Below are positions 1 to 64,000 of a stretch of 64,000 nucleotides of DNA, in pieces; within the stretch, counting starts at the first letter, position 1; each line of letters begins with the position of its first letter. This DNA comes from Bifidobacterium eulemuris (GTDB lineage: Bacteria > Actinomycetota > Actinomycetes > Actinomycetales > Bifidobacteriaceae), in the NCBI RefSeq assembly GCF_014898155.1, contig NZ_CP062938.1, forward strand, positions 1,922,001 to 1,986,000, in the 5' to 3' direction. Both the position numbers and the translations under genes were made by a program. The notes under the pieces were generated by a model. The model worked only from the letters and a program-made list of their open reading frames with translations, was not told the origin of the DNA and searched no databases.

Positions 1-20
1 AAGAACATTGAACATAAACA
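1..20 (+). repeat. Right-end copy of the IS21-family element, cut by the window edge
   Basis: These bases match the terminal sequence that ends the intact IS21-family element at 4437, and the copy at 6001-6026, in the same orientation. The body of this copy would lie to the left of the window. The sequence following it differs from that after the other two copies, so it is a separate insertion. Confidence 0.65.
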
Positions 21-506
21 GCCTGAGCGGAGAACATATGAGGCGGTGCTACGAATGGGTAGTGTACATGAAGGGCCGGGACTCCGACCCCGAGTCGTTC
101 GTCACGCCGGAATGCTGGCGGACGAAGCGGAAGGAGGAGGACGGGCCTGCTCTCGGGGCCGAGACCGCAGTGCAACTGCCTACGGCCGGCGTCGACGCCT
201 ACGAAGGTGGGTTTGGCCTCAGAAAAGGCTGGAGCGGGCGATCGTGGCACGACACCAACACGCCAAATTAGACCCACATTTTGTCACTTAACCCGATGGA
301 TTCAAAACATTTGATAACGTGTCCCGCGGTCGGTTCGATACATCCGAAGTGAGTAAGTATGGTGGTAGTGCGCAAGATCTCGGGCGCCACCGCGCGGGAC
401 TCCTGGGGGCTATCTATTATTCCGTTAGCGCTTGGATTATGTGACATCAGTTGCTGTCATCCTATAAGATGACAGTCTAGAAACACTGCTGCAGAAGGGA
501 TGCGTC
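21..506. other. Gene-poor remnant region upstream of the acyltransferase
   Basis: The GC-rich part (21-290) has short open frames on the + strand, one ending at 271, but I recognise no protein family in any of them and see no convincing ribosome binding site. It is probably debris of a mobile element, given the IS end at 1-20. The AT-rich part (300-506) is the leader of the acyltransferase and contains a perfect 8-bp inverted repeat at 454-475. Confidence 0.4.
454..475. promoter_or_regulatory. Perfect inverted repeat ahead of the acyltransferase
   Basis: CTGTCATC and GATGACAG face each other across a 6-base CTATAA centre, 31 bases before the ATG at 507. It could be an operator-like site, possibly overlapping a -10 element, or a small leader hairpin. 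No T-run follows, so a terminator is less likely. Confidence 0.35.
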
Positions 507-1628
507 ATGGGGCATGAGCCAGTGAGGCGTTGGGACAATCTTGATTTACTTAAAGCTATTGCGATTTTCTTTGTTATTATCTATCACGTTGGTGGTCCAT
601 ATCAGGGCGGGGAATGGCTAAAGCTAGATGGTGATAACCCTGCTGCTATCGCTAATTTCGGTGTTATAGGTGTTTTTTCGCTATGTGTACCGATTTTTTT
701 TATGATCAATGGTGCGCTGCTACTTAATAAACCACTTAACTTAAAAAAACATATTATCAAAATAGTCGTCCTTATCATTCTAACATTTATCTGGAGCTTT
801 ATCACTCAAATTATTTTTGTCGCTGTTGGGTATTGGCCTGAAAAAATCACTCTCATTGACTTGGTTAAAAATACCTACAGTCTCCCGCAATCTCTGAATA
901 ATCATCTATGGTTCATGGGTGCGCTTGTGATTATCTACATATTTTTCCCGCTGATTAAAAGCTCCTGGGATTATAATCGCAGCTGGTTTCTTTTCTTCTT
1001 GTTTTTTTCCATGATTTGTGTGTTCGGAAATTCTTTAATGAATTGTGGGATTGATATCCTTCAATTCATTAAAAATGGCACCATAGGAGATGGTGTCGCC
1101 AATCATGATTTTTTAGGCATATTTAATCCTCTGCGTGGTATTAACGGGCATGCATTTGTATATTTCATGCTTGGTGGTATTTTATTTGAACAAAAGGAAA
1201 CTCTTAACACCTCTCAGTATAGGCAAATCGCCTTAGTCGTGTTCATTGTCAGCATATTGCTGTATTGGAGTTTCAATATGCTTATTGCCGTGAGCGGTCA
1301 TGCAGAATACGACATCGTATGGCATGGTTATGAGGCTCCATCAACATTGCTAGCCACGGCAGCACTGTTCGTCGCTACTCTTAACATTCACGCGGAGCAG
1401 TTCATTCGAGTGCCCTTGCATTTTATTGGTGGTAATACTTTGGGCATCTACTTTGTGCATTGGATCTTGATAGGCGTCGTTCGAGCGTCAGGGATTCATA
1501 TACAGTCTGTGCTAGGACGTTCAATTTTGCCTTACATAGTATACGCAGCAATCATCTTGGTGGTTTCTTGCATAATATGTTGGATTATAAGTAAGGTGCC
1601 GGGAGTGAGAAAGCTTATTCGGCTTTAA
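507..1628 (+). CDS. Membrane O-acyltransferase (acyltransferase family 3)
   Basis: This 373-residue polytopic membrane protein should transfer an acyl group, most often acetyl, to a sugar of a surface polysaccharide. The family signature is near the N-terminus (about residues 10-30): a hydrophobic segment ending in IIYHVG, with the histidine expected for this family. About ten hydrophobic segments follow, with LWFMGALVIIYIFFPL near residue 135 and GIYFVHWIL near residue 310. The length is typical for OafA/WecH-like single-domain enzymes. The gene is much more AT-rich than the IS elements downstream, like the glycosyltransferases at 6757-13071, so it probably belongs to the same imported module, from which IS insertions have separated it. 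The acyl donor and acceptor cannot be told from sequence. Confidence 0.8.
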   Translation: MGHEPVRRWDNLDLLKAIAIFFVIIYHVGGPYQGGEWLKLDGDNPAAIANFGVIGVFSLCVPIFFMINGALLLNKPLNLKKHIIKIVVLIILTFIWSFITQIIFVAVGYWPEKITLIDLVKNTYSLPQSLNNHLWFMGALVIIYIFFPLIKSSWDYNRSWFLFFLFFSMICVFGNSLMNCGIDILQFIKNGTIGDGVANHDFLGIFNPLRGINGHAFVYFMLGGILFEQKETLNTSQYRQIALVVFIVSILLYWSFNMLIAVSGHAEYDIVWHGYEAPSTLLATAALFVATLNIHAEQFIRVPLHFIGGNTLGIYFVHWILIGVVRASGIHIQSVLGRSILPYIVYAAIILVVSCIICWIISKVPGVRKLIRL

Positions 1629-1654
1629 AGTAAAGCATTTATCGACTTGAATTG

Positions 1655-1691
1655 ATAAGGGGCTGCGGACGTTTTCTTGGAGACTGGATGC
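1655..1691 (+). mobile_element. Short remnant of an IS3-family left end
   Basis: The stretch around 1667-1680 (GACGTTTTCTTGG) repeats the left end of the IS3-family element at 1730-1742 and the mirrored copy near 6614-6636. Only the tip is left here, cut off by the IS21 end that begins at 1692. It indicates an earlier IS3 insertion at the same place. Confidence 0.5.
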
Positions 1692-1720
1692 TGTGTTTTG
1701 TCAAGTTCGTGTCGGCTGGA
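1692..1720 (+). repeat. Extra copy of the IS21-family left end
   Basis: These 29 bases are identical to 1876-1904, the left end of the intact IS21-family element. This copy leads directly into the IS3-family left end instead of istB. With the right-end copy at 6001-6026 it brackets the IS3 element, as if an outer IS21 copy had lost its interior. Confidence 0.7.
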
Positions 1721-1769
1721 CGAGGTGGTGACGTTTTCTTGGACTCGTTGAGTCGGAAAGGACGTCGTC

Positions 1770-1875
1770 GTGAGGTATACGAGGGAGCAGCGGGATCGGG
1801 CGGTGTATCTGTACGTCAAGTACGGGTGTTGCGCCGCGGATGTGGTGCGGGAACTGGGGTATCCCAGCAGGGAGG
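1770..1875 (+). pseudogene. IS3-family OrfA, N-terminal part, cut by IS21 insertion
   Basis: This encodes the first 35 residues of a transposase helix-turn-helix protein (RYTREQRDRAVYLYVKYG, then VRELGYPSRE). The frame is lost at 1876 where the IS21 element begins. It resumes in register at 4444 once the element and one GGGAGG copy are removed, giving an OrfA of about 245 residues. A related orfA fragment lies on the minus strand at 6437-6585. Confidence 0.75.
1870..1875 (+). repeat. Target-site duplication of IS21 insertion, left copy
   Basis: GGGAGG here is repeated at 4438-4443, immediately outside the other end of the IS21-family element. Six bases is within the range reported for IS21-type transposition. 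Confidence 0.7.
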
Positions 1876-1995
1876 TGTGTTTTGTCAAGTTCGTGTCGGC
1901 TGGATATTCATGTTGTTTTCCGCAGGTTGTGCAGCGGGTTTTCCGCGGGATGATCGTTCCGTGGGTCCGCCCGCCGCCTTGGTCTGGTTTGTTGG

Positions 1996-2781
1996 TTATT
2001 TGGTCATGAGGGCGTTGCGGCTGCGGTAGCTTTCGCCCTTGAACCGGATGAGCCGTCCGTGGTGGACGGTGCGGTCGACGACCGCGGCGGCCATGTTCGG
2101 GTCCCCGAACACCCTGGCCCATCCGCTGAATTCGATGTTGGTGGTGTAGACGACGCTCCTTGTCTCGTAGGAATCGGATATGACCTGGAAGAGGAGGCGG
2201 CTGCCCTCCTCGTCGATGGGGATGTAGCCGAGCTCGTCGATGATCAGGAGGCGGGCCTTGGCGATGGCGGCGAGCTCCTTGTCGAGCCGGTTGTCCTGTT
2301 TCGCGCGTCTCAGGCGCATGACCAGGCTTGAGGCGGTGAAGAACCTTACCGGTATCCCGGCCCGGCACGCGGCCCGTCCCAGCGCGATCGCGAGGTGCGT
2401 CTTTCCGGTGCCGACGTTGCCGTAGAGCACGAGGTCCTCGGTCCTACCGACGAATTCGAGGGATTCGAGCTGGCTCCGTCCCCAGTCGGCGGGCATGTCT
2501 AGGTTGGTCCAGTCGTATCCGTCGAGCTCCTTGTCGGACGGGAAGCCGGCGGTCTTCATCAGACGGGCGCGTTTGGCATGGTCGCGTGATTCGAGTTCGG
2601 CCTCGAACCAGCGTTCGATGAAGTCGAGCTGGGCGGGCGTGGCCCCGGCCAGCGTGTTGGCGAGTACGCTGCGGGTGAGCGTGAGCTGTTTGCTCATCTC
2701 CATGATGCGCTGGCTCTTGGCGATGGTGTCGGCCCTGCGGCGGCGGGTCTCGGGGATCTGCGGTTCGGGTCTCGTGCTCAT
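1996..2781 (-). CDS. istB: IS21-family helper ATPase IstB
   Basis: This 261-residue AAA+ ATPase helps the IstA transposase choose a target and join the ends. Visible features are Walker A (GNVGTGKTHLA), Walker B (LLIIDELGY) and the arginine-containing sensor region before VVDRTVHHGRLIRFKG, which is typical of IstB C-termini. The start chosen is the ATG at 2781, which overlaps the istA stop as ATGA and implies translational coupling. A longer upstream reading would run into istA and is not family-like. Confidence 0.9.
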   Translation of the reverse strand: MSTRPEPQIPETRRRRADTIAKSQRIMEMSKQLTLTRSVLANTLAGATPAQLDFIERWFEAELESRDHAKRARLMKTAGFPSDKELDGYDWTNLDMPADWGRSQLESLEFVGRTEDLVLYGNVGTGKTHLAIALGRAACRAGIPVRFFTASSLVMRLRRAKQDNRLDKELAAIAKARLLIIDELGYIPIDEEGSRLLFQVISDSYETRSVVYTTNIEFSGWARVFGDPNMAAAVVDRTVHHGRLIRFKGESYRSRNALMTK

Positions 2782-4247
2782 GCGTCCTCCTCGCCGGGAC
2801 GGTTGAACCTGTCGTAGGAGCCCAGGTCGGGCAGGTCGCCGCCGTGGTCGGCGTCGCCGTCCGCGAACCGTCTGGCCAGAATCGCCATGTCGGCCTCGGC
2901 GAGGGGCCAGCCGCGGTCGACGAGATGCGAGGCGGCCCGCATCGCCGGTTCGAAGCCCGCGGCCTCGCACGCCCCTGCGATGGCCTTAAGACTGGCCTTG
3001 AGGGTCTTGTCGTCGGCTTGGTCGAGCCGTTCCCTCACGTCGTCGGGCACGTCGGGACGGATCGAGCAGTCGCGCCACGCCCCGGGTTTGCGCGCGAGCA
3101 GCGGGAACACCGTGGCGGGATCCTGGATCGTGCGTGGTGATCTGCCGTAGACGCGGGAGAGCTCGGCCACCGTGCGCCCGTCCTTGTCCTTGACGGTGAC
3201 GCTCGTGGCGCGCACAGCGACGTCGACCCTTCTGCCGTGCAGCGCGGGGCCGACCTGGTAGCGGTTGGAGTCGATCTCGACGCAACCGTATTTATCGGCC
3301 TTGCGGGTCTCCCACCTCACCGCGTCGAACCGGCACGACGGCAGGGGCCGCAGCGCCTTCAAATCGTCGGAGAACAGGTCATCGACCGGCACGAGCGCGC
3401 GGTAGTGGACGGACCTTCCCAGCCCGTCGCATTTGGCGAGCATGAGCCGGGTGAGCTGCTCGTGGGTCTCGGCCGCCATGGGCGGGACCATGAGGTTGCG
3501 CCGCAGGAATCCGACCGCGTTCTCCACGCTGCCCTTCTCGTTGCCGGAATACGGATTGCAGAACCGCACGTCGAGCCGGTGGTGACTGACGAACGCCTCG
3601 AACACGCGCGACATGGTCACGTTCCCCTTGGAATCCCGGTGGCCCGCGCCGGACGCGTTGTCGATCACGAGCGTGTGCGGGACGCCGCCGATGTGCTCGA
3701 AGATCGCCGTCAGGCCCTCGCAGATGCACTCCGCGTTCTCCGCGGGCAGGCTCGCCGCGTACCGTTTGTTCGAATGCGGGAACGTGACGACCAGGCAATG
3801 GTCGTCGACCCACTCGCCAGCGATCCTGGCCTTGGCCAGGCCGAAGTCCATCTGCATGCTCCCCGGCGTCCACTCCAGCTCCACGTAGCCGTCGGACGGC
3901 TCGCGGTTCGCCGCGCGCCACTCGTCCACGTAGCGCAGCACGGTGGAGTACGAGCCCGTGAACCCGTGCTCGGCCACGAGCCGGTCATGCACGCGCCTGG
4001 CGGTGTGGCGCTGCTTGCCGGGCATGAGCCGGTCCGCCTCCAGCCAGCCGTCGACGATCGGCTTGTACTCGTCGAGAATCGACTTCACCCCGCGCCTGGC
4101 GGGCGGTTTCGGCGAGCAGTCCTCCATGCCCGCGTACTTCGCGACCGTGCCCCGGTCCACCCCGAGCCTTCTGGCGATCTCCGCGTGCGGCAGGCCCTTC
4201 GCGTCGAGCCTCCTGATATCTTGCTGTTGGGACATGGGTATCGTCAC
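2778..4247 (-). CDS. istA: IS21-family transposase IstA
   Basis: This 489-residue DDE transposase catalyses cutting and joining of the element's ends. An N-terminal helix-turn-helix spans about residues 10-40 (IARRLGVDRGTVAKYAG). The catalytic triad is visible as QMDFG (near 133), VIDNAS (near 196) and NEKGSVENAV (near 238). The C-terminal beta-rich domain follows, with SNRYQVGP near 330. The length is normal and no frame damage is seen. About 190 bp of untranslated DNA separate the start from the right end of the element and should contain the promoter. Confidence 0.92.
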   Translation of the reverse strand: MTIPMSQQQDIRRLDAKGLPHAEIARRLGVDRGTVAKYAGMEDCSPKPPARRGVKSILDEYKPIVDGWLEADRLMPGKQRHTARRVHDRLVAEHGFTGSYSTVLRYVDEWRAANREPSDGYVELEWTPGSMQMDFGLAKARIAGEWVDDHCLVVTFPHSNKRYAASLPAENAECICEGLTAIFEHIGGVPHTLVIDNASGAGHRDSKGNVTMSRVFEAFVSHHRLDVRFCNPYSGNEKGSVENAVGFLRRNLMVPPMAAETHEQLTRLMLAKCDGLGRSVHYRALVPVDDLFSDDLKALRPLPSCRFDAVRWETRKADKYGCVEIDSNRYQVGPALHGRRVDVAVRATSVTVKDKDGRTVAELSRVYGRSPRTIQDPATVFPLLARKPGAWRDCSIRPDVPDDVRERLDQADDKTLKASLKAIAGACEAAGFEPAMRAASHLVDRGWPLAEADMAILARRFADGDADHGGDLPDLGSYDRFNRPGEEDA

Positions 4248-4437
4248 TGTCCTTTCCTTCCCCGGGCCGGCGGCAACCGGCCCTGGCTGCTATTTGGTTT
4301 GCAACCCGGGAATCTAACAGGCGGAGCGAACCCATGTCTCCTCTCAACATCAGGGATGACTATTCTGCGGAAAAACAGCTGCACATCAAGCGGGAAACAC
4401 CATGACACTCCTGCCTAAAGAACATTGAACATAAACA

Positions 4438-4443
4438 GGGAGG
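4438..4443 (+). repeat. Target-site duplication of IS21 insertion, right copy
   Basis: GGGAGG matches 1870-1875. Joining the two flanks at this repeat restores the IS3 OrfA reading frame exactly. Confidence 0.7.
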
Positions 4444-5075
4444 CTTTGCTGATGTGGTACCGGGACCGGCTCGAGGAGGAGCGCACCGGCATACCATCGA
4501 CGCGCGGGGAGCGGTACGCCCGTTACACGGACGAGCAGAAGCGCGCGGCCATGGACCATTACCTCGAGTACGGCAGGCGGCCGGGCCGCGCCATGCGGAT
4601 GCTGGGCTATCCGAGGAGCAGGGATCTGTTGGTCCGGTGGATCGACGAGCTCGCCCCGGGCGAACGCCTGCTCAGGCGCGGGCCCGTTCCCGAGGAATTG
4701 AAGCGCGAGGCGGTGGTCGCCGTGGCGTCCGGACGGTTGAAATCGCGCGAGGCCGCCGAACGGCTGGGCGTGGAGGCGTCGATCGTGAGAAACTGGAAAC
4801 GGCAGATGCTCGACGAACCCAAGGAGCGTGCGATGGAAAAACCCGTAGGGCGCGGACCTGACCAGGCCGCGCCGACGGCCGGTTCCGGTCCCGACGCCGC
4901 GTCGGTGGAGGAGCTGGAGGCGAGGCTGGCCGAGCTGCGAGGGCGGATGGAATCGCTGGCGGGCGACGTGGAGCGGATGCGCGCCGAGCGCGCGGATCTG
5001 GACATCGAGATCGCGATCCGCCGGGGCACGCTGGAGCTGTTGGGAAAAGAGCGGGCGCAGACCCGGACAACCTGA
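4444..5075 (+). pseudogene. IS3-family OrfA, C-terminal part
   Basis: This continues OrfA after the IS21 insertion: a WYRDRLEEERTG linker, a second helix-turn-helix repeat (DEQKRAAMDHYLEYGR, then AMRMLGYP) and a third near VASGRLKSREAAERLG. A coiled-coil leucine-rich tail from about 4905 to 5040 suits OrfA multimerisation. The stop at 5073 lies downstream of an A-rich GGGAAAAGAG site at 5042-5051, where a -1 shift would enter orfB, as in many IS3 elements. Confidence 0.75.
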
Positions 5076-5951
5076 CCAACCGCGAGAAGGCGATCCTGCT
5101 CAAGAAGGTCGCCGGTGAGACCGGAGCGACCGCGAAGAGCCTGTTCGTCCGGATCGGCATCGCCCGCAGCACCTACCACTACCAGATCAACGCCATGAAC
5201 AAACCCGACAGGGACGCGTGGCTGCTGCCCCTGGTCAAGGAGTCGTTCGAGAACAGCAAGCGCCGATACGGGTACAGGCGCGTCCATCTGGATCTGCAAA
5301 GCGCCGGGATACGCGTGTCGGCCAAACGGGTCATGCGCGTGATGGCCGCCAACGGCCTGAGGCCCGTGTCCAGGAGCGCGAAACGCTACAGCTCGTACAA
5401 GGGCGAGGCCGGCAAGGCCCCCGACAACCTGGTGAACCGGGACTTCCACGCCGAGGCGCCGAACATGCTGTGGGCCGCGGGACCTGACCGAGTTCTCCAT
5501 CCCGGCCGGCAAGGCGTACCTCTCCCCGGCGGTCGACCGCTCACGACGGGCTTCCCGTCGCGTGGACTCGGCGACAGCCCCGACGCCGAGCTCGCCAACC
5601 GCATGCTCGACGACGCGTGCTCCACCCTCACGGACGGGGAGAGTCCGGTGGTCCACTCGGACCGGGGCTGCCACTACCGGTGGCCGGGCTGGATCGCGAT
5701 CCGCTGGGAGCCATGGCCTGGTCCGTTCGATGAGCGCGAAGGGCTGTTCGCCGGACAACGCGGCCGCGGAGGGGTTCTTCGGCCGCCTCAAGCAGGAGTT
5801 CTTCCACAAGCGCGGCTTCGCCAATGTGGGCATGGGCGAGTTCATCCGCATGCTCGACGAGTACATGGTCTGGTACCGCGACACGAGGATCAAGACCGAA
5901 TACGGCATGAGCATCATGGACAGGCGTCGCAGGCTCGGCCTCGTGGCATAA
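5045..5951 (+). pseudogene. IS3-family OrfB transposase, frameshifted
   Basis: This encodes an rve-type DDE integrase core. The start reads NLTNREKAILLKKVAG, and the HTH_21 region (RRYGYRRVHLDL, then MRVMAANGLRP) is intact to about 5475. The frame then shifts within the first catalytic motif (DLTEFSIP is in another frame), returns for DSPDAELANRMLDD and VHSDRGCHYR, and shifts again before NAAAEGFFGRLKQEFF and RIKTEYG. At least three indels separate conserved blocks, so no working transposase can be made. Confidence 0.8.
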
Positions 5952-6000
5952 TCAAGGAACAGGAACAAAGAAGTCCAACAAAACGACACCACCCCCTCCA

Positions 6001-6026
6001 GCCTAAAGAACATTGAACATAAACAC
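6001..6026 (+). repeat. Extra copy of the IS21-family right end
   Basis: These bases repeat 4412-4437. The sequence on their right is the broken istA fragment of a different IS21-type element, so this end marks an insertion into that gene. Confidence 0.7.
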
Positions 6027-6262
6027 TCATCGGCAGGCGCGGAACCGCGGTGAGCCAACCGTCCACGATGTCGGCCCAGCCTTGGTCCACCAGGGATCGT
6101 CCCTTTCCCGACCCGCCGGATCGCGGCGAGTAGTCGTCCTTGTTGGCGTGACTCGGCCACCGTGGTCCGGGACAAACCCAGCTCCCTGGCGGTCCGCGAA
6201 TGGTTCATACCCTTCGCCTCCAATTGCCTGATAGTCTGTTGAACACGCATCGGTGTCGTCAT
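6027..6262 (-). pseudogene. N-terminal fragment of a second IS21-type istA
   Basis: The first 40 residues (PMRVQQTIRQLEAKGM, then ARELGLSRTTVAES) resemble the IstA at 2778-4247. The frame then slips: residues like those expected next (DYSPRSGGSGKGR, DIVDGWL) are in another frame. The coding sequence ends where the foreign IS21 end begins at 6026. The rest of this gene is not found in the window. Confidence 0.7.
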
Positions 6263-6436
6263 TCCTTTCCTCCCGAGAACCTCGAAATGGTTGTTAGCAC
6301 TCGGGAATCTACCAAGGAACCGGCATCGGTGCCCTCATCCGCATCCGACACCCTCCGCCGACACCGTACAAAATGAACGCAGAAAGTGTCCACGAATCAG
6401 TGCAGCACTCCCGAACCTCAAATTCCTATTGAACAA
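6263..6436. other. Upstream end of the broken IS21-type element
   Basis: This non-coding stretch precedes the istA fragment and probably contains its promoter and terminal repeat; a TGTCCA-type end lies near 6380-6390. I see no gene in it. Confidence 0.35.
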
Positions 6437-6645
6437 AACGGTTCCTCCTCGAGCCGTTCCCTATACCACGTGTACAGAATCGTCCTGCTGAGATAGCCCA
6501 GTTCGCGGATCGTGTCCGCCGGACTCAACCCGAACCTGATGAACACATCCGCGGCTTTGTCCCGATGCTCCTTCGTATACGTCATGATGGATGACGCCTC
6601 CTGGCTCAGCGAGTCCAAGAAAACGTCAGCACCTCGCTCTTACAA
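6437..6645 (-). mobile_element. IS3-family left-end fragment with orfA start
   Basis: Read on the minus strand, the fragment begins with the IS3 terminal sequence (6611-6645, with GACGTTTTCTTGGACTCG) and encodes the start of OrfA from the ATG at 6585 (TYTKEHRDKAADVFIRFG, then YTWYRERLEEE) until homology stops near 6437. It is related but not identical to the OrfA at 1770 and points the opposite way. Confidence 0.7.
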
Positions 6646-6756
6646 ATCGAATTCAGTGAATGTTGTATAGTTTTCCTTGACCCTTAATGCGCAGGGCAGA
6701 TTTCTGTTGCTGAGAAGGTATTGCGGAGATGTTGGTTTTGGTTCTAAGGAGCGATA

Positions 6757-7770
6757 ATGCCTAGAATTCTCCTGATTGCGCCAACTTTTTTCGGGTATAG
6801 GCAGCGAGTCGCTAGAGAATTATCCCGTTTGGGCAATGAAGTTGATTGTCTGGATGATAGGCCGAGCGAAGGCGCTCTCTTCAAATCATTTGCCAAATTT
6901 GGGTATGCGTTAATTGATAAGAGTATTGCAGCCTATGCTGATACCATCAGACAACAGGTAGCTCAAAAAAAATATGATCATATTATTTATATGGGCGGCA
7001 TGTCTTTTTGCTTTACGTATGAGCAAATGAGAAACATACGTGAAGCAAGCAGCGCACATATGACAGTTTATCTATGGGATGCACTGAGAAATTGTCGACG
7101 GTTAGGCGAGAGTCTGGTTTTTTTTGATGAAAAGTATTCATTTGAGCCAAGTGACTGCCGTATTTCAAAGTTGACAATGCGTCCGCTTTTTTATTCAGAC
7201 ACGTATATGAAACTGCCTGCGCATTCGGATGGGGAATTTGAATATGATGCTTGCTTTATCGGAAGTGTTCATCAGTCAAGTAAGTTTAAATCCATTCTTG
7301 CAATTACGAAATGGATGAGGGAATCTGGATTTAATGTTTTCACCTATTTCTACATGCCTTCTCACTCAGTAGAATATATGCGGAAAATTGAAGACAGAGC
7401 GTATCGGGGTATTGAATTTCAGCATTATCCCATGTCTGCGGAACAAATTGCCAGTGTATATGCTCGCTCTGCTGCAATTATTGATTCTCCTCAATCGGGA
7501 CAAAACGGCCTGACAATGCGTACATTGGAAACTATCGGGGCGCGTAGAAAACTAATTACTGTCAATGAGGACATATGTAACTATGACTTTTATGATTACG
7601 GAAATGTTGCTATCTGGAATGATGAAACGGGAGTTAGCGGTGATTTCATAAATAGAGAGTATTGTGATTTACCTTTTGATGTATATGAAAGTTATTCAAT
7701 TACTTCTTTTGTGAGAACTCTCATCGGTGAAGATTATACATATACAGGATATAGAGGAGTTGAGAAATGA
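6757..7770 (+). CDS. Glycosyltransferase-like capsular polysaccharide protein
   Basis: This is a 337-residue soluble protein with a Rossmann-like start (PRILLIAPTFFGYRQRVARELSRLG). Its C-terminal half resembles CgeB/GT-B-type transferases: the LTMRTLETIGARRKLITVN segment around residue 250 occupies the position where such enzymes bind a nucleotide sugar. I cannot name the sugar. It opens an AT-rich run of closely packed genes and overlaps the next one by 4 bases. Function as a polysaccharide transferase rests mostly on this context. Confidence 0.6.
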   Translation: MPRILLIAPTFFGYRQRVARELSRLGNEVDCLDDRPSEGALFKSFAKFGYALIDKSIAAYADTIRQQVAQKKYDHIIYMGGMSFCFTYEQMRNIREASSAHMTVYLWDALRNCRRLGESLVFFDEKYSFEPSDCRISKLTMRPLFYSDTYMKLPAHSDGEFEYDACFIGSVHQSSKFKSILAITKWMRESGFNVFTYFYMPSHSVEYMRKIEDRAYRGIEFQHYPMSAEQIASVYARSAAIIDSPQSGQNGLTMRTLETIGARRKLITVNEDICNYDFYDYGNVAIWNDETGVSGDFINREYCDLPFDVYESYSITSFVRTLIGEDYTYTGYRGVEK

Positions 7771-8606
7771 GAATAATGGTTACGGGTGCTGACGGCTATA
7801 TTGGTCAAGGCGTAGTAGACCAGTTATTGCAGAGAGGGCATGATGTCATAGCGGCAAGTTTTGGTGTGGTTGTATCACCGCACTCTGGATTGGTTAACTA
7901 TACAGGTGATGTGTTCGAATACTGTTTTGATGACGCGCCAGTTCCTGATGTTCTATTGCACCTTGCTTGGCGTGACGGGTTTAAACATAATGAAGTTTCG
8001 CATCTCGAGGATCTTTCTAAGCATTACGTTTTTATTCGCAGGGCACTTGAAGCTGGAGTAAGGCATGTTGCGGTGATGGGATCAATGCATGAGGTTGGAT
8101 ATCACGAAGGTGTAATTGACAGCCGCACGCCGTGTAATCCCACCACGCCTTACGGAGTTGCCAAGAATGCGTTGCGTCAACTTACTTTTGAACTATGTCG
8201 TAAATATGATGCTAAAATCCAGTGGCTCAGAGGATTCTATCTTGTTTCCAGCGATGGGCGTGGCGAGTCGATTTTTTCTAAAATCGTTCGCGCAGAGCGT
8301 GAAAACAAACAGGAATTTCCTTTTACAAGTGGCCGCTGTAAATATGATTTTCTTCCGTATGATAAATTTTGTGAGTATACCGCTTTAACTGTGACACAAG
8401 ATACGGTAGATGGAATTATAAATATATGCTCAGGCATGCCTGTGTCATTGGGTGATTATATAGAAAAGTTTCTCATTGAGAATAATTTCAATATCAGACT
8501 TGCTTATGGAAAATATCCTGATAGACCTTATGATTCTCCCTGTCTCTGGGGAGACGATACAAAACTGAAAACTATTCTTGATTTGTGCGGTGAAGGTCAT
8601 GAATAA
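7767..8606 (+). CDS. NAD(P)-dependent sugar epimerase/dehydratase (extended SDR)
   Basis: This 279-residue protein has the nucleotide-binding glycine motif TGADGYIGQG at residues 6-15 and the catalytic YGVAK near residue 130, preceded by an MGSM segment at the serine position. It probably makes or remodels a nucleotide sugar for the polysaccharide built by its neighbours. The substrate is not evident. Start and stop overlap both neighbours (ATGA at 7767, 8 bases at 8599), so the set is translated as one operon. Confidence 0.8.
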   Translation: MRIMVTGADGYIGQGVVDQLLQRGHDVIAASFGVVVSPHSGLVNYTGDVFEYCFDDAPVPDVLLHLAWRDGFKHNEVSHLEDLSKHYVFIRRALEAGVRHVAVMGSMHEVGYHEGVIDSRTPCNPTTPYGVAKNALRQLTFELCRKYDAKIQWLRGFYLVSSDGRGESIFSKIVRAERENKQEFPFTSGRCKYDFLPYDKFCEYTALTVTQDTVDGIINICSGMPVSLGDYIEKFLIENNFNIRLAYGKYPDRPYDSPCLWGDDTKLKTILDLCGEGHE

Positions 8607-9177
8607 TCAGTATTCTCTTGGTGAATTTATCAGTAATTGTCTTTTCTTGGCATACACAAAGATACGTTTTCCAAAGGCTCGATTGGTACGTTTGCCTTTT
8701 TATCTGAGAGGAGGCAAACATTTGCAGTATGGAGAGGGTTTTACAACGGGTTATGGATGTAGGTTTGATCTAAGCGGAGAGGGGGTCACACTCGTAATCG
8801 GGAATAATTGTAAGCTGAACGACAGGGTTCACATTGTTGCGCATCAATCAGTAATCATTGGAGATAATGTACTAATGGCTTCTGGTATTTTTATTTCGGA
8901 TACAAGTCACGGAAGCTACGCAGAAACTCCGTCTTCCCCCTCTCAGCACCCTGATGAACGTTGTTTGAAAACTTGTCCTGTAAAGATAGGAGATAATGTT
9001 TGGATTGGTGAGGGCGTTTGCATCTTACCAGGGGTTGAGATTGGTGAAGGATGTGTTATTGGCGCGAATGCAGTTGTTACTAAGTCATTTCCAAAAAATA
9101 CTATTATAGGTGGAAATCCTGCAAGAACCCTGAAACAGTGGGATGCAAATACGTTGAAATGGAATCGGGTGATGTGA
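8599..9177 (+). CDS. Hexapeptide-repeat sugar O-acetyltransferase
   Basis: This 192-residue left-handed beta-helix acyltransferase of the WbbJ/maltose-acetyltransferase type probably acetylates a sugar of the repeat unit using acetyl-CoA. The imperfect hexapeptide pattern runs from about residue 60 to 170 (IGNNCKLNDRVHIVA, IGDNVWIGEGVCILPGV, IGANAVVTKS), and the family ending GGNPARTLKQW is present. The ATG at 8599 lies inside the end of the epimerase gene. An earlier start at 8578 is possible but has no better signal. Confidence 0.82.
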   Translation: MNNQYSLGEFISNCLFLAYTKIRFPKARLVRLPFYLRGGKHLQYGEGFTTGYGCRFDLSGEGVTLVIGNNCKLNDRVHIVAHQSVIIGDNVLMASGIFISDTSHGSYAETPSSPSQHPDERCLKTCPVKIGDNVWIGEGVCILPGVEIGEGCVIGANAVVTKSFPKNTIIGGNPARTLKQWDANTLKWNRVM

Positions 9178-9178
9178 T

Positions 9179-9895
9179 ATGCCCTGCACAGTTTCTGTTG
9201 CAATGGCCGTTTATAATGGTGAAAAATATTTATCTCAACAGATAATCTCAATTCTTGATCAACTTACTGGTGACGATGAGCTTATTATTTCATATGATAA
9301 ATCGACAGATGATACGCTTAAAATAATTCATGAATTTGCATCGAAAGATGACAGAATTCGAATTATACTAAATGATAATCCTGGTATCGTTAACAATTTT
9401 AATAATGCCATTGAAACATGTAAAAATGACATTATTTTTATCAGTGATCAGGATGATATTTGGGTGCCTGGTAAGCGTGAAAAGATGGTCGAAATCCTAA
9501 ATTGCACGGGGGCTGACTTAGCCATTCATAATGTGGTTCACATTGATGAAAATTGTAAGATTATCTCACGTCCGCTATTTGAAGAATATAGAATCAAAAA
9601 AGGAATCTTGAGGAATTTTGCTATGCCTCGGTACAGCGGATGTTGTATGGCATTTCCTGCAGCTTCCAAAAAAATGATTTTCCCTATGCCGCGGACCGTT
9701 ATAAATTATGATCACTGGATTGGAATGGTGTGTGAACTATTTGGAACAGTGACTTTTGTCGAAGATGTTCTACTGTGGCATCGGTTACATGGCGATAATG
9801 TAACAACAAGCCGTAGACCTTTGAAAGTGATCCTCTTGCAAAGAATAAATCTTTTGAAAGAATTAATTAAAAGGAGATATGAAATTCTAAAATGA
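9179..9895 (+). CDS. GT2-family glycosyltransferase
   Basis: This 238-residue GT-A enzyme begins SVAMAVYNGEKYLSQQI, as rhamnosyl- and other capsule transferases do. Its metal-binding DQDDIW motif is near residue 95, a DHWIGM segment near 178, and LLWHRLHGDN near 195 is a common ending of this subfamily. It should add one sugar to the lipid-linked repeat unit on the inner membrane face. It overlaps the next gene by 4 bases. Confidence 0.85.
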   Translation: MPCTVSVAMAVYNGEKYLSQQIISILDQLTGDDELIISYDKSTDDTLKIIHEFASKDDRIRIILNDNPGIVNNFNNAIETCKNDIIFISDQDDIWVPGKREKMVEILNCTGADLAIHNVVHIDENCKIISRPLFEEYRIKKGILRNFAMPRYSGCCMAFPAASKKMIFPMPRTVINYDHWIGMVCELFGTVTFVEDVLLWHRLHGDNVTTSRRPLKVILLQRINLLKELIKRRYEILK

Positions 9896-10665
9896 GAGTC
9901 TCCGTCCTGACTGTGATTTACAACGAAGATATCGATAATGTTTCTTGTTTAGCTGCAGCTATAGAATCACAAATGGTTTGTGATATAGTCGTTTGTGATA
10001 ATAGCACCGTGCCCAATGACAATGCTCAGAAGGCTGCTGCCATTGGTGTGACCTATGTGTCTATGCATGGGAATAAAGGACTTTCGGTTGCATATAATAT
10101 CGGTATTTCGTATTGCGGCGGCGATGTAATATGTGTATTTGATGACGATACGACGGTAACGTCGTATTATTTTGAAGCACTCGAGACTTTGGATACGGTC
10201 AAAGACTGGGATATCGCTTTGCCTTTGGTCATGGCAAAAGGACGCATCTTATCTCCAAGTGAATTCAATGGATTTTATTCGAAGTCATTTTCCGATGTTT
10301 TGGAGATAAAAATATCAGAACGGATGAGTGGTATCAATAGTGGCATGGTGATTAAAAGAAAAGTCTTTGATTCTGTTCGATATGATGAACATCTTTTTCT
10401 TGATCTCATCGATCATCGGTTTATACAAGATGCGCGGAACCAAGGCTATAGAATAATTTTCTTTCCTGATATGGTCTTAAAGCAAAGCTATTCATTCCAA
10501 TCTGATTCAGAGAATCAAGCTTATTTTCGTTTTCAGATATTTCTTAAAGATGCAGAGTATTTTTACTCTACATCTTTCGCGAAAAGAGCATATTTCATAA
10601 TATGGGCATTATCTAGACGAATGAAGTTTTGTGTAAAGTTTAAGACTTTACGGTTTATGTGTTAA
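9892..10665 (+). CDS. GT2-family glycosyltransferase, rhamnosyltransferase-like
   Basis: This 257-residue enzyme has the GT-A core VLTVIYNEDIDNV at the start, CDNST near residue 40, GNKGLSVAYNIG near 62 and the metal site FDDDT near 85. The order of motifs resembles WbbL-type rhamnosyltransferases, and rml genes lie further along in the locus. The final residues are rich in aromatic and basic amino acids, consistent with membrane association. The acceptor sugar is unknown. Confidence 0.8.
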   Translation: MRVSVLTVIYNEDIDNVSCLAAAIESQMVCDIVVCDNSTVPNDNAQKAAAIGVTYVSMHGNKGLSVAYNIGISYCGGDVICVFDDDTTVTSYYFEALETLDTVKDWDIALPLVMAKGRILSPSEFNGFYSKSFSDVLEIKISERMSGINSGMVIKRKVFDSVRYDEHLFLDLIDHRFIQDARNQGYRIIFFPDMVLKQSYSFQSDSENQAYFRFQIFLKDAEYFYSTSFAKRAYFIIWALSRRMKFCVKFKTLRFMC

Positions 10666-10761
10666 TGCCTGCCTGTTTTCGAGACACGCAGATGACATAC
10701 TGAATGATTTGGCGGTTATTGGAATTGAATTAGACGAGCCATAACTGAGAAATGCAAGAAA

Positions 10762-13071
10762 ATGTATCCTTGTCTTGATATTATACCACATATGGGTCAT
10801 TTTTTGAGTTTATTTGCTGAAAAAAGAGCGAGATCGCAGGCGACTGCTCCTTGTTCATTTGAATCGCCCTCAAAAGAGACAATGCTTTATTGTACAGCCT
10901 TTTCTGTGTACACATTCGTGGTGACGCTTGGCTATACAAATTTTCAAACAATATTTGGACCAAATCTTAGTATTTTCACACTTGTATGTCAAATGTGGGT
11001 GCTTGCATGTTTGGCTGTCAAATTTTTTCTTGATAAAAATAAGTCAGTTAATTTGGTTCTGTCGCTAATTCTAATTGTAGTTGCCTTTTTGTCATGGCAT
11101 TTTTCAGGGGAAAGTTGGCTTCTGTGGCTCGTGTTTTTTGTGATTTGTGGCAACGGTATTCAATGTAAAAAATTGGCCTATGCTTCGATATTTGGTGTTG
11201 TGCCGGTGTTTCTTGTAACTGTAATCAGCGCAAGCCTTGGATTTATTCATAATGAAATTATTTATGGTGCGAATGGGATTGTTCGATATTCCATGGGATT
11301 CTTACATCCGAATTCATTCAGCAGATTCTTGTTTGTTATATGTGTTGCATTCGTAGTAATTAGGTTTGGTAAAAACTCTTTACTCGATATCGCTTTTATG
11401 CTAATAGTCGCATTGTTCAGTTTTCTTATAGCAGGCTCTCGTACTACTGCCCTATTGTTGATTGTTGGCGCGGTACTATTATTTGTCTTTTACTGTGTCA
11501 AGGGGGAAAGTAGTGAACGAATTATTGTCAAGGGGCTCTCTGTTGCTGTAATACTTGAGATTATTGCAAGTTTCTATTTTATGGTTTTCTTTAATGAAAA
11601 CAATAGGATTCACTTTTTTTTAAACATGATTTTAAGCGACAGATTGAAACTTTCGCATGAATACTTCAAGATTCGTCCATTTTCTTTTTGGGGTCTTGAC
11701 TCTTCTGCATATCCAATGATAGGGGGATATGAGTCATTTACCGTCGATAATGCTTTTTGTCATCTTTATCTCCGGCAAGGTTTGCTGCCTTCGATTTTCT
11801 TCATGATTGGTTTCTTTCTCTTGCTCTTTAAAATAATGGATGAGGAAAGACTGAATGCGTTTGTGTTCGGATTTATTATGATGGCATTCTACTCTTTTTC
11901 AGAGTCAGTCGGTCTTATGGTTGAATGTAATTATTTTCTAATCACGCTTGGGTCTGTTCTTTTTTCAAGAAGAAAAATGCAGAGTGATATTAAAGGAAAG
12001 AATGCTTTACCAAACACGATCAATCATATTGTTTTTGTCCTTCCACATTTTGCAAAGATGCCTGCTGGCGGCTACAAAATGGTATTTCTATATGCTAATC
12101 ATCTTGCCAGCAGAGGATGCAAAATTACTATATGTTTTGACTGCAAAAATGCTTTGAAAAAGGTGTGGATACCTGAACTGGTCAGAAAATTTATTTGTCG
12201 TTTTCTTGTGCTATATTATCCTGATTGGTATGACCTTCGTTCTGATATAAATAAAAGTTGTATTTTCGGTATTAAAGATGAAAATCTACCGGATGCTAAT
12301 CATGTTGTCGCAACAGCTGTTGAGACTGCAACGCCTGTTGCCGAGCTCTCTTCAAGAAAAGGTTTGAAGCACTATCTGATTCAAGATTATGAAACATGGG
12401 TGATGTCTGAAGATGAAGTGCGGCGAACATATTCTCTTGGCATGTCAAATATTGTTGTTTCGGATTGGTTAGCAGAGCTCGTCCAGGAAGCAACAGGAGT
12501 TAAGCCAACGCTTATCAAAAATCCGGTGGATGAGTCGATTTTTTACCCAGATGAAGTTGATAGACAAAATCATGAGATTGCAGCGCTGTACCATGTTCAG
12601 GAGAGGAAAGGATTTAGCGATTTATTCCAAGCTTTAGAAAGCGCAAAGAAAGACGTACCGGATCTCATTGTGAATGTTTTCGGTACACCCGATCGTCCAG
12701 AATGGTTTCCATCTTGGTTTCGGTATACCCAAAACGCCACTCCGGAACAGTTACGCGGCATATACAGTCGTTCGGCCATATTCGCCTGTGCAACGCGTAG
12801 CGAGGGATTTGGCCTTACGCTGGCTGAGAGTATGTTCTGTGGATGTGCTCTTGTTTCTACGTCTTTTAAAGGTGTTTATGAATATGCGAATACATCCTGC
12901 GCGTTGTTGTCGCCAGTGCGGTGTCCGGCCTCCTTAGCCGACAATTTGATTATGCTCCTTAAGGATCCTGAAGAGGCGAGGAGAATTGCAAATCTCGGCA
13001 AGATACATGCACGTCGAGAATGCTCAATGGCGCAAGCATTTAAATCTTTGGAAGAAGAATTTGATGTCTGA
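10762..13071 (+). CDS. Fusion of Wzy-like polymerase and GT4 glycosyltransferase
   Basis: This is a 769-residue protein of two parts. Residues 1 to about 410 form a polytopic membrane domain of about a dozen hydrophobic segments, with the LHPNSFSRF and GSRTTALLL segments typical of O-antigen/EPS polymerases. From about residue 425 it becomes a soluble GT4-type transferase: FVLPHFAKMPAGGYKMVF start, LIQDYETW near 540, and RSEGFGLTLAESMFCGCALVST near 690, which contains the E-x7-E donor site. One open frame covers both parts with no stop between. A single protein could add the last sugar and polymerise the unit. Both activities are inferred from fold-level similarity. A start downstream of 10762 is possible because no strong ribosome binding site is visible. 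Confidence 0.75.
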   Translation: MYPCLDIIPHMGHFLSLFAEKRARSQATAPCSFESPSKETMLYCTAFSVYTFVVTLGYTNFQTIFGPNLSIFTLVCQMWVLACLAVKFFLDKNKSVNLVLSLILIVVAFLSWHFSGESWLLWLVFFVICGNGIQCKKLAYASIFGVVPVFLVTVISASLGFIHNEIIYGANGIVRYSMGFLHPNSFSRFLFVICVAFVVIRFGKNSLLDIAFMLIVALFSFLIAGSRTTALLLIVGAVLLFVFYCVKGESSERIIVKGLSVAVILEIIASFYFMVFFNENNRIHFFLNMILSDRLKLSHEYFKIRPFSFWGLDSSAYPMIGGYESFTVDNAFCHLYLRQGLLPSIFFMIGFFLLLFKIMDEERLNAFVFGFIMMAFYSFSESVGLMVECNYFLITLGSVLFSRRKMQSDIKGKNALPNTINHIVFVLPHFAKMPAGGYKMVFLYANHLASRGCKITICFDCKNALKKVWIPELVRKFICRFLVLYYPDWYDLRSDINKSCIFGIKDENLPDANHVVATAVETATPVAELSSRKGLKHYLIQDYETWVMSEDEVRRTYSLGMSNIVVSDWLAELVQEATGVKPTLIKNPVDESIFYPDEVDRQNHEIAALYHVQERKGFSDLFQALESAKKDVPDLIVNVFGTPDRPEWFPSWFRYTQNATPEQLRGIYSRSAIFACATRSEGFGLTLAESMFCGCALVSTSFKGVYEYANTSCALLSPVRCPASLADNLIMLLKDPEEARRIANLGKIHARRECSMAQAFKSLEEEFDV

Positions 13072-13142
13072 ATACTCAATGTAGATAGGCTCGAGACCTT
13101 TTGTAATGTGATTCTGTCAGTCCGTGGTGTGGTGTTTAGCTC

Positions 13143-13341
13143 GCTGCCGGACGCGGCGTACCAACGATGCATGGCGCACTTCATGCGCAAAGTGCTCTCC
13201 AAGATTCCGCCCAAACACCGCGAATGGTCCGAACGCCGCTACCTCGACATGTCCCGCCTCGATGACAACCTACAGGCAGCGAACTGATCATCGCGCCACA
13301 GGCGGGCAATGACATAAGTGCGCAAACCCTCGGGCACTACC
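13143..13341 (+). mobile_element. Internally deleted IS256-family fragment
   Basis: The coding part reads LPDAAYQRCMAHFMRKVLS, jumps at REWS, then RRYLDMSRLDDNLQAAN and stop. In the longer copy at 14324-15682 these two blocks are about 110 codons apart and both contain CGCGAATGG, so the deletion probably occurred between these short repeats. The terminal repeat ends at 13341. The fragment is a non-autonomous relic. Confidence 0.8.
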
Positions 13342-13360
13342 GGAGACATGGTTGGTTAGG

Positions 13361-13397
13361 CTCCTTTCACCATGCGAGGGACGTGTGGTGAAAGGAG
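13361..13397 (+). promoter_or_regulatory. Hairpin covering the istA ribosome binding site
   Basis: CTCCTTTCACCA at 13361-13372 pairs perfectly with TGGTGAAAGGAG at 13386-13397, leaving a 13-base loop. The right arm is the Shine-Dalgarno sequence (AAAGGAGG) of the istA start at 13407. The folded RNA would block translation. Such hairpins are known in other IS families as protection against read-through transcription from outside; that role is inferred here. Confidence 0.6.
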
Positions 13398-13406
13398 GTA
13401 CCTTCA

Positions 13407-14323
13407 ATGGTACGGAAAATCAAGGCGAAGACGATCCTGCGCCTGAGCGAGCAGGGTCTGTCGGGCCGCGCGATCGCGAGATCCCAGGGGGTCGCGCGCC
13501 GAAGCGTCGCCGAGACGCTCGATGCCGCGACGTCGGCCGGTGTCGGCTGGGCCGACGTCGCCGGCAAGACCGATGACGAGGTGTACGCCCTGTTGTTCCC
13601 GGGGCATGGTGATCGTGAGAGCGTGTACGAACGGCCGGACTGGGCGAAGGTGCATCGTGAGCTGGCGCGTGTGGGCGTGACGTTGAGGATCCTGCACGGC
13701 GAGTACATGGACGGATGCCGGCAGGCCGGGAAGCCCTACATGGGGTACGACAGGTTCTGCAAGCTGTACGCGGCGTATGTGGCGGGACTCGGGGTGACCT
13801 CGCGCGTGGAGCATAAGGCCGGCCGGACGATCGAGGTCGACTGGGCGGGCAAGACCATGCGGATCGTCGATCCGGTCACCGGGGATTCGTCGAGGGTGTA
13901 CCTGTTCGTGGCCGTGTTGCCGTTCAGTCGGTACGCGTTCGTGGAGCCCGCCCTGGATATGGGGCAGAACTCGTGGCTGCGCTGTCATGTGGCGATGTTC
14001 GAGTGGTTCGGCGGTTCCACGCCGCGCCTGGTGTGCGACAACCTCAAGACCGGCGTGGTCAAGCATCCGCGTGAGGGCGAGGTCGTGTTGAACGACGCGT
14101 ACCGGGGACTGGCCGAGCACTATTCGGCGGCCGTGCTGCCCGGACGGGTGAGGAGGCCGAAGGACAAGCCCTCGGCGGAGAACACCGTGTGGCATGCCAC
14201 GATGGCGTTGGCCGGAGCGATGCGCGACCGTGAATTCGGCTCGCTCGACGAGCTGCGCGCGGCGATACGCGCATGGCTCATGGAATACAATTCCCGCCCG
14301 TTCCAGAAGCGCGACGGATCCAG
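13407..14323 (+). pseudogene. istA: IstA of the second IS21 element, 5' part
   Basis: This part encodes the N-terminal helix-turn-helix (RLSEQGLSGRAIARSQGVAR) and the whole DDE core: IEVDWAGKTM, LVCDNLKT and KPSAENTV. It is cut after RDGSR by the IS256 element. Removing that element and one 8-bp target copy joins it in frame to 15691-16345, giving an IstA of 523 residues. The apparent long frame that runs on into IS256 is a chimera without meaning. Confidence 0.85.
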
Positions 14324-15682
14324 GGTAGTGCCCGAGGGTTTGCGCACTTATGTCATTGCCCGCCTGTGGTGCGATGATCAGTTCGCTGTCTGTAGGTTGT
14401 CATCGAGGCGGGACATGTCGAGGTATCGTCGTGTGGACCATTCGCGCGAGGTGACGTACCGGATTCTGGCGCAGGCGAGCATGAGCGCGCTGTCGCCGTC
14501 GGGAAACGAGCCGACGACGCGGGTGCGGCGGCGTATCTCCTTGTTGAGTCGTTCGAGCATGTTGTTCGTGCGGATCCTCCTGCGGTGCTGCGCGGGGGAA
14601 CGCGTAGTAGGTGCAGGTCTCTTCGATGCCCTCCCTCAGGCAGTTGGCCGCCGCCTTGAGCCTGCGGTCCTCCAGTTCGATGGCGACGCTGTCGGCCTTG
14701 GCGAGGGCCGTTTCGCGGCTTTCCTGAGCGAATATCGCCTTGAGCGCGTCGGACGCCCATTCGCGGTGCGATGGCGGGGTTTTGGAGAGCACGTTGCGCA
14801 TGAAGTGGACCATGCACCGCTGGTAGACGGCGTCCGGCAGCATCTCCTCCACGGTGGAGACGAGTCCGGCGCACCGGTCGCCGACGACGAGGCGCACGCC
14901 TTTGAGGCCGCGTTCGATCAGGCTTCTGAAGAACTGCTCCCAGCTGGCCTTGTCCTCCCTCATGCCCTCGACGACTCCGATGACCTCCCTGTGGCCGTCC
15001 CGGTCGACGCCTATGGCGACGAGCACGCTCACGTTCCCGACGGAACCGCCCCACGAGCGTTTGTGCCACACGCCGTCCACGAACACGTACGGATACTCGC
15101 GCTCCAACGGTCGGTTGCGCCATTGCTCGATGTCGTCGTACACCTTCTTGAGCTTGTCGGAAAGGGTCTGGGAGGGCATCCGCTCGCCCCACAGCAGTTG
15201 GCTGATGTCGTCCACGCGGCGCGTCGAGACGCCGGCCAGGTACATCTCCATCAGCGCCTCCTCGACGCTCGACTCCCTCCGGCGGTAGCGTTCGACCACC
15301 TCCGACACGAACAACGCCCCTTTCAGTTTGGGGACGCTGACGGTCATCGTGCCGGCCTTCGCGACGATTTTGCGCTCGTAGTGGCCCGCGCGGAACGCCT
15401 TCCTTTCGCCGCTGCGCTCGTATCTCGCGGCTCCGGCGATATCGTCGGCCTCGGCGTCGAGCATCGCGTTCAAAATCTCGGTGACCTTGGTCGTCACGAG
15501 ACGATCGAGTTTGGACTCGAGCATGGGATGGTCAATCTGTATGATGGTGTTCTCGGGCATGGCCTTGCGCCTCTTTCCAATCGCGGTTTTCTATGTTCAG
15601 CGACTGAAAATCGTACACGGCACAGGCCATGCCCTCTATCGAAGACTCAAATCAGAAAGTGCGCAGGAATTCGGACGTTATC
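14324..15682 (-). mobile_element. IS256-family insertion sequence
   Basis: The element is 1359 bp with imperfect terminal repeats of about 24 bp: GGTAGTGCCCGAGG at the left and, inverted, GATAACGTCCGAATT at the right. It is flanked by the 8-bp duplication GGATCCAG (14316-14323 and 15683-15690), as expected for IS256. The transposase is on the minus strand and frameshifted near its end. Pieces of the same family occur at 13143-13341, 17207-17700 and 24651-24720. Confidence 0.88.
14378..15560 (-). pseudogene. IS256-family transposase with C-terminal frameshift
   Basis: This is a mutator-type DDE transposase. From the start at 15560 the frame is open through YPYVFVDGVWHKR (first Asp), RLVVGDRCAGL (second Asp) and YQRCMVHFMRNVLS to TYYAFPR. 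Near 14600 the frame slips. The conserved ending (RTNNMLERLNKEIRRRTRVV, then RYLDMSRLDDN) is in another frame and stops at 14378-14380. One indel in this copy therefore removes the region holding the catalytic Glu. It could be a sequencing error, but the other damage nearby suggests real decay. Confidence 0.8.
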
Positions 15683-15690
15683 GGATCCAG

Positions 15691-16345
15691 GCTTTCCGTG
15701 TTCGAAAGCGAGGAGAGGCCACTGCTCATCGCGCTGCCCCCGTTGCCGTACGAGGTGGCGGACTGGGTCTACGGCAGGAGGGTCCAGGCCAACGGCCACG
15801 TCGCGTGGGCGCGCAACTGGTATTCCGTCCCGCACGCGTACGTCGGCTCCGCCGTGGATTTGCGGATCGGGGCGAGCGCGCTCGAGGTCTGGCGCAAAAA
15901 CACCAGGCTCTGCACGCACAGGCTCCTGCCCGCCACCGTCGCCAACAGGTATTCGACGAACGAGGCCGACCTTCCCGATAAAGCCACATGGAAGCCGTGG
16001 GGCAGGAAACGCTGCGAGCAATGGGCCCGGCGAATAGGCCCCGGCTGCGCCGCCGTGATCGGCAGGCTGTTCGCCGCGGAACGACTCGACGAGCAGGGCG
16101 TGGATCCCGCGCTGGCGGTGCTGAGGCTTTCGAAACGCTATTCCGCGCAACGCCTGGAGAACGCGTGCGCGTTGGCGTTGCGGTCGGTCGCCTCGCCACG
16201 CTATTCGCATATCCGGCCGATCCTCGAATCCGGGCAGGACCGGACCGACGAAATCCCCGACGACGATGGCGGCGGCATCGGCGATGGTCCCGGCGCCGGT
16301 GGCTGGGTGCGCGGCGGCGGCTACTACGCGAGCATGGGAAGGTGA
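15691..16345 (+). pseudogene. istA: IstA of the second IS21 element, 3' part
   Basis: This is the C-terminal beta-domain of IstA: LPPLPYEVADWVYGRRV, NWYSVPHAYVG and ERLDEQGVDPALAVLRLSKRY, which are standard for the longer IstA subgroup. It is separated from its N-terminal part by the IS256 insertion and ends 7 bases before istB. Confidence 0.82.
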
Positions 16346-16352
16346 CGGGCAG

Positions 16353-17105
16353 ATGATCATCGACACCGAGACCAAGCGCAAGCTGCGCGAGATGAGCGCC
16401 CAGGACCTGCTCGACGCGTTCGAACGCCTGGACGAGCGAACCATCGTGCCCCTGAGCCATGCGGAGACGGTCAGGCTCGCGGTCGACAACGCCCACTCCG
16501 TCCACGTGGACGCCAAGATCCAACGCCTGGTCAAACGCGCCGGGCTGCGCTACCCCCAGGCCGACCTGCGGAGCATCGACCTCGTGGAGAAACGCGGGCT
16601 CGACAGGAGCGTGCTCGCCGGCCTCGACACCGGAAACCATCTGGAGCAACGGCTCAACACCGTGTTCCAGGGAGCCACCGGCTCGGGCAAATCGCACCTG
16701 TTGTGCGCGCTGGCGAAATCCGCCTGCCGGGCGCGGTACCGCGCCATCTACATCCGCTTGCCCGACCTGGCCGAGCAGGTGACGGTGGCCGCCGGCAAGC
16801 CGGGCGGCGTGCCCAAGCTCGTGCGCAAATACGCCACCTACAACCTGCTCGCGATAGACGAATGACTCGTCGACAAACCCGACGAACCATTCAAACGCTT
16901 CCTCCTCGAACTCATGGAACTGCGCTACGACACCGCCAGCACCGCGTTCGCCACCCAATTGGCGACCAAGGAATGGCACCGCCAACTCGGAGGAGACACC
17001 ATCGCCGACGCCATCCTCGACCGCATCGTGCACAACACGATATGGATCGACACCGGCGAATACAACATGAGACAACGACACGGGCAAACCATGCTCGACA
17101 ACTAA
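16353..17105 (+). pseudogene. istB: IstB of the second IS21 element with a premature stop
   Basis: It starts at the ATG at 16353 and would encode 250 residues. Walker A (GATGSGKSHLL) is present and Walker B (LLAIDE) is followed directly by TGA at 16863, where IstB proteins usually have tryptophan (DEW). The rest of the protein continues in the same frame (DEPFKRFLLELMELR to the end), so one TGG-to-TGA change explains the break. Confidence 0.85.
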
Positions 17106-17206
17106 CCGAACAGGCCGGTGGCGCCCAACCAGTCCGCCACCGGCCCCACCCCGCCATAACCCCGGCCTCCAAACACAATAACCAGCGGCCTCAAACACTA
17201 CAAATA

Positions 17207-17625
17207 CTCAGCCGACTCGCGACGACGGTAGCGTTCGATCACCGCCGACTCGAACAAAGCCCCTTTTAGTTTTGGCACCTTGACGGTCATCGCTCCGGCC
17301 TTCGCGACGATCCCGCGCTCGTAATGGCCCGCGCGGAACGCCCTGCGCCCGCCGCTGCGCTCGTATCTGGCCGCTCCGACGATCTCGTCGGCCTCCGCGC
17401 CCGGGCATCGCGTTCAATATCTCGGTGACCTTGGCGGTCACGAGACGGTCGAGCCTCGACCCCGGGCATGGCCTGGTCGAACTGTATGATTTCATTGGGC
17501 ATGGTCCTGCGCCTCTTTCCAATCGCGGTTTTACTGTCTGGCGACTGAAAATCGTACCCGGCACAGGCCCATGCCCTCTTTTTGAAAGCCCGAATCAGAA
17601 AGTGCGCAGGAATTCGGGCGTTATC
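17207..17625 (-). pseudogene. IS256-family 5' fragment
   Basis: Read on the minus strand, this contains the IS256 terminal repeat (ending at 17625) and the first ~90 codons of the transposase. It is frameshifted relative to the copy at 15560, but DNA identity to that copy is obvious throughout. It ends near 17207, where the IS21 element's right flank begins. Confidence 0.75.
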
Positions 17626-17700
17626 AACCTACAGGCAGCGAACTGATCATCGCACTACGGACGGGCAATGACCAAAGTGCGCAAACCTTCGGGCACTACC
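17626..17700 (+). mobile_element. IS256-family 3' terminal fragment
   Basis: These bases match the last codons (NLQAAN and stop) and right terminal repeat of the IS256 element as seen at 13267-13341. The fragment is joined directly to a left-end fragment of opposite polarity at 17625, so the junction is the product of recombination or deletion. Confidence 0.75.
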
Positions 17701-18052
17701 GACGGACCAGCACGCGCGACGGCAGGCCCAGACGCGTCTGGGACGACCCGCCACCCCGTGGGAGCGGCTCAAACGCTTCGACGACGAATCACGCGCCGCG
17801 GGCGGGCCGGGCTTCATCAAACCAGGCCGCAGGGAACAGGTCGAACGGCTCATCGCGTCCACGAACCCCGCCGAACTCGTCCGACGCATCCACGACATCC
17901 AGGACCGGCTCGAACAGGCCGCCGCCCCGCGCACGCGCAGGCTCGAGAAAAGGCTCGGCCCCGACATGGCATACTTGGACAGGACCCTCGCCAGAATCGC
18001 GGGCGTCCCGCCAGAGGAAAACGACGACGAGACGACGACCGACGCCGACTAG
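17701..18052 (+). pseudogene. C-terminal fragment of an unidentified protein, probably mobile-element derived
   Basis: The open frame read in codons ending at TAG 18050-18052 has a consistent acidic/basic helical character (WERLKRFDDESRAAGGPG, EQVERLIASTNPAELVRRI, RLEKRLGPDMAYLDRTLARI) and looks like a true coding tail. It has no start and begins at the IS256 end at 17700. I do not recognise the family; a transposase or integrase C-terminus is a guess from its surroundings. Confidence 0.45.
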
Positions 18053-18204
18053 GACCTCGCGCTCACTTTCAAATGAGGCACCTCAGATGCTCATCGGTGT
18101 ATCTCCTGCAATGTCGCGATCGTCCGTATTGTGACATTGCGTAGTGGTTCAGCGTTTGAATTGCGCTCGGGGTTTTGCGTCTGATTTCATGTGGTCGTTT
18201 CTTC

Positions 18205-19119
18205 CTATGCGAGGGTTATCGTTCGCAGCATGCGTTGGAGTTGGCGGATGCCGTGCTTCAGACAGAGCCTGGCCCATTGGTATCGTTGTCTCGTGGAGAT
18301 GGTCTTCTCGTCGTCGCCGTATGGTACGGCCTGTGTGCGGGGCGCCTCGCCGGTGTAGTCGCGTAGCTGGGAGAACCAGCTGCTGGGTAGTATGGCGTAG
18401 TGTTCCGGGTTCCATCGCGCGCACATCAGCAGCACGATTTGGTCGTCGTCGATCATGCCGCAGCATAATAGATGGAGGTATTGCTCGCGCACGTCGTCGT
18501 AGATGTGGCGCGCGTATCCGGTTTTCGCGACCAAGCAGTCGCCTTGGATGAACGTGTCGGTGCGTCGCACGATGTCGAACACGGGGGCGTCGTCCGGTCG
18601 TTTGACCGCGAAGATTGTCACGTCTTTCTCGAAGGGATATTCCCACTGTATGTCGAAGGACTCGGGGGCTGGGTAGAGTGTGCCGCCGTGGTCGAATCCG
18701 AAGTCGATCCATGCCAGGTGCTCCGTGTGTGTGGTCGTGGCGGCTTGCTGCATGCACCAGTATTTGAGCGCCATTACGTAGTCGTATTCGGCGTTCGTCA
18801 CTTCAGGTTTGTCCGGGAAGAGGCTGTAGGGAGGGTACGTCCCCGCCATCGAGCGCATGAGGGCCAGCAGCTGCGGGTCGATCGTGGCGTAGTCGTCGAT
18901 CGTGACGACCGTGGTGTTGGCGCGGCCGAGGTTTTGGCGGATCCGTTCGACTTCCGGCGCTATTTCGGGGGTGGTATACACGATGAGATCGTTGCGCATG
19001 CGCGCCCAATGGGCGAAGTAGTCCAGATATTTCTGGTCGCTGCGGGTGGAGTCGGACCAGGCACCGCGTCCGATGGGGAAGAACGCCGTGACCAGTGTGA
19101 TCGATGTGTTGTCAGCCAT
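18205..19119 (-). CDS. HtrL/YibB-family protein, putative glycosyltransferase
   Basis: This 304-residue soluble protein begins ITLVTAFFPIGRGAWSD, the signature opening of HtrL/YibB proteins, which are found in LPS and capsule loci. HLAWIDFGFDHGG near residue 145 and DTFIQGDCLVA near 195 resemble the metal-site and acceptor regions of GT-A-like enzymes. The start at 19119 has GAGAGGA upstream. It follows the flippase by 25 bases on the same strand. Biochemical function in this family is not settled. Confidence 0.75.
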   Translation of the reverse strand: MADNTSITLVTAFFPIGRGAWSDSTRSDQKYLDYFAHWARMRNDLIVYTTPEIAPEVERIRQNLGRANTTVVTIDDYATIDPQLLALMRSMAGTYPPYSLFPDKPEVTNAEYDYVMALKYWCMQQAATTTHTEHLAWIDFGFDHGGTLYPAPESFDIQWEYPFEKDVTIFAVKRPDDAPVFDIVRRTDTFIQGDCLVAKTGYARHIYDDVREQYLHLLCCGMIDDDQIVLLMCARWNPEHYAILPSSWFSQLRDYTGEAPRTQAVPYGDDEKTISTRQRYQWARLCLKHGIRQLQRMLRTITLA

Positions 19120-19144
19120 GCCGGTTTATCCTCTCTTATGTCTC

Positions 19145-20665
19145 TTATTTCCGAACGATTCTGCGGACGATGATGGAGCGTTCGCGTCGTCCCAGCAGCA
19201 CGAGCGCGTCCACCGCGCAGGTAATGAGGGCTGTGAGCGCGCATCCGGCGAGTAGTCCGGGCCAGCCACCATGCCACGCGGATGTCGACGCGCTCGCCCA
19301 GTATCCCAGGGCCGCGGCCAACGCGGTGGCGGCTATGTACTGCAGGTAGATCAGATAGAACCTGCGCTGCCGGATACGCAGGCATCTCGCGGCGTAGATG
19401 GGCACGAAGGTGAGGTTCGCGACGAAACCGACCAGCTGGGGCACGGCGCCGACCGCGTAGATGCCCCAATCCGTCAATTCGACGCACGCCAGCGTCAGGA
19501 CCAGAGAGGCCGCACCGCATCCGAGCCATGCCAGGGAGTAGTTGCGCAACCGGTTGACCAGCAGCGGCACGCCCTGCAGGGTGTTGGCCACGCCGGAAAG
19601 GAAAAACCCGCCCATGGTGAGCATCATCAGCACGTAGATCATGCGCGCGTCCTGCCCGGGTTGCCACAATGCGATGAACGTCTCGCCGTTGACCAGCAGG
19701 GTCACGAACACGATGTTGGTGAAGAACCCGGTGATGCGCATGCTGGACGCGAGCTCGCGGAACAGCTCGTCGGGCCTGCCCTGCGCGAACAGGCGGGTCT
19801 GTTCGGGCGAGAACAACCCCGATATGGTGCCCATCAGGCCGGAGAGCGCGTTGGGCACGACCTGTGCGATGGAGAGGTATCCCATGTGCAGGGGACTGAC
19901 CGCGAGATTCGCGATCAGCAGGCTCAGCCCGTCCTGCAGGATCTGCTGCAGTTTGATCACGGTGTTCCACACGCCGCTGGACAGCATCTCCCACGTAGTC
20001 CTCCACGACACCGCCGATTTGCGGAACCGCAGCTCGGGCGTCAGACGCCGCGTGTACGAGTAGTTCAGTCCGGCCATCACCAACGTGCCCAGGCAGGTGG
20101 CCATGCCCACGAACAGCACATACGTGGGGAACAGGGCGAAGCACACGACCATCACCACGACGCGCGTCAATGAGTACGCGATGTTCGCCAGACTGGACAG
20201 GTACAGCCTGTTCATGACGAACGTCGCCACGCTCAACACCGTGCTCAACGCGGACACCACGAAATTCAGGTACACGAAGAAGAACAGGCACTTGACGTCG
20301 GCCACCAGATGCGGCGAGATGTTGATGACACGCTCCAACCTCAGGATCAACGGGACCGCGACCGCGCTCAGCATGAGGACCAGCAGCACGTTGGCCGCGA
20401 GCGTGGACGAGAAATACCCGTCCGCTTTGCGTTTGTCCCCGCGATGCCAGGCCACGGTGATGAACCTGCCGGCCACGGAATTCAACGCGATCGTGAACAG
20501 GGTCGCGTACCCCACCATGTTGTTCGCCAACCCCACGAAACCATACGCCTCCGCGCCCACACGCCCCACGATAAACGGAGTGATCGCGAAACCGATCCCC
20601 AGATTCACCGCGAAATTCACCAGACTCGCGGCAAGATTGATCACAAACTGCTTCTTATTACCCAT
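19145..20665 (-). CDS. Wzx-type oligosaccharide flippase
   Basis: This 506-residue membrane protein has about 12-14 hydrophobic segments and should move undecaprenyl-linked repeat units across the membrane. It opens KKQFVINLAASLVNFAVNLG, followed by GRVGAEAYGFVGLANNMVGY, a pattern typical of polysaccharide-exporter MATE-like proteins. It is one of two flippases in the window (the other at 36254-37681); base composition here is GC-richer and more bifidobacterial than in the second. Confidence 0.88.
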   Translation of the reverse strand: MGNKKQFVINLAASLVNFAVNLGIGFAITPFIVGRVGAEAYGFVGLANNMVGYATLFTIALNSVAGRFITVAWHRGDKRKADGYFSSTLAANVLLVLMLSAVAVPLILRLERVINISPHLVADVKCLFFFVYLNFVVSALSTVLSVATFVMNRLYLSSLANIAYSLTRVVVMVVCFALFPTYVLFVGMATCLGTLVMAGLNYSYTRRLTPELRFRKSAVSWRTTWEMLSSGVWNTVIKLQQILQDGLSLLIANLAVSPLHMGYLSIAQVVPNALSGLMGTISGLFSPEQTRLFAQGRPDELFRELASSMRITGFFTNIVFVTLLVNGETFIALWQPGQDARMIYVLMMLTMGGFFLSGVANTLQGVPLLVNRLRNYSLAWLGCGAASLVLTLACVELTDWGIYAVGAVPQLVGFVANLTFVPIYAARCLRIRQRRFYLIYLQYIAATALAAALGYWASASTSAWHGGWPGLLAGCALTALITCAVDALVLLGRRERSIIVRRIVRK

Positions 20666-20822
20666 ACCGCTACTCGCTCACCATTCCTACGAACAGCCAA
20701 AAGACTTCCTTGACGCCCCGTGATGAAGATTGTATCTGTAGCCTCGGAAGGATTATGGACGCTCTCTTGGAGGCGGTTCCCCGTGATGCTGTCCCTTGAC
20801 TGTGTTTCTCGTCTTCCATGAA

Positions 20823-22089
20823 TTACCTCCCCACTGCGTCCACGAACGCCCGATAGAACGACTCCCCGGAGAACCTCGCCGCCTGACGGACCGCGGCCTC
20901 CGACATGCGCTCACGCAACTGACGATCGCCTTCCAAGCGTCTGATCGCGGCGGCCAGGGAATCGACGAGTCCCTCGTCCCGCTCCACGACGATCGAGCAT
21001 TCCTCCGGCACGTACTCCTGCAAGCCGCCGGAACGCGTCACGACCAACGGTAGACCGGCGGCCATCGCCTCGACGCCGACGAGACCGGCCGCCTCCTCCC
21101 ACAACGAGGGAACGACCTGCATATCCGCGGACTTGCTGTACCGATAGACCCCCTCGTTCGGCACATAACCCGTGAAAACCACCCTGCCGCCCAGCTCGTC
21201 GACCAGACTCTGCACCCTGTCCAGATACGAGGTATGGGAGGACCGGGCGAAATCCGGACTGCCGACGATCAACAACCTCACATGAGCATCGTCAACGCGT
21301 CGGATCGCCTCCAACAATTCCAGAACGCCCTTGACCTCGATGATCCTCCCGCAATACAACACCACGAAATCATCCGACGCGAACCCCAACCCCGCACGGA
21401 CGGAGTCTCGTTCATCCTTCGTTACTTCCCGCTGGAAACGCGAAAGATCAATACCATTATGGATGACTTCAACCGTTGAGACGGGATCGCATTCCCTGCA
21501 CCATGAATCCGCGACGAATCCGCTCACAGCCAAGCATTTCGCGAAGCAGCGATTGTCGATACGGTCTTCCGGGTTGAAATGCAAATGGTAAATAATCTCA
21601 GAGTCCTGGATCATTCTAAATGCATCATATCCTTTGCAGTTCCCACCCTCGAAAACGATGTGATCGAACTTGCTGCGTTTTAGGAAACGAAAAACGCTCG
21701 ATACGTACATATCTGTTATCCATTCGCGGGAAGGAATGCATTTCGCTAAGAATCGTTTGAGAAAACGGTATAACTTCGCCATGATGGGATTGTTGTTTCG
21801 GATAAAGACGATCTTGCTGAAACGATATTTGCTAGCCGATTTCTCCGCCTCAGGTTCAAAGATGGAAACAACCGTCAAATCAATGAGATGAGAGTTTTCG
21901 TTGACGTCCATCAACAACGTGACAAGCGTTTCGATTGCACCCCCCCCTCGTCGCCGGCACGGGAAGTGTTCCGGGGGTAATCAGACACACCCTCTTGACG
22001 GAAGAAACGTCGGCAGTATTGTTGGCCGTTCGTTTGTCGGACGCTTGATTCTTTTTATCAGATTGCGCCATGATTGTGGTGGCGGACAA
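20823..22089 (-). pseudogene. GT4 glycosyltransferase, frame broken at a G8 tract
   Basis: The main frame (20823-21917) is a GT4 enzyme: LHFNPEDRIDNR, VVLYCGRIIEVKGVLELLEAI near the middle and the donor motif LWEEAAGLVGVEAMAAGLPLV near the C-terminus. It lacks the N-terminal nucleotide-binding strand. That part (RVCLITPGTLPVPATRGG) is encoded upstream in another frame, ending at the run of eight G (minus strand) at 21940-21947. With seven G the two parts join as a normal enzyme of about 420 residues. The upstream start is probably the TTG at 22089, nine bases after AGGAGG, or the ATG at 22071. The break may be phase variation, fixed mutation or sequencing error. Confidence 0.75.
21940..21947 (-). 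repeat. Homopolymer G8 tract in a glycosyltransferase gene
   Basis: Eight C on the + strand are eight G in the coding direction, near codon 50 of the GT4 gene. Runs of this length slip during replication. Loss of one G would restore the full reading frame. Confidence 0.8.
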
Positions 22090-22186
22090 TTTACCCAACC
22101 TCCTGTGTCTTGCCGTGGGATAAGGTGACTAAGCGAAGTCCTTGGCGAAAAACCGTCCGGGATCTTCCTCGAAGCCGACCAAGCAG

Positions 22187-23209
22187 CTATATTTTCCATT
22201 TGATAAATAGGCGTGTCTTGCCTATGAGATCTTTTGTTCCATTGCTAAAACGATTGCAAGCTCTCAATATTCCAAAGGTAAAGGAAGGCGCAAAATATAG
22301 AATATGAAACATGATCTTCTCTTTTGTCGGCAATGTTTTACTGCATTCGATTGGTATCATTCGAAATGTTCGGAAAATCTCTTTGAAACGTGTTCTAAAC
22401 ATGCCATCCGACAGATTCGGAACATCGAAATAGGATTGTCGCGACTCGAAAAAAACTTTTCTTAGGATAGGCTCGGAGCATTCGGCGTATTTCTTTAGGA
22501 AAGAATAGCGTAGGCGCTCTACGAGCGCTACCAGTCGATCCAGTCTTTCAATACTGCCTTCTTTGTGGGTTATGCTATCTTCTCTTGAGACGTAGTGGTA
22601 AAGCGCGTCCGGCAACAGCGCGACCGCAGAGCAACGGTCCAATATCTGATGTAGTACATACTCATCCTCATGGATTCGACCTTCCGGAAAGCGAAGATCC
22701 TTCCAAACGAAATGTGGATACAGCTTGTTCCAAGCTACAATAAGGTGCCAATCAAGTATTGCCTGTCTTAAGCATTCCCTTGGTGTCAAAAGCTTTCTAT
22801 GGTCGGTAACCAGCGCTTTCTCCACACATGCTTCTGCATCGTCCTCCTTGATGAACGAGCAGATGACAAGATCGGCGTCCCCGCCATTTTGGCACAAAAC
22901 GGACACATACTCACTACTGATATAGTCGTCGCTATCCACGAACGCCACATATTCGCCGCGCATGACATCAAGGCCGGCGTTACGTGCAGAGGACAGGCCT
23001 CCGTTTTTTTTATGGATCACTCGAATACGGTTATCTCGCAAAGCCCATTGATCGCACTTCTCCGGACATCCATCCATTGACCCGTCATCAACCAAGATTA
23101 TTTCCAAATTCCGATAGCTTTGGCCGACAATGCTTGAGATACAGCGATCCAATTGGTTCTCTACATTAAACACCGGCACAATCAGACTGACCAATGGTTG
23201 AACGTTCAT
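22187..23209 (-). CDS. GT2-family glycosyltransferase
   Basis: This 340-residue enzyme has SLIVPVFNVENQLDRCI at the start, IILVDDGSMDG near 35, the metal motif AFVDSDDYIS near 90 and RIHEDEYVLHQIL near 180, which is common in capsule GT2 enzymes. The ATG at 23209 is preferred over TTG at 23212 because AGGA precedes it. The sugar and linkage are unknown. The gene is AT-richer than the flippase downstream. Confidence 0.87.
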   Translation of the reverse strand: MNVQPLVSLIVPVFNVENQLDRCISSIVGQSYRNLEIILVDDGSMDGCPEKCDQWALRDNRIRVIHKKNGGLSSARNAGLDVMRGEYVAFVDSDDYISSEYVSVLCQNGGDADLVICSFIKEDDAEACVEKALVTDHRKLLTPRECLRQAILDWHLIVAWNKLYPHFVWKDLRFPEGRIHEDEYVLHQILDRCSAVALLPDALYHYVSREDSITHKEGSIERLDRLVALVERLRYSFLKKYAECSEPILRKVFFESRQSYFDVPNLSDGMFRTRFKEIFRTFRMIPIECSKTLPTKEKIMFHILYFAPSFTFGILRACNRFSNGTKDLIGKTRLFIKWKI

Positions 23210-23555
23210 CAATTCCTGACTTTCTTTAACTCTAGCTATTGTACCCGTCGAAAGAAGTAGGCGTACAATCGGTTTGACAGAGGAAATGCTGAATTTGTTT
23301 TCCAGACAATGGTTTCCTGAGCCGTTAACCTCTAGTGGCTTCTATATTATATTTGTCTTATGCTCATGTTTTGTGATTATTTGATTCGATGACGATGTTG
23401 GATTTCTCCGAAGGGGTCCCACGTGTTGAGATTTTTCCGCGATCCATTGTCTCAAACGGTGTTTTCGGAGGTGGTCCGGTTGCCGGGCCGATTGATTAAT
23501 GGGGCATGGACATTGGTGAATTCCAAGGCAAACGCTCCATGAGCAGCATTTACGT
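23210..23555. other. Non-coding gap between two GT2 genes
   Basis: I see no gene here. The stretch 23380-23570 is GC-richer than its surroundings and may be an unidentified IS relic. A promoter for the GT2 gene at 23209 should lie at its left end. Confidence 0.35.
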
Positions 23556-24518
23556 TCATGTAAGAAGGTGAAAGGAAAATGCTAAACAAGCAGCACATCT
23601 TTTTAATCGGGTTTTTAAGGACATGTTTTTGGAGGGATACTTTTCTATTAACCCCAAAAACAACCTTGCGAATTGTTTTCTCTCGTGGAAAGTTAGAGTT
23701 TTTAGGCATCTTAAAGATTGTGAATTTATTTCTTCTAAAATTCTTTGTTCACATATTCTTGCAAGATCGCTGTATTCGCTTTCTTCTAGCTCCGTCCGTA
23801 TCTTTTCAAGAGCGTAAAAAGAAGTGAAATATTTTCTCGAATACTTTCTGTTTAAAATACTGGAATCATGTTGCACATAGAAATAATTGGCGCGATTTGT
23901 CAAACATATGGCGGAAGAGTTGAGTATAGCCTCGACGCAGAATAATAAATCCTCAAAACAATCAATTCCTTCATCAAAAGAAATCTGAGAAATTATTTGT
24001 CTGGGAAACAGCTTATCCCAAGCATGCCCACAGAATTCTCCATCCGATTTCAAAATCTCAGATAAAGCTTCTGTCGGCGATATAACTTCGTCTCTCAATA
24101 TATATGCCGGCGGCAGCTCGTATCGCTTTTTTTCCCCATCCGTATGAACTATATTGTAATTGCAAATACCGATACAATTCTTCTTTGATTCTACTGCTTT
24201 GTATAGCGATGAAAGGAATGAAGGAGATATGTAGTCATCGGGATCGACAAATGAAATATAGTCTCCTTGGGCCTTTGTTAAGCCTAAATTTCTTGCCGAT
24301 GAGACACCATTGTTCTTTTTGTGGAAAAAAATAATTCTGGAATCAGCTCTTGCATAAGATTCGCAAATTTGAGCTGAAGTGTCTGTGGACCCGTCATCTA
24401 TTAGCAGTAGCTCCCAATTAGTGTAATCCTGATTCAGGATAGACTCAATGGATTTTTGAAGATGGTAAGCTGCGTTAAAAACAGGCATTATAACGCTAAT
24501 CTTAGGGTCTGCTGTCAT
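23556..24518 (-). CDS. GT2-family glycosyltransferase
   Basis: This 320-residue enzyme has the same GT-A layout as the preceding gene: SVIMPVFNAAYHLQKSI, LLIDDGSTD, and SFVDPDDYISP near 90, with CFEDLLFCVEA near 190. It is AT-rich throughout. It and the 22187-23209 gene probably act in sequence on the same repeat unit, ahead of the GT4 and flippase genes on this strand. Confidence 0.85.
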   Translation of the reverse strand: MTADPKISVIMPVFNAAYHLQKSIESILNQDYTNWELLLIDDGSTDTSAQICESYARADSRIIFFHKKNNGVSSARNLGLTKAQGDYISFVDPDDYISPSFLSSLYKAVESKKNCIGICNYNIVHTDGEKKRYELPPAYILRDEVISPTEALSEILKSDGEFCGHAWDKLFPRQIISQISFDEGIDCFEDLLFCVEAILNSSAICLTNRANYFYVQHDSSILNRKYSRKYFTSFYALEKIRTELEESEYSDLARICEQRILEEINSQSLRCLKTLTFHERKQFARLFLGLIEKYPSKNMSLKTRLKRCAACLAFSFHLLT

Positions 24519-24650
24519 TATTAAACCTTGGACTATTTTATGTGAAAAGACTAAAAGTATTTGCAGAATACGACAATTTGATGATGGTTTCTATAATGAG
24601 CATTATCTTGTGGCGACGCAAGCGGTATCCTCATAATATTATATCCCTCT

Positions 24651-24720
24651 GGTAGTGTCCGATGCCTTGCATATTTTATGTCATTGCCCGCCTATGGCGC
24701 AATGGTCAGTTTGCTATCGA
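24651..24720 (-). mobile_element. IS256-family terminal fragment
   Basis: It begins GGTAGTGTCCGATG and then follows the IS256 end seen at 14324-14395 (TATGTCATTGCCCGCCT at 24677 onward). Only about 70 bp remain. Confidence 0.7.
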
Positions 24721-24816
24721 TCGTGTTGCAGGTCTGATGAGTGGGGCGGTAATCGAAGAGGGTTCTAGGCAAAATGGATGATGCGTTGACTCCGTTCCGT
24801 TTTACGAAGGAGCCTC

Positions 24817-25062
24817 ATGTCAAACACTATCGAGGTGAACGTATCCATGGATTGCAGACAAGCGCGCGTGCGCCAGGGCGTTCGGAGACGACGCGGCGAT
24901 GCTGTCGCCTCTGCCAAAGGGGTCGGCTTCGACAGGCTGACCGACGACGACCTTCAGTCCATCGTCAAGGAGATTGACGACAACCCCATGAAACTTCTAA
25001 GCTACAAAACGTCCAACGGGCACGGGGCGAGGGGGCGACCGACTGTCATCGAAGTCACCTAA
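24817..25062 (+). CDS. Small hypothetical protein
   Basis: The 81-residue frame has AAGGAG seven bases before its ATG. The second half (GFDRLTDDDLQSIVKEIDDN, then GRPTVIEVT) looks like real protein; the first half is arginine-rich and may be out of frame through an indel. I recognise no family. It lies between an IS256 scrap and an rmlB scrap, so it may be a relic. Confidence 0.4.
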   Translation: MSNTIEVNVSMDCRQARVRQGVRRRRGDAVASAKGVGFDRLTDDDLQSIVKEIDDNPMKLLSYKTSNGHGARGRPTVIEVT

Positions 25063-25136
25063 CCCGGACACCAGTGTTGCACTTACAAATTGAACCCGGG
25101 CTGAGGCATACGCGGCATGGTGTGAGATAATGTTTT

Positions 25137-25274
25137 ATGTCTGAAGTGCTATTTTCTCCTAGGAATATTATTGTGGCCGGTGGCTGTGGTTCCATCGGCT
25201 CGAATTTCGTGCATTACACGGTCGAGTCGAGATTTCACATCAAATGCGTTGAAGAAGGACTGATAAGGATTTGA
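25137..25274 (+). pseudogene. Truncated duplicate of the rmlB 5' end
   Basis: The first 31 codons ([20 protein letters not shown], then FVHYTVES) are nearly the same as the start of rmlB at 31353, including the Rossmann glycine motif with one changed position (F to S). Homology ends near 25230 and the frame stops at 25272. It marks a former rmlB copy or a recombination joint. Confidence 0.8.
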
Positions 25275-25405
25275 GAAGCGGAGACATCAATGCCACCACG
25301 TTGCGTCTGTCCGGCGAGGTGTTCGACGCGTTCCTCAAAGTTTTCGACGAACCCATGCCGCAGGCCACGCGCGATTTGCTGGACGAGGAGCCGATTTGGA
25401 CATGA
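25262..25405 (+). pseudogene. C-terminal remnant of a TacA-like (DUF1778) antitoxin
   Basis: The frame ending at TGA 25403 reads TTLRLSGEVFDAFLKVFDEP, then QATRDLLDE, which resembles the C-terminal toxin-binding tail of DUF1778 antitoxins. It has no start and runs out of the rmlB fragment. It overlaps the next frame as ATGA, as in working TacAT pairs. Confidence 0.5.
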
Positions 25406-25542
25406 GAATATTCCTTCCATCGCGACGTTTCGAAGAGACCGACGGCGTCGAGAGGCTCGAAAGCGGACTGCCGGCCATCGACGACGGGCTTCGCGGCAGA
25501 GATTTTTGGGCGCTGCCGTCAAATTCGAACGTTAATTGTTAA
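25402..25542 (+). pseudogene. N-terminal remnant of a GNAT-type toxin
   Basis: A 46-codon frame starts inside the antitoxin stop. FEETDGVERLESGLPAIDDG matches the spacing of the first motif of TacT-like acetyltransferase toxins (F-x-S/G...P-x-lDd). The acetyl-CoA site is missing, so it is inactive. The call rests mainly on its position after the antitoxin tail. Confidence 0.4.
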
Positions 25543-25647
25543 TGATTCGCAAGGTTTGTGGGAGCGCTGTTGGCGAGGGGAGCCGAGTGCGTTAGGTTGG
25601 AGGATGGATATTCGCCGGGATAGCGATGCCATATGAGGAGAACAACT

Positions 25648-27588
25648 ATGACTGCACATACTTGGAAACGCGTTGCCGTGTTGACTGTCGCCGGTGCGTT
25701 GACGGCGTCGTTGAGCGTGGTTCCGGCGTACGCCATCACGGATACGGCCCTGGAAGATTTGACGTGGCCGCAATCCGATTCGCAGATCCAAACCATCGAC
25801 GACCTGCAGCTGAGCGATGCTGACAGCATTCCGGACAATCCCACGCAGGAGCTGCCTTCCACCGTAAGCGAGGACGTTCCGGACGATGCGACGGTCGTCT
25901 CGCCCGAACTGGCGGTGAACGCGGATGGCGAAGTGCAGAACATCGAAACCGGCGAGACAGTGACTGATCCCGAACTGGTCGGCACGCAATCGCAACAGCC
26001 CGATCCGCTCGCCAAAACCGATGGCGAATCCTTCATCCCCGTGCAGGTGGCGGAGGTACGTCAGAAAGTCGACGAGGCGGATTCCGATATGACTGACGAT
26101 AGCGTGGACGGCGCGGACGATACGAATAACGCGGATGGCGCGGTGGAATCCTCCACCTCATCCACGGAGGGCACGGTGCAGCTGGCCGCGCTTGGGAACA
26201 ATCAGTACGGCGCCTACTGGGGCACATATAACGGATCTGCTGCGTTCTTCGAGAGCGACGGCACGCTGTTCGTGCAGCAAGCCAAGGGCGTGGTCGACGT
26301 TTCCGAATGGCAGGGCACCATTGACTGGCAAGCCGCCAAAAACGACGGCGTGGAAGGCGCTATCATCCGCATCAGTTACGGTGCCGGCAACGGCCTCGAC
26401 GAGCAGGCGAAACGCAATATCAGCGAATGTAAGCGCCTGGGCATCCCCTTCGGCATCTACACGTATTCGTACGCCTACAACAACGAGCTCGCCGCCGATG
26501 AGGGCGACGACATCGTCAGCCTGCTCAAACAGGTAGGAGTCTCACCGAGCGACCTGAGCTACCCGGTGTACTACGACCTGGAGAATTGGACCTGGGCGGG
26601 CCACAAGCCGCCCACCAGCCCCAGCGTCTACGACGGCATCGTCAACACCTGGTACGCCAAACTGCAGGCCGCCGGATACACGAACTTGGGCGTGTACTCG
26701 TACACCAGCTACCTCAAGAGCGCGCTGAACTCCAGCAGCATCCATGCCAAAACCACATGGGTGGCCAGCTACGGCGAGCGCACCAACTTCGGCTATCCCA
26801 CCAACAGCCGCGGGTGGCAATACACGTCCATCGGTGCCGTGGACGGCATCAGCGGCATCGTGGACCTCAACGCCTTCGGGGTTCGCGAATACGCTATTTC
26901 ATATCCAACTGGAACGGGTTACTACGTTTCGAATAGATTGGAAGGTGGCGCTGCGGATTACTCATTCCAATACGGGAAGTCAAGTGACGTTGTTTTATCT
27001 GGAGATTGGAATGGCGACAGAAAAGATTCATTAGCAATTCGACGAGGCAACCGCTTCCTAGTTAAGAATGCATTGTGCGGAGGCAACGCTGAAATAGATT
27101 TTCTTTACGGGAAGGCTTCTGACATAGTACTGGTCGGAGATTGGGACGGCGATTCCATTGATACGCTGGCCGTACGTCGAGGTGCGCTCTACTATTTCAA
27201 AAATACTATTGATGGAGGCATCGCTGACAAAGTTATTCCATATGGAAAAAACGGCGATGACGTTTTGGTCGGTGATTGGGACGGTGACGGTGTTGATACG
27301 TTGGCGGTCCGCCGTGGGGCCATTTATTACTTCAAGAATTCAATTAGTGCCGGTGCCGCTGACGTCGTCATTGCTTATGGGAAATCGAACGACGTTGTTT
27401 TGGTCGGTGATTGGGATGGCGACGGTGTTGATACGTTGGCGGTCCGCCGAGGCGCCACATATTACATCAAGAATTCTATTTCCAGTGGTGTCGCCGATAA
27501 GGTCTTTGCCTATGGTCGTACTGCTGACAGCGTCTTAGTCGGCGATTGGAATGGGGATAACAAGGACACTTTCATAGTTCGGCGCTGA
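25648..27588 (+). CDS. Secreted GH25 muramidase with C-terminal repeats
   Basis: This 646-residue exported lysozyme-type enzyme should cleave peptidoglycan. The start at 25648 follows GAGGAG; a frame-compatible ATG at 25633 is less well placed. A signal peptide ends near residue 29 (VVPAYA). An acidic linker follows to about 190. The GH25 domain (about 210-420) has VVDVSEWQGTIDW and YYDLENWTW, holding the catalytic acids. Five tandem repeats of about 41 residues close the protein, each with a VLVGDWDGDGVDTLAVRRG-like core, probably wall- or glycan-binding. The base composition drops sharply in GC at about 26885, just where the repeats begin, suggesting a domain swap. Confidence 0.9.
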   Translation: MTAHTWKRVAVLTVAGALTASLSVVPAYAITDTALEDLTWPQSDSQIQTIDDLQLSDADSIPDNPTQELPSTVSEDVPDDATVVSPELAVNADGEVQNIETGETVTDPELVGTQSQQPDPLAKTDGESFIPVQVAEVRQKVDEADSDMTDDSVDGADDTNNADGAVESSTSSTEGTVQLAALGNNQYGAYWGTYNGSAAFFESDGTLFVQQAKGVVDVSEWQGTIDWQAAKNDGVEGAIIRISYGAGNGLDEQAKRNISECKRLGIPFGIYTYSYAYNNELAADEGDDIVSLLKQVGVSPSDLSYPVYYDLENWTWAGHKPPTSPSVYDGIVNTWYAKLQAAGYTNLGVYSYTSYLKSALNSSSIHAKTTWVASYGERTNFGYPTNSRGWQYTSIGAVDGISGIVDLNAFGVREYAISYPTGTGYYVSNRLEGGAADYSFQYGKSSDVVLSGDWNGDRKDSLAIRRGNRFLVKNALCGGNAEIDFLYGKASDIVLVGDWDGDSIDTLAVRRGALYYFKNTIDGGIADKVIPYGKNGDDVLVGDWDGDGVDTLAVRRGAIYYFKNSISAGAADVVIAYGKSNDVVLVGDWDGDGVDTLAVRRGATYYIKNSISSGVADKVFAYGRTADSVLVGDWNGDNKDTFIVRR

Positions 27589-27725
27589 ACTGGTTTGATG
27601 AATTAACCTAGAGACAAGCTTGACAGGAAGTGTTTGTTCAATGATTACAGTCGTTGCTACACTCAGTTGATGCTAAGACGCTTAAGGCTCGAGTATCGGC
27701 GTAACCATGACATCGGGAGTTCACT

Positions 27726-29114
27726 ATGACCAGGCAAATCGGAGAAAAAGTAAAGAGTTTTTTGAATATGCAGGGAGGGAAAGCCCTGTGCATCGTTCTG
27801 CTGCTGGTTGTAGTGCCGAGTCTTTACTATGGCTTAGCTCTTAAGGCATATGGTGGCACATACTCCATCTATGATGAGCAGACTCACATGGGGTATGCAT
27901 GGTCCGTATCCCACGGTGAGATCCCTGCTCGAGGAGATTTGCTGCCGGACGAAATTCTTGATGACTTATCCTGTTCCGGATGGCGTAGCATTAGTGACAA
28001 AATAGCGAATACACCCAATCTTCCTGCGTGTGGGGCAGATACATCCGCCGAGCAATCTTTAGGGGCTGGAGAGCAGTATAACTATTTTCACCCCCCGCTT
28101 TATTATGCTATAACTGGCTTTTTGGCAAGGCTGGTTTCTATGTTGTATTCCGAAATCTCTTTTGCCCAAGCTGCACGTGCCGTATCAGTTATTTGGATGG
28201 TAGCGGGTTTGCTAGCCATGTATGCGGCATTGCGAAAGTGGCAAGTTAATTTTTCCTGCAGTCTGGCTGTATGTTCGCTTGTCCCCTATATTCCGATATT
28301 TTTGAATACGGGAACAGCTGTAACCAATGATGCTCCGGGCCTGCTTTGCGGTGCTGGAATGTTATGGTTAGCTGCACGGTTTTTTAGAGAAAAAAACTAC
28401 CATCTGTTGATACCTCTTATTATTGTAGTTTTCTCCTGCATGATAAAAGGGACGTTCGCTTTTTCGATCTTTGCATTGTGTTTCATTTTGGTGTTGCATG
28501 GTCTGATTGATTTTGTGAAAGCAAACCAACGGCGAACGGCCGTCAAGGAAATGGTTGCTGCATGCGCCTGTGTGTTCGTGGCGCTAGTCTGCGTTTTTGG
28601 ATGGCGCTTCATTCAATCACACCGAGGGGATGCCTCGTATGTCCCGGCTATCACAGGTACAAGCACTGCTCCTGTGGAAGGACTTCCAATTGGTGAATTC
28701 CTTAACACATTGATGTCCAGCTTTGATCTTTCGACTAGTCCAGGAAGCCTACGAGGGCTTGATGCTTCTGTGGGATATTCGGGATGGTTGTCTCTGCTGC
28801 AAATTGTTATGTTGGGCGCAGCCTTCTTCCTCTATTTTCAGAATGACGGAGTCTGTTCGCACAAGTTGCTGGTGTACTCCACCATATTTGGATTGCTGCT
28901 AAGCCCTGCCTTGGTCCAAATAATGCAATACATGGGTGACCGGTCTATGTTCGTAAACGTGAACATCCGGTATAGCATTATGATGGTGCCATTTGTGTTG
29001 TGCTGCTGGGCACTTACCGTACAAAATCGCAAACAACCATGGATCGCATGGTGCGTGTCCGGCATAGGATTTATCGTCTGTTTTGTTTCGGTTCTTGGAC
29101 TTGCACCTCTATAA
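27726..29114 (+). CDS. Polytopic membrane protein, DUF2142/GT-C-like
   Basis: This 462-residue protein has about ten hydrophobic segments. The first periplasmic loop holds YDEQTHMGYAWSVSHGEIP and later NYFHPPLYYAITG, which match the acidic and HPP motifs of DUF2142 and related GT-C proteins that use lipid-linked sugars outside the membrane. It may decorate the exported polymer. It ends at a strong bidirectional terminator facing wzt. Confidence 0.7.
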   Translation: MTRQIGEKVKSFLNMQGGKALCIVLLLVVVPSLYYGLALKAYGGTYSIYDEQTHMGYAWSVSHGEIPARGDLLPDEILDDLSCSGWRSISDKIANTPNLPACGADTSAEQSLGAGEQYNYFHPPLYYAITGFLARLVSMLYSEISFAQAARAVSVIWMVAGLLAMYAALRKWQVNFSCSLAVCSLVPYIPIFLNTGTAVTNDAPGLLCGAGMLWLAARFFREKNYHLLIPLIIVVFSCMIKGTFAFSIFALCFILVLHGLIDFVKANQRRTAVKEMVAACACVFVALVCVFGWRFIQSHRGDASYVPAITGTSTAPVEGLPIGEFLNTLMSSFDLSTSPGSLRGLDASVGYSGWLSLLQIVMLGAAFFLYFQNDGVCSHKLLVYSTIFGLLLSPALVQIMQYMGDRSMFVNVNIRYSIMMVPFVLCCWALTVQNRKQPWIAWCVSGIGFIVCFVSVLGLAPL

Positions 29115-29134
29115 ATTGATCAGCTTAAAAAGTT

Positions 29135-29167
29135 TTCTGTGGGAAAGAGCGAATCTTTCCCACAGAA
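29135..29167. terminator. Bidirectional terminator between convergent genes
   Basis: A perfect 14-bp stem (TTCTGTGGGAAAGA with its complement at 29154-29167) has a 5-base loop and T-rich/A-rich flanks. It serves the + strand membrane gene and the - strand wzt. Confidence 0.8.
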
Positions 29168-29168
29168 T

Positions 29169-30452
29169 TCAAAATTGGCGCGTTGCTAGGTGTGGATCGA
29201 GTATCTGATACGATAAAGCTTTTTTACTGATTAAAGCGAAATTATCGGTTCCTCGTGGGTCGCGCAGAGAGAAATCGCAAGCATTGTTTTCATTGGTGAA
29301 TGCAACGAGTTCGGCGCTTTCCGTATGTTCCCCATCCCACTCGTGTATCGAGGCGATTACTCGATAGTCACCATTATTGAACATATTCGTTGGAATGGAG
29401 AAATGGACGATATGCCGGCCCGATTCGGTTAAATCAAAGCTGTCTCCATAAGGTACTCCTCCGCGAGTCAGATCATGAAGAGCAAGCGCCATGTAAAATG
29501 GTTTTGTTCCATTGTATTCATATTCGACTTGGAAATTAAAGTTTGAGTCATAATTGCATAATGGGCTGTCGACAGGTGCGGCTGATAAGACCGGAACGAT
29601 TTCATTAAGTCCGAGAGTCGCCGAGTTTTCCTCGTAATGCTGTTTATTGGAATCTTTGTCTCTGATATTTTCGAGTGTGTATCGGTCCGCTACATCATTT
29701 TTATTTCCGGAGACAATGATTTCGCCGTCCTTAATGAGGATGGCCTTATTGCAATATTTTTTGACAGCATCCATGCTATGTGTGACGAGAATAACTGTCT
29801 TACTTTGATCTTTCTTGATATTTGCGAAGAAATTATCACATTTGCGTTGAAATGCTTCATCTCCAACCGCTAGTACTTCATCAAGAACGAGAATGTCGCC
29901 TTGTGCTTTAATCGCAACGGAGAAGGCGAGTCGTACTTGCATTCCTGATGAGTAGTTTTTAAGTTTTTGGTCCATGAAATCGTTAAGTTCTGCGAAATCA
30001 ACGATATCGTCGTACATCACGTCTATCTCTTCACGCGTGAATCCCAAAAGTGCTCCGTTAAGATAGACATTTTCTCGACCGGTGAGTTCCGGATTGAAAC
30101 CTACACCAAGTTCTATAAAGGGAACAAGTTTGCCAGAGATTTCAACAGAACCATGTTCTGGCATATAGATTTGAGAAATGATTTTGAGCAGAGTGGACTT
30201 GCCTGACCCGTTTCGTCCTACAATTCCGAAGAAATCACCTTGGCGTACTTCAAAGCTGATGTCCTTCAGCACAGTCTGTTCGGTATACCCTTTGATTCCT
30301 TTAGTCCAGTTGAGGAAAGCCATTTTTAAACCATTCGCCTGCTCTGTGGGGAGGCGAAAGGACTTGGCTACATGGTCGACCTTAAGCACGACTGGACGTT
30401 CGTCATCTGTGAGTGTTTGCATGATCTCTGATGGCTTTTCTATGCTGCGCAT
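29169..30452 (-). CDS. wzt: Polysaccharide ABC exporter ATPase with Wzt-type C-domain
   Basis: This 427-residue protein drives export of a finished polysaccharide. Walker A is GRNGSGKST (near residue 83), the signature YSSGMQVRLAFSVA (near 168), Walker B ILVLDEVLAVGD (near 188) and the switch His follows in VTHSM. Residues from about 290 form an extra beta-rich domain like the Wzt C-terminal glycan-recognition domain, which in known systems selects the capped polymer. It lies 3 bases after wzm. Confidence 0.88.
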   Translation of the reverse strand: MRSIEKPSEIMQTLTDDERPVVLKVDHVAKSFRLPTEQANGLKMAFLNWTKGIKGYTEQTVLKDISFEVRQGDFFGIVGRNGSGKSTLLKIISQIYMPEHGSVEISGKLVPFIELGVGFNPELTGRENVYLNGALLGFTREEIDVMYDDIVDFAELNDFMDQKLKNYSSGMQVRLAFSVAIKAQGDILVLDEVLAVGDEAFQRKCDNFFANIKKDQSKTVILVTHSMDAVKKYCNKAILIKDGEIIVSGNKNDVADRYTLENIRDKDSNKQHYEENSATLGLNEIVPVLSAAPVDSPLCNYDSNFNFQVEYEYNGTKPFYMALALHDLTRGGVPYGDSFDLTESGRHIVHFSIPTNMFNNGDYRVIASIHEWDGEHTESAELVAFTNENNACDFSLRDPRGTDNFALISKKALSYQILDPHLATRQF

Positions 30453-30455
30453 GTG

Positions 30456-32375
<1,920 letters not shown>

Positions 32376-32403
32376 GTGCCTGCGTTCGGGTGGATGATGC
32401 GGG

Positions 32404-32470
32404 CGGAGCGGGATTTCTCGACTTCGCTGCGCTTCGCTCGAAATGACGAGTGTCGATAGGCTCATGATGA
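32404..32470. repeat. Intergenic palindromic-type repeat between rmlB and rmlCD
   Basis: The stretch contains CGACTTCGCTGCGCTTCGCT followed by CGAAATGACGAG. From memory, this CTTCGCTGCGCTTCGCTC wording occurs as a dispersed intergenic repeat in bifidobacterial genomes. Only one copy is visible here, so the repeat status is recalled, not shown. Confidence 0.4.
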
Positions 32471-32501
32471 CGAGCGGTGATGGATGTTAAGGAGTGCGGT
32501 T

Positions 32502-33944
32502 ATGGATTTTGAGAAGGAACTGAAGGTTACGGAGACGAACATTCCGGGGTTGCTGGTGTTCGATCTGCCGGTGCATGGGGATAATCGCGGCTGGTTCAAG
32601 GAGAACTGGCAGCGGGCGAAGATGATGGAGCTGGGACTGCCGGATTTCGGGCCGGTACAGAACAACATCAGCTTCAACGCGAAGCGCGGTGTGACGCGCG
32701 GCATCCATGCGGAGCCGTGGGACAAGTACATCTCGATCGCGTGCGGCGCGGTGTTCGGCGCGTGGGTGGATCTGCGTCCTGGGGAGAGCTTCGGCCAGGT
32801 GTACACGACCCGTCTTGATCCGTCGAAGGCGATCTACGTGCCGCGCGGCGTGGGCAACAGCTTCCAGGCGCTCGAGGACGGCACCGCGTACACGTATCTG
32901 GTGAACGCGCATTGGAGCCTGGAACAGAAGAGCTCGTACACGTTCGTGAACCTCGCCGATCCCGAACTTGCGATTGAATGGCCGATCCCGTTGAGCGAGG
33001 CGGAGCGTTCGGACGCCGATCTGAACCATCCGATGCTCGCCGACGCCAAGGCGATGAGCCCGAAGCGCACGATGGTCACCGGCTGCAACGGCCAACTCGG
33101 TCGCGCGATCCGCGCCTATGCCGAAGAACATGGCCTGGAGGGTTTCGAATATAACGATATCGACGAGTTCGACTTCTCCGATCCGGCCCAGTACGGCAAA
33201 TATGATTGGAGCCTGTATGGCACGATCATCAACGCGGGCGCATACACGGCCGTGGACAAGGCCGAAACCCCTGAGGGACGCGCGTTGGCGTGGAAGGCCA
33301 ACGCCCAAGGGCCGGCCCTGCTGGCCCGCGTGGCCGCGGAGCACAACATCACGCTCGTGCATGTCTCGTCGGACTATGTATTCGACGGTGTCCAAGAGGA
33401 GCACGACGAGTCGGAATGTTTCGCGCCGATGGGTGTGTACGGGCAGACCAAGGCCGCGGGTGATATCGCGGTGGCGAACGCGCCCAAGCATTACATCCTG
33501 CGTTCGAGCTGGGTGATCGGCGAGGGCCGCAACTTCGTCAAGACCATGATGATGCTGAGCGACAAGGTCGCCTCCGGCGATCTGCCGCAGGTGACCGTGG
33601 TGGACGACCAGTACGGCCGCCTGACCTTCACCAAGGACATGGCCGAGGCGATCTTCCATCTGCTTGACGGTGACGCCGCGTACGGCACGTACAATCTGAC
33701 CGGCTCCGGCGCGGTCAAGTCCTGGGCTGAGATCGCGGCCGCCGTGTTCGAGCGCACGAACGGCAACGGCGATAAGGTCAAGCCGATCAGTACGGCCGAG
33801 TACTTCGCGAACGCGACCGCGCCGATCAGCCCGCGCCCCACGCACAGCGCGCTGAGCCTCAAGAAGATTGAGACCGCGGGCTACAAGCCGGCCGATTGGG
33901 AAGAGACCCTCGCCGCATACGTCGACGAGGAACTCGGCAAGTAA
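32502..33944 (+). CDS. rmlCD: Fused dTDP-4-dehydrorhamnose 3,5-epimerase / reductase
   Basis: This 480-residue bifunctional enzyme completes dTDP-L-rhamnose synthesis. Residues 1 to about 190 are an RmlC cupin (GVTRGIHAEPWDKYI with the catalytic His, RGVGNSFQALED, TYLVNAHWS). Residues from about 198 are RmlD (MVTGCNGQLGRAIR NAD(P) motif, INAGAYTAVDKAE, HVSSDYVFDG, YGQTKAAGD). TAAGGAG sits seven bases before the ATG at 32502. Separate genes are usual in other bacteria; the fusion guarantees equal amounts of both steps. The cupin part is short compared with stand-alone RmlC only by its missing tail. Confidence 0.93.
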   Translation: MDFEKELKVTETNIPGLLVFDLPVHGDNRGWFKENWQRAKMMELGLPDFGPVQNNISFNAKRGVTRGIHAEPWDKYISIACGAVFGAWVDLRPGESFGQVYTTRLDPSKAIYVPRGVGNSFQALEDGTAYTYLVNAHWSLEQKSSYTFVNLADPELAIEWPIPLSEAERSDADLNHPMLADAKAMSPKRTMVTGCNGQLGRAIRAYAEEHGLEGFEYNDIDEFDFSDPAQYGKYDWSLYGTIINAGAYTAVDKAETPEGRALAWKANAQGPALLARVAAEHNITLVHVSSDYVFDGVQEEHDESECFAPMGVYGQTKAAGDIAVANAPKHYILRSSWVIGEGRNFVKTMMMLSDKVASGDLPQVTVVDDQYGRLTFTKDMAEAIFHLLDGDAAYGTYNLTGSGAVKSWAEIAAAVFERTNGNGDKVKPISTAEYFANATAPISPRPTHSALSLKKIETAGYKPADWEETLAAYVDEELGK

Positions 33945-33952
33945 TACAAACG

Positions 33953-33997
33953 GCTGGGGCTTCCACTCAATGAGAAGTTGAGCGAAAGCCCCAGCCA
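33953..33997. terminator. Bidirectional terminator after rmlCD
   Basis: GGCTGGGGCTT at 33953-33963 pairs with AAGCCCCAGCC at 33987-33997. It lies between the + strand rmlCD and the - strand glycosyltransferase that ends at 34015. Confidence 0.75.
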
Positions 33998-34014
33998 TTT
34001 ACGTGCGTATGTGC

Positions 34015-35157
34015 TTACCGTTTACGGTCGGATATCTGCTTAATCCACGTCGTCATATCGTTGGTGATAATCGATGAAGTGAATTTCCGCGCGACCTTGA
34101 CGGCATTCCCTTGCGCTTGGGCCAGCGCGTCCACGTCCGAGAGCAGACGCTCAATGGCATCCGCCAAGGCATCGGAATTGCCTGGTTCAACGAAAACCGC
34201 TCCATCTGCAACCATGCGGCGTTGAGGAGCGGTATCCGAGGTGATAACAGCGCAGCCGGCGGCCATCGACTGATACACCTTGTTCGGAACCACACGCAAT
34301 CCCTTAGGCGTTGATGAGAAAATCCCCAACGCAATCGTATGAGAGGCGACCATCCGGGGAAGTTCCTCCGGTTCCGCCCATTCGATGAACGTCACATTAT
34401 CCAGATCGTTGATGATGGAACGCACCTGGTCATAGTCCTGACCTTTGCCGATCAATGTGAACTTCGGCCTGATATTCCGCTCAGCCAGCTTCACAATCGC
34501 CTCAGCGATAACCGGCGCGCCTTGCAACGGCGTATACAATCCGTAGAACACCACGTCTCCCAAACGCTGTTCGGAAGAGGGCCTGGTGTTGCCTGCGTCG
34601 AACCATTCGCGAGGGGCGCCGACGGGCACGACCATTCCCTTATGCTGTTCCGCATCGGGCATCAAGCGAAGATGCTCATCGGTGTCGAGCAGCACCAATG
34701 TCGCGGCACGGATCGCCATACGATCGAGCTTGGCGAGCAGCTTGACCTTCAGCCCTTGGGCCCCACGGTCTTTGGCGGTATCTCCGGCAAAGATGAGGTG
34801 GTCAAGAATAATCGGCACATTCTTGAAGATATGCTTGGCGAGCAGCACGTCGAAATGCCCCATGTAACCGACCAGCACGGCGCTGGGGCGGCCATGCGCG
34901 CTCATCCAGGCTTTGGATTCTTTGGATAGAGAGCGCCACAAGCCGAGAAGATTCCAAGCGAATCCGAACAGCTTCCACGGTTTCTTGAGAATCTCCACAC
35001 GTTGTGCGGTGGAAAGCTCAAGCGGATGGTTGATCTCTTCGACTCGGCACCCATTCCGGCGTAGTCCGTCAATGAGAATGCCTACACGAGGATGCTTGCG
35101 GACGTTATACGTTCCGAAAGCCATCACTGTTGGAACGTTGTGTTTAATATCAGTCAT
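34015..35157 (-). CDS. GT4-type glycosyltransferase
   Basis: This 380-residue GT-B enzyme has an N-terminal Rossmann domain (MAFGTYNVRKHPRVGILIDGL) and a C-terminal donor domain (GDVVFYGLYTPLQGAPVIAEA, LIGKGQDYDQV, VVPNKVYQSMAAGCAVITSD). The usual E-x7-E is represented by a weaker K-VYQSMAAG form. It overlaps the preceding GT2 gene by 8 bases, so the two act together. The sugar added is unknown. Confidence 0.82.
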   Translation of the reverse strand: MTDIKHNVPTVMAFGTYNVRKHPRVGILIDGLRRNGCRVEEINHPLELSTAQRVEILKKPWKLFGFAWNLLGLWRSLSKESKAWMSAHGRPSAVLVGYMGHFDVLLAKHIFKNVPIILDHLIFAGDTAKDRGAQGLKVKLLAKLDRMAIRAATLVLLDTDEHLRLMPDAEQHKGMVVPVGAPREWFDAGNTRPSSEQRLGDVVFYGLYTPLQGAPVIAEAIVKLAERNIRPKFTLIGKGQDYDQVRSIINDLDNVTFIEWAEPEELPRMVASHTIALGIFSSTPKGLRVVPNKVYQSMAAGCAVITSDTAPQRRMVADGAVFVEPGNSDALADAIERLLSDVDALAQAQGNAVKVARKFTSSIITNDMTTWIKQISDRKR

Positions 35158-36187
35158 TGTTGTCTTCCATGGAGATCAGAGGACCTTCAGTGGGCCTGCC
35201 CGAGTATCCGCCAAACTCGTCCTGCTCACCCCAGATCTTCTGGAACGGAGCGGAATATTGAATCTCCTTGGTTCGCTCCAGCTGATCTTCGACGAGTTTG
35301 CGCTGGATGCGCTGCACCTCGGAGATGATCTGCAGCGCGAAGCACAAAGCGCTCAGCATGATCAGTGCAACGCCCAGCAGCAGCGATTGCAGATGGCCGG
35401 CCGTCATTCCCATACACGCGAGAATCAGGAAGCGGATAATCGGAATGAGACCGATGACACCGCAGATGATGCCGCCCCACTTGAAGATCACATTCGACTT
35501 GAACATCAGATAACTGCGAATGATGGCGCCGCCGGATTTGGCCATATGCTCGAAGATATTCGAGAACAGCCGTGACTCACGGGTTTTGGGATTAGTCGTG
35601 ATGGCGTACGAAGTGATGGGGATGCGCTTGTTGCCGGCTTGGATGATCGTCTCCATGCAGTAGCTGAACTCGGTGACGATGTTCAACTTGAGCAGCGAAT
35701 TCTTTGAGTAGGCGCGGAAACCGCTGGCCGCATCCGGTATGCGAGTGCCTGCGGCCTGATTCACCACCCAGGAGCCGAAAGATTGCATGCGCTTCTTGAA
35801 CCAGGAGAACTCGGCAATCTTCGATGTCTGCCGGTCGCCGACCACAATATCGGCCTCATGGCGCACAATCGGCTGTACCAGATCACCGATGGCTTCGCTA
35901 GGGTATTGGTTGTCGCCGTCGGTGTTCACCACGATATCGGCGCCATGCTTGAGCGCGTAATCCACTCCGTCGCGGAACGCCCGTGCCAGTCCCATCGGCT
36001 TGGCATGATGCACCACATGCTGCACGCCCAGAGCCCGAGCAACCTCCACGGTATTGTCGCTGCACCCATCATCGATGATCAACAGCTGAATGTCGTCGAT
36101 GCCCGGAATCTCCTTAGGCATATTCTCCAATACCAACGGAAGCGTTTTCTCTTCGTTAAGGCAGGGAATCTGAATGAACAAGCGCAT
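35150..36187 (-). CDS. GT2 polyprenyl-phosphate-sugar synthase-like enzyme
   Basis: This 345-residue GT-A enzyme has FIQIPCLNEEKTLPLVL at the start, LIIDDGCSDNT near 37, VNTDGDNQYP near 87 as metal site, and two hydrophobic segments near 240-290. This is the plan of DPM1/GtrB-like proteins that load a sugar onto undecaprenyl phosphate. It could supply a lipid-linked donor to one of the GT-C-like membrane proteins in the locus. Confidence 0.82.
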   Translation of the reverse strand: MRLFIQIPCLNEEKTLPLVLENMPKEIPGIDDIQLLIIDDGCSDNTVEVARALGVQHVVHHAKPMGLARAFRDGVDYALKHGADIVVNTDGDNQYPSEAIGDLVQPIVRHEADIVVGDRQTSKIAEFSWFKKRMQSFGSWVVNQAAGTRIPDAASGFRAYSKNSLLKLNIVTEFSYCMETIIQAGNKRIPITSYAITTNPKTRESRLFSNIFEHMAKSGGAIIRSYLMFKSNVIFKWGGIICGVIGLIPIIRFLILACMGMTAGHLQSLLLGVALIMLSALCFALQIISEVQRIQRKLVEDQLERTKEIQYSAPFQKIWGEQDEFGGYSGRPTEGPLISMEDNND

Positions 36188-36253
36188 AAAAAGCCTTACT
36201 GGTAAATAAAGATAACTAGTGTTGCCTAGAGAACCATAGTAGTCGATGCCGTG

Positions 36254-37681
36254 TCACGGGCGTAGCTTGGGCAGTGTGATTACACGACAGGCCAGCAAAA
36301 AGGCGATGAATCCCGCGAAGAGAATTGCATAACTGATTGCCAGAATAAAAAGATTCGTTATAGGGAAAACCGTGAACAATAGCCGAGTGGCAATCCAAAG
36401 GGCCGCTGCCGCTGCTATTGCTTTCCAGGTGTTACGCGTGATGATGTGACCGATGGTTCGAGTGACTTTGATGAAAGATATCAATGCCAGGACGCATGTG
36501 CATATCAGACTTGCAAAAGCTATCGCGTTGATCCCTCCCCATTTCGCGGAAATGACGAAAATAGGTACGACGATAATTAATGCAAGGATAGAAAGAACGT
36601 CAGAGAAACGATGTATGTTATATGAAGTCAAACACATGTTGAGCATAACAGTTAATCCCATAAAGAATTGTGATATAGCAAGACAAGTTAGTGCTATATT
36701 CGCTGTTGCGTATTCCTCTGTGTAAAACGAAACTAGTAATGATGAGCTAGATGCGGAAATAATAACAGCGATTGGTAGGATGAAAGAGCATGATATAAGC
36801 ATGCAATCTTGGATTTTTCTTATGGCCTCACTGTGGTTGTTGGCACCCACAAGTTTGGACACAACAGGGAGGATTACTGTTACTAACGCGGACATGAGAT
36901 AGTATGAAATTTTCCCGAAGTTGACGGCACCGGTATAATATCCAGCCATTTGGGCAGGCGCGATTACGGATTTAACAACAAGAGTGTCGATGCTGAGTAC
37001 TAAAGATACGACGATAAAGAAAAAAGAAAAACTCAGTGTATTCTTGGCTACATATTTGAAAGGAATCTTGTAATTATTCTGATGTGAGATTTTCTTTCGC
37101 GCTGGAATCAGTAGTAGAATACCAATGATGATCGATATCAAAAGAGCCAGAAGAAAACCACATTCCACGCCTATAACTGGTCTATCCTGAAAAATAAATA
37201 TAATAAGTGGTATTGCTGAGAGTTTTGCGATCGGATAGATTACGCCTAGAAGCGCACTGATTCCAAACTGTTGGAGACCATCATTTATTCCCAGAAGTAT
37301 GACGAATAGGCCATTGGCGGGAATTAAGAATGCCGCAATCTTGAAGTAAAATTCAAGAGACATGTCGTTAAGCACTATACCGAATGCCGAAGCTCCGAAA
37401 AAATTTAGGCAGAAGAAGAAGGCAATGATGATCATCTGGAATGCGATTGTTTTGCAGATGACATCTAGGGTATCAAAGCGGCGCATCGATATTTCTTTGG
37501 CTAACGACTGTCTAGCTCCATTGCTAAGGAACATATATTCGAAATCTAATACAGTGATTATTGTCCCTACAATACCATAGTTGATCGCAGACATGGTATT
37601 ACCCAGGAAAAAATGAAGTAAATACCCGCTAATGAAAAAAATAATATTGCTCGAAAGGCTAAAAATTACGCCACGTCTCAT
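36254..37681 (-). CDS. Second Wzx-type flippase
   Basis: This 475-residue polytopic protein has about 14 hydrophobic segments: GVIFSLSSNIIFFISGYLLH at the start, NYGIVGTIITVLDFEYMFLSNGARQ near 35, then FLSFFFIVVSLVLSIDTLVV-type segments. It belongs to the polysaccharide-transport MATE-like superfamily. It is strongly AT-rich, unlike the flippase at 19145-20665, and probably came with the GT2 gene next to it (24 bases apart). Confidence 0.85.
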   Translation of the reverse strand: MRRGVIFSLSSNIIFFISGYLLHFFLGNTMSAINYGIVGTIITVLDFEYMFLSNGARQSLAKEISMRRFDTLDVICKTIAFQMIIIAFFFCLNFFGASAFGIVLNDMSLEFYFKIAAFLIPANGLFVILLGINDGLQQFGISALLGVIYPIAKLSAIPLIIFIFQDRPVIGVECGFLLALLISIIIGILLLIPARKKISHQNNYKIPFKYVAKNTLSFSFFFIVVSLVLSIDTLVVKSVIAPAQMAGYYTGAVNFGKISYYLMSALVTVILPVVSKLVGANNHSEAIRKIQDCMLISCSFILPIAVIISASSSSLLVSFYTEEYATANIALTCLAISQFFMGLTVMLNMCLTSYNIHRFSDVLSILALIIVVPIFVISAKWGGINAIAFASLICTCVLALISFIKVTRTIGHIITRNTWKAIAAAAALWIATRLLFTVFPITNLFILAISYAILFAGFIAFLLACRVITLPKLRP

Positions 37682-37705
37682 TGAATATCACCAATCAAAA
37701 TCAGG

Positions 37706-38758
37706 TTAGCGGGACTTGTTAAGCATGGATCCTAGTAGATTAAGAATCCAGAACTGTCGATATTTGATAAGTGTGGCAAGCACTGACTGCTTGAATTCGA
37801 ATCTTGTGGTTCTTGTTTGAGAAAAGATGTTCTTAAAATCGGGATAATCAGAGAATAAATGATCAAACTGCTTCTTTCTCTCCCGGTAAGGGGCGGAATT
37901 ACCTGGGTGCATTGGTCCAAGGACGACACAGTATAGAAGGTCCCAAAGAACGCGGTATTGGTATAATTCCCACATGTCAGCACGATTTTTATATCTTTGC
38001 GTAATTACATCATGATATGTTCTTAATGTAATTTGCACATCTTTAAAGATGTCTGCGCGGTAGCGGTGGCTCTCTGAGGTTACAGACCAACGATAGTAAT
38101 ATGCGATGAAGTCCACTTTTTTTGCATGGGTGCAGTATGAGAGAGCAGTTAAATTAAAAATAATATCCTCTTCATGTTTGACTTCTGGGTGAAAAAGTAG
38201 TCCGTTCAGATTAAGAAATTCTCGCCGATAGATCTTTGCCCATGGCGTTGGCAACACTTTATGAGAAACTAGTGGAACATTATCTCGAAACCTATTCAGC
38301 AAGTCGGTCTGGAGTTTAGTGATATCTGAATCGGAAAAAGAGACCACGTTTCCCATGCGGTTATTTATTTGTCTTGGAAATGCACCTGTAAACTTCTCAT
38401 AGTTGAAATAAATAATTTCACTGTCTTCGTCATCAACCTTATGGAATACTTTAATAGCATTGTCTGCGATAATGTCGTCATTATCTGTAAAGCATACCCA
38501 TTTTCCTGTAGCATGCTTGAGAGCTTTGTTGCGGGCGCTGGTAATTCCCTGATTTTGCTGTGTGAAAACTTTGATAAAAGGATATTGTTTGGCATATTGT
38601 TGAAGAATACGCATGCTGCCGTCTGTGGATCCATCATTTACGCAGACGATTTCTATAGTGCCATCATCCTGTTTGATAATGCTGTCCAAAGTAGTCGGAA
38701 GGTGGTGTTCGGCGTTGTATACGGGAATCAGAAAACTAAAAGAAACATCTTGCGTCAT
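37706..38758 (-). CDS. GT2-family glycosyltransferase
   Basis: This 350-residue enzyme has SFLIPVYNAEHHLPTTLDSI at the start, IVCVNDGSTDGS near 35, CFTDNDDIIADN near 90 as metal site and KHEEDIIFNLTAL near 190. The start at 38758 is nine bases after AGGTAGG; two earlier ATGs at 38764 and 38767 are possible. It is AT-rich and paired with the second flippase. It is divergent from rmlA. Confidence 0.85.
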   Translation of the reverse strand: MTQDVSFSFLIPVYNAEHHLPTTLDSIIKQDDGTIEIVCVNDGSTDGSMRILQQYAKQYPFIKVFTQQNQGITSARNKALKHATGKWVCFTDNDDIIADNAIKVFHKVDDEDSEIIYFNYEKFTGAFPRQINNRMGNVVSFSDSDITKLQTDLLNRFRDNVPLVSHKVLPTPWAKIYRREFLNLNGLLFHPEVKHEEDIIFNLTALSYCTHAKKVDFIAYYYRWSVTSESHRYRADIFKDVQITLRTYHDVITQRYKNRADMWELYQYRVLWDLLYCVVLGPMHPGNSAPYRERKKQFDHLFSDYPDFKNIFSQTRTTRFEFKQSVLATLIKYRQFWILNLLGSMLNKSR

Positions 38759-38904
38759 GCTCATCATCCTACCTGTGGATGCATACCTCCAATGAGGAGA
38801 GATTGTTCAAGTTGATCTTGATTCTTGCGCGAAGACGTTGCGCGCGTACGGTGCTTGTAGACTAGGGATGTCGAGATTATTCTCATAGTTCATCAGGAGG
38901 TGCC

Positions 38905-39825
38905 ATGAAGGGTATTATTCTTGCGGGTGGCTCGGGTACGCGGCTGTATCCGTTGACGACGGTCACGTCGAAGCAGTTGTTGCCGGTGTATGACAAGCCG
39001 ATGATCTACTATCCGCTTTCAACGCTGATGCTGGCGGGCATTCGCGACATCCTGATCATCTCCACGCCGAAGGATCTGCCGAACTTCCAACGCCTCCTAG
39101 GGGACGGCAGCAGTTACGGGGTGAGTTTCTCATATGTGGAGCAGCCCAGCCCGGATGGTCTGGCCCAAGCGTTCCTGTTGGGTGAGGAGTTCATCAATGG
39201 TGAGCCGTGCGCTTTGGTGCTGGGAGACAACATCTTCTACGGCAACGGGTTGGGCGCGACGCTCAGGACCGCAGTGCGTATGGCCGAGTCGGGCGAGGGG
39301 TCGAGCGTGTTCGGCTACTATGTGGACGATCCGGAGCGCTACGGCGTGGTGGAGTTCGATGAGAACAAGAAGGCCATCTCCATCGAAGAGAAGCCGGCTG
39401 TACCGAAGTCGAACTACGCGGTGACGGGCCTGTATTTCTACGATGGTCGTGTGGTGGAGTTCGCCAAGCAGGTCAAGCCGTCGGCTCGTGGCGAGCTGGA
39501 GATCACGGATCTGAACCGCATGTATTTGGAGGATGGTTCCCTGCATGTGCGCACGCTGGGGCGTGGATATGCGTGGTTGGACACGGGCACGATGGATTCC
39601 CTGTACGAGGCGGGCGAGTTCGTGCGCACGGTCCAGCGGGCCCAGGGCCTGCCGATTTCGATCGTGGAGGAGATCGCGTTCGAGAACGGGTGGATCACCC
39701 GCGAGCAGTTGATGGAGTCGGCTGAACGCTACGGCAAGAGCCCATACGGACAACACCTCAAAGACGTCGCCGACAACAAAATCATTGACAAACCCAAAAG
39801 TTACGAGACTTCTGGCATAAAGTGA
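38905..39825 (+). CDS. rmlA: Glucose-1-phosphate thymidylyltransferase
   Basis: This 306-residue enzyme makes dTDP-glucose, the first step towards dTDP-rhamnose. It has the signature [16 protein letters not shown] (residues 3-18), [39 protein letters not shown] and [20 protein letters not shown], all typical of the RmlA long form. AGGAGG lies upstream of the ATG. The rml genes are not contiguous here: rmlB and rmlCD are about 5 kb away with foreign AT-rich genes between them. Confidence 0.96.
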
Positions 39826-39912
39826 GTGGTTCGGCATCTGCCATGGAATCAGCCTTGGCTGGACTCGGTACAATGTGTTCATGTTTGTGAGTGGAATCGG
39901 AAGGAACAACGT

Positions 39913-41961
39913 ATGTCTGTGATCGACACAGCGTCGGCGAAGCGGCTTGGAATTTATTGCTTTTTCGATAAAAATGGTCGTGCTGCGGACTTCATTGACA
40001 CGTTCTTAGCCGATTTGATGCAGAATCTTGAAGATCTGGTGATAGTTACCAATGGCAAGCTTTCTCCCCAGTCTCGAACTCTGTTCGAGAAATACACCAG
40101 ACAAATTGTTGTTCGTGAGAATAAAGGTTTGGACGCGGCGGCATATCGGCAGATTATGCTGGATATGGGATGGGAAAAGCTGTCGGAGTATGACGAAGTA
40201 ATTTGTCTCAACGACACCATTATGGGACCTGTCTATTCTTTTTCTGAGATGTTTGCAGAGATGGATTCCAGAGACGTTGATTTTTGGGGTATCACCATGC
40301 ACCATGATGGAAGAGCAGGCGATGATGTCATTCCCCCTCATGTGCAGATGTTCTGGCATTCGTATCGTCGTGATTTCATTCAGTCCAAGGCTTTTCAGGA
40401 ATACTGGGAACAGTATCCTTGTTATGACGATTACGAGTCGGTGACACATAAACATGAGATACCCTTCACCGGCTATTTTGAACGGTTGGGATTTAAGTGG
40501 TCTGTATACGTTGATTCTAAAGAGTACGCGTATCTGTCCGACTATCCTTTGCTGTTTATACCCACAGTGCTCATTAGAGAAAAGAAATGTCCTGTGTTTA
40601 AGCGCAGGTCCTTCTTTCTGGACTACAGCTTTGGTATCGGCCAGACAGCCGGCGAAACAGCATTGGAATTATATGAATATCTTAAATACGAGACTTCATA
40701 CGATACGGATCAGATTTGGGACGCATTGCTCTACTCGTACAATATTCACGATATTCGACGAACGATGCATTTGAATTATACATTGCCGACTCGTCTGCGT
40801 GCGCAAACCGATCTTTCTGATCAGCGTTCAGCGTTTATCTTCCACATATACTTCATGGATTTGTTGCCTATGACTTTCCGATATCTGTCATCAGTGCCAG
40901 CGATAACGGATTTGTACATTACCACCACAGCGGACAAGATACCCGTTGTTCAGGATTACATGCGGTCTCAAGGCATTACTCGTCCTGTCACATTTATCCC
41001 GGTTCAAAACAGGGGTCGTGATGTCTCAGCGCTATATGTGGCTGCGAAACATGTTGTTCTTGATGGCGGATATGATGTAGTCGGTTTCGCCCATGATAAA
41101 AAGTCTTCGCAGAATCTCGACAAAGGACACCATGGGACTGAATCTCGCGGTTTCTCGTATAAACTGCTTGAGAATACGCTGGGCTCTGAGGATTATGTGT
41201 ACAACGTTCTCGCGAAGTTTAAACAGAGTCCTCGTCTGGGCATGCTGACTCCGCCTCCTCCGATTCACGGTGTGTATTTCGCTCATACGATTCCTTCTGA
41301 TTGGGGAGCGAATTATGAAAATACGAAGACGTTATTGTCGGAGCGGTTGCATATCAAAGTGCCATTGGACTCGCTTAAGCCGTCTATGTCTGCCATAGGC
41401 TCATGTTTCTGGTTCCGTGTTTCGGCTTTGCGTCCGTTATTTGAAGCGGGATGGGAGTATTCGGACTTTCTGCCCGAAGATCTTATGCAAGAAGATGGTA
41501 CGGTGTCTCATGCAATTGAACGAGCCAACGGGTATGTCGTTCAGTCTCAGGGATATTATCCAGCTTGGGTGATGAACGACCAATTCGCTCGTATCGATCT
41601 TGACTCACTGTGGTATGCAACAAGCGAGTTAGTGGGTGCTCTTGGTCCCCGGCGTCAGGGGGAAACACTGTTGGAACTGGAATTATGGTCATACACAAAA
41701 AGTAATAGTAGATTCCAACGAGGTAAGGCCAGGATAATGCGGTCGATATATCTATGGTCTAAAGGTGCGGCACAAAATATAACAAAAGTGGCTCCGCCCG
41801 CATTGAAAAAACCGTTGTTCGGCATAATGCGTTTTCCGCTCAGTGTTTGGCGCAGTCTCAAATCTGTTTTGAGGAAAGCTCCATCAGAAGAATGGCTGTC
41901 TAATCAGGAGATAGATCGGCGAACTCAGAATGCGCTGAGAGGTATTAAAGAGGGCAACTGA
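39913..41961 (+). CDS. rgpF: Rhamnan synthesis protein F (RgpF family)
   Basis: This 682-residue protein belongs to the family that builds rhamnose polymers in streptococcal RGP and related loci. The N-terminal half has GIYCFFDKNGRAADFIDTFL, ENKGLDAAAYRQIM and ECLND-like metal-site wording at VICLNDTIMGPVY. The second half repeats the theme with IPVQNRGRDVSALYV, FAHDKKSS, and LGMLTPPPP, then PEDLMQEDGTVSHAIER near 540. The start at 39913 follows AAGGA; the open frame extends upstream without a plausible signal. Its place right after rmlA fits use of dTDP-rhamnose. Confidence 0.88.
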   Translation: MSVIDTASAKRLGIYCFFDKNGRAADFIDTFLADLMQNLEDLVIVTNGKLSPQSRTLFEKYTRQIVVRENKGLDAAAYRQIMLDMGWEKLSEYDEVICLNDTIMGPVYSFSEMFAEMDSRDVDFWGITMHHDGRAGDDVIPPHVQMFWHSYRRDFIQSKAFQEYWEQYPCYDDYESVTHKHEIPFTGYFERLGFKWSVYVDSKEYAYLSDYPLLFIPTVLIREKKCPVFKRRSFFLDYSFGIGQTAGETALELYEYLKYETSYDTDQIWDALLYSYNIHDIRRTMHLNYTLPTRLRAQTDLSDQRSAFIFHIYFMDLLPMTFRYLSSVPAITDLYITTTADKIPVVQDYMRSQGITRPVTFIPVQNRGRDVSALYVAAKHVVLDGGYDVVGFAHDKKSSQNLDKGHHGTESRGFSYKLLENTLGSEDYVYNVLAKFKQSPRLGMLTPPPPIHGVYFAHTIPSDWGANYENTKTLLSERLHIKVPLDSLKPSMSAIGSCFWFRVSALRPLFEAGWEYSDFLPEDLMQEDGTVSHAIERANGYVVQSQGYYPAWVMNDQFARIDLDSLWYATSELVGALGPRRQGETLLELELWSYTKSNSRFQRGKARIMRSIYLWSKGAAQNITKVAPPALKKPLFGIMRFPLSVWRSLKSVLRKAPSEEWLSNQEIDRRTQNALRGIKEGN

Positions 41962-41973
41962 GAAAGACTGTTC

Positions 41974-42023
41974 CGTCATGTGATTGGAGATGTCCAGCAA
42001 CCGACGTCTCCAATCACATGACG
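41974..42023. terminator. Bidirectional terminator between rgpF and ugd
   Basis: A perfect 17-bp stem (41974-41990 with 42007-42023; core CATGTGATTGGAGA) has a 16-base loop and lies between convergent genes. A short T-run follows on the + strand. Confidence 0.85.
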
Positions 42024-42027
42024 ACTT

Positions 42028-43272
42028 TTAGTCGCGCCTGAACAGGTCGCGCGTGAACACCTTGTCCGCCGCGTCGGACAGTTCCTCGCCCCATCGATTG
42101 GCGACGATGATGTCGCTATCACGCTTGAACTGCTCCAAATCATGCGTGACCGAGCTTCCGTGGAATTCGGGCTTGTCGAGCGTGGGCTCGTATATGACAG
42201 TGGCGATGCCTTCGGCTTTGATGGCCTTCAGCACGTCCTGAATCGCTGACTGTCGGAAGTTGTCCGAACCGGCTTTCATGGTCAGTCGGTAGATGCCGAC
42301 CGTCGGGTGCTCGACATTCCTGACCTTTTCCAGAATCTCCGATGCGATGAAATCCTTACGAGTGTAGTTGGCGTCCACAATGGCTTCGATAAGGTTTTGA
42401 GGCACGGAGCTGTAGTTCGCCAGCAACTGTTTGGTGTCTTTGGGTAGGCAGTATCCGCCGTAGCCGAAGCTCGGATTGTTGTAGCCTTCGCCGATTCGGG
42501 GATCCAGACATACGCCGTTGATGATTTCCTGCGTGTTGAGACCACGGGATTCGGCATAAGTGTCCAACTCATTGAAATATGCGACACGAAGAGCCAGATA
42601 TGTGTTGGCGAAAAGCTTGATCGCCTCGGCTTCGGTGGTGCCGACCACCAGTTCCGGAATGCCAATGGATCCATCCACGTTCTTGCGGTCCAACTCATCA
42701 GGTGCGGCACCTTGGGCAAGCAGGTCCACGAAGGTTTTCGCAGCGCTTACCGCTTCAGGGTCGTCCTGCGGAGCGCCCGCGACGATCCGGCTGGGATGCA
42801 GATTGTCATACAATGCATGCCCCTCGCGCAGGAATTCGGGCGAAAATAGAATGCGGGCATCTTGAAGCTTTTCCCGCAGCTGGGCGGTATATCCGACGGG
42901 AATGGTCGATTTGATGACGATCCACGCAGCGGGGCTGTGCTCCCGGACTGCGGCGATCGCCGCCTCCACGCTGGAGGTATCGAAGTAGTTCTTCTGTTCG
43001 TCGTAATTAGTGGGGGTGGCGATCACCGCGTATTCGCAGTTCGTATACGCTTCGGCGGGATCGGCGGTCGCATGGAAGCGCAACGGCCGTTCGCCGCTCT
43101 GATTTTTGTCGAGGAATTCGGTGATTTCCTTATCAACGATCGGGCTGACGCCATTGTTGAGCATCTTCACTTTTTCGGGAACGATGTCGAGCGCGTGCAC
43201 TTCGTGATGCTGGCTGAGCAGCAGTGCGACAGACAATCCAACATAGCCGGTTCCAGCAACAGCGATTTTCAT
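42028..43272 (-). CDS. ugd: UDP-glucose 6-dehydrogenase
   Basis: This 414-residue enzyme oxidises UDP-glucose to UDP-glucuronate. It has the N-terminal NAD motif [31 protein letters not shown] near 115, [20 protein letters not shown] near 140, and [15 protein letters not shown] near 250 with the catalytic cysteine. Its product implies that one polymer of the locus carries glucuronic acid or a derivative. An ATG start at 43272 with a host-like codon pattern. Confidence 0.94.
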
Positions 43273-43370
43273 AAACGAACCTACTTCGCATTAGCTATTG
43301 ATAACTGTTCAGCATCTTAGTCGCTTTGCTGAAGAATGTCTGCGCGCCGATGGCTCTGAGTCTCGGATTG

Positions 43371-44774
43371 TTAGATAGCGGGGGCAATCAGATCGACGAC
43401 GCTGGGAATTAGAGTAGCTGCAGCGAAACCTCCCAGAATCACCAATATAACAATGCGTTCCGTGCGTGAATTGCGCTTGGTAAGCGTATGCAACAGCATG
43501 GCCGTGACACACATCAGGCAGAAGTCGGCGAAGATGAAGGTTCGTCCCTGTGACGCGAACAGCGTGGGTGAAAAGCCCATAATGACGCGTGACATGAATC
43601 CCGCCAACAAGATGACTACGGTCGTGAGGAATTGCAAAGTACGACCGTAAACCCAATACAATTCAGCGAGAATCAGCGCGCAAAGCGCAATCTGACCGGC
43701 GATGAGCGTCACACGCAGTATGGAAACGTCGTATCCTGCGTAATTCATGATGGCGACGAGCCTGTCGGGCAGTAGCGGGGAAAGCGCACCCAAGAGGAAA
43801 CGTGCCATAAACGGCACGCATACAACGATGGCGATGGCTGCCTGCAGACCTCCACGTTTACCGATAGGGCGTTGCCGTAGAATTAAAAGTGCGAGTGTGA
43901 TGGCGAACACGCACATAAAAGCATTGGATAGGAACAGATACCTATCCAACGTCGTGGAAATGCCGAGATACGTCTTATCTGCCATGGAGAAATCGGCGTA
44001 ATCCGCAGGAATCTTGAAATTGTGGTTATTGGGCCACCAGGTTTGCGCCTCGGTGGTATTGCGGTTCGCGTTGCCAGGACACAGAAGAATGAACACGATG
44101 CCAATCAGGCTAATCGCAAGATGCGCCAAAAGAACTCCCAAAGGCAGTCGGTTCCAGCGAGAATACGCGACGAACACCAATGTGAAACCGAACAGCAGAA
44201 GCGCGGACTGTTCCACGTTGGCCGCAACCAGTGCGGAGGTCAGCGACAATGCGATAATCGGTTTTGACGGAGCTTGCGTTTTGCGAACAGTCGGTGAATC
44301 GTCATGCGCTCGCATATATCGCACCATGGTCGCCATTGAGAACATTCCCAACGCGAGGGGCCATGAGTAGTTCATGGTTGTCGCCACCCAGCCGGCGCTT
44401 GACATATCCATAATCGGATAGCAAGCCATGAGCAGCAGGATGATCCACGACATATAGGAGCGGTGCTGGTCGGAAGGCGAGACGATGCTGCGGATGGAGA
44501 CGAACAGCAGCAGACACATGGCGATATCCAAGACGTGCCATACCAAGAGCGCGTGGGTGATGGTCACAAGTGCCGCCTCGATGATCAGACGTGAACTCCA
44601 CGTTTGATATCGGGAGACCAGAAACTCGCCAAGCGTCTGGTTGTCAAGTACGGAACGAAACCATTCGAAATCGTTTGTGGTCGCATTCATCAGTAAATGT
44701 ATGGCGACGAGTCCCGCCAGCAGGGTCATCTCTGGTGCGAATTTGGTGAGAAACCTTTTGACGGAAGAACCCAC
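43371..44774 (-). CDS. Polytopic membrane protein, DUF6056/GT-C-like
   Basis: This 467-residue protein has about 11 hydrophobic segments. The first extracytoplasmic loop contains NDFEWFRSVLDNQTLGEFLV, with acidic residues at the place where GT-C enzymes bind lipid-phosphate sugar. The start is the GTG at 44774, preceded by AAGAGG; longer readings upstream enter the divergent promoter region. It stands head to head with a GtrB-like gene, the usual partner for side-chain glycosylation. Function is inferred. Confidence 0.65.
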   Translation of the reverse strand: MGSSVKRFLTKFAPEMTLLAGLVAIHLLMNATTNDFEWFRSVLDNQTLGEFLVSRYQTWSSRLIIEAALVTITHALLVWHVLDIAMCLLLFVSIRSIVSPSDQHRSYMSWIILLLMACYPIMDMSSAGWVATTMNYSWPLALGMFSMATMVRYMRAHDDSPTVRKTQAPSKPIIALSLTSALVAANVEQSALLLFGFTLVFVAYSRWNRLPLGVLLAHLAISLIGIVFILLCPGNANRNTTEAQTWWPNNHNFKIPADYADFSMADKTYLGISTTLDRYLFLSNAFMCVFAITLALLILRQRPIGKRGGLQAAIAIVVCVPFMARFLLGALSPLLPDRLVAIMNYAGYDVSILRVTLIAGQIALCALILAELYWVYGRTLQFLTTVVILLAGFMSRVIMGFSPTLFASQGRTFIFADFCLMCVTAMLLHTLTKRNSRTERIVILVILGGFAAATLIPSVVDLIAPAI

Positions 44775-44920
44775 GATTATCCTCTTCTCAGTTGGGGTCA
44801 ACGGCTTCCAAGCCGGGCTATTACATAGTGTATATCGTGACCGGCGTTGTTGGATGGTGTTCATGCGGCCACTCGACTAGCATGGTGCGAGAGAAGACGA
44901 GCGGCAGGAGGCCGGGCGAT

Positions 44921-45931
44921 ATGAGCGAAGAGCGGCATTCCATGCCACAGGAAGAGGGACGCAAAGACAGCGTTACCATTCTTGTCCCGTGCTACAACGA
45001 AGAGGAGGTTCTTCCCGCGTTGTTTGCTCGCCTTGATTTGCTGATCGCTTCGGAGCTTGACGAAGGGCGCGAGTCGAGTGTCTCCTACACGCTGCTGTTC
45101 GTGGATGATGGTTCGAAGGACGGGACCCAGGAGCTGATTCGCGAGTTCGCTCAAGGACGCGAAGATGTCTCCTATGTGTTTCTGTCCCGCAACTTCGGCA
45201 AAGAGAAAGCCATGTTTGCCGGCATCGAGGCCACGCATACTGATGGTTTGGTGATTATCGACGCCGACCTGCAAGACCCGCCTGAGCTGATTCCGGAAAT
45301 GATCGCGCTATGGAGGCAAGGGTATGACGACGTGTACGCTCGTCGACGTTCCAGAAAAGGTGAAAGCTGGCTCAAGAAAACCACTTCACGCATGTACTAC
45401 TCCCTGTTGCAGAAGATTACTAGCGTTCCAATTCAGCGTGATACGGGTGACTTTCGCTTATTGGATCGCAAATGCGTGGAGGCGTTGCGTGAGCTTCGCG
45501 AATCCGAGCGAAACTCCAAAGCTCTGTTCAGCTGGATAGGATTCCGAAAAATAGAATTCCTGTACGACCGGGATGCGCGGGCCGCGGGGAAGACGAAATG
45601 GAACTACTGCAAACTGATGCAGCTTGCTCTCGACGGCGTCACATCGTTCACCGTCGCACCGTTGCGTGCCGTGACATATTGCGGTGCCGTGGTCTCGGTT
45701 GGAGCCATTGTGTATGCGCTATATATCTTCCTGCGCACGCTCATTTTTGGCGCGGATATCCCAGGGTATGCCTCTCTACTGGTCGTCATGCTGGTGCTCG
45801 GCGGCATCGAACTGCTGGGACTGGGAGTCATAGGCGAGTATTTAGGCAGGATTTTTGTGCAAGTGAAAGGACGGCCGAACTATCTGGTTCAGGAGGAACA
45901 CCACGTCATGCGGACGAAGGATCATCGCTAA
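44921..45931 (+). CDS. GtrB-like undecaprenyl-phosphate glycosyltransferase
   Basis: This 336-residue GT2 enzyme has TILVPCYNEEEVLPALFARL near residue 20, LLFVDDGSKDGT near 60, LSRNFGKEKAMFAGIEA near 90, DADLQDPPELIPEMI near 115 and DTGDFRLLDRK near 190. Two hydrophobic segments follow (near 250 and 290) ending in GEYLGRIFVQVKGRPNY. This is the full GtrB/DPM-like set, so it should make an undecaprenyl-phosphate sugar. AGGAGG precedes the ATG at 44921. The likely acceptor enzyme is the divergent membrane protein at 43371-44774. Confidence 0.88.
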   Translation: MSEERHSMPQEEGRKDSVTILVPCYNEEEVLPALFARLDLLIASELDEGRESSVSYTLLFVDDGSKDGTQELIREFAQGREDVSYVFLSRNFGKEKAMFAGIEATHTDGLVIIDADLQDPPELIPEMIALWRQGYDDVYARRRSRKGESWLKKTTSRMYYSLLQKITSVPIQRDTGDFRLLDRKCVEALRELRESERNSKALFSWIGFRKIEFLYDRDARAAGKTKWNYCKLMQLALDGVTSFTVAPLRAVTYCGAVVSVGAIVYALYIFLRTLIFGADIPGYASLLVVMLVLGGIELLGLGVIGEYLGRIFVQVKGRPNYLVQEEHHVMRTKDHR

Positions 45932-46012
45932 TAGATAATAGAACCGTCTATTCGCGGGAGGGAAGGCTAGTTTGAACGCGCCAATTCCCCCGCCGGAGTC
46001 AAGCGCCTGTCG

Positions 46013-47041
46013 CTACCGCATATTCTTGATTTTGCGATCGTAGACGTATTTCTCCGCCAAACGCAGTTTTTGCGTCACGGCACATTGAATGCGCTGCGGC
46101 ACAGTGAGTTTTGCAAGCAGATCGGAAAGCTCTTTTTTATCCTGTTCGTGCAGATCACGATTCTCTTGGAGCGAGCAATCAGAGGCGGTGGTCTGTTCGT
46201 TCACAGAACCGACCACAGTGTAATAGCTGCGGCCGGGACGCACGCCTTTTTCGAGGCAGAGGCGGAAGTTCGTGGCACCGGCGGTGAAATTGTCGTGATA
46301 GAAACCGGTGCTGCGCTGTTTATGCGTCACCGATTCCGCAGACTGCAGCCAGTAGTACAGCACCACGTCGATATCCGCAACCTTGTCCATGCGACTGTAC
46401 AGCTCTCCAGCCACCATCACGTCCTGCGCGTACATGCCTTCCGGGAACCGCAGCCCCTCCCACAGTTCGCGGCGGTATAGACGGCACCAGTTCGCCTCGT
46501 TGAAATAACGTGCCTCCGTGTTGCGGCCAAGCTTGTCGCCGAGCAGACGCAGGGATTTGCAGAACACCGTTTGGTAGGCGGTGAGAGGATGCGCGAACAC
46601 GGTGACTTTTGAAGGTTCGTCCGCACCCCAAGCCGCTTCTTGCGCGACATCCGCGATCTGGCTGACACCGAACTGGCGCCAGCGGGCTTTGCTCATATCG
46701 GCGCCGGTTGTTTCGAGTGCGTGCAACAGGTATTCCAGATTGTGCCGGTCGAGAATGTCGTCATTGTCCGCGAAGGCGATGTAATCGCCGGACGCCGCGT
46801 CAAGCCCGGTGTTTTGGGCTTTGGCGATGCCGCCGTTGTCCTGATGGATCACCGTCACGCGCGGATCCCGCGCCGCGTATTCGTCGCAGATCTGCGGGCT
46901 GTCGTCCGTCGCGCCGTCGTCCACAAGAATAAGTTCCAGATTCGTGTGGCTTTGCGCGAGAATCGAATCCACACAGTGACGCAGATACTTCTCCGCGTTG
47001 TACACCGGCACGATAACCGAAATCAAAGGCGCAGAAGACAC
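46013..47041 (-). CDS. GT2-family glycosyltransferase
   Basis: This 342-residue enzyme has SVIVPVYNAEKYLRHCVDSI, LILVDDGATDDS, AFADNDDILDRHN near 90 and YAQDVMVAGELY near 195. It is GC-rich with host-like codon use. It is the last polysaccharide gene before the toxin-antitoxin operon. The sugar specificity is unknown. Confidence 0.87.
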   Translation of the reverse strand: MSSAPLISVIVPVYNAEKYLRHCVDSILAQSHTNLELILVDDGATDDSPQICDEYAARDPRVTVIHQDNGGIAKAQNTGLDAASGDYIAFADNDDILDRHNLEYLLHALETTGADMSKARWRQFGVSQIADVAQEAAWGADEPSKVTVFAHPLTAYQTVFCKSLRLLGDKLGRNTEARYFNEANWCRLYRRELWEGLRFPEGMYAQDVMVAGELYSRMDKVADIDVVLYYWLQSAESVTHKQRSTGFYHDNFTAGATNFRLCLEKGVRPGRSYYTVVGSVNEQTTASDCSLQENRDLHEQDKKELSDLLAKLTVPQRIQCAVTQKLRLAEKYVYDRKIKNMR

Positions 47042-47158
47042 AGCAACCCTTTCGACGCAAACGTATAACCCACCCAGTATGACACAATCTCTCGCACAGA
47101 TTTCAGGTCTGCGTTCGATGAGGATTGGCGTTGCCTCGCTATGATTCTGTCGTTTCTG

Positions 47159-47563
47159 TCAATCGGCGACGATATCTGTGGCGGAAATTCTGACGGGAAG
47201 CCATCGCGACATATCCTTACCTAAAAGATTCACTTGGGTTAGGACCGCCCAGCGGATAACAGGCCACAATTCGGCTACGAGCTCGTATGCGTTCGCTTCA
47301 GCGGTGGTTGCCTCAACAAAAAACACTGATTCCGCATCAATCGCGGAATCAGACTGTTTGTCTAGTTCATCCACAGAGGAATACCTGATGAATGCAACGG
47401 TTGTTTTGAGCAATAATGTATGCGATGACTTTGTGTTCGTTGGAGAAGTGGCGAAATTCACGCGCATGGCGTATCGTACATCGTCATCATCCGCTCCCAG
47501 CCATTTTACCGAAGCGCTTGATTCCGTTTGGCGAAATTGCGAGACCAAATTCCGTTCAGTCAT
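47159..47563 (-). CDS. SecB-like chaperone of a toxin-antitoxin-chaperone module
   Basis: This 134-residue protein has a beta-rich core (YAMRVNFATSPTN, LLLKTTVAFIRYS, ESVFFVEATTAEA) followed by AELWPVIRWAVLTQV and SRWLPVRIS. The order beta strands, then LWP-x-IR helix, then a short proline-containing strand matches SecB and the SecB-like Rv1957 of M. tuberculosis. Its ATG overlaps the antitoxin stop by 8 bases, so it is coupled to the antitoxin. In known TAC systems the chaperone protects the antitoxin from degradation. The family call is by eye and is the weakest of the three genes; it is slightly short for SecB. Confidence 0.6.
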   Translation of the reverse strand: MTERNLVSQFRQTESSASVKWLGADDDDVRYAMRVNFATSPTNTKSSHTLLLKTTVAFIRYSSVDELDKQSDSAIDAESVFFVEATTAEANAYELVAELWPVIRWAVLTQVNLLGKDMSRWLPVRISATDIVAD

Positions 47564-47945
47564 TTTGCACCAAGTTCCCTAGAGGATTGAACTGTGAAAC
47601 AAGTGGGTCAATCGATGAAACCGCAATATCGGCGGCATGCTCATTGTCGTTGAACAATATAGGTTCGGCATTGCCGAATTCATGAGCGTCGGGGCGAATC
47701 CGCACTCCCAGAGCCATGGCGTATTCATTCAGCTGCGATTGTGTAGGGTCGTAATCGTACTGTTCGAAATCAAGGACCTCTTGTACCGTAATGCCGAGAA
47801 AAGCGGCCAAATGCGCTGGATCGGTGATCTGTTTTCTGCGCTGTACTAGATCATGTTTAAGCTTCAACCAGTCCGACTCCAGAGTCGCGGCCAATCGCAC
47901 GTATTGCTCAGGAGTGTGCAGATCTTCAAGATTTAGGGAGGCCAT
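47556..47945 (-). CDS. HigA-like antitoxin with C-terminal tail
   Basis: This 129-residue protein has a helical N-terminus (VRLAATLESDWLKLKHDLV) and an Xre-type helix-turn-helix (LAAFLGITVQEVLDFEQ, then LNEYAMALGVRIR) at about residues 48-85. A 40-residue tail follows (ADIAVSSIDPLVSQFNPLG). In chaperone-dependent HigA proteins such a tail is the chaperone-addiction segment. AGGAGGAAGG precedes the ATG at 47945. It should neutralise the toxin at 47961-48503 and repress the operon. Confidence 0.72.
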   Translation of the reverse strand: MASLNLEDLHTPEQYVRLAATLESDWLKLKHDLVQRRKQITDPAHLAAFLGITVQEVLDFEQYDYDPTQSQLNEYAMALGVRIRPDAHEFGNAEPILFNDNEHAADIAVSSIDPLVSQFNPLGNLVQND

Positions 47946-47960
47946 CGTTCATCCTTCCTC

Positions 47961-48503
47961 CTAGACAAGGTCACTTATCGAATCGCCGAAGCAATATTCG
48001 CATCTTCTGTTGTTGGTGTCGTGTCCCCATTGAAAATGTTCGGCATAGCGATATCTGTCTTGCGCTTCGGCGGCATCTTGGTTTTGCCGTAACCGTACTT
48101 CCTCAGGTGTACCGTCAATCTGTTTGCGTACGAAACTCAAACCTACAAAATCAGGTCTCTTGGATAAATCTTCGGAATAGTACAGGCGGTATGGATTCCC
48201 GCGTATCCTCCAACGCAATTCCCATATGTCCGGCTGGGATACAATTTTATGGACTGGATCGCTGATTTGCCCCTGTATGGGATTCGTCGCATCTAGATCG
48301 CCTCTTTCTGCGTGCCGAATCAAGCCGAGAACGGTGCCTAACATGTAGTACTTTGCTCCTGCCGCAGGAAAATCCGCAGCGGCCACGCGCTTCAGATCAT
48401 CTTTCACGTAGCAATTCGGGTGCGCGGACGCGGCGGCGCTGGTGCAGCAGTGGAATAAGCGCGGGCGCTCTGCCAACTGAAAGCATACTGATTGTTCAGC
48501 CAT
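47961..48503 (-). CDS. HigB/RelE-like toxin
   Basis: The C-terminal 130 residues look like a RelE-superfamily mRNA interferase or Gp49-type protein: VSQPDIWELRWRIRGNPYRL, then VGLSFVRKQIDGTPEEVRL, matching the ELR-x10-R-x3 and F-x-KK-x-TP pattern of HigB. The 180-residue frame starting at 48503 has an extra N-terminus of about 30 residues with several cysteines; a start near 48410 would give a more usual length, but GAGGGGG before 48503 supports the long form. The antitoxin follows 15 bases downstream, the toxin-first order of higBA. Confidence 0.72.
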   Translation of the reverse strand: MAEQSVCFQLAERPRLFHCCTSAAASAHPNCYVKDDLKRVAAADFPAAGAKYYMLGTVLGLIRHAERGDLDATNPIQGQISDPVHKIVSQPDIWELRWRIRGNPYRLYYSEDLSKRPDFVGLSFVRKQIDGTPEEVRLRQNQDAAEAQDRYRYAEHFQWGHDTNNRRCEYCFGDSISDLV

Positions 48504-48654
48504 CGTCCACCCCCTCTATTCCTCTGTGAATTCTAATCCCCCATGATAGGGCATCTGTTGAGAGACTGCGCATTCGTGTGTTCTCCCGCCGAGCGGGAAC
48601 AGCCATGAGTTATGCGTTACGGTAGGGGTGTTTTTATTGCTTCGACCTTGGAAG

Positions 48655-48714
48655 TTGACAAGTCGGATGAGTGTGCGTTATAGTACTAGAGAAACGTTTC
48701 GACAAAACGTTTCG
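48655..48714 (+). promoter_or_regulatory. Promoter and operators of the LacI regulator
   Basis: TTGACA at 48655-48660 and TATAGT at 48679-48684 are 18 bases apart, a strong sigma-70-type promoter. Two palindromic LacI-type sites follow directly: GAAACGTTTC at 48691 and AAAACGTTTCG at 48705. This placement just after the -10 box would let the regulator repress its own gene. The same consensus occurs before the binding-protein gene. Confidence 0.75.
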
Positions 48715-48755
48715 ACAACGAAGTAATGCAGCGCCGATGCAAGGAAGGAGAGGTG

Positions 48756-49805
48756 ATGGCTGGAATCAAAGATGTGGCTCGCGCCGCCGGTGTGTCCGTC
48801 AGCACCGTCTCCTATGTGCTGTCCAATAAGCGTTCCATTTCCGCCGAAACCACGCGTAGGGTGATGGACGCCATTCGGGAGCTCGACTACACTCCCGACG
48901 CCAGCGCGCAGAAGATGCGTGGGGTACGCAACTCCATCATCGCGTTGAGCATGCCCATTCGCGGCGACATCAATCTCGCCAAGTACAACGCCTACTTCCT
49001 GCGCACGGCATGGGAGGCGAAGAACGCCGGCTACGATGTGCTCCTGCTCACCGGAGAGGACGTGGTTGGCGATATCCAGCGGGCGACGCGCAGCAACCTC
49101 GTCGATGGCGTGGTGCTTATGGATATCGAAGAAAGCGACGAGCGCGCCGCCAAGGCCTCGACCTACGCCAAGCCCACCGTGGCGGTCGGCTACCCCCTGT
49201 CTCATGACGGTTGCGCCTGCGTCGATGTTGATTTCGTGCAGGTGGGGCGTCAGGCGGCCGATTACCTCTACGACCGCGGGCATCGCAGCGTGATTCTGCT
49301 GCGCGACAATGAGCATGAGTACGAGCGCCGCTCGGGGTATGTGGTGCTGTTCCGCGAAAGCGTGATGGATCGCGCGGAGGAGCTCGGCATGTCCGTGCTG
49401 GAGTTCTCGAAAACGGACCTCGCTCACTTCGACGCGGTGGAGTTCGTGCATGAGATGTTCTCCGATGGGGGCATGGCGACGGCGATCATCAGCCAGGCGC
49501 CGGCAAGCGTGCTGGACCATGTGCTCAAGGAGCTGCAGGTTCGCGGTATCCGCGTTCCGGAGGATGTTTCGGTGCTGTCGTGCGGCACCTTCCTTGAAGG
49601 GGAGTTCATGACTCGCCCGGTCACCGAGATCCCGGTCATGCCGGAGCTGCTGGCTCATAAGGCCGTGAGCCTGCTGGTGGACTCCATCGAAGGTGACAGA
49701 GGCATCGCCGGAGTGGTCGATCTGGTCTCTCCCGTGATTCAGGAGCGGGGATCCGTGCTGGATCTTGCCGCCGCCGGGAGTGGAGGGAGAGTGGCGATGA
49801 CATAG
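48756..49805 (+). CDS. LacI-family transcriptional regulator
   Basis: This 349-residue repressor has an N-terminal helix-turn-helix (IKDVARAAGVSVSTVSYVLS), the hinge helix region around SAQKMRG, and a periplasmic-binding-like effector domain (VDGVVLMDIEES, VDFVQVGRQAADYLYDRGHR, VLSCGTFLEGEFMTRPVTEI). GGAGAGG precedes the ATG at 48756. It heads the sugar operon below it and should respond to the sugar or its breakdown product. Sites fitting the GalR/LacI consensus lie before this gene and before 50070. Confidence 0.92.
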   Translation: MAGIKDVARAAGVSVSTVSYVLSNKRSISAETTRRVMDAIRELDYTPDASAQKMRGVRNSIIALSMPIRGDINLAKYNAYFLRTAWEAKNAGYDVLLLTGEDVVGDIQRATRSNLVDGVVLMDIEESDERAAKASTYAKPTVAVGYPLSHDGCACVDVDFVQVGRQAADYLYDRGHRSVILLRDNEHEYERRSGYVVLFRESVMDRAEELGMSVLEFSKTDLAHFDAVEFVHEMFSDGGMATAIISQAPASVLDHVLKELQVRGIRVPEDVSVLSCGTFLEGEFMTRPVTEIPVMPELLAHKAVSLLVDSIEGDRGIAGVVDLVSPVIQERGSVLDLAAAGSGGRVAMT

Positions 49806-49840
49806 CGGTGAGATGCGCATTCGCGTCCGATCCAATGCAG

Positions 49841-49854
49841 TCGAAACGATTCGA
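49841..49854. promoter_or_regulatory. LacI-type operator 1 of the transport operon
   Basis: TCGAAACGATTCGA is a near-perfect palindrome, 229 bases before the binding-protein ATG. It has the same half-sites as the operators at 48691-48714. Confidence 0.7.
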
Positions 49855-50006
49855 CTATACGGGCGACGACGAATATGGCGATTGCGGTTGGCTTATAACT
49901 GAACATCACACAGCGGTGGTGGTTCATCCAGGCTGGATTCGGCATGATGCCGGAAAACTGCCTGCAAAAAACTGCCTGCACGGTGCATCGAAGCCTTCAA
50001 TGGCAT

Positions 50007-50020
50007 TCGAAACGATTCGA
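50007..50020. promoter_or_regulatory. LacI-type operator 2 of the transport operon
   Basis: This is an identical TCGAAACGATTCGA site 49 bases before the ATG at 50070. Two identical sites 166 bases apart allow looping by a tetrameric repressor; the looping is inferred. Confidence 0.72.
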
Positions 50021-50069
50021 CAAAGAAGTTGAAAGCCTTGTTCCCAAGGCAAAACGAAAGGAAAAACAC

Positions 50070-51374
50070 ATGAACATTCGACGTGGAATCGCCGCTCTCG
50101 CGGTGACGACCTTGGCTCTGGGCTCGCTCGCCGCATGCGGCAGCGACACCGCGCAGGATGAGGAAACCCCGGAAAGCCTCTCCTTCTGGTACTACGAAGA
50201 GGACGACTCCGGCCAGACCCAGGCTTGGAAGAAAGCCGCCGAACTCTTCGAGGAGGAGACCGGCGTCTCCATCAACTTCGAGCGCAAATCGAGCACCCAG
50301 ATGATGCAGAACAGCAGCCAGTACCTGAACTCCGACGACGCTCCGGACATCGCGGAATCCAACCGTGGCAACGGATCCGCCGGTGTGCTCTCGACCATGG
50401 GTCTGCTCACCGATCTGGGCGAATACGTCGAACAGTACGGTTGGGACGAAAAGGTCACCGGCGCGGACGCCACCGTGGCCAAGTACGACGAAAACGGCAT
50501 CATGGGCGGCGACACCTGGTACGGCATGACCAGCTATGCGGAATTCCAGCGCGTCTACTACAACGAGGACATGTTCGCCGAGTACGGCATCGAGATTCCG
50601 ACCACATTCGACGAGTTCGAGGAGGCCTGCCAGAAGTTCGTCGATGCGGGTGTGACGCCCATCGCGGCCGATGCCCAGGAGTACGGCGTGCTGTGGCTGT
50701 GGTGGCAGCTTGTCTCCCAGAAGGCCGACGACGCCTTCATGGAGGACTGGCATATGTACAAGGGCGATGTGGACTGGGATTCCGGTGCGCTGACCTACGC
50801 CACCGACACGATCGCCGACTGGGTTGAGAAGGGCTTCATCTCCACCAACGCCACGGGCATGAAGGCGGAGGACACCACACAGGCCTTCATCAAGGGCGAA
50901 TATCCGATCTATCAGACGGGCACCTGGAACCAGGGCCGTTTCGTGAAGCAGATCACCGACTTCGAATGGACGGCCGCGGTGCTTCCGGAATCCGTGTTCG
51001 CGGAAGGCTGCGCCGGCAACCTGCTGGTGATCCCCGAACGCTCCAAGCACCATGACCTCGCCGCCAAGTTCATCGACTACGTGCTCTCCGAAGAGGTGCA
51101 GAACTATCTCGGCAATGCCGGCGGCATCCCCGTGGCGGCCAACCTTGACGAGATCACCGACGAGAAGAGCAAAGCCATGATCGAGGAGTACAGCTCGTTC
51201 GCCAATAACGACAAGCTGAGCTACTACCCGGATTACGCCGCCTCCAGCCTCACCGACGCCATCCCGGCCTCCCTGCAGGAGCTGGTCAACGGCACCATGA
51301 GCGCCGACGAGACCCTGCAGTCCATTCACGAAAAGTACGACTCCGGCGTCGAAGAGATGGGCTTCGCGGACTGA
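50070..51374 (+). CDS. ABC transporter sugar-binding lipoprotein
   Basis: This 434-residue family-1 solute-binding protein has a lipoprotein signal peptide (LALGSLAAC, cysteine near residue 24), so it is lipid-anchored outside the membrane. It has the pattern of oligosaccharide binders: LSFWYYEEDDSGQTQAWKK, FEEETGVSINFERKS near 60, DAPDIAESNRGNGSAGVLS near 90, and aromatic residues for sugar stacking. GAAAGGAAA precedes the ATG at 50070. The ligand is presumably the substrate of the GH172-like enzyme in the operon. Confidence 0.92.
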   Translation: MNIRRGIAALAVTTLALGSLAACGSDTAQDEETPESLSFWYYEEDDSGQTQAWKKAAELFEEETGVSINFERKSSTQMMQNSSQYLNSDDAPDIAESNRGNGSAGVLSTMGLLTDLGEYVEQYGWDEKVTGADATVAKYDENGIMGGDTWYGMTSYAEFQRVYYNEDMFAEYGIEIPTTFDEFEEACQKFVDAGVTPIAADAQEYGVLWLWWQLVSQKADDAFMEDWHMYKGDVDWDSGALTYATDTIADWVEKGFISTNATGMKAEDTTQAFIKGEYPIYQTGTWNQGRFVKQITDFEWTAAVLPESVFAEGCAGNLLVIPERSKHHDLAAKFIDYVLSEEVQNYLGNAGGIPVAANLDEITDEKSKAMIEEYSSFANNDKLSYYPDYAASSLTDAIPASLQELVNGTMSADETLQSIHEKYDSGVEEMGFAD

Positions 51375-51474
51375 CGCCCATCGCCCGTGAAGAGGATGCG
51401 GCCGGCTCCGCCCCGCGGCAACCCGGCCGAGCCGGCCGCACCCCACCAACATCCACCACATCAAGGAAGCTGCA

Positions 51475-52413
51475 ATGGCACAGAAAAACAAAGCCCGGAA
51501 GTCATCGCTGTCAAGGCTGCCCGGCAACAAGTCCTACAAATTCATCCCCTACCTGCTTCCGGGCATCATCGGCCTGGCCATCATCGTCATCATTCCGTTC
51601 GTTTGGAACATCTACCTGAGCTTCACCCGCTGGCGCGGCGTGGGCCCGACGAAATTCATCGGCCTGTCGAACTGGAAGAAACTGTTCTCCGACGCCACCT
51701 TCTGGCAGTCCTTCCTCAACTCGTTCTGGATCATCGTGGCCATTGTGGTTATCCCGACGATTCTTGGCCTGTTCATCTCCTCGCTGCTCACCGATGTGAT
51801 CCAGAAGAAATTCGGCGGCAAGGTCTCATCCCTTCTGCGCGCGCTGTTCTACCTGCCCCAGCTGCTGCCCGTGGCCGTCGCGGCCATCATCATGGGATGG
51901 ATCTTCCGCCCGGAGGACGGCGCGGTGAACGCGCTGCTGGAAAAGATCGGACTCGGTTCGCTGCAGCACAATTGGCTGGGCAGCCCCGATAGCGCGCTTC
52001 CCATCCTCATGCTGATTCTTGTGTGGATTCAGCTCGGCTATCCGATTGTGATCTTCATGTCCGGACTGCAGCGCGTGGATCCCGAACTGTACGAGGCGGC
52101 AAGTCTTGACGGCGCGAATTGGTGGCAGAAGTTCCGTGTGGTCACATTGCCGTCCATCATCCCCGAACTGCTGGTGGTGATTCTCACCGCCACCATCGGC
52201 GCGCTGAAAACCTTCGCTCCGGTCTACCTGCTTACCAAGGGCGGGCCCGGCACCAGCACCACCGTGCCGTCGTACTACTCATACAACCAGTTCTTCCAGG
52301 TGCAGCAGGTCGGCTATGGCGCCACCATTTCCACCGCGCTCACCGTGGTCATTATCGTGTTCGCCGTGGTGTTCACTATCGTGCAGCGTCGCGTCGAGAA
52401 AAATATGGTCTGA
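51475..52413 (+). CDS. ABC sugar transporter permease (MalF type)
   Basis: This 312-residue protein has six hydrophobic segments (PYLLPGIIGLAIIVIIPFVW as the first). The coupling motif LYEAASLDGANWWQKFRVVT is near residue 205. It pairs with the next gene. No ATPase gene is present in the operon, so a shared MsmK-type ATPase from elsewhere is likely. Confidence 0.92.
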   Translation: MAQKNKARKSSLSRLPGNKSYKFIPYLLPGIIGLAIIVIIPFVWNIYLSFTRWRGVGPTKFIGLSNWKKLFSDATFWQSFLNSFWIIVAIVVIPTILGLFISSLLTDVIQKKFGGKVSSLLRALFYLPQLLPVAVAAIIMGWIFRPEDGAVNALLEKIGLGSLQHNWLGSPDSALPILMLILVWIQLGYPIVIFMSGLQRVDPELYEAASLDGANWWQKFRVVTLPSIIPELLVVILTATIGALKTFAPVYLLTKGGPGTSTTVPSYYSYNQFFQVQQVGYGATISTALTVVIIVFAVVFTIVQRRVEKNMV

Positions 52414-52432
52414 AAGATAGGGGACGATCACC

Positions 52433-53299
52433 ATGTCTCAATCCTCACGCGGCGTTTCCGCGAAGCACACGCAATCCATTCGTTCCGGCGGCGACTGGGT
52501 GTCGCTGATCCTCCTGATCGTCGCCGCGCTGGTGATGCTCTTTCCTCTGCTGATCCTGACTATCAACGCGTTCAAAACCGCGGCGGACTACAATGCGACG
52601 GGCCCGTTGTCGTTGCCGGCGCACTTCACGTTGGACGGCATCATCTCGTTCTGGACCACCGTTGATTTTCCGGTGAAGTTCCTCAACAGTTTCGTCATCT
52701 CCCTGGTGGTATCGCTGGCCGCGGTGACCCTTTCGGTGCTCAACTCCTTCGCGCTGGGCATCGGGCGGGTGAAGGGCAACACGTGGATCATCCTCGCCAT
52801 CATGCTGGCGAATATGATGCCGCAGGAAGCGTTGCTGTACCCGCTGTACACCATGTTCAAGGAAGTGGGCCTCTACAACTCCCAGATGTCGATCATCGTC
52901 ATCTTCACCATCATCCAAAGCGCCTACGGCACCTACCTGCTGTCGTCGGTGTACGGCACCTTCCCGCAGGCCATTCTGGAGGCGGCCGCCATCGATGGCG
53001 CGTCCCGCTGGCAGATCCTGCGCAAGGTGGTGCTGCCCATCTCCTGGCCGACCATCAGCGTGCTGTTCGTGTTCTTCTTTGTGTGGACGTGGAACGAATA
53101 CATGATTCCCATGGCGTTCCTGATGAGCGATGACGTGCAGACCATCCCGCTCGCCCTGGCCACCTTGCAGGGACAGCACACCATGGACGCGACCACATTG
53201 GCGTCCGCGTCGCTGCTCAGCATCGTGCCGACGATCATCTTCTTCATCATCTTCCAGCGCAAACTGTCCCAGGGCATTACCGCCGGAGCGGTGAAGTAG
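52433..53299 (+). CDS. ABC sugar transporter permease (MalG type)
   Basis: This 288-residue protein has six hydrophobic segments (LILLIVAALVMLFPLLILT as the first) and the coupling motif ILEAAAIDGASRWQILRKVV near residue 190. It lies 19 bases after its partner. It ends before a hairpin that separates it from the glycosidase gene. Confidence 0.92.
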   Translation: MSQSSRGVSAKHTQSIRSGGDWVSLILLIVAALVMLFPLLILTINAFKTAADYNATGPLSLPAHFTLDGIISFWTTVDFPVKFLNSFVISLVVSLAAVTLSVLNSFALGIGRVKGNTWIILAIMLANMMPQEALLYPLYTMFKEVGLYNSQMSIIVIFTIIQSAYGTYLLSSVYGTFPQAILEAAAIDGASRWQILRKVVLPISWPTISVLFVFFFVWTWNEYMIPMAFLMSDDVQTIPLALATLQGQHTMDATTLASASLLSIVPTIIFFIIFQRKLSQGITAGAVK

Positions 53300-53340
53300 A
53301 CGCCTTTGGCGTGTTAGCTCATCCTCTCTCTACCATTAAA

Positions 53341-53373
53341 GGTGGCGGAAAAAGACAACGTCGTTCCGCCACC
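53341..53373 (+). promoter_or_regulatory. Intra-operon hairpin before the GH172 gene
   Basis: GGTGGCGGAA at 53341-53350 pairs with TTCCGCCACC at 53364-53373 across a 13-base loop. No T-run follows, so it is more likely an mRNA processing or stability structure, or a partial attenuator that lowers the glycosidase or protects upstream mRNA. Confidence 0.55.
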
Positions 53374-53397
53374 GCTACTCAACCACAAGGAATACAG

Positions 53398-54534
53398 ATG
53401 ACCAATACCGTGTGTGAAACGCCGTTCCAAGGGTTTGGGCATGGCGCTCTCGATTCGCTTTCCCTCGCATCCGCCGGGCGCAGCCGCTGCGTCAACGCCG
53501 AGAACCCGACCGGAGGCAAAGGCACCGCCGCGACCGCCGCCAGCGCGCTGGGACCGTCGCGTAAGGGCAGTCCGTGCATCCAAACCGTTCGGGCGGGCGA
53601 ATCGGTGACGCTGATGGATGTTTCCGGACCCGGCGTGATCCGCCATATTTGGATGACCGTTACGGACAAGACCTCGCCGCGCGGGCCCAACGTGCTGCGC
53701 AATCTGATTCTCGAGTTCTACTGGGACGGCGAAAGCCAGCCGTCGGTGCAGTGCCCGATCGGCGATTTCTTCTGCTGCGGTCACGCCCAGTCCTGCCGCG
53801 TCAACTCCATTCCGGTTATGGTGAATCCCAACCGCGGATTCAACTGCTTCTGGAGCATGCCCTTCGAGCACGCGCGCATCGTGCTGCGCAACGACCACAA
53901 CGAAGACGTTCCCGCGTTCTTCTACCAGATCGACTACACCGAATACGACGCGCTGCCGGCGGACGCCATGCGCTTCCACGCGCAGTGGCGTCGTGAACGC
54001 GTGACCGAACTGGCCCGCGACTACACGGTGCTCGACAACGTCAACGGCCGCGGCGCGTATGTGGGCACGTATCTCGCGCTGACCGCGCTGGAAAGCCGCT
54101 GGTGGGGCGAGGGCGAATTCAAAATGTACATCGACGACGATGACCAGTACCCCACCTGGTGCAGCACCGGCGCCGAGGATTACTTCGGTGGCGCGTGGAG
54201 CTTCGCGCAGTTCGATGATCAGGGGCGCATGCATGAGCAGACCTTCACCGGCCCGTACATCGGCTTCCCGTTCTACTCGCAGACGCTGAGCCGCCGCGAA
54301 AGCGATTATTGGGATATCGCGACTCCGGTGACCCGAGGCCTGTACCGCTGGCATATTCCCGATCCGATCTATTTTGAGAAGAACCTGCGGGTCGAATGGC
54401 AGCAGATCGGCACCGAGGAGAACGGCAACTTCGAACGTCAGGATGACGTCGCCACGGTTGCGTACTGGTACCAGAGCGAACCCCACACGCCGTTCGAGCC
54501 GATCGGGGACCGTCACTTCCGCCAGCCGAGGTAA
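53398..54534 (+). CDS. DUF2961 / GH172-family glycoside hydrolase
   Basis: This 378-residue protein has the DUF2961 landmarks: GPGVIRHIWMTV, PIGDFFCCGHAQ, NCFWSMPFEHARI, and CSTGAEDYFGGAWSF followed by FTGPYIGFPFYSQ. Members of GH172 include the bifidobacterial difructose dianhydride I synthase/hydrolase and alpha-D-arabinofuranosidases from other bacteria, which act on alpha-linked furanosides. The acidic residues in the GAEDYFGG block and about 20 residues later are candidates for catalysis. No signal peptide is present, so it should act on imported sugar in the cytoplasm. The start is the ATG at 53398; the frame continues upstream without a start signal. Confidence 0.82.
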   Translation: MTNTVCETPFQGFGHGALDSLSLASAGRSRCVNAENPTGGKGTAATAASALGPSRKGSPCIQTVRAGESVTLMDVSGPGVIRHIWMTVTDKTSPRGPNVLRNLILEFYWDGESQPSVQCPIGDFFCCGHAQSCRVNSIPVMVNPNRGFNCFWSMPFEHARIVLRNDHNEDVPAFFYQIDYTEYDALPADAMRFHAQWRRERVTELARDYTVLDNVNGRGAYVGTYLALTALESRWWGEGEFKMYIDDDDQYPTWCSTGAEDYFGGAWSFAQFDDQGRMHEQTFTGPYIGFPFYSQTLSRRESDYWDIATPVTRGLYRWHIPDPIYFEKNLRVEWQQIGTEENGNFERQDDVATVAYWYQSEPHTPFEPIGDRHFRQPR

Positions 54535-54571
54535 CGCTCCGCTCCGAGCAGCTTCCGAATGGTCTGCGAAT

Positions 54572-54636
54572 AACCTCCGCCATATGACGCCTGTCCGCTT
54601 ATCGCCGACTGTCTGTCACCATGGCGGAGGTTTTCA
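54572..54636 (+). terminator. Terminator of the sugar operon
   Basis: AACCTCCGCCAT at 54572-54583 pairs with ATGGCGGAGGTT at 54621-54632, followed by TTTTC. The loop is long (37 bases), but the strong stem and T-run fit an intrinsic terminator. Confidence 0.65.
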
Positions 54637-54896
54637 TATATGCAGGAGGATTCGCCGTGGCTATTCGCCGGGGGTATTCGCCCGTTGTGAGCTCCGACTA
54701 AGGCGAGACATCTGCTGGTGATGGGCTGTTTGGATGGCGACACGCCCGGGTGAGCATGATATTCGAAGGATTTTAGGGCTTGTTGATGGCTTCTGGCGAT
54801 GTTTCGCGCCGGGAAAGCGTCCGTTTTCGCTGTTTTCGACACGCCGAGGGAGGCCAGTGTTTTCAGTGGGTTTGATGGTATTTTTTGAGGGTCGAT
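54637..54896. other. Non-coding region between the sugar operon and the rRNA promoter
   Basis: I find no convincing gene here. Short open frames lack ribosome binding sites. The AT-rich part near 54870-54890 (GGTATTTTTTGAGGG) may act as an upstream element for the rRNA promoter. Confidence 0.4.
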
Positions 54897-54925
54897 TTGC
54901 GCGGTGGCGTGGGTTCGTGTAAGTT
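54897..54925 (+). promoter_or_regulatory. Candidate rRNA operon promoter
   Basis: TTGCGC at 54897-54902 and TAAGTT at 54920-54925 have a 17-base spacer, about 280 bases before 16S. Both boxes are imperfect. Other promoters may exist in the leader. Confidence 0.45.
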
Positions 54926-54992
54926 ATCTCTTCGCTGCCTCACAGCGGCGCGGTTCCCTCCTGGGGAGTGGTTGCCGGGGTGTGTGTGGTGG

Positions 54993-55020
54993 TGGTTTGA
55001 GAACTCAAGAGCGTGTTTGT
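54993..55020 (+). promoter_or_regulatory. boxA-like antitermination motif in the rRNA leader
   Basis: TGGTTTGAGAACTCAAGAGC followed by GTGTTTGT resembles the actinobacterial boxA region (TGTTTGAGAACTCAATAG in mycobacteria), where Nus factors load. A second copy precedes 23S at 56993. Confidence 0.65.
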
Positions 55021-55202
55021 ACTACTTCTTTATAGTCAATGATTGCCAGTTCATTGCCCGCCCGTTTTTCGGGTCCGCGGGAGCGGTTAATGGGTGGTGA
55101 GGTTTTTGTGAGAGTAATCCTTCCTTATAGGATTTTCTCGTCATTTTCTTTTTTCGGAAAATAGTTTTGAGAGTCATCTTTCGATGTCTTTCCATGAAGT
55201 TT

Positions 55203-60258
<5,056 letters not shown>

Positions 60259-60420
60259 TCCCTCCCCTTGGGAGGGAGCCGTGAGAACGATCCGGCAGAC
60301 CGCCGGACGACAAGGAGCATTATTCCGGTCCGACACTGCGATCAAACACGAAACAACGCGTCCGCTAGCCGGTTCCCAAACAACCGACGGAAACCTCCCC
60401 CGCGAGGGTATAAGAGAAGA
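60259..60420 (+). other. 23S-5S spacer
   Basis: This spacer of about 160 bases has no tRNA visible. It contains an inverted repeat around 60262-60280 (CCTCCCCTTGGGAGG), probably a processing stem. Confidence 0.5.
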
Positions 60421-60539
60421 TTTGCGGCGGCCATGGCCTGGGTGAGACGCCCGGTCCCATTCCGAACCCGGAAGCTAAGGCCCAGCACGGCGATGGTACT
60501 GCACCCGACAGGGTGTGGGAGAGTAGCACGCCGCCGCAC
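60421..60539 (+). rRNA. rrf: 5S ribosomal RNA
   Basis: It has GCGGCGGCCATGGCCTG at the 5' end, CGGTCCCATTCCGAACCCGG with the conserved loop, GATGGTACTGCA, GGGAGAGTAGCACGCCGCCG at the 3' end. The first and last bases pair as the terminal helix. About 119 bases, the normal size. Confidence 0.95.
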
Positions 60540-60549
60540 CACACGAGAA

Positions 60550-60592
60550 GAAGACCTCCGAGTCGAGCACCGCTCCCCGGAGGTCTTCCCAT
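60550..60592 (+). terminator. rRNA operon terminator
   Basis: GAAGACCTCCG at 60550-60560 pairs with CGGAGGTCTTC at 60578-60588. The structure follows 5S by ten bases. The T-run is weak, but position and stem strength support termination. Confidence 0.75.
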
Positions 60593-60641
60593 AACCAAAG
60601 CCAACCAATACCATTCCTATCGATTACGATAGGTAATCGTT

Positions 60642-60893
60642 ATGCATTACTTCACACCCAAACGTTGCCCCGAAACCAACAAGATCATGTACCACGACAA
60701 GGCGCAGGCCTTGCGAGCAGCCGATCAGAGCTTCGTCGAGCGTGGCGCGGAACTGTGGGTGTATCGGTGCGAATACTGCGGAACCTGGCATCTGACGCAT
60801 CGCGATCCCCGCGCGTCATACGCTCATGTGCCGCTTAACCAACAGATCAAACCGCATAGCCGTAAGAAAGGGTACAAACCCAGGCGGCGATAA
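60642..60893 (+). CDS. Small zinc-ribbon-like protein of unknown function
   Basis: This 83-residue basic protein has YRCEYCGTWHLTHRD at about residues 45-60, a C-x2-C-x3-H-x3-H arrangement able to hold zinc, and a lysine/arginine-rich tail (PHSRKKGYKPRRR) suited to nucleic-acid binding. The start is the ATG at 60642. It lies directly after the rRNA operon terminator. I do not recognise a named family. Confidence 0.6.
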   Translation: MHYFTPKRCPETNKIMYHDKAQALRAADQSFVERGAELWVYRCEYCGTWHLTHRDPRASYAHVPLNQQIKPHSRKKGYKPRRR

Positions 60894-60934
60894 GCCTTGC
60901 CATATCGGCAGCGCATAAAACACGGCATAAAGAC

Positions 60935-61001
60935 ACGAAAAGCCCTCCGCGAGAGGAACCCCCTGTTGATCAGGGGATTCCTCGCACGGAGGGCTTTTCG
61001 T
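60935..61001. terminator. Long bidirectional terminator
   Basis: ACGAAAAGCCCTCCG at 60935 pairs with CGGAGGGCTTTTCGT ending at 61001, with an inner stem (GAGGAA..CCCCTG with CAGGGG..CCTC). A/T runs on both sides let it work in both directions between the converging small gene and subtilase. Confidence 0.88.
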
Positions 61002-61031
61002 ATTCCAGTTAGACCAGCGATTCCAGTTGGA

Positions 61032-64000
61032 CTAGCGCGACGATGGGGTGTGCTTGCGAATCACCAGAATCACAATGCCCGCGGCCACCAGCAGCACGGC
61101 CACAATCACCACTGCTCCAACCGCGGCACCCGTGACCGACAGCGGCTTGGATTGGCTGCCGTCAGCCGTTGGAGATTGGCTACCGTCAGGCCCGCTCGGA
61201 CTGGGATCGGAATCGGGATTTGGTGTCGGCTCGGGGTCGGGTGTCGGCTCGGGATCGGGATCCGCGGCGGTGACGGTATGGATATCGAGGATTGGCTCGT
61301 CCTCCATACTGGTCGGAATCACACCGTTCGTGTGCAGAATCAGCAGCTTGGCATTGTCTGACGCCTCATCGCTTTGAGCCGAAGCATCGGAGCTATCAGT
61401 AGCGAAATGCACCGGCACCTGCGTGCCTTCGGCGTCGGCCCATTGCCACATGCCGCCACCGGTCTGTCCGTCGTCTCCGAACCATACGCCGGTGTCGAAC
61501 GCGTCAAATTGCACGTCATCAACCATATCGATGTAGCGAACAGTGAATGCTTCTCCTTCGATTGTTTCGGTACGCAAAGCTTGGTCCGAAAACGTTCCCA
61601 GAGACATGACCATCGTCGCGTCTTCGCTCTCGGAAGTGTAGCCCAAATCGCTCAGACTGATGGGAATGGCCATGGTATTGGAATCAAGCGCCATGTTGTC
61701 CGGCAAAGGCTGGACATCCACGATTTCAGCACCGGCATCGGTATAGCGAGACAGCGTGACCATGGAGCATGTCGAATATTCGAACATGTCATCCACGGAC
61801 TGGCCATAAGTGACGGTAACGGAATAATCCACCTCGCCGTCGCTGTTCAAATCCAAGTAAATGATTGGATATATCGTCGGACCGAGCCGGCTCCAGGCCC
61901 GATCCGTCACCACACCCACAATCAGATATCCCTGTGAGGGGTCCTCCAATTGGGCGGCGGTGGACACGACACCCACTGCGCGAATGTCACCGGACGCAAG
62001 CGTCTGTGCGGAAATATCATTTGTGTAATGGTCTCCTTGAGGATCCTCAGCCACCAGCTGCATGGGGATGATCTGCGAAATGTAGGCTTCGTTGCCTTCA
62101 CCTTGGTTGAGACCACGTCCGGTGACGGACAGTGTGCCTGCGGTCGCGGAATCCACCGTGATGCTCGTGTTGGTTTCGGACACCGGACGCGGCGCGGCCA
62201 CCACAGCCACACGAAGCGGGAAGAACACGTCATCGCCTGACGAATCGGCGGTCGACTGCGGGACCAGACGGACGATGCCGCTGGCGTCGGTGACATAGTT
62301 GCTGGCGAATCCGGTGAGCGAATCGACCGGGTCCTGCGTCGGATCGATGGTGTGGCGCATCGCGGAGCGCACGGCGGTGAGCGTGACGTCGAATGTGGCG
62401 GTGCCGTTCGCAGGGACCGTGACGCTGTTTGCACTGAGCCTGTAACTCACGCCGGGCGTCTCCACTCGCGGCAGATACTCCATATCGTAGGTGACTGAGG
62501 TGTCCGCGGTGTTCGAGACGGTGAACCGCATGGTTCGCTGATCGCCGTCCTGCAAGACCTGCACGACACCGAATCCTCCCGCCACCGCCGCCTCGTCGGC
62601 CGAAGCGAACACCGTCGCCTCGCTCGCCACCGCGCGCAGCGCATCGATACGGCCGGTGCCCACACGAAGCGGCCCGTACACGGTGGAACGGTCCTCCGTG
62701 GTGACGTCATGATCCGCGGTGTTCATAATCGTGGCCTTCACCCGCTGAGGCGTCCAACCTTCCTCGCCTTCGTGCGCTTGGATGACCAATGCCGCGACAC
62801 CGGAGACCAGCGGAGTGGCCATGGACGTGCCGCTCTTCACCGTGGCCTCGCTGCCTGTCGCGGAGGAGGCGGAGATGATGCCCACGCCGGGCGCGGCGAC
62901 ATCGGGCTTGACGATGCCATCCACGGAACCATGGAAGCCGCGGCTGGTGAAACTGGCGATGATGTCGGAGAGCGAATCGGAATAATCCGCCAGAACGCTC
63001 ATTTTCAAATCCGACGACAACGTCACTTCAAGCGTGCTCTCATCCAGCGCGGACTGGATCATCTCATGGCTGGTGGCGTTCACTTCGAACATGGGGATGC
63101 TGTCGTTGCCGCCGATGCCGACGGTTGGAAGATCTTCGCGTGACGAGACCATCACGGCTATGGCACCGGCCTCGGCCGCGTTGTTGGCGACGGTCGCCGT
63201 GGGGCACGGTATGCTGGCATCATCCCAACTCGTCCAGGCGATTTTGCCTGCCACGGCCAGTCTGTCCTCTTCGGAATAGGCGGAACAACCTCCGACATTG
63301 TCTTGCGAAATCGCGACGACTTCGCCGGTGACGTCGAAGTCCTGTTCCAGATTCAACGAATATGCCCCAGCGAGGAGCTCTCCGTCGAGGTCATCCGGAG
63401 CGTGTACGAGAGCACCGTCCATCAGCGCGCCTCCTGATTGGCTCGCCGCCACGGTGAGCGCGCTGTTGGCCCCGGATGGATCGCCGGTTATGTCGACGAT
63501 GTCGCCGTCGTTGCCGGCTGCGATCACCGACAGCACGCCGTGCTCGGTGAGTGTATCCACCGCCTTGATATCAGCGGTATCCGGAGGGGTGGCCGACTCG
63601 CCGAGCGACATGGACACGATATCGATGCGTTTGCCGTTGGCGATCTGCTCTCCCACCCAGTCCAATGCGGGGGCGACGAGTTGGGTGCCCTCTGCGGTGT
63701 CTCCGAAAACCTTCAGCGCGTAGATGCCCGCCTCCGGTGCGGAGCCAGGCGCAATGCGCATAGCGCGCACATCGTCCTCACTGAGCGTCTCATAGTCGCC
63801 ACGGTAGGTCTCTCCATCGGCGGTGACGCCATAGCCTGCGGCGGTGCCGGCCACATGGGTGCCGTGGCCCGCGCTTGCCCCTTCGATAGGGTTCGCGTCG
63901 GGAGTGGGGAGATCCGTGCCATCACCCACATAGTCTGTTCCGGCGAAGTCGTAGCCGCCCAGATACTTGGTATCATCCAGCATGGCGTGCAGGATCTCGT
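61032..64000 (-). CDS. Cell-wall-anchored subtilisin-like protease, N-terminus beyond window
   Basis: About 989 residues are visible and the frame runs off the right edge. The catalytic His motif GHGTHVAGT is near the start of the visible part and the catalytic Ser motif GTSMATPLVSG lies about 360 residues later. The first Asp motif is outside or near the edge. Between them is a protease-associated insert (IAVMVSSREDLPTVGI). Fn3-like regions follow (TVPANGTATFDVTLTAVRS). The C-terminus has a DPEPTPDPEPTPNPDSD spacer and a membrane segment (AVGAVVIVAVLLVAAGIVIL) with a basic tail, so it is surface-anchored. It is similar in plan to lactocepin-type proteases that degrade extracellular proteins. 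Confidence 0.92.
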   Translation of the reverse strand, partial: EILHAMLDDTKYLGGYDFAGTDYVGDGTDLPTPDANPIEGASAGHGTHVAGTAAGYGVTADGETYRGDYETLSEDDVRAMRIAPGSAPEAGIYALKVFGDTAEGTQLVAPALDWVGEQIANGKRIDIVSMSLGESATPPDTADIKAVDTLTEHGVLSVIAAGNDGDIVDITGDPSGANSALTVAASQSGGALMDGALVHAPDDLDGELLAGAYSLNLEQDFDVTGEVVAISQDNVGGCSAYSEEDRLAVAGKIAWTSWDDASIPCPTATVANNAAEAGAIAVMVSSREDLPTVGIGGNDSIPMFEVNATSHEMIQSALDESTLEVTLSSDLKMSVLADYSDSLSDIIASFTSRGFHGSVDGIVKPDVAAPGVGIISASSATGSEATVKSGTSMATPLVSGVAALVIQAHEGEEGWTPQRVKATIMNTADHDVTTEDRSTVYGPLRVGTGRIDALRAVASEATVFASADEAAVAGGFGVVQVLQDGDQRTMRFTVSNTADTSVTYDMEYLPRVETPGVSYRLSANSVTVPANGTATFDVTLTAVRSAMRHTIDPTQDPVDSLTGFASNYVTDASGIVRLVPQSTADSSGDDVFFPLRVAVVAAPRPVSETNTSITVDSATAGTLSVTGRGLNQGEGNEAYISQIIPMQLVAEDPQGDHYTNDISAQTLASGDIRAVGVVSTAAQLEDPSQGYLIVGVVTDRAWSRLGPTIYPIIYLDLNSDGEVDYSVTVTYGQSVDDMFEYSTCSMVTLSRYTDAGAEIVDVQPLPDNMALDSNTMAIPISLSDLGYTSESEDATMVMSLGTFSDQALRTETIEGEAFTVRYIDMVDDVQFDAFDTGVWFGDDGQTGGGMWQWADAEGTQVPVHFATDSSDASAQSDEASDNAKLLILHTNGVIPTSMEDEPILDIHTVTAADPDPEPTPDPEPTPNPDSDPSPSGPDGSQSPTADGSQSKPLSVTGAAVGAVVIVAVLLVAAGIVILVIRKHTPSSR

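Follow-up and report, generated by a model that had tools for sequence, protein, structure and literature searches.

A probable HigBAC-type toxin-antitoxin-chaperone operon in Bifidobacterium eulemuris

Described TAC systems and the layout of the operon

In known toxin-antitoxin-chaperone (TAC) systems, the chaperone protects the antitoxin (PMC6377645; PMC5105189; these and the other papers are cited herein from the available portions of their text). The Mycobacterium tuberculosis system, higB1-higA1-Rv1957, comprises a toxin, an HTH antitoxin with a tail, and a SecB-fold chaperone, and mycobacterial TAC has been described as stress-responsive (PMC4257090). A toxin, an antitoxin, and a SecB-like chaperone are also found in HigBAC (C496) and CmdTAC of Escherichia coli, which are likened to the operon studied here by description, not by sequence. 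The toxin of E. coli HigBAC is of the HigB type, as is the one analyzed here (PMC11980606), whereas the CmdTAC toxin, CmdT, is an ADP-ribosyltransferase, unlike the HigB/RelE-fold toxin of our operon (PMC11618068). In CmdTAC, the chaperone is diverted by a capsid protein of the phage, whereupon the antitoxin is degraded by ClpP and the toxin becomes active (PMC11618068). For E. coli HigBAC, the reported trigger is the major tail protein of lambda (as cited in PMC11980606), and MqsRAC protects against T2 (PMC9519451).

The analyzed window is a stretch of 64,000 nucleotides of B. eulemuris (contig NZ_CP062938.1, positions 1,922,001 to 1,986,000). Three consecutive ORFs of 180, 129, and 134 codons were found on its minus strand: a gene for a HigB/RelE-fold toxin of 180 aa (47961..48503), a gene for an antitoxin of 129 aa with an Xre-type HTH and a C-terminal tail (47556..47945), and a gene for a SecB-like chaperone of 134 aa (47159..47563). 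The toxin stop and the antitoxin start are separated by 15 nt (47946-47960), and the third gene adjoins the antitoxin gene and overlaps it by 8 nt (47556-47563), its product having a predicted SecB fold, as is characteristic of TACs. A previous sequence-only reading had proposed these three genes, a 15-base junction and an overlapping one, and the higB1-higA1-Rv1957 gene order. The ORFs and junctions were recovered as proposed, and the parallel is supported by HigB1 and Rv1957 being the nearest solved structures of the toxin and the third protein. The M. tuberculosis TAC shares this gene order with the window, but no significant sequence similarity between the two was found. The module is flanked by a glycosyltransferase-type gene on one side and a lacI-type regulator on the other (names assigned by eye). 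A non-coding reading was also considered, and no Rfam family was found in the region 46900-48800.

The same genes in the same order were found in Bifidobacterium oedipodis (genome G140, locus L001), the first junction being a gap of 17 nt and the second an overlap of 8 nt. Protein identities between the two species are 76% for the toxin, 74% for the antitoxin, and 65% for the third protein, and the corresponding pN/pS values are 0.138/0.725, 0.152/0.701, and 0.205/0.646, with synonymous change near saturation. Judged by these substitutions, many of them synonymous and fewer changing amino acids, all three genes are kept as proteins. The three-gene unit recurs in more distantly related members of the family, whose proteins are about 10-40% identical, and conservation of the gene order in these and in B. 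oedipodis is more than chance.

Very probably, therefore, given the gene order, overlaps, two predicted folds, conservation, recurrence of the unit, and a copy on a viral contig, the operon is a TAC of the HigBAC type that acts by the mechanism proposed below.

Upstream of the toxin start by about 40 nt lies the box CCTATCAT (48543..48550, minus strand), a candidate -10 region with 8 of 8 bases conserved in the upstream region of B. oedipodis. A sigma-70 scan detected no site on the minus strand. The sole operator-like palindrome of the toxin leader is an imperfect, overlapping 9-nt one at 48564-48575. Inside the chaperone gene, a terminator-like hairpin of 11 pairs with a T run is located on the minus strand (47326-47352). 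It is kept only in part in B. oedipodis and could attenuate chaperone expression or be due to chance.

Features of the toxin, antitoxin, and chaperone

The structure predicted for the toxin has a RelE-type fold, and HigB1 of the mycobacterial TAC is both its first Foldseek match and the solved structure nearest to it. Its match to PF05973 (HigB/Gp49) is below the Pfam gathering score (E 0.0073, 16.8 bits vs. 23.9). Thus, the HigB/RelE-like assignment of the sequence-only reading is upheld by the fold and not by the family profile. Having a HigB/RelE fold and being paired with an HTH antitoxin, this protein forms part of a type II toxin-antitoxin pair of the HigBA, HicAB, or MqsRA kind.

Residue conservation was counted in a toxin alignment of seven rows. 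In the core, the QPDIWELR motif (residues 90-97; 48213..48236, minus strand) is represented by PDIWELR in 7 of 7 rows and by Q in 6 of 7, and E95, R97, R106, and K127 are invariant in all seven. By spacing, E95 and R97 correspond to E66 and R68 of HigB-TAC, for which E66, R68, and R77 are named in PMC9098466; the E-x-R and R-9-R arrangement is alike in spacing only, and the lysine is at +21 here vs. +18 in HigB-TAC. The fold and the four conserved residues indicate that the toxin is most likely a ribosome-dependent mRNase. Unlike HigB1 of M. tuberculosis, it has additional conserved Cys/His segments at both ends. The N-terminal segment (residues 5-35; 48399..48491, minus strand) contains C7, H18, C20, and C31, and the C-terminal WGH...CxxC segment (residues 159-171; 47991..48029, minus strand) contains W159, G160, H161, C168, and C171, all invariant in 7 of 7 rows. 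Metal binding by the N-terminal Cys/His residues would be a guess. The public B. oedipodis toxin P0005 (NCBI) starts 34 residues later than the ORF and is devoid of the conserved N-terminal Cys/His segment.

In the antitoxin, residues 46-83 match HTH_3 weakly (E 0.036, under the Pfam cut-off). Among its relatives, HTH_3 is over the cut-off in genomes G119 (E 3.5e-6, aligning with the window antitoxin) and G398 (E 1.4e-10), and no Pfam family is matched by that of B. oedipodis. An Xre HTH followed by a tail of 40 residues had been proposed; the HTH is supported by these relatives, and the C-terminal extension is about 44 residues long (residues 86-129; 47559..47690, minus strand). This tail is a candidate chaperone-addiction region. 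Identity to B. oedipodis is 89% in residues 1-28, 84% in residues 29-85, and 52% in the tail, where pN (0.285) is lower than pS (0.625). Being fast-changing but constrained, the tail would fit a chaperone-addiction segment, and such segments vary in length and sequence (PMC5105189). No addiction motif was recognized in it, including, by eye, any of the WHRLSSYR type (PMC6377645), and it is without the terminal LAA that other TAC antitoxins have (PMC11618068).

Predicted without templates, the third protein has a sheet of four strands and then a long helix and closely resembles solved SecB structures; the predicted fold is thus shared with the SecB export chaperone (PF02556). The nearest solved structures are Rv1957, the first Foldseek match, and bacterial SecB. 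A model lacking the SecB fold would have refuted the sequence-only reading; the model obtained is SecB-like. Among the matches listed, SecB occupies ranks 1-16 with probabilities of 0.94-1.00, and the other 34 rows have 0.51 or less. By eye, the strand order, the long helix, and the W/F-P-x-x-R and LP motifs follow the SecB order. The first motif, WPVIR (residues 100-104; 47252..47266, minus strand), whose W and R are shared by all 14 rows of the alignment, stands by eye where E. coli SecB has FPYAR. The second, LPV (residues 122-124; 47192..47200, minus strand), in which P123 is likewise common to all 14 rows, may by eye be the counterpart of L154-P155, the Rv1957 residues in contact with the addiction peptide (PMC6377645). 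The protein has 134 residues vs. 184 in the 5mtw chain of the M. tuberculosis TAC.

Profile and sequence searches gave a different picture. The search against PF02556 suggested in the sequence-only reading gave no match for the 47159-47563 product: the gathering score was not reached, and no other Pfam family was matched either. None of the scanned bifidobacterial third proteins was over the PF02556 cut-off, the best being a relative, L052 (E 0.001, 19.4 bits vs. 26). Nothing significant was found in PDB sequence searches with the third protein and two profiles or by hhalign. In a shuffle test, 13 chaperone-type proteins were scored against a seven-sequence SecB profile, with 500 shuffles each. 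Two of the 13 (L048 and L052) beat all shuffles, the score of the window protein was reached by 5 of 500, and those of L040 and L050 were reached by 122 and 116 of 500, respectively. In the reverse test, one of seven SecB proteins beat all shuffles. After the G398 protein was added to the SecB profile, one of 13 (L052) beat all shuffles, and the window protein was reached by 3 of 500. With the Pfam, PDB, and hhalign searches yielding nothing significant and the shuffle scores mixed, sequence alone does not decide SecB homology. The SecB assignment, originally made by eye, therefore stands on the predicted fold and not on Pfam, PDB, or hhalign comparisons. As 33 TAC chaperones fall outside PF02556, a match to this family is not defining for a TAC (PMC4257090).

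The SecB-like fold might be a modelling coincidence, the third protein being another small beta-sheet protein such as a second antitoxin. The moderate pLDDT of the prediction, its alignment of seven sequences, and the weak sequence scores, with 5 of 500 shuffles equalling the window protein, would fit such a coincidence, but the template-free model retrieved SecB far above all other listed matches, and its strands, helix, and motifs are in the SecB order. We consider a coincidence very unlikely.

Distribution of the module in related genomes

Among 189 family genomes, 15 were matched by the third-protein profile at E 0.1 or better, with 16 matches in all, 12 of which are full-size ORFs of 118-153 codons (two in the window's own genome, G000, and one each in G140, G119, G471, G472, G076, G072, G099, G483, G104, and G094). 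All 12 full-size third genes have an antitoxin-type gene directly upstream on the same strand, which, together with the lack of a PF02556 match over the cut-off in those scanned, sets them apart from the SecB export chaperone. HTH_3 is over the cut-off in seven of these antitoxins (G119, the second of G000, G094, G072, G099, G483, and G104) and under it in two (window and G472); the remaining three (G140, G471, and G076) have no HTH_3 match, yet align with the other antitoxins. Eight of the 12 loci have an intact toxin-type ORF ahead of the antitoxin gene, and the G119 toxin is split over two overlapping frames. In G099, G483, and G104, no toxin was recognized by ORF lists and profiles of both toxin kinds within 12 kb for the first genome and 3.3 kb for each of the others. 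The loci L048/L083, L050, and L051 are antitoxin-chaperone pairs without a recognizable toxin, resembling the "AC" systems of PMC4257090.

Four further genomes were not counted as having modules on the basis of third-protein matches: G477 (a C-terminal chaperone remnant without recognized partners), G144 and G102 (weak matches, no module in the ORF lists), and G467 (a weak match, E 0.0071 on re-scoring). Another module was found in G137 (L016 921-2350), where antitoxin similarity revealed an HTH-type gene followed by a third gene, the latter matching the third-protein profile with E 5e-11 when the antitoxin flank was re-scored. The ORF before this antitoxin matches the second toxin kind (see below) weakly (E 6.4e-4), and neither its product nor the third protein has a Pfam match. 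This TAC-like unit is still more diverged, and its toxin-type ORF also ends with CxxC (by eye). Since G137 was missed by the third-protein profile search, the count of 12 is a lower bound.

Outside the family, a toxin, an antitoxin, and a third gene were found in G398. The toxin profile at E 0.01 matched 3 of 296 class genomes, namely the window's own, G398, and G340, the last being a weak match with no module seen and hence not counted. The G398 third protein has no SecB match in Pfam, and against a SecB profile 1 of 500 shuffles scored as high as it did. PF02556 itself was over the cut-off in none of 121 family genomes (weak matches in G116 and G014), in 2 of 296 class genomes, and in 3 of 227 phylum genomes. 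The actinobacterial TAC-like loci L019, L057, L060, and L061 share the three-gene layout, with toxin and antitoxin assigned by eye. The third proteins of L019 and L057, PF02556-detected operons used as layout controls, are over the cut-off, in contrast to the scanned bifidobacterial ones; those of L060 and L061 are under it (E 7.2e-4 and 1.4e-3).

An ordinary two-gene HigBA-type pair, with an antitoxin that works alone and a co-transcribed SecB-fold protein serving another client, would agree with the tail lacking a recognizable addiction motif and with SecB homology not being established at the sequence level by hhalign. It would also agree with G136 and G079, in which antitoxin relatives have no third-protein match nearby. 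In G136 (L013 452-2317), the relative lies between an Abi_2 gene (E 2.5e-40) and a gene of the antidote family dnstrm_HI1420 (E 1.8e-16), and the chaperone gene is absent. However, each full-size third gene sits behind an antitoxin-type gene, and retention of antitoxin and third gene without a recognized toxin in G099, G483, and G104 points to an antitoxin-chaperone link. The two-gene explanation is thus improbable, and a TAC remains the preferred reading.

A second, diverged TAC module is located in the window's genome (G000:C1 about 2302020-2303610; L039, L077). Here, a toxin-like gene of another kind is accompanied by an antitoxin that matches HTH_3 (E 2.5e-11) and has a longer tail than that of the first module, and the SecB-like gene is again an overlapping one. 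G072 and G094 also have complete sets of three genes related to these. A comparison of profiles shows the two kinds of toxin to be related (hhalign probability 67.6%, P 5e-5). Among 1631 genomes, two were counted that carry a pair of TAC or antitoxin-chaperone systems (PMC4257090); thus, two TACs per genome are uncommon but known.

Mobile context, proposed mechanism, and possible role

One IMG/VR viral contig, L040, was found both by toxin and by chaperone. It contains genes for integrase, toxin, antitoxin, chaperone, and endolysin in this order, with some other ORFs between. No IMG/VR match was found for the second-kind toxin L052, and no named phage record matched the L040 chaperone or toxin. 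A plasmid search with the control chaperone of L019, which is not bifidobacterial, gave no match. In addition, the G094 module adjoins an endolysin gene, and the G076 module is near an integrase fragment.

The lacI region is 88% identical between the window and G140 up to window position 48653. Beside the orthologous lacI, G140 has an AbiLi-like AAA ATPase gene (AbiLi/AriA-like, L065:2643-4067, PADLOC E 5.9e-24) where the window has the TAC, making this neighborhood a possible defence-gene hotspot. In B. oedipodis, the TAC occupies a different contig, in the vicinity of AAA_16, HipA_C, and ResIII/helicase genes. Look-alike ATPase genes (by eye) adjoin this TAC (L001:2351-3493, with AAA_16 in Pfam) and the second TAC of the window's genome (L077:2423-3613). 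Polysaccharide-type surface genes (glycosyltransferases, flippase, rfbA-like, and Wzz-like; by eye) adjoin several TAC loci (window 35150-47041, L077 6150-11946, L079 9656-10543, and L083 1044-2540). Surface polysaccharides are often phage receptors.

In the proposed mechanism, the first gene would encode a toxin with the RelE/HigB fold that is most likely a ribosome-dependent mRNase, and the second an Xre-type antitoxin that would neutralize it and be made unstable by its C-terminal tail. The SecB-fold chaperone would bind this tail and shield the antitoxin from proteolysis, so that the toxin stays silent. By analogy with E. coli HigBAC and with CmdTAC, the chaperone would most plausibly be drawn away by a freshly synthesized structural protein of a phage; the antitoxin would then be lost, and the toxin would stop translation.

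Alternatively, the unit may be a TAC having maintenance of mobile DNA or stress response, and not phage defence, as its main role. The copies on the viral contig (L040) and beside an endolysin gene (L084), the different chromosomal place of the B. oedipodis unit, and the stress-responsive mycobacterial TAC (PMC4257090) suit such a role, which is quite possible, if short of probable. It is opposed by the AbiLi-like ATPase gene beside the orthologous lacI of B. oedipodis and by three E. coli TACs with different toxins, all reported to be anti-phage (PMC11618068; PMC9519451; PMC11980606).

Along with the preferred phage-defence mechanism, a broader reading in three parts may be offered, tentatively and as a whole. 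Bifidobacteria and their prophages might exchange a separate TAC lineage of at least two diverged kinds, two of them present in this genome; its SecB-like chaperone might be too diverged for Pfam and its HigB toxin might have a metal site joining the N- and C-terminal Cys/His segments; and the chaperone might be a sensor of bifidophage structural proteins. Taken together, these parts are more doubtful than not.

Bifidobacteria are important gut and probiotic organisms. The sequence-only reading knew of no TAC described in them, and none was found in the full-text collection searched, one with few subscription papers. A taxonomic study of toxin-antitoxin systems including Bifidobacterium mentions neither SecB nor a chaperone in its available text. 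An earlier TAC survey relied partly on the SecB profile (PMC4257090, available text), and the modules found here are under the cut-off of that profile; TACs may therefore be undercounted. The presence of two TACs in one genome, together with mobile copies, gives a direct way to ask whether it is the chaperone that determines which signal a TAC responds to.
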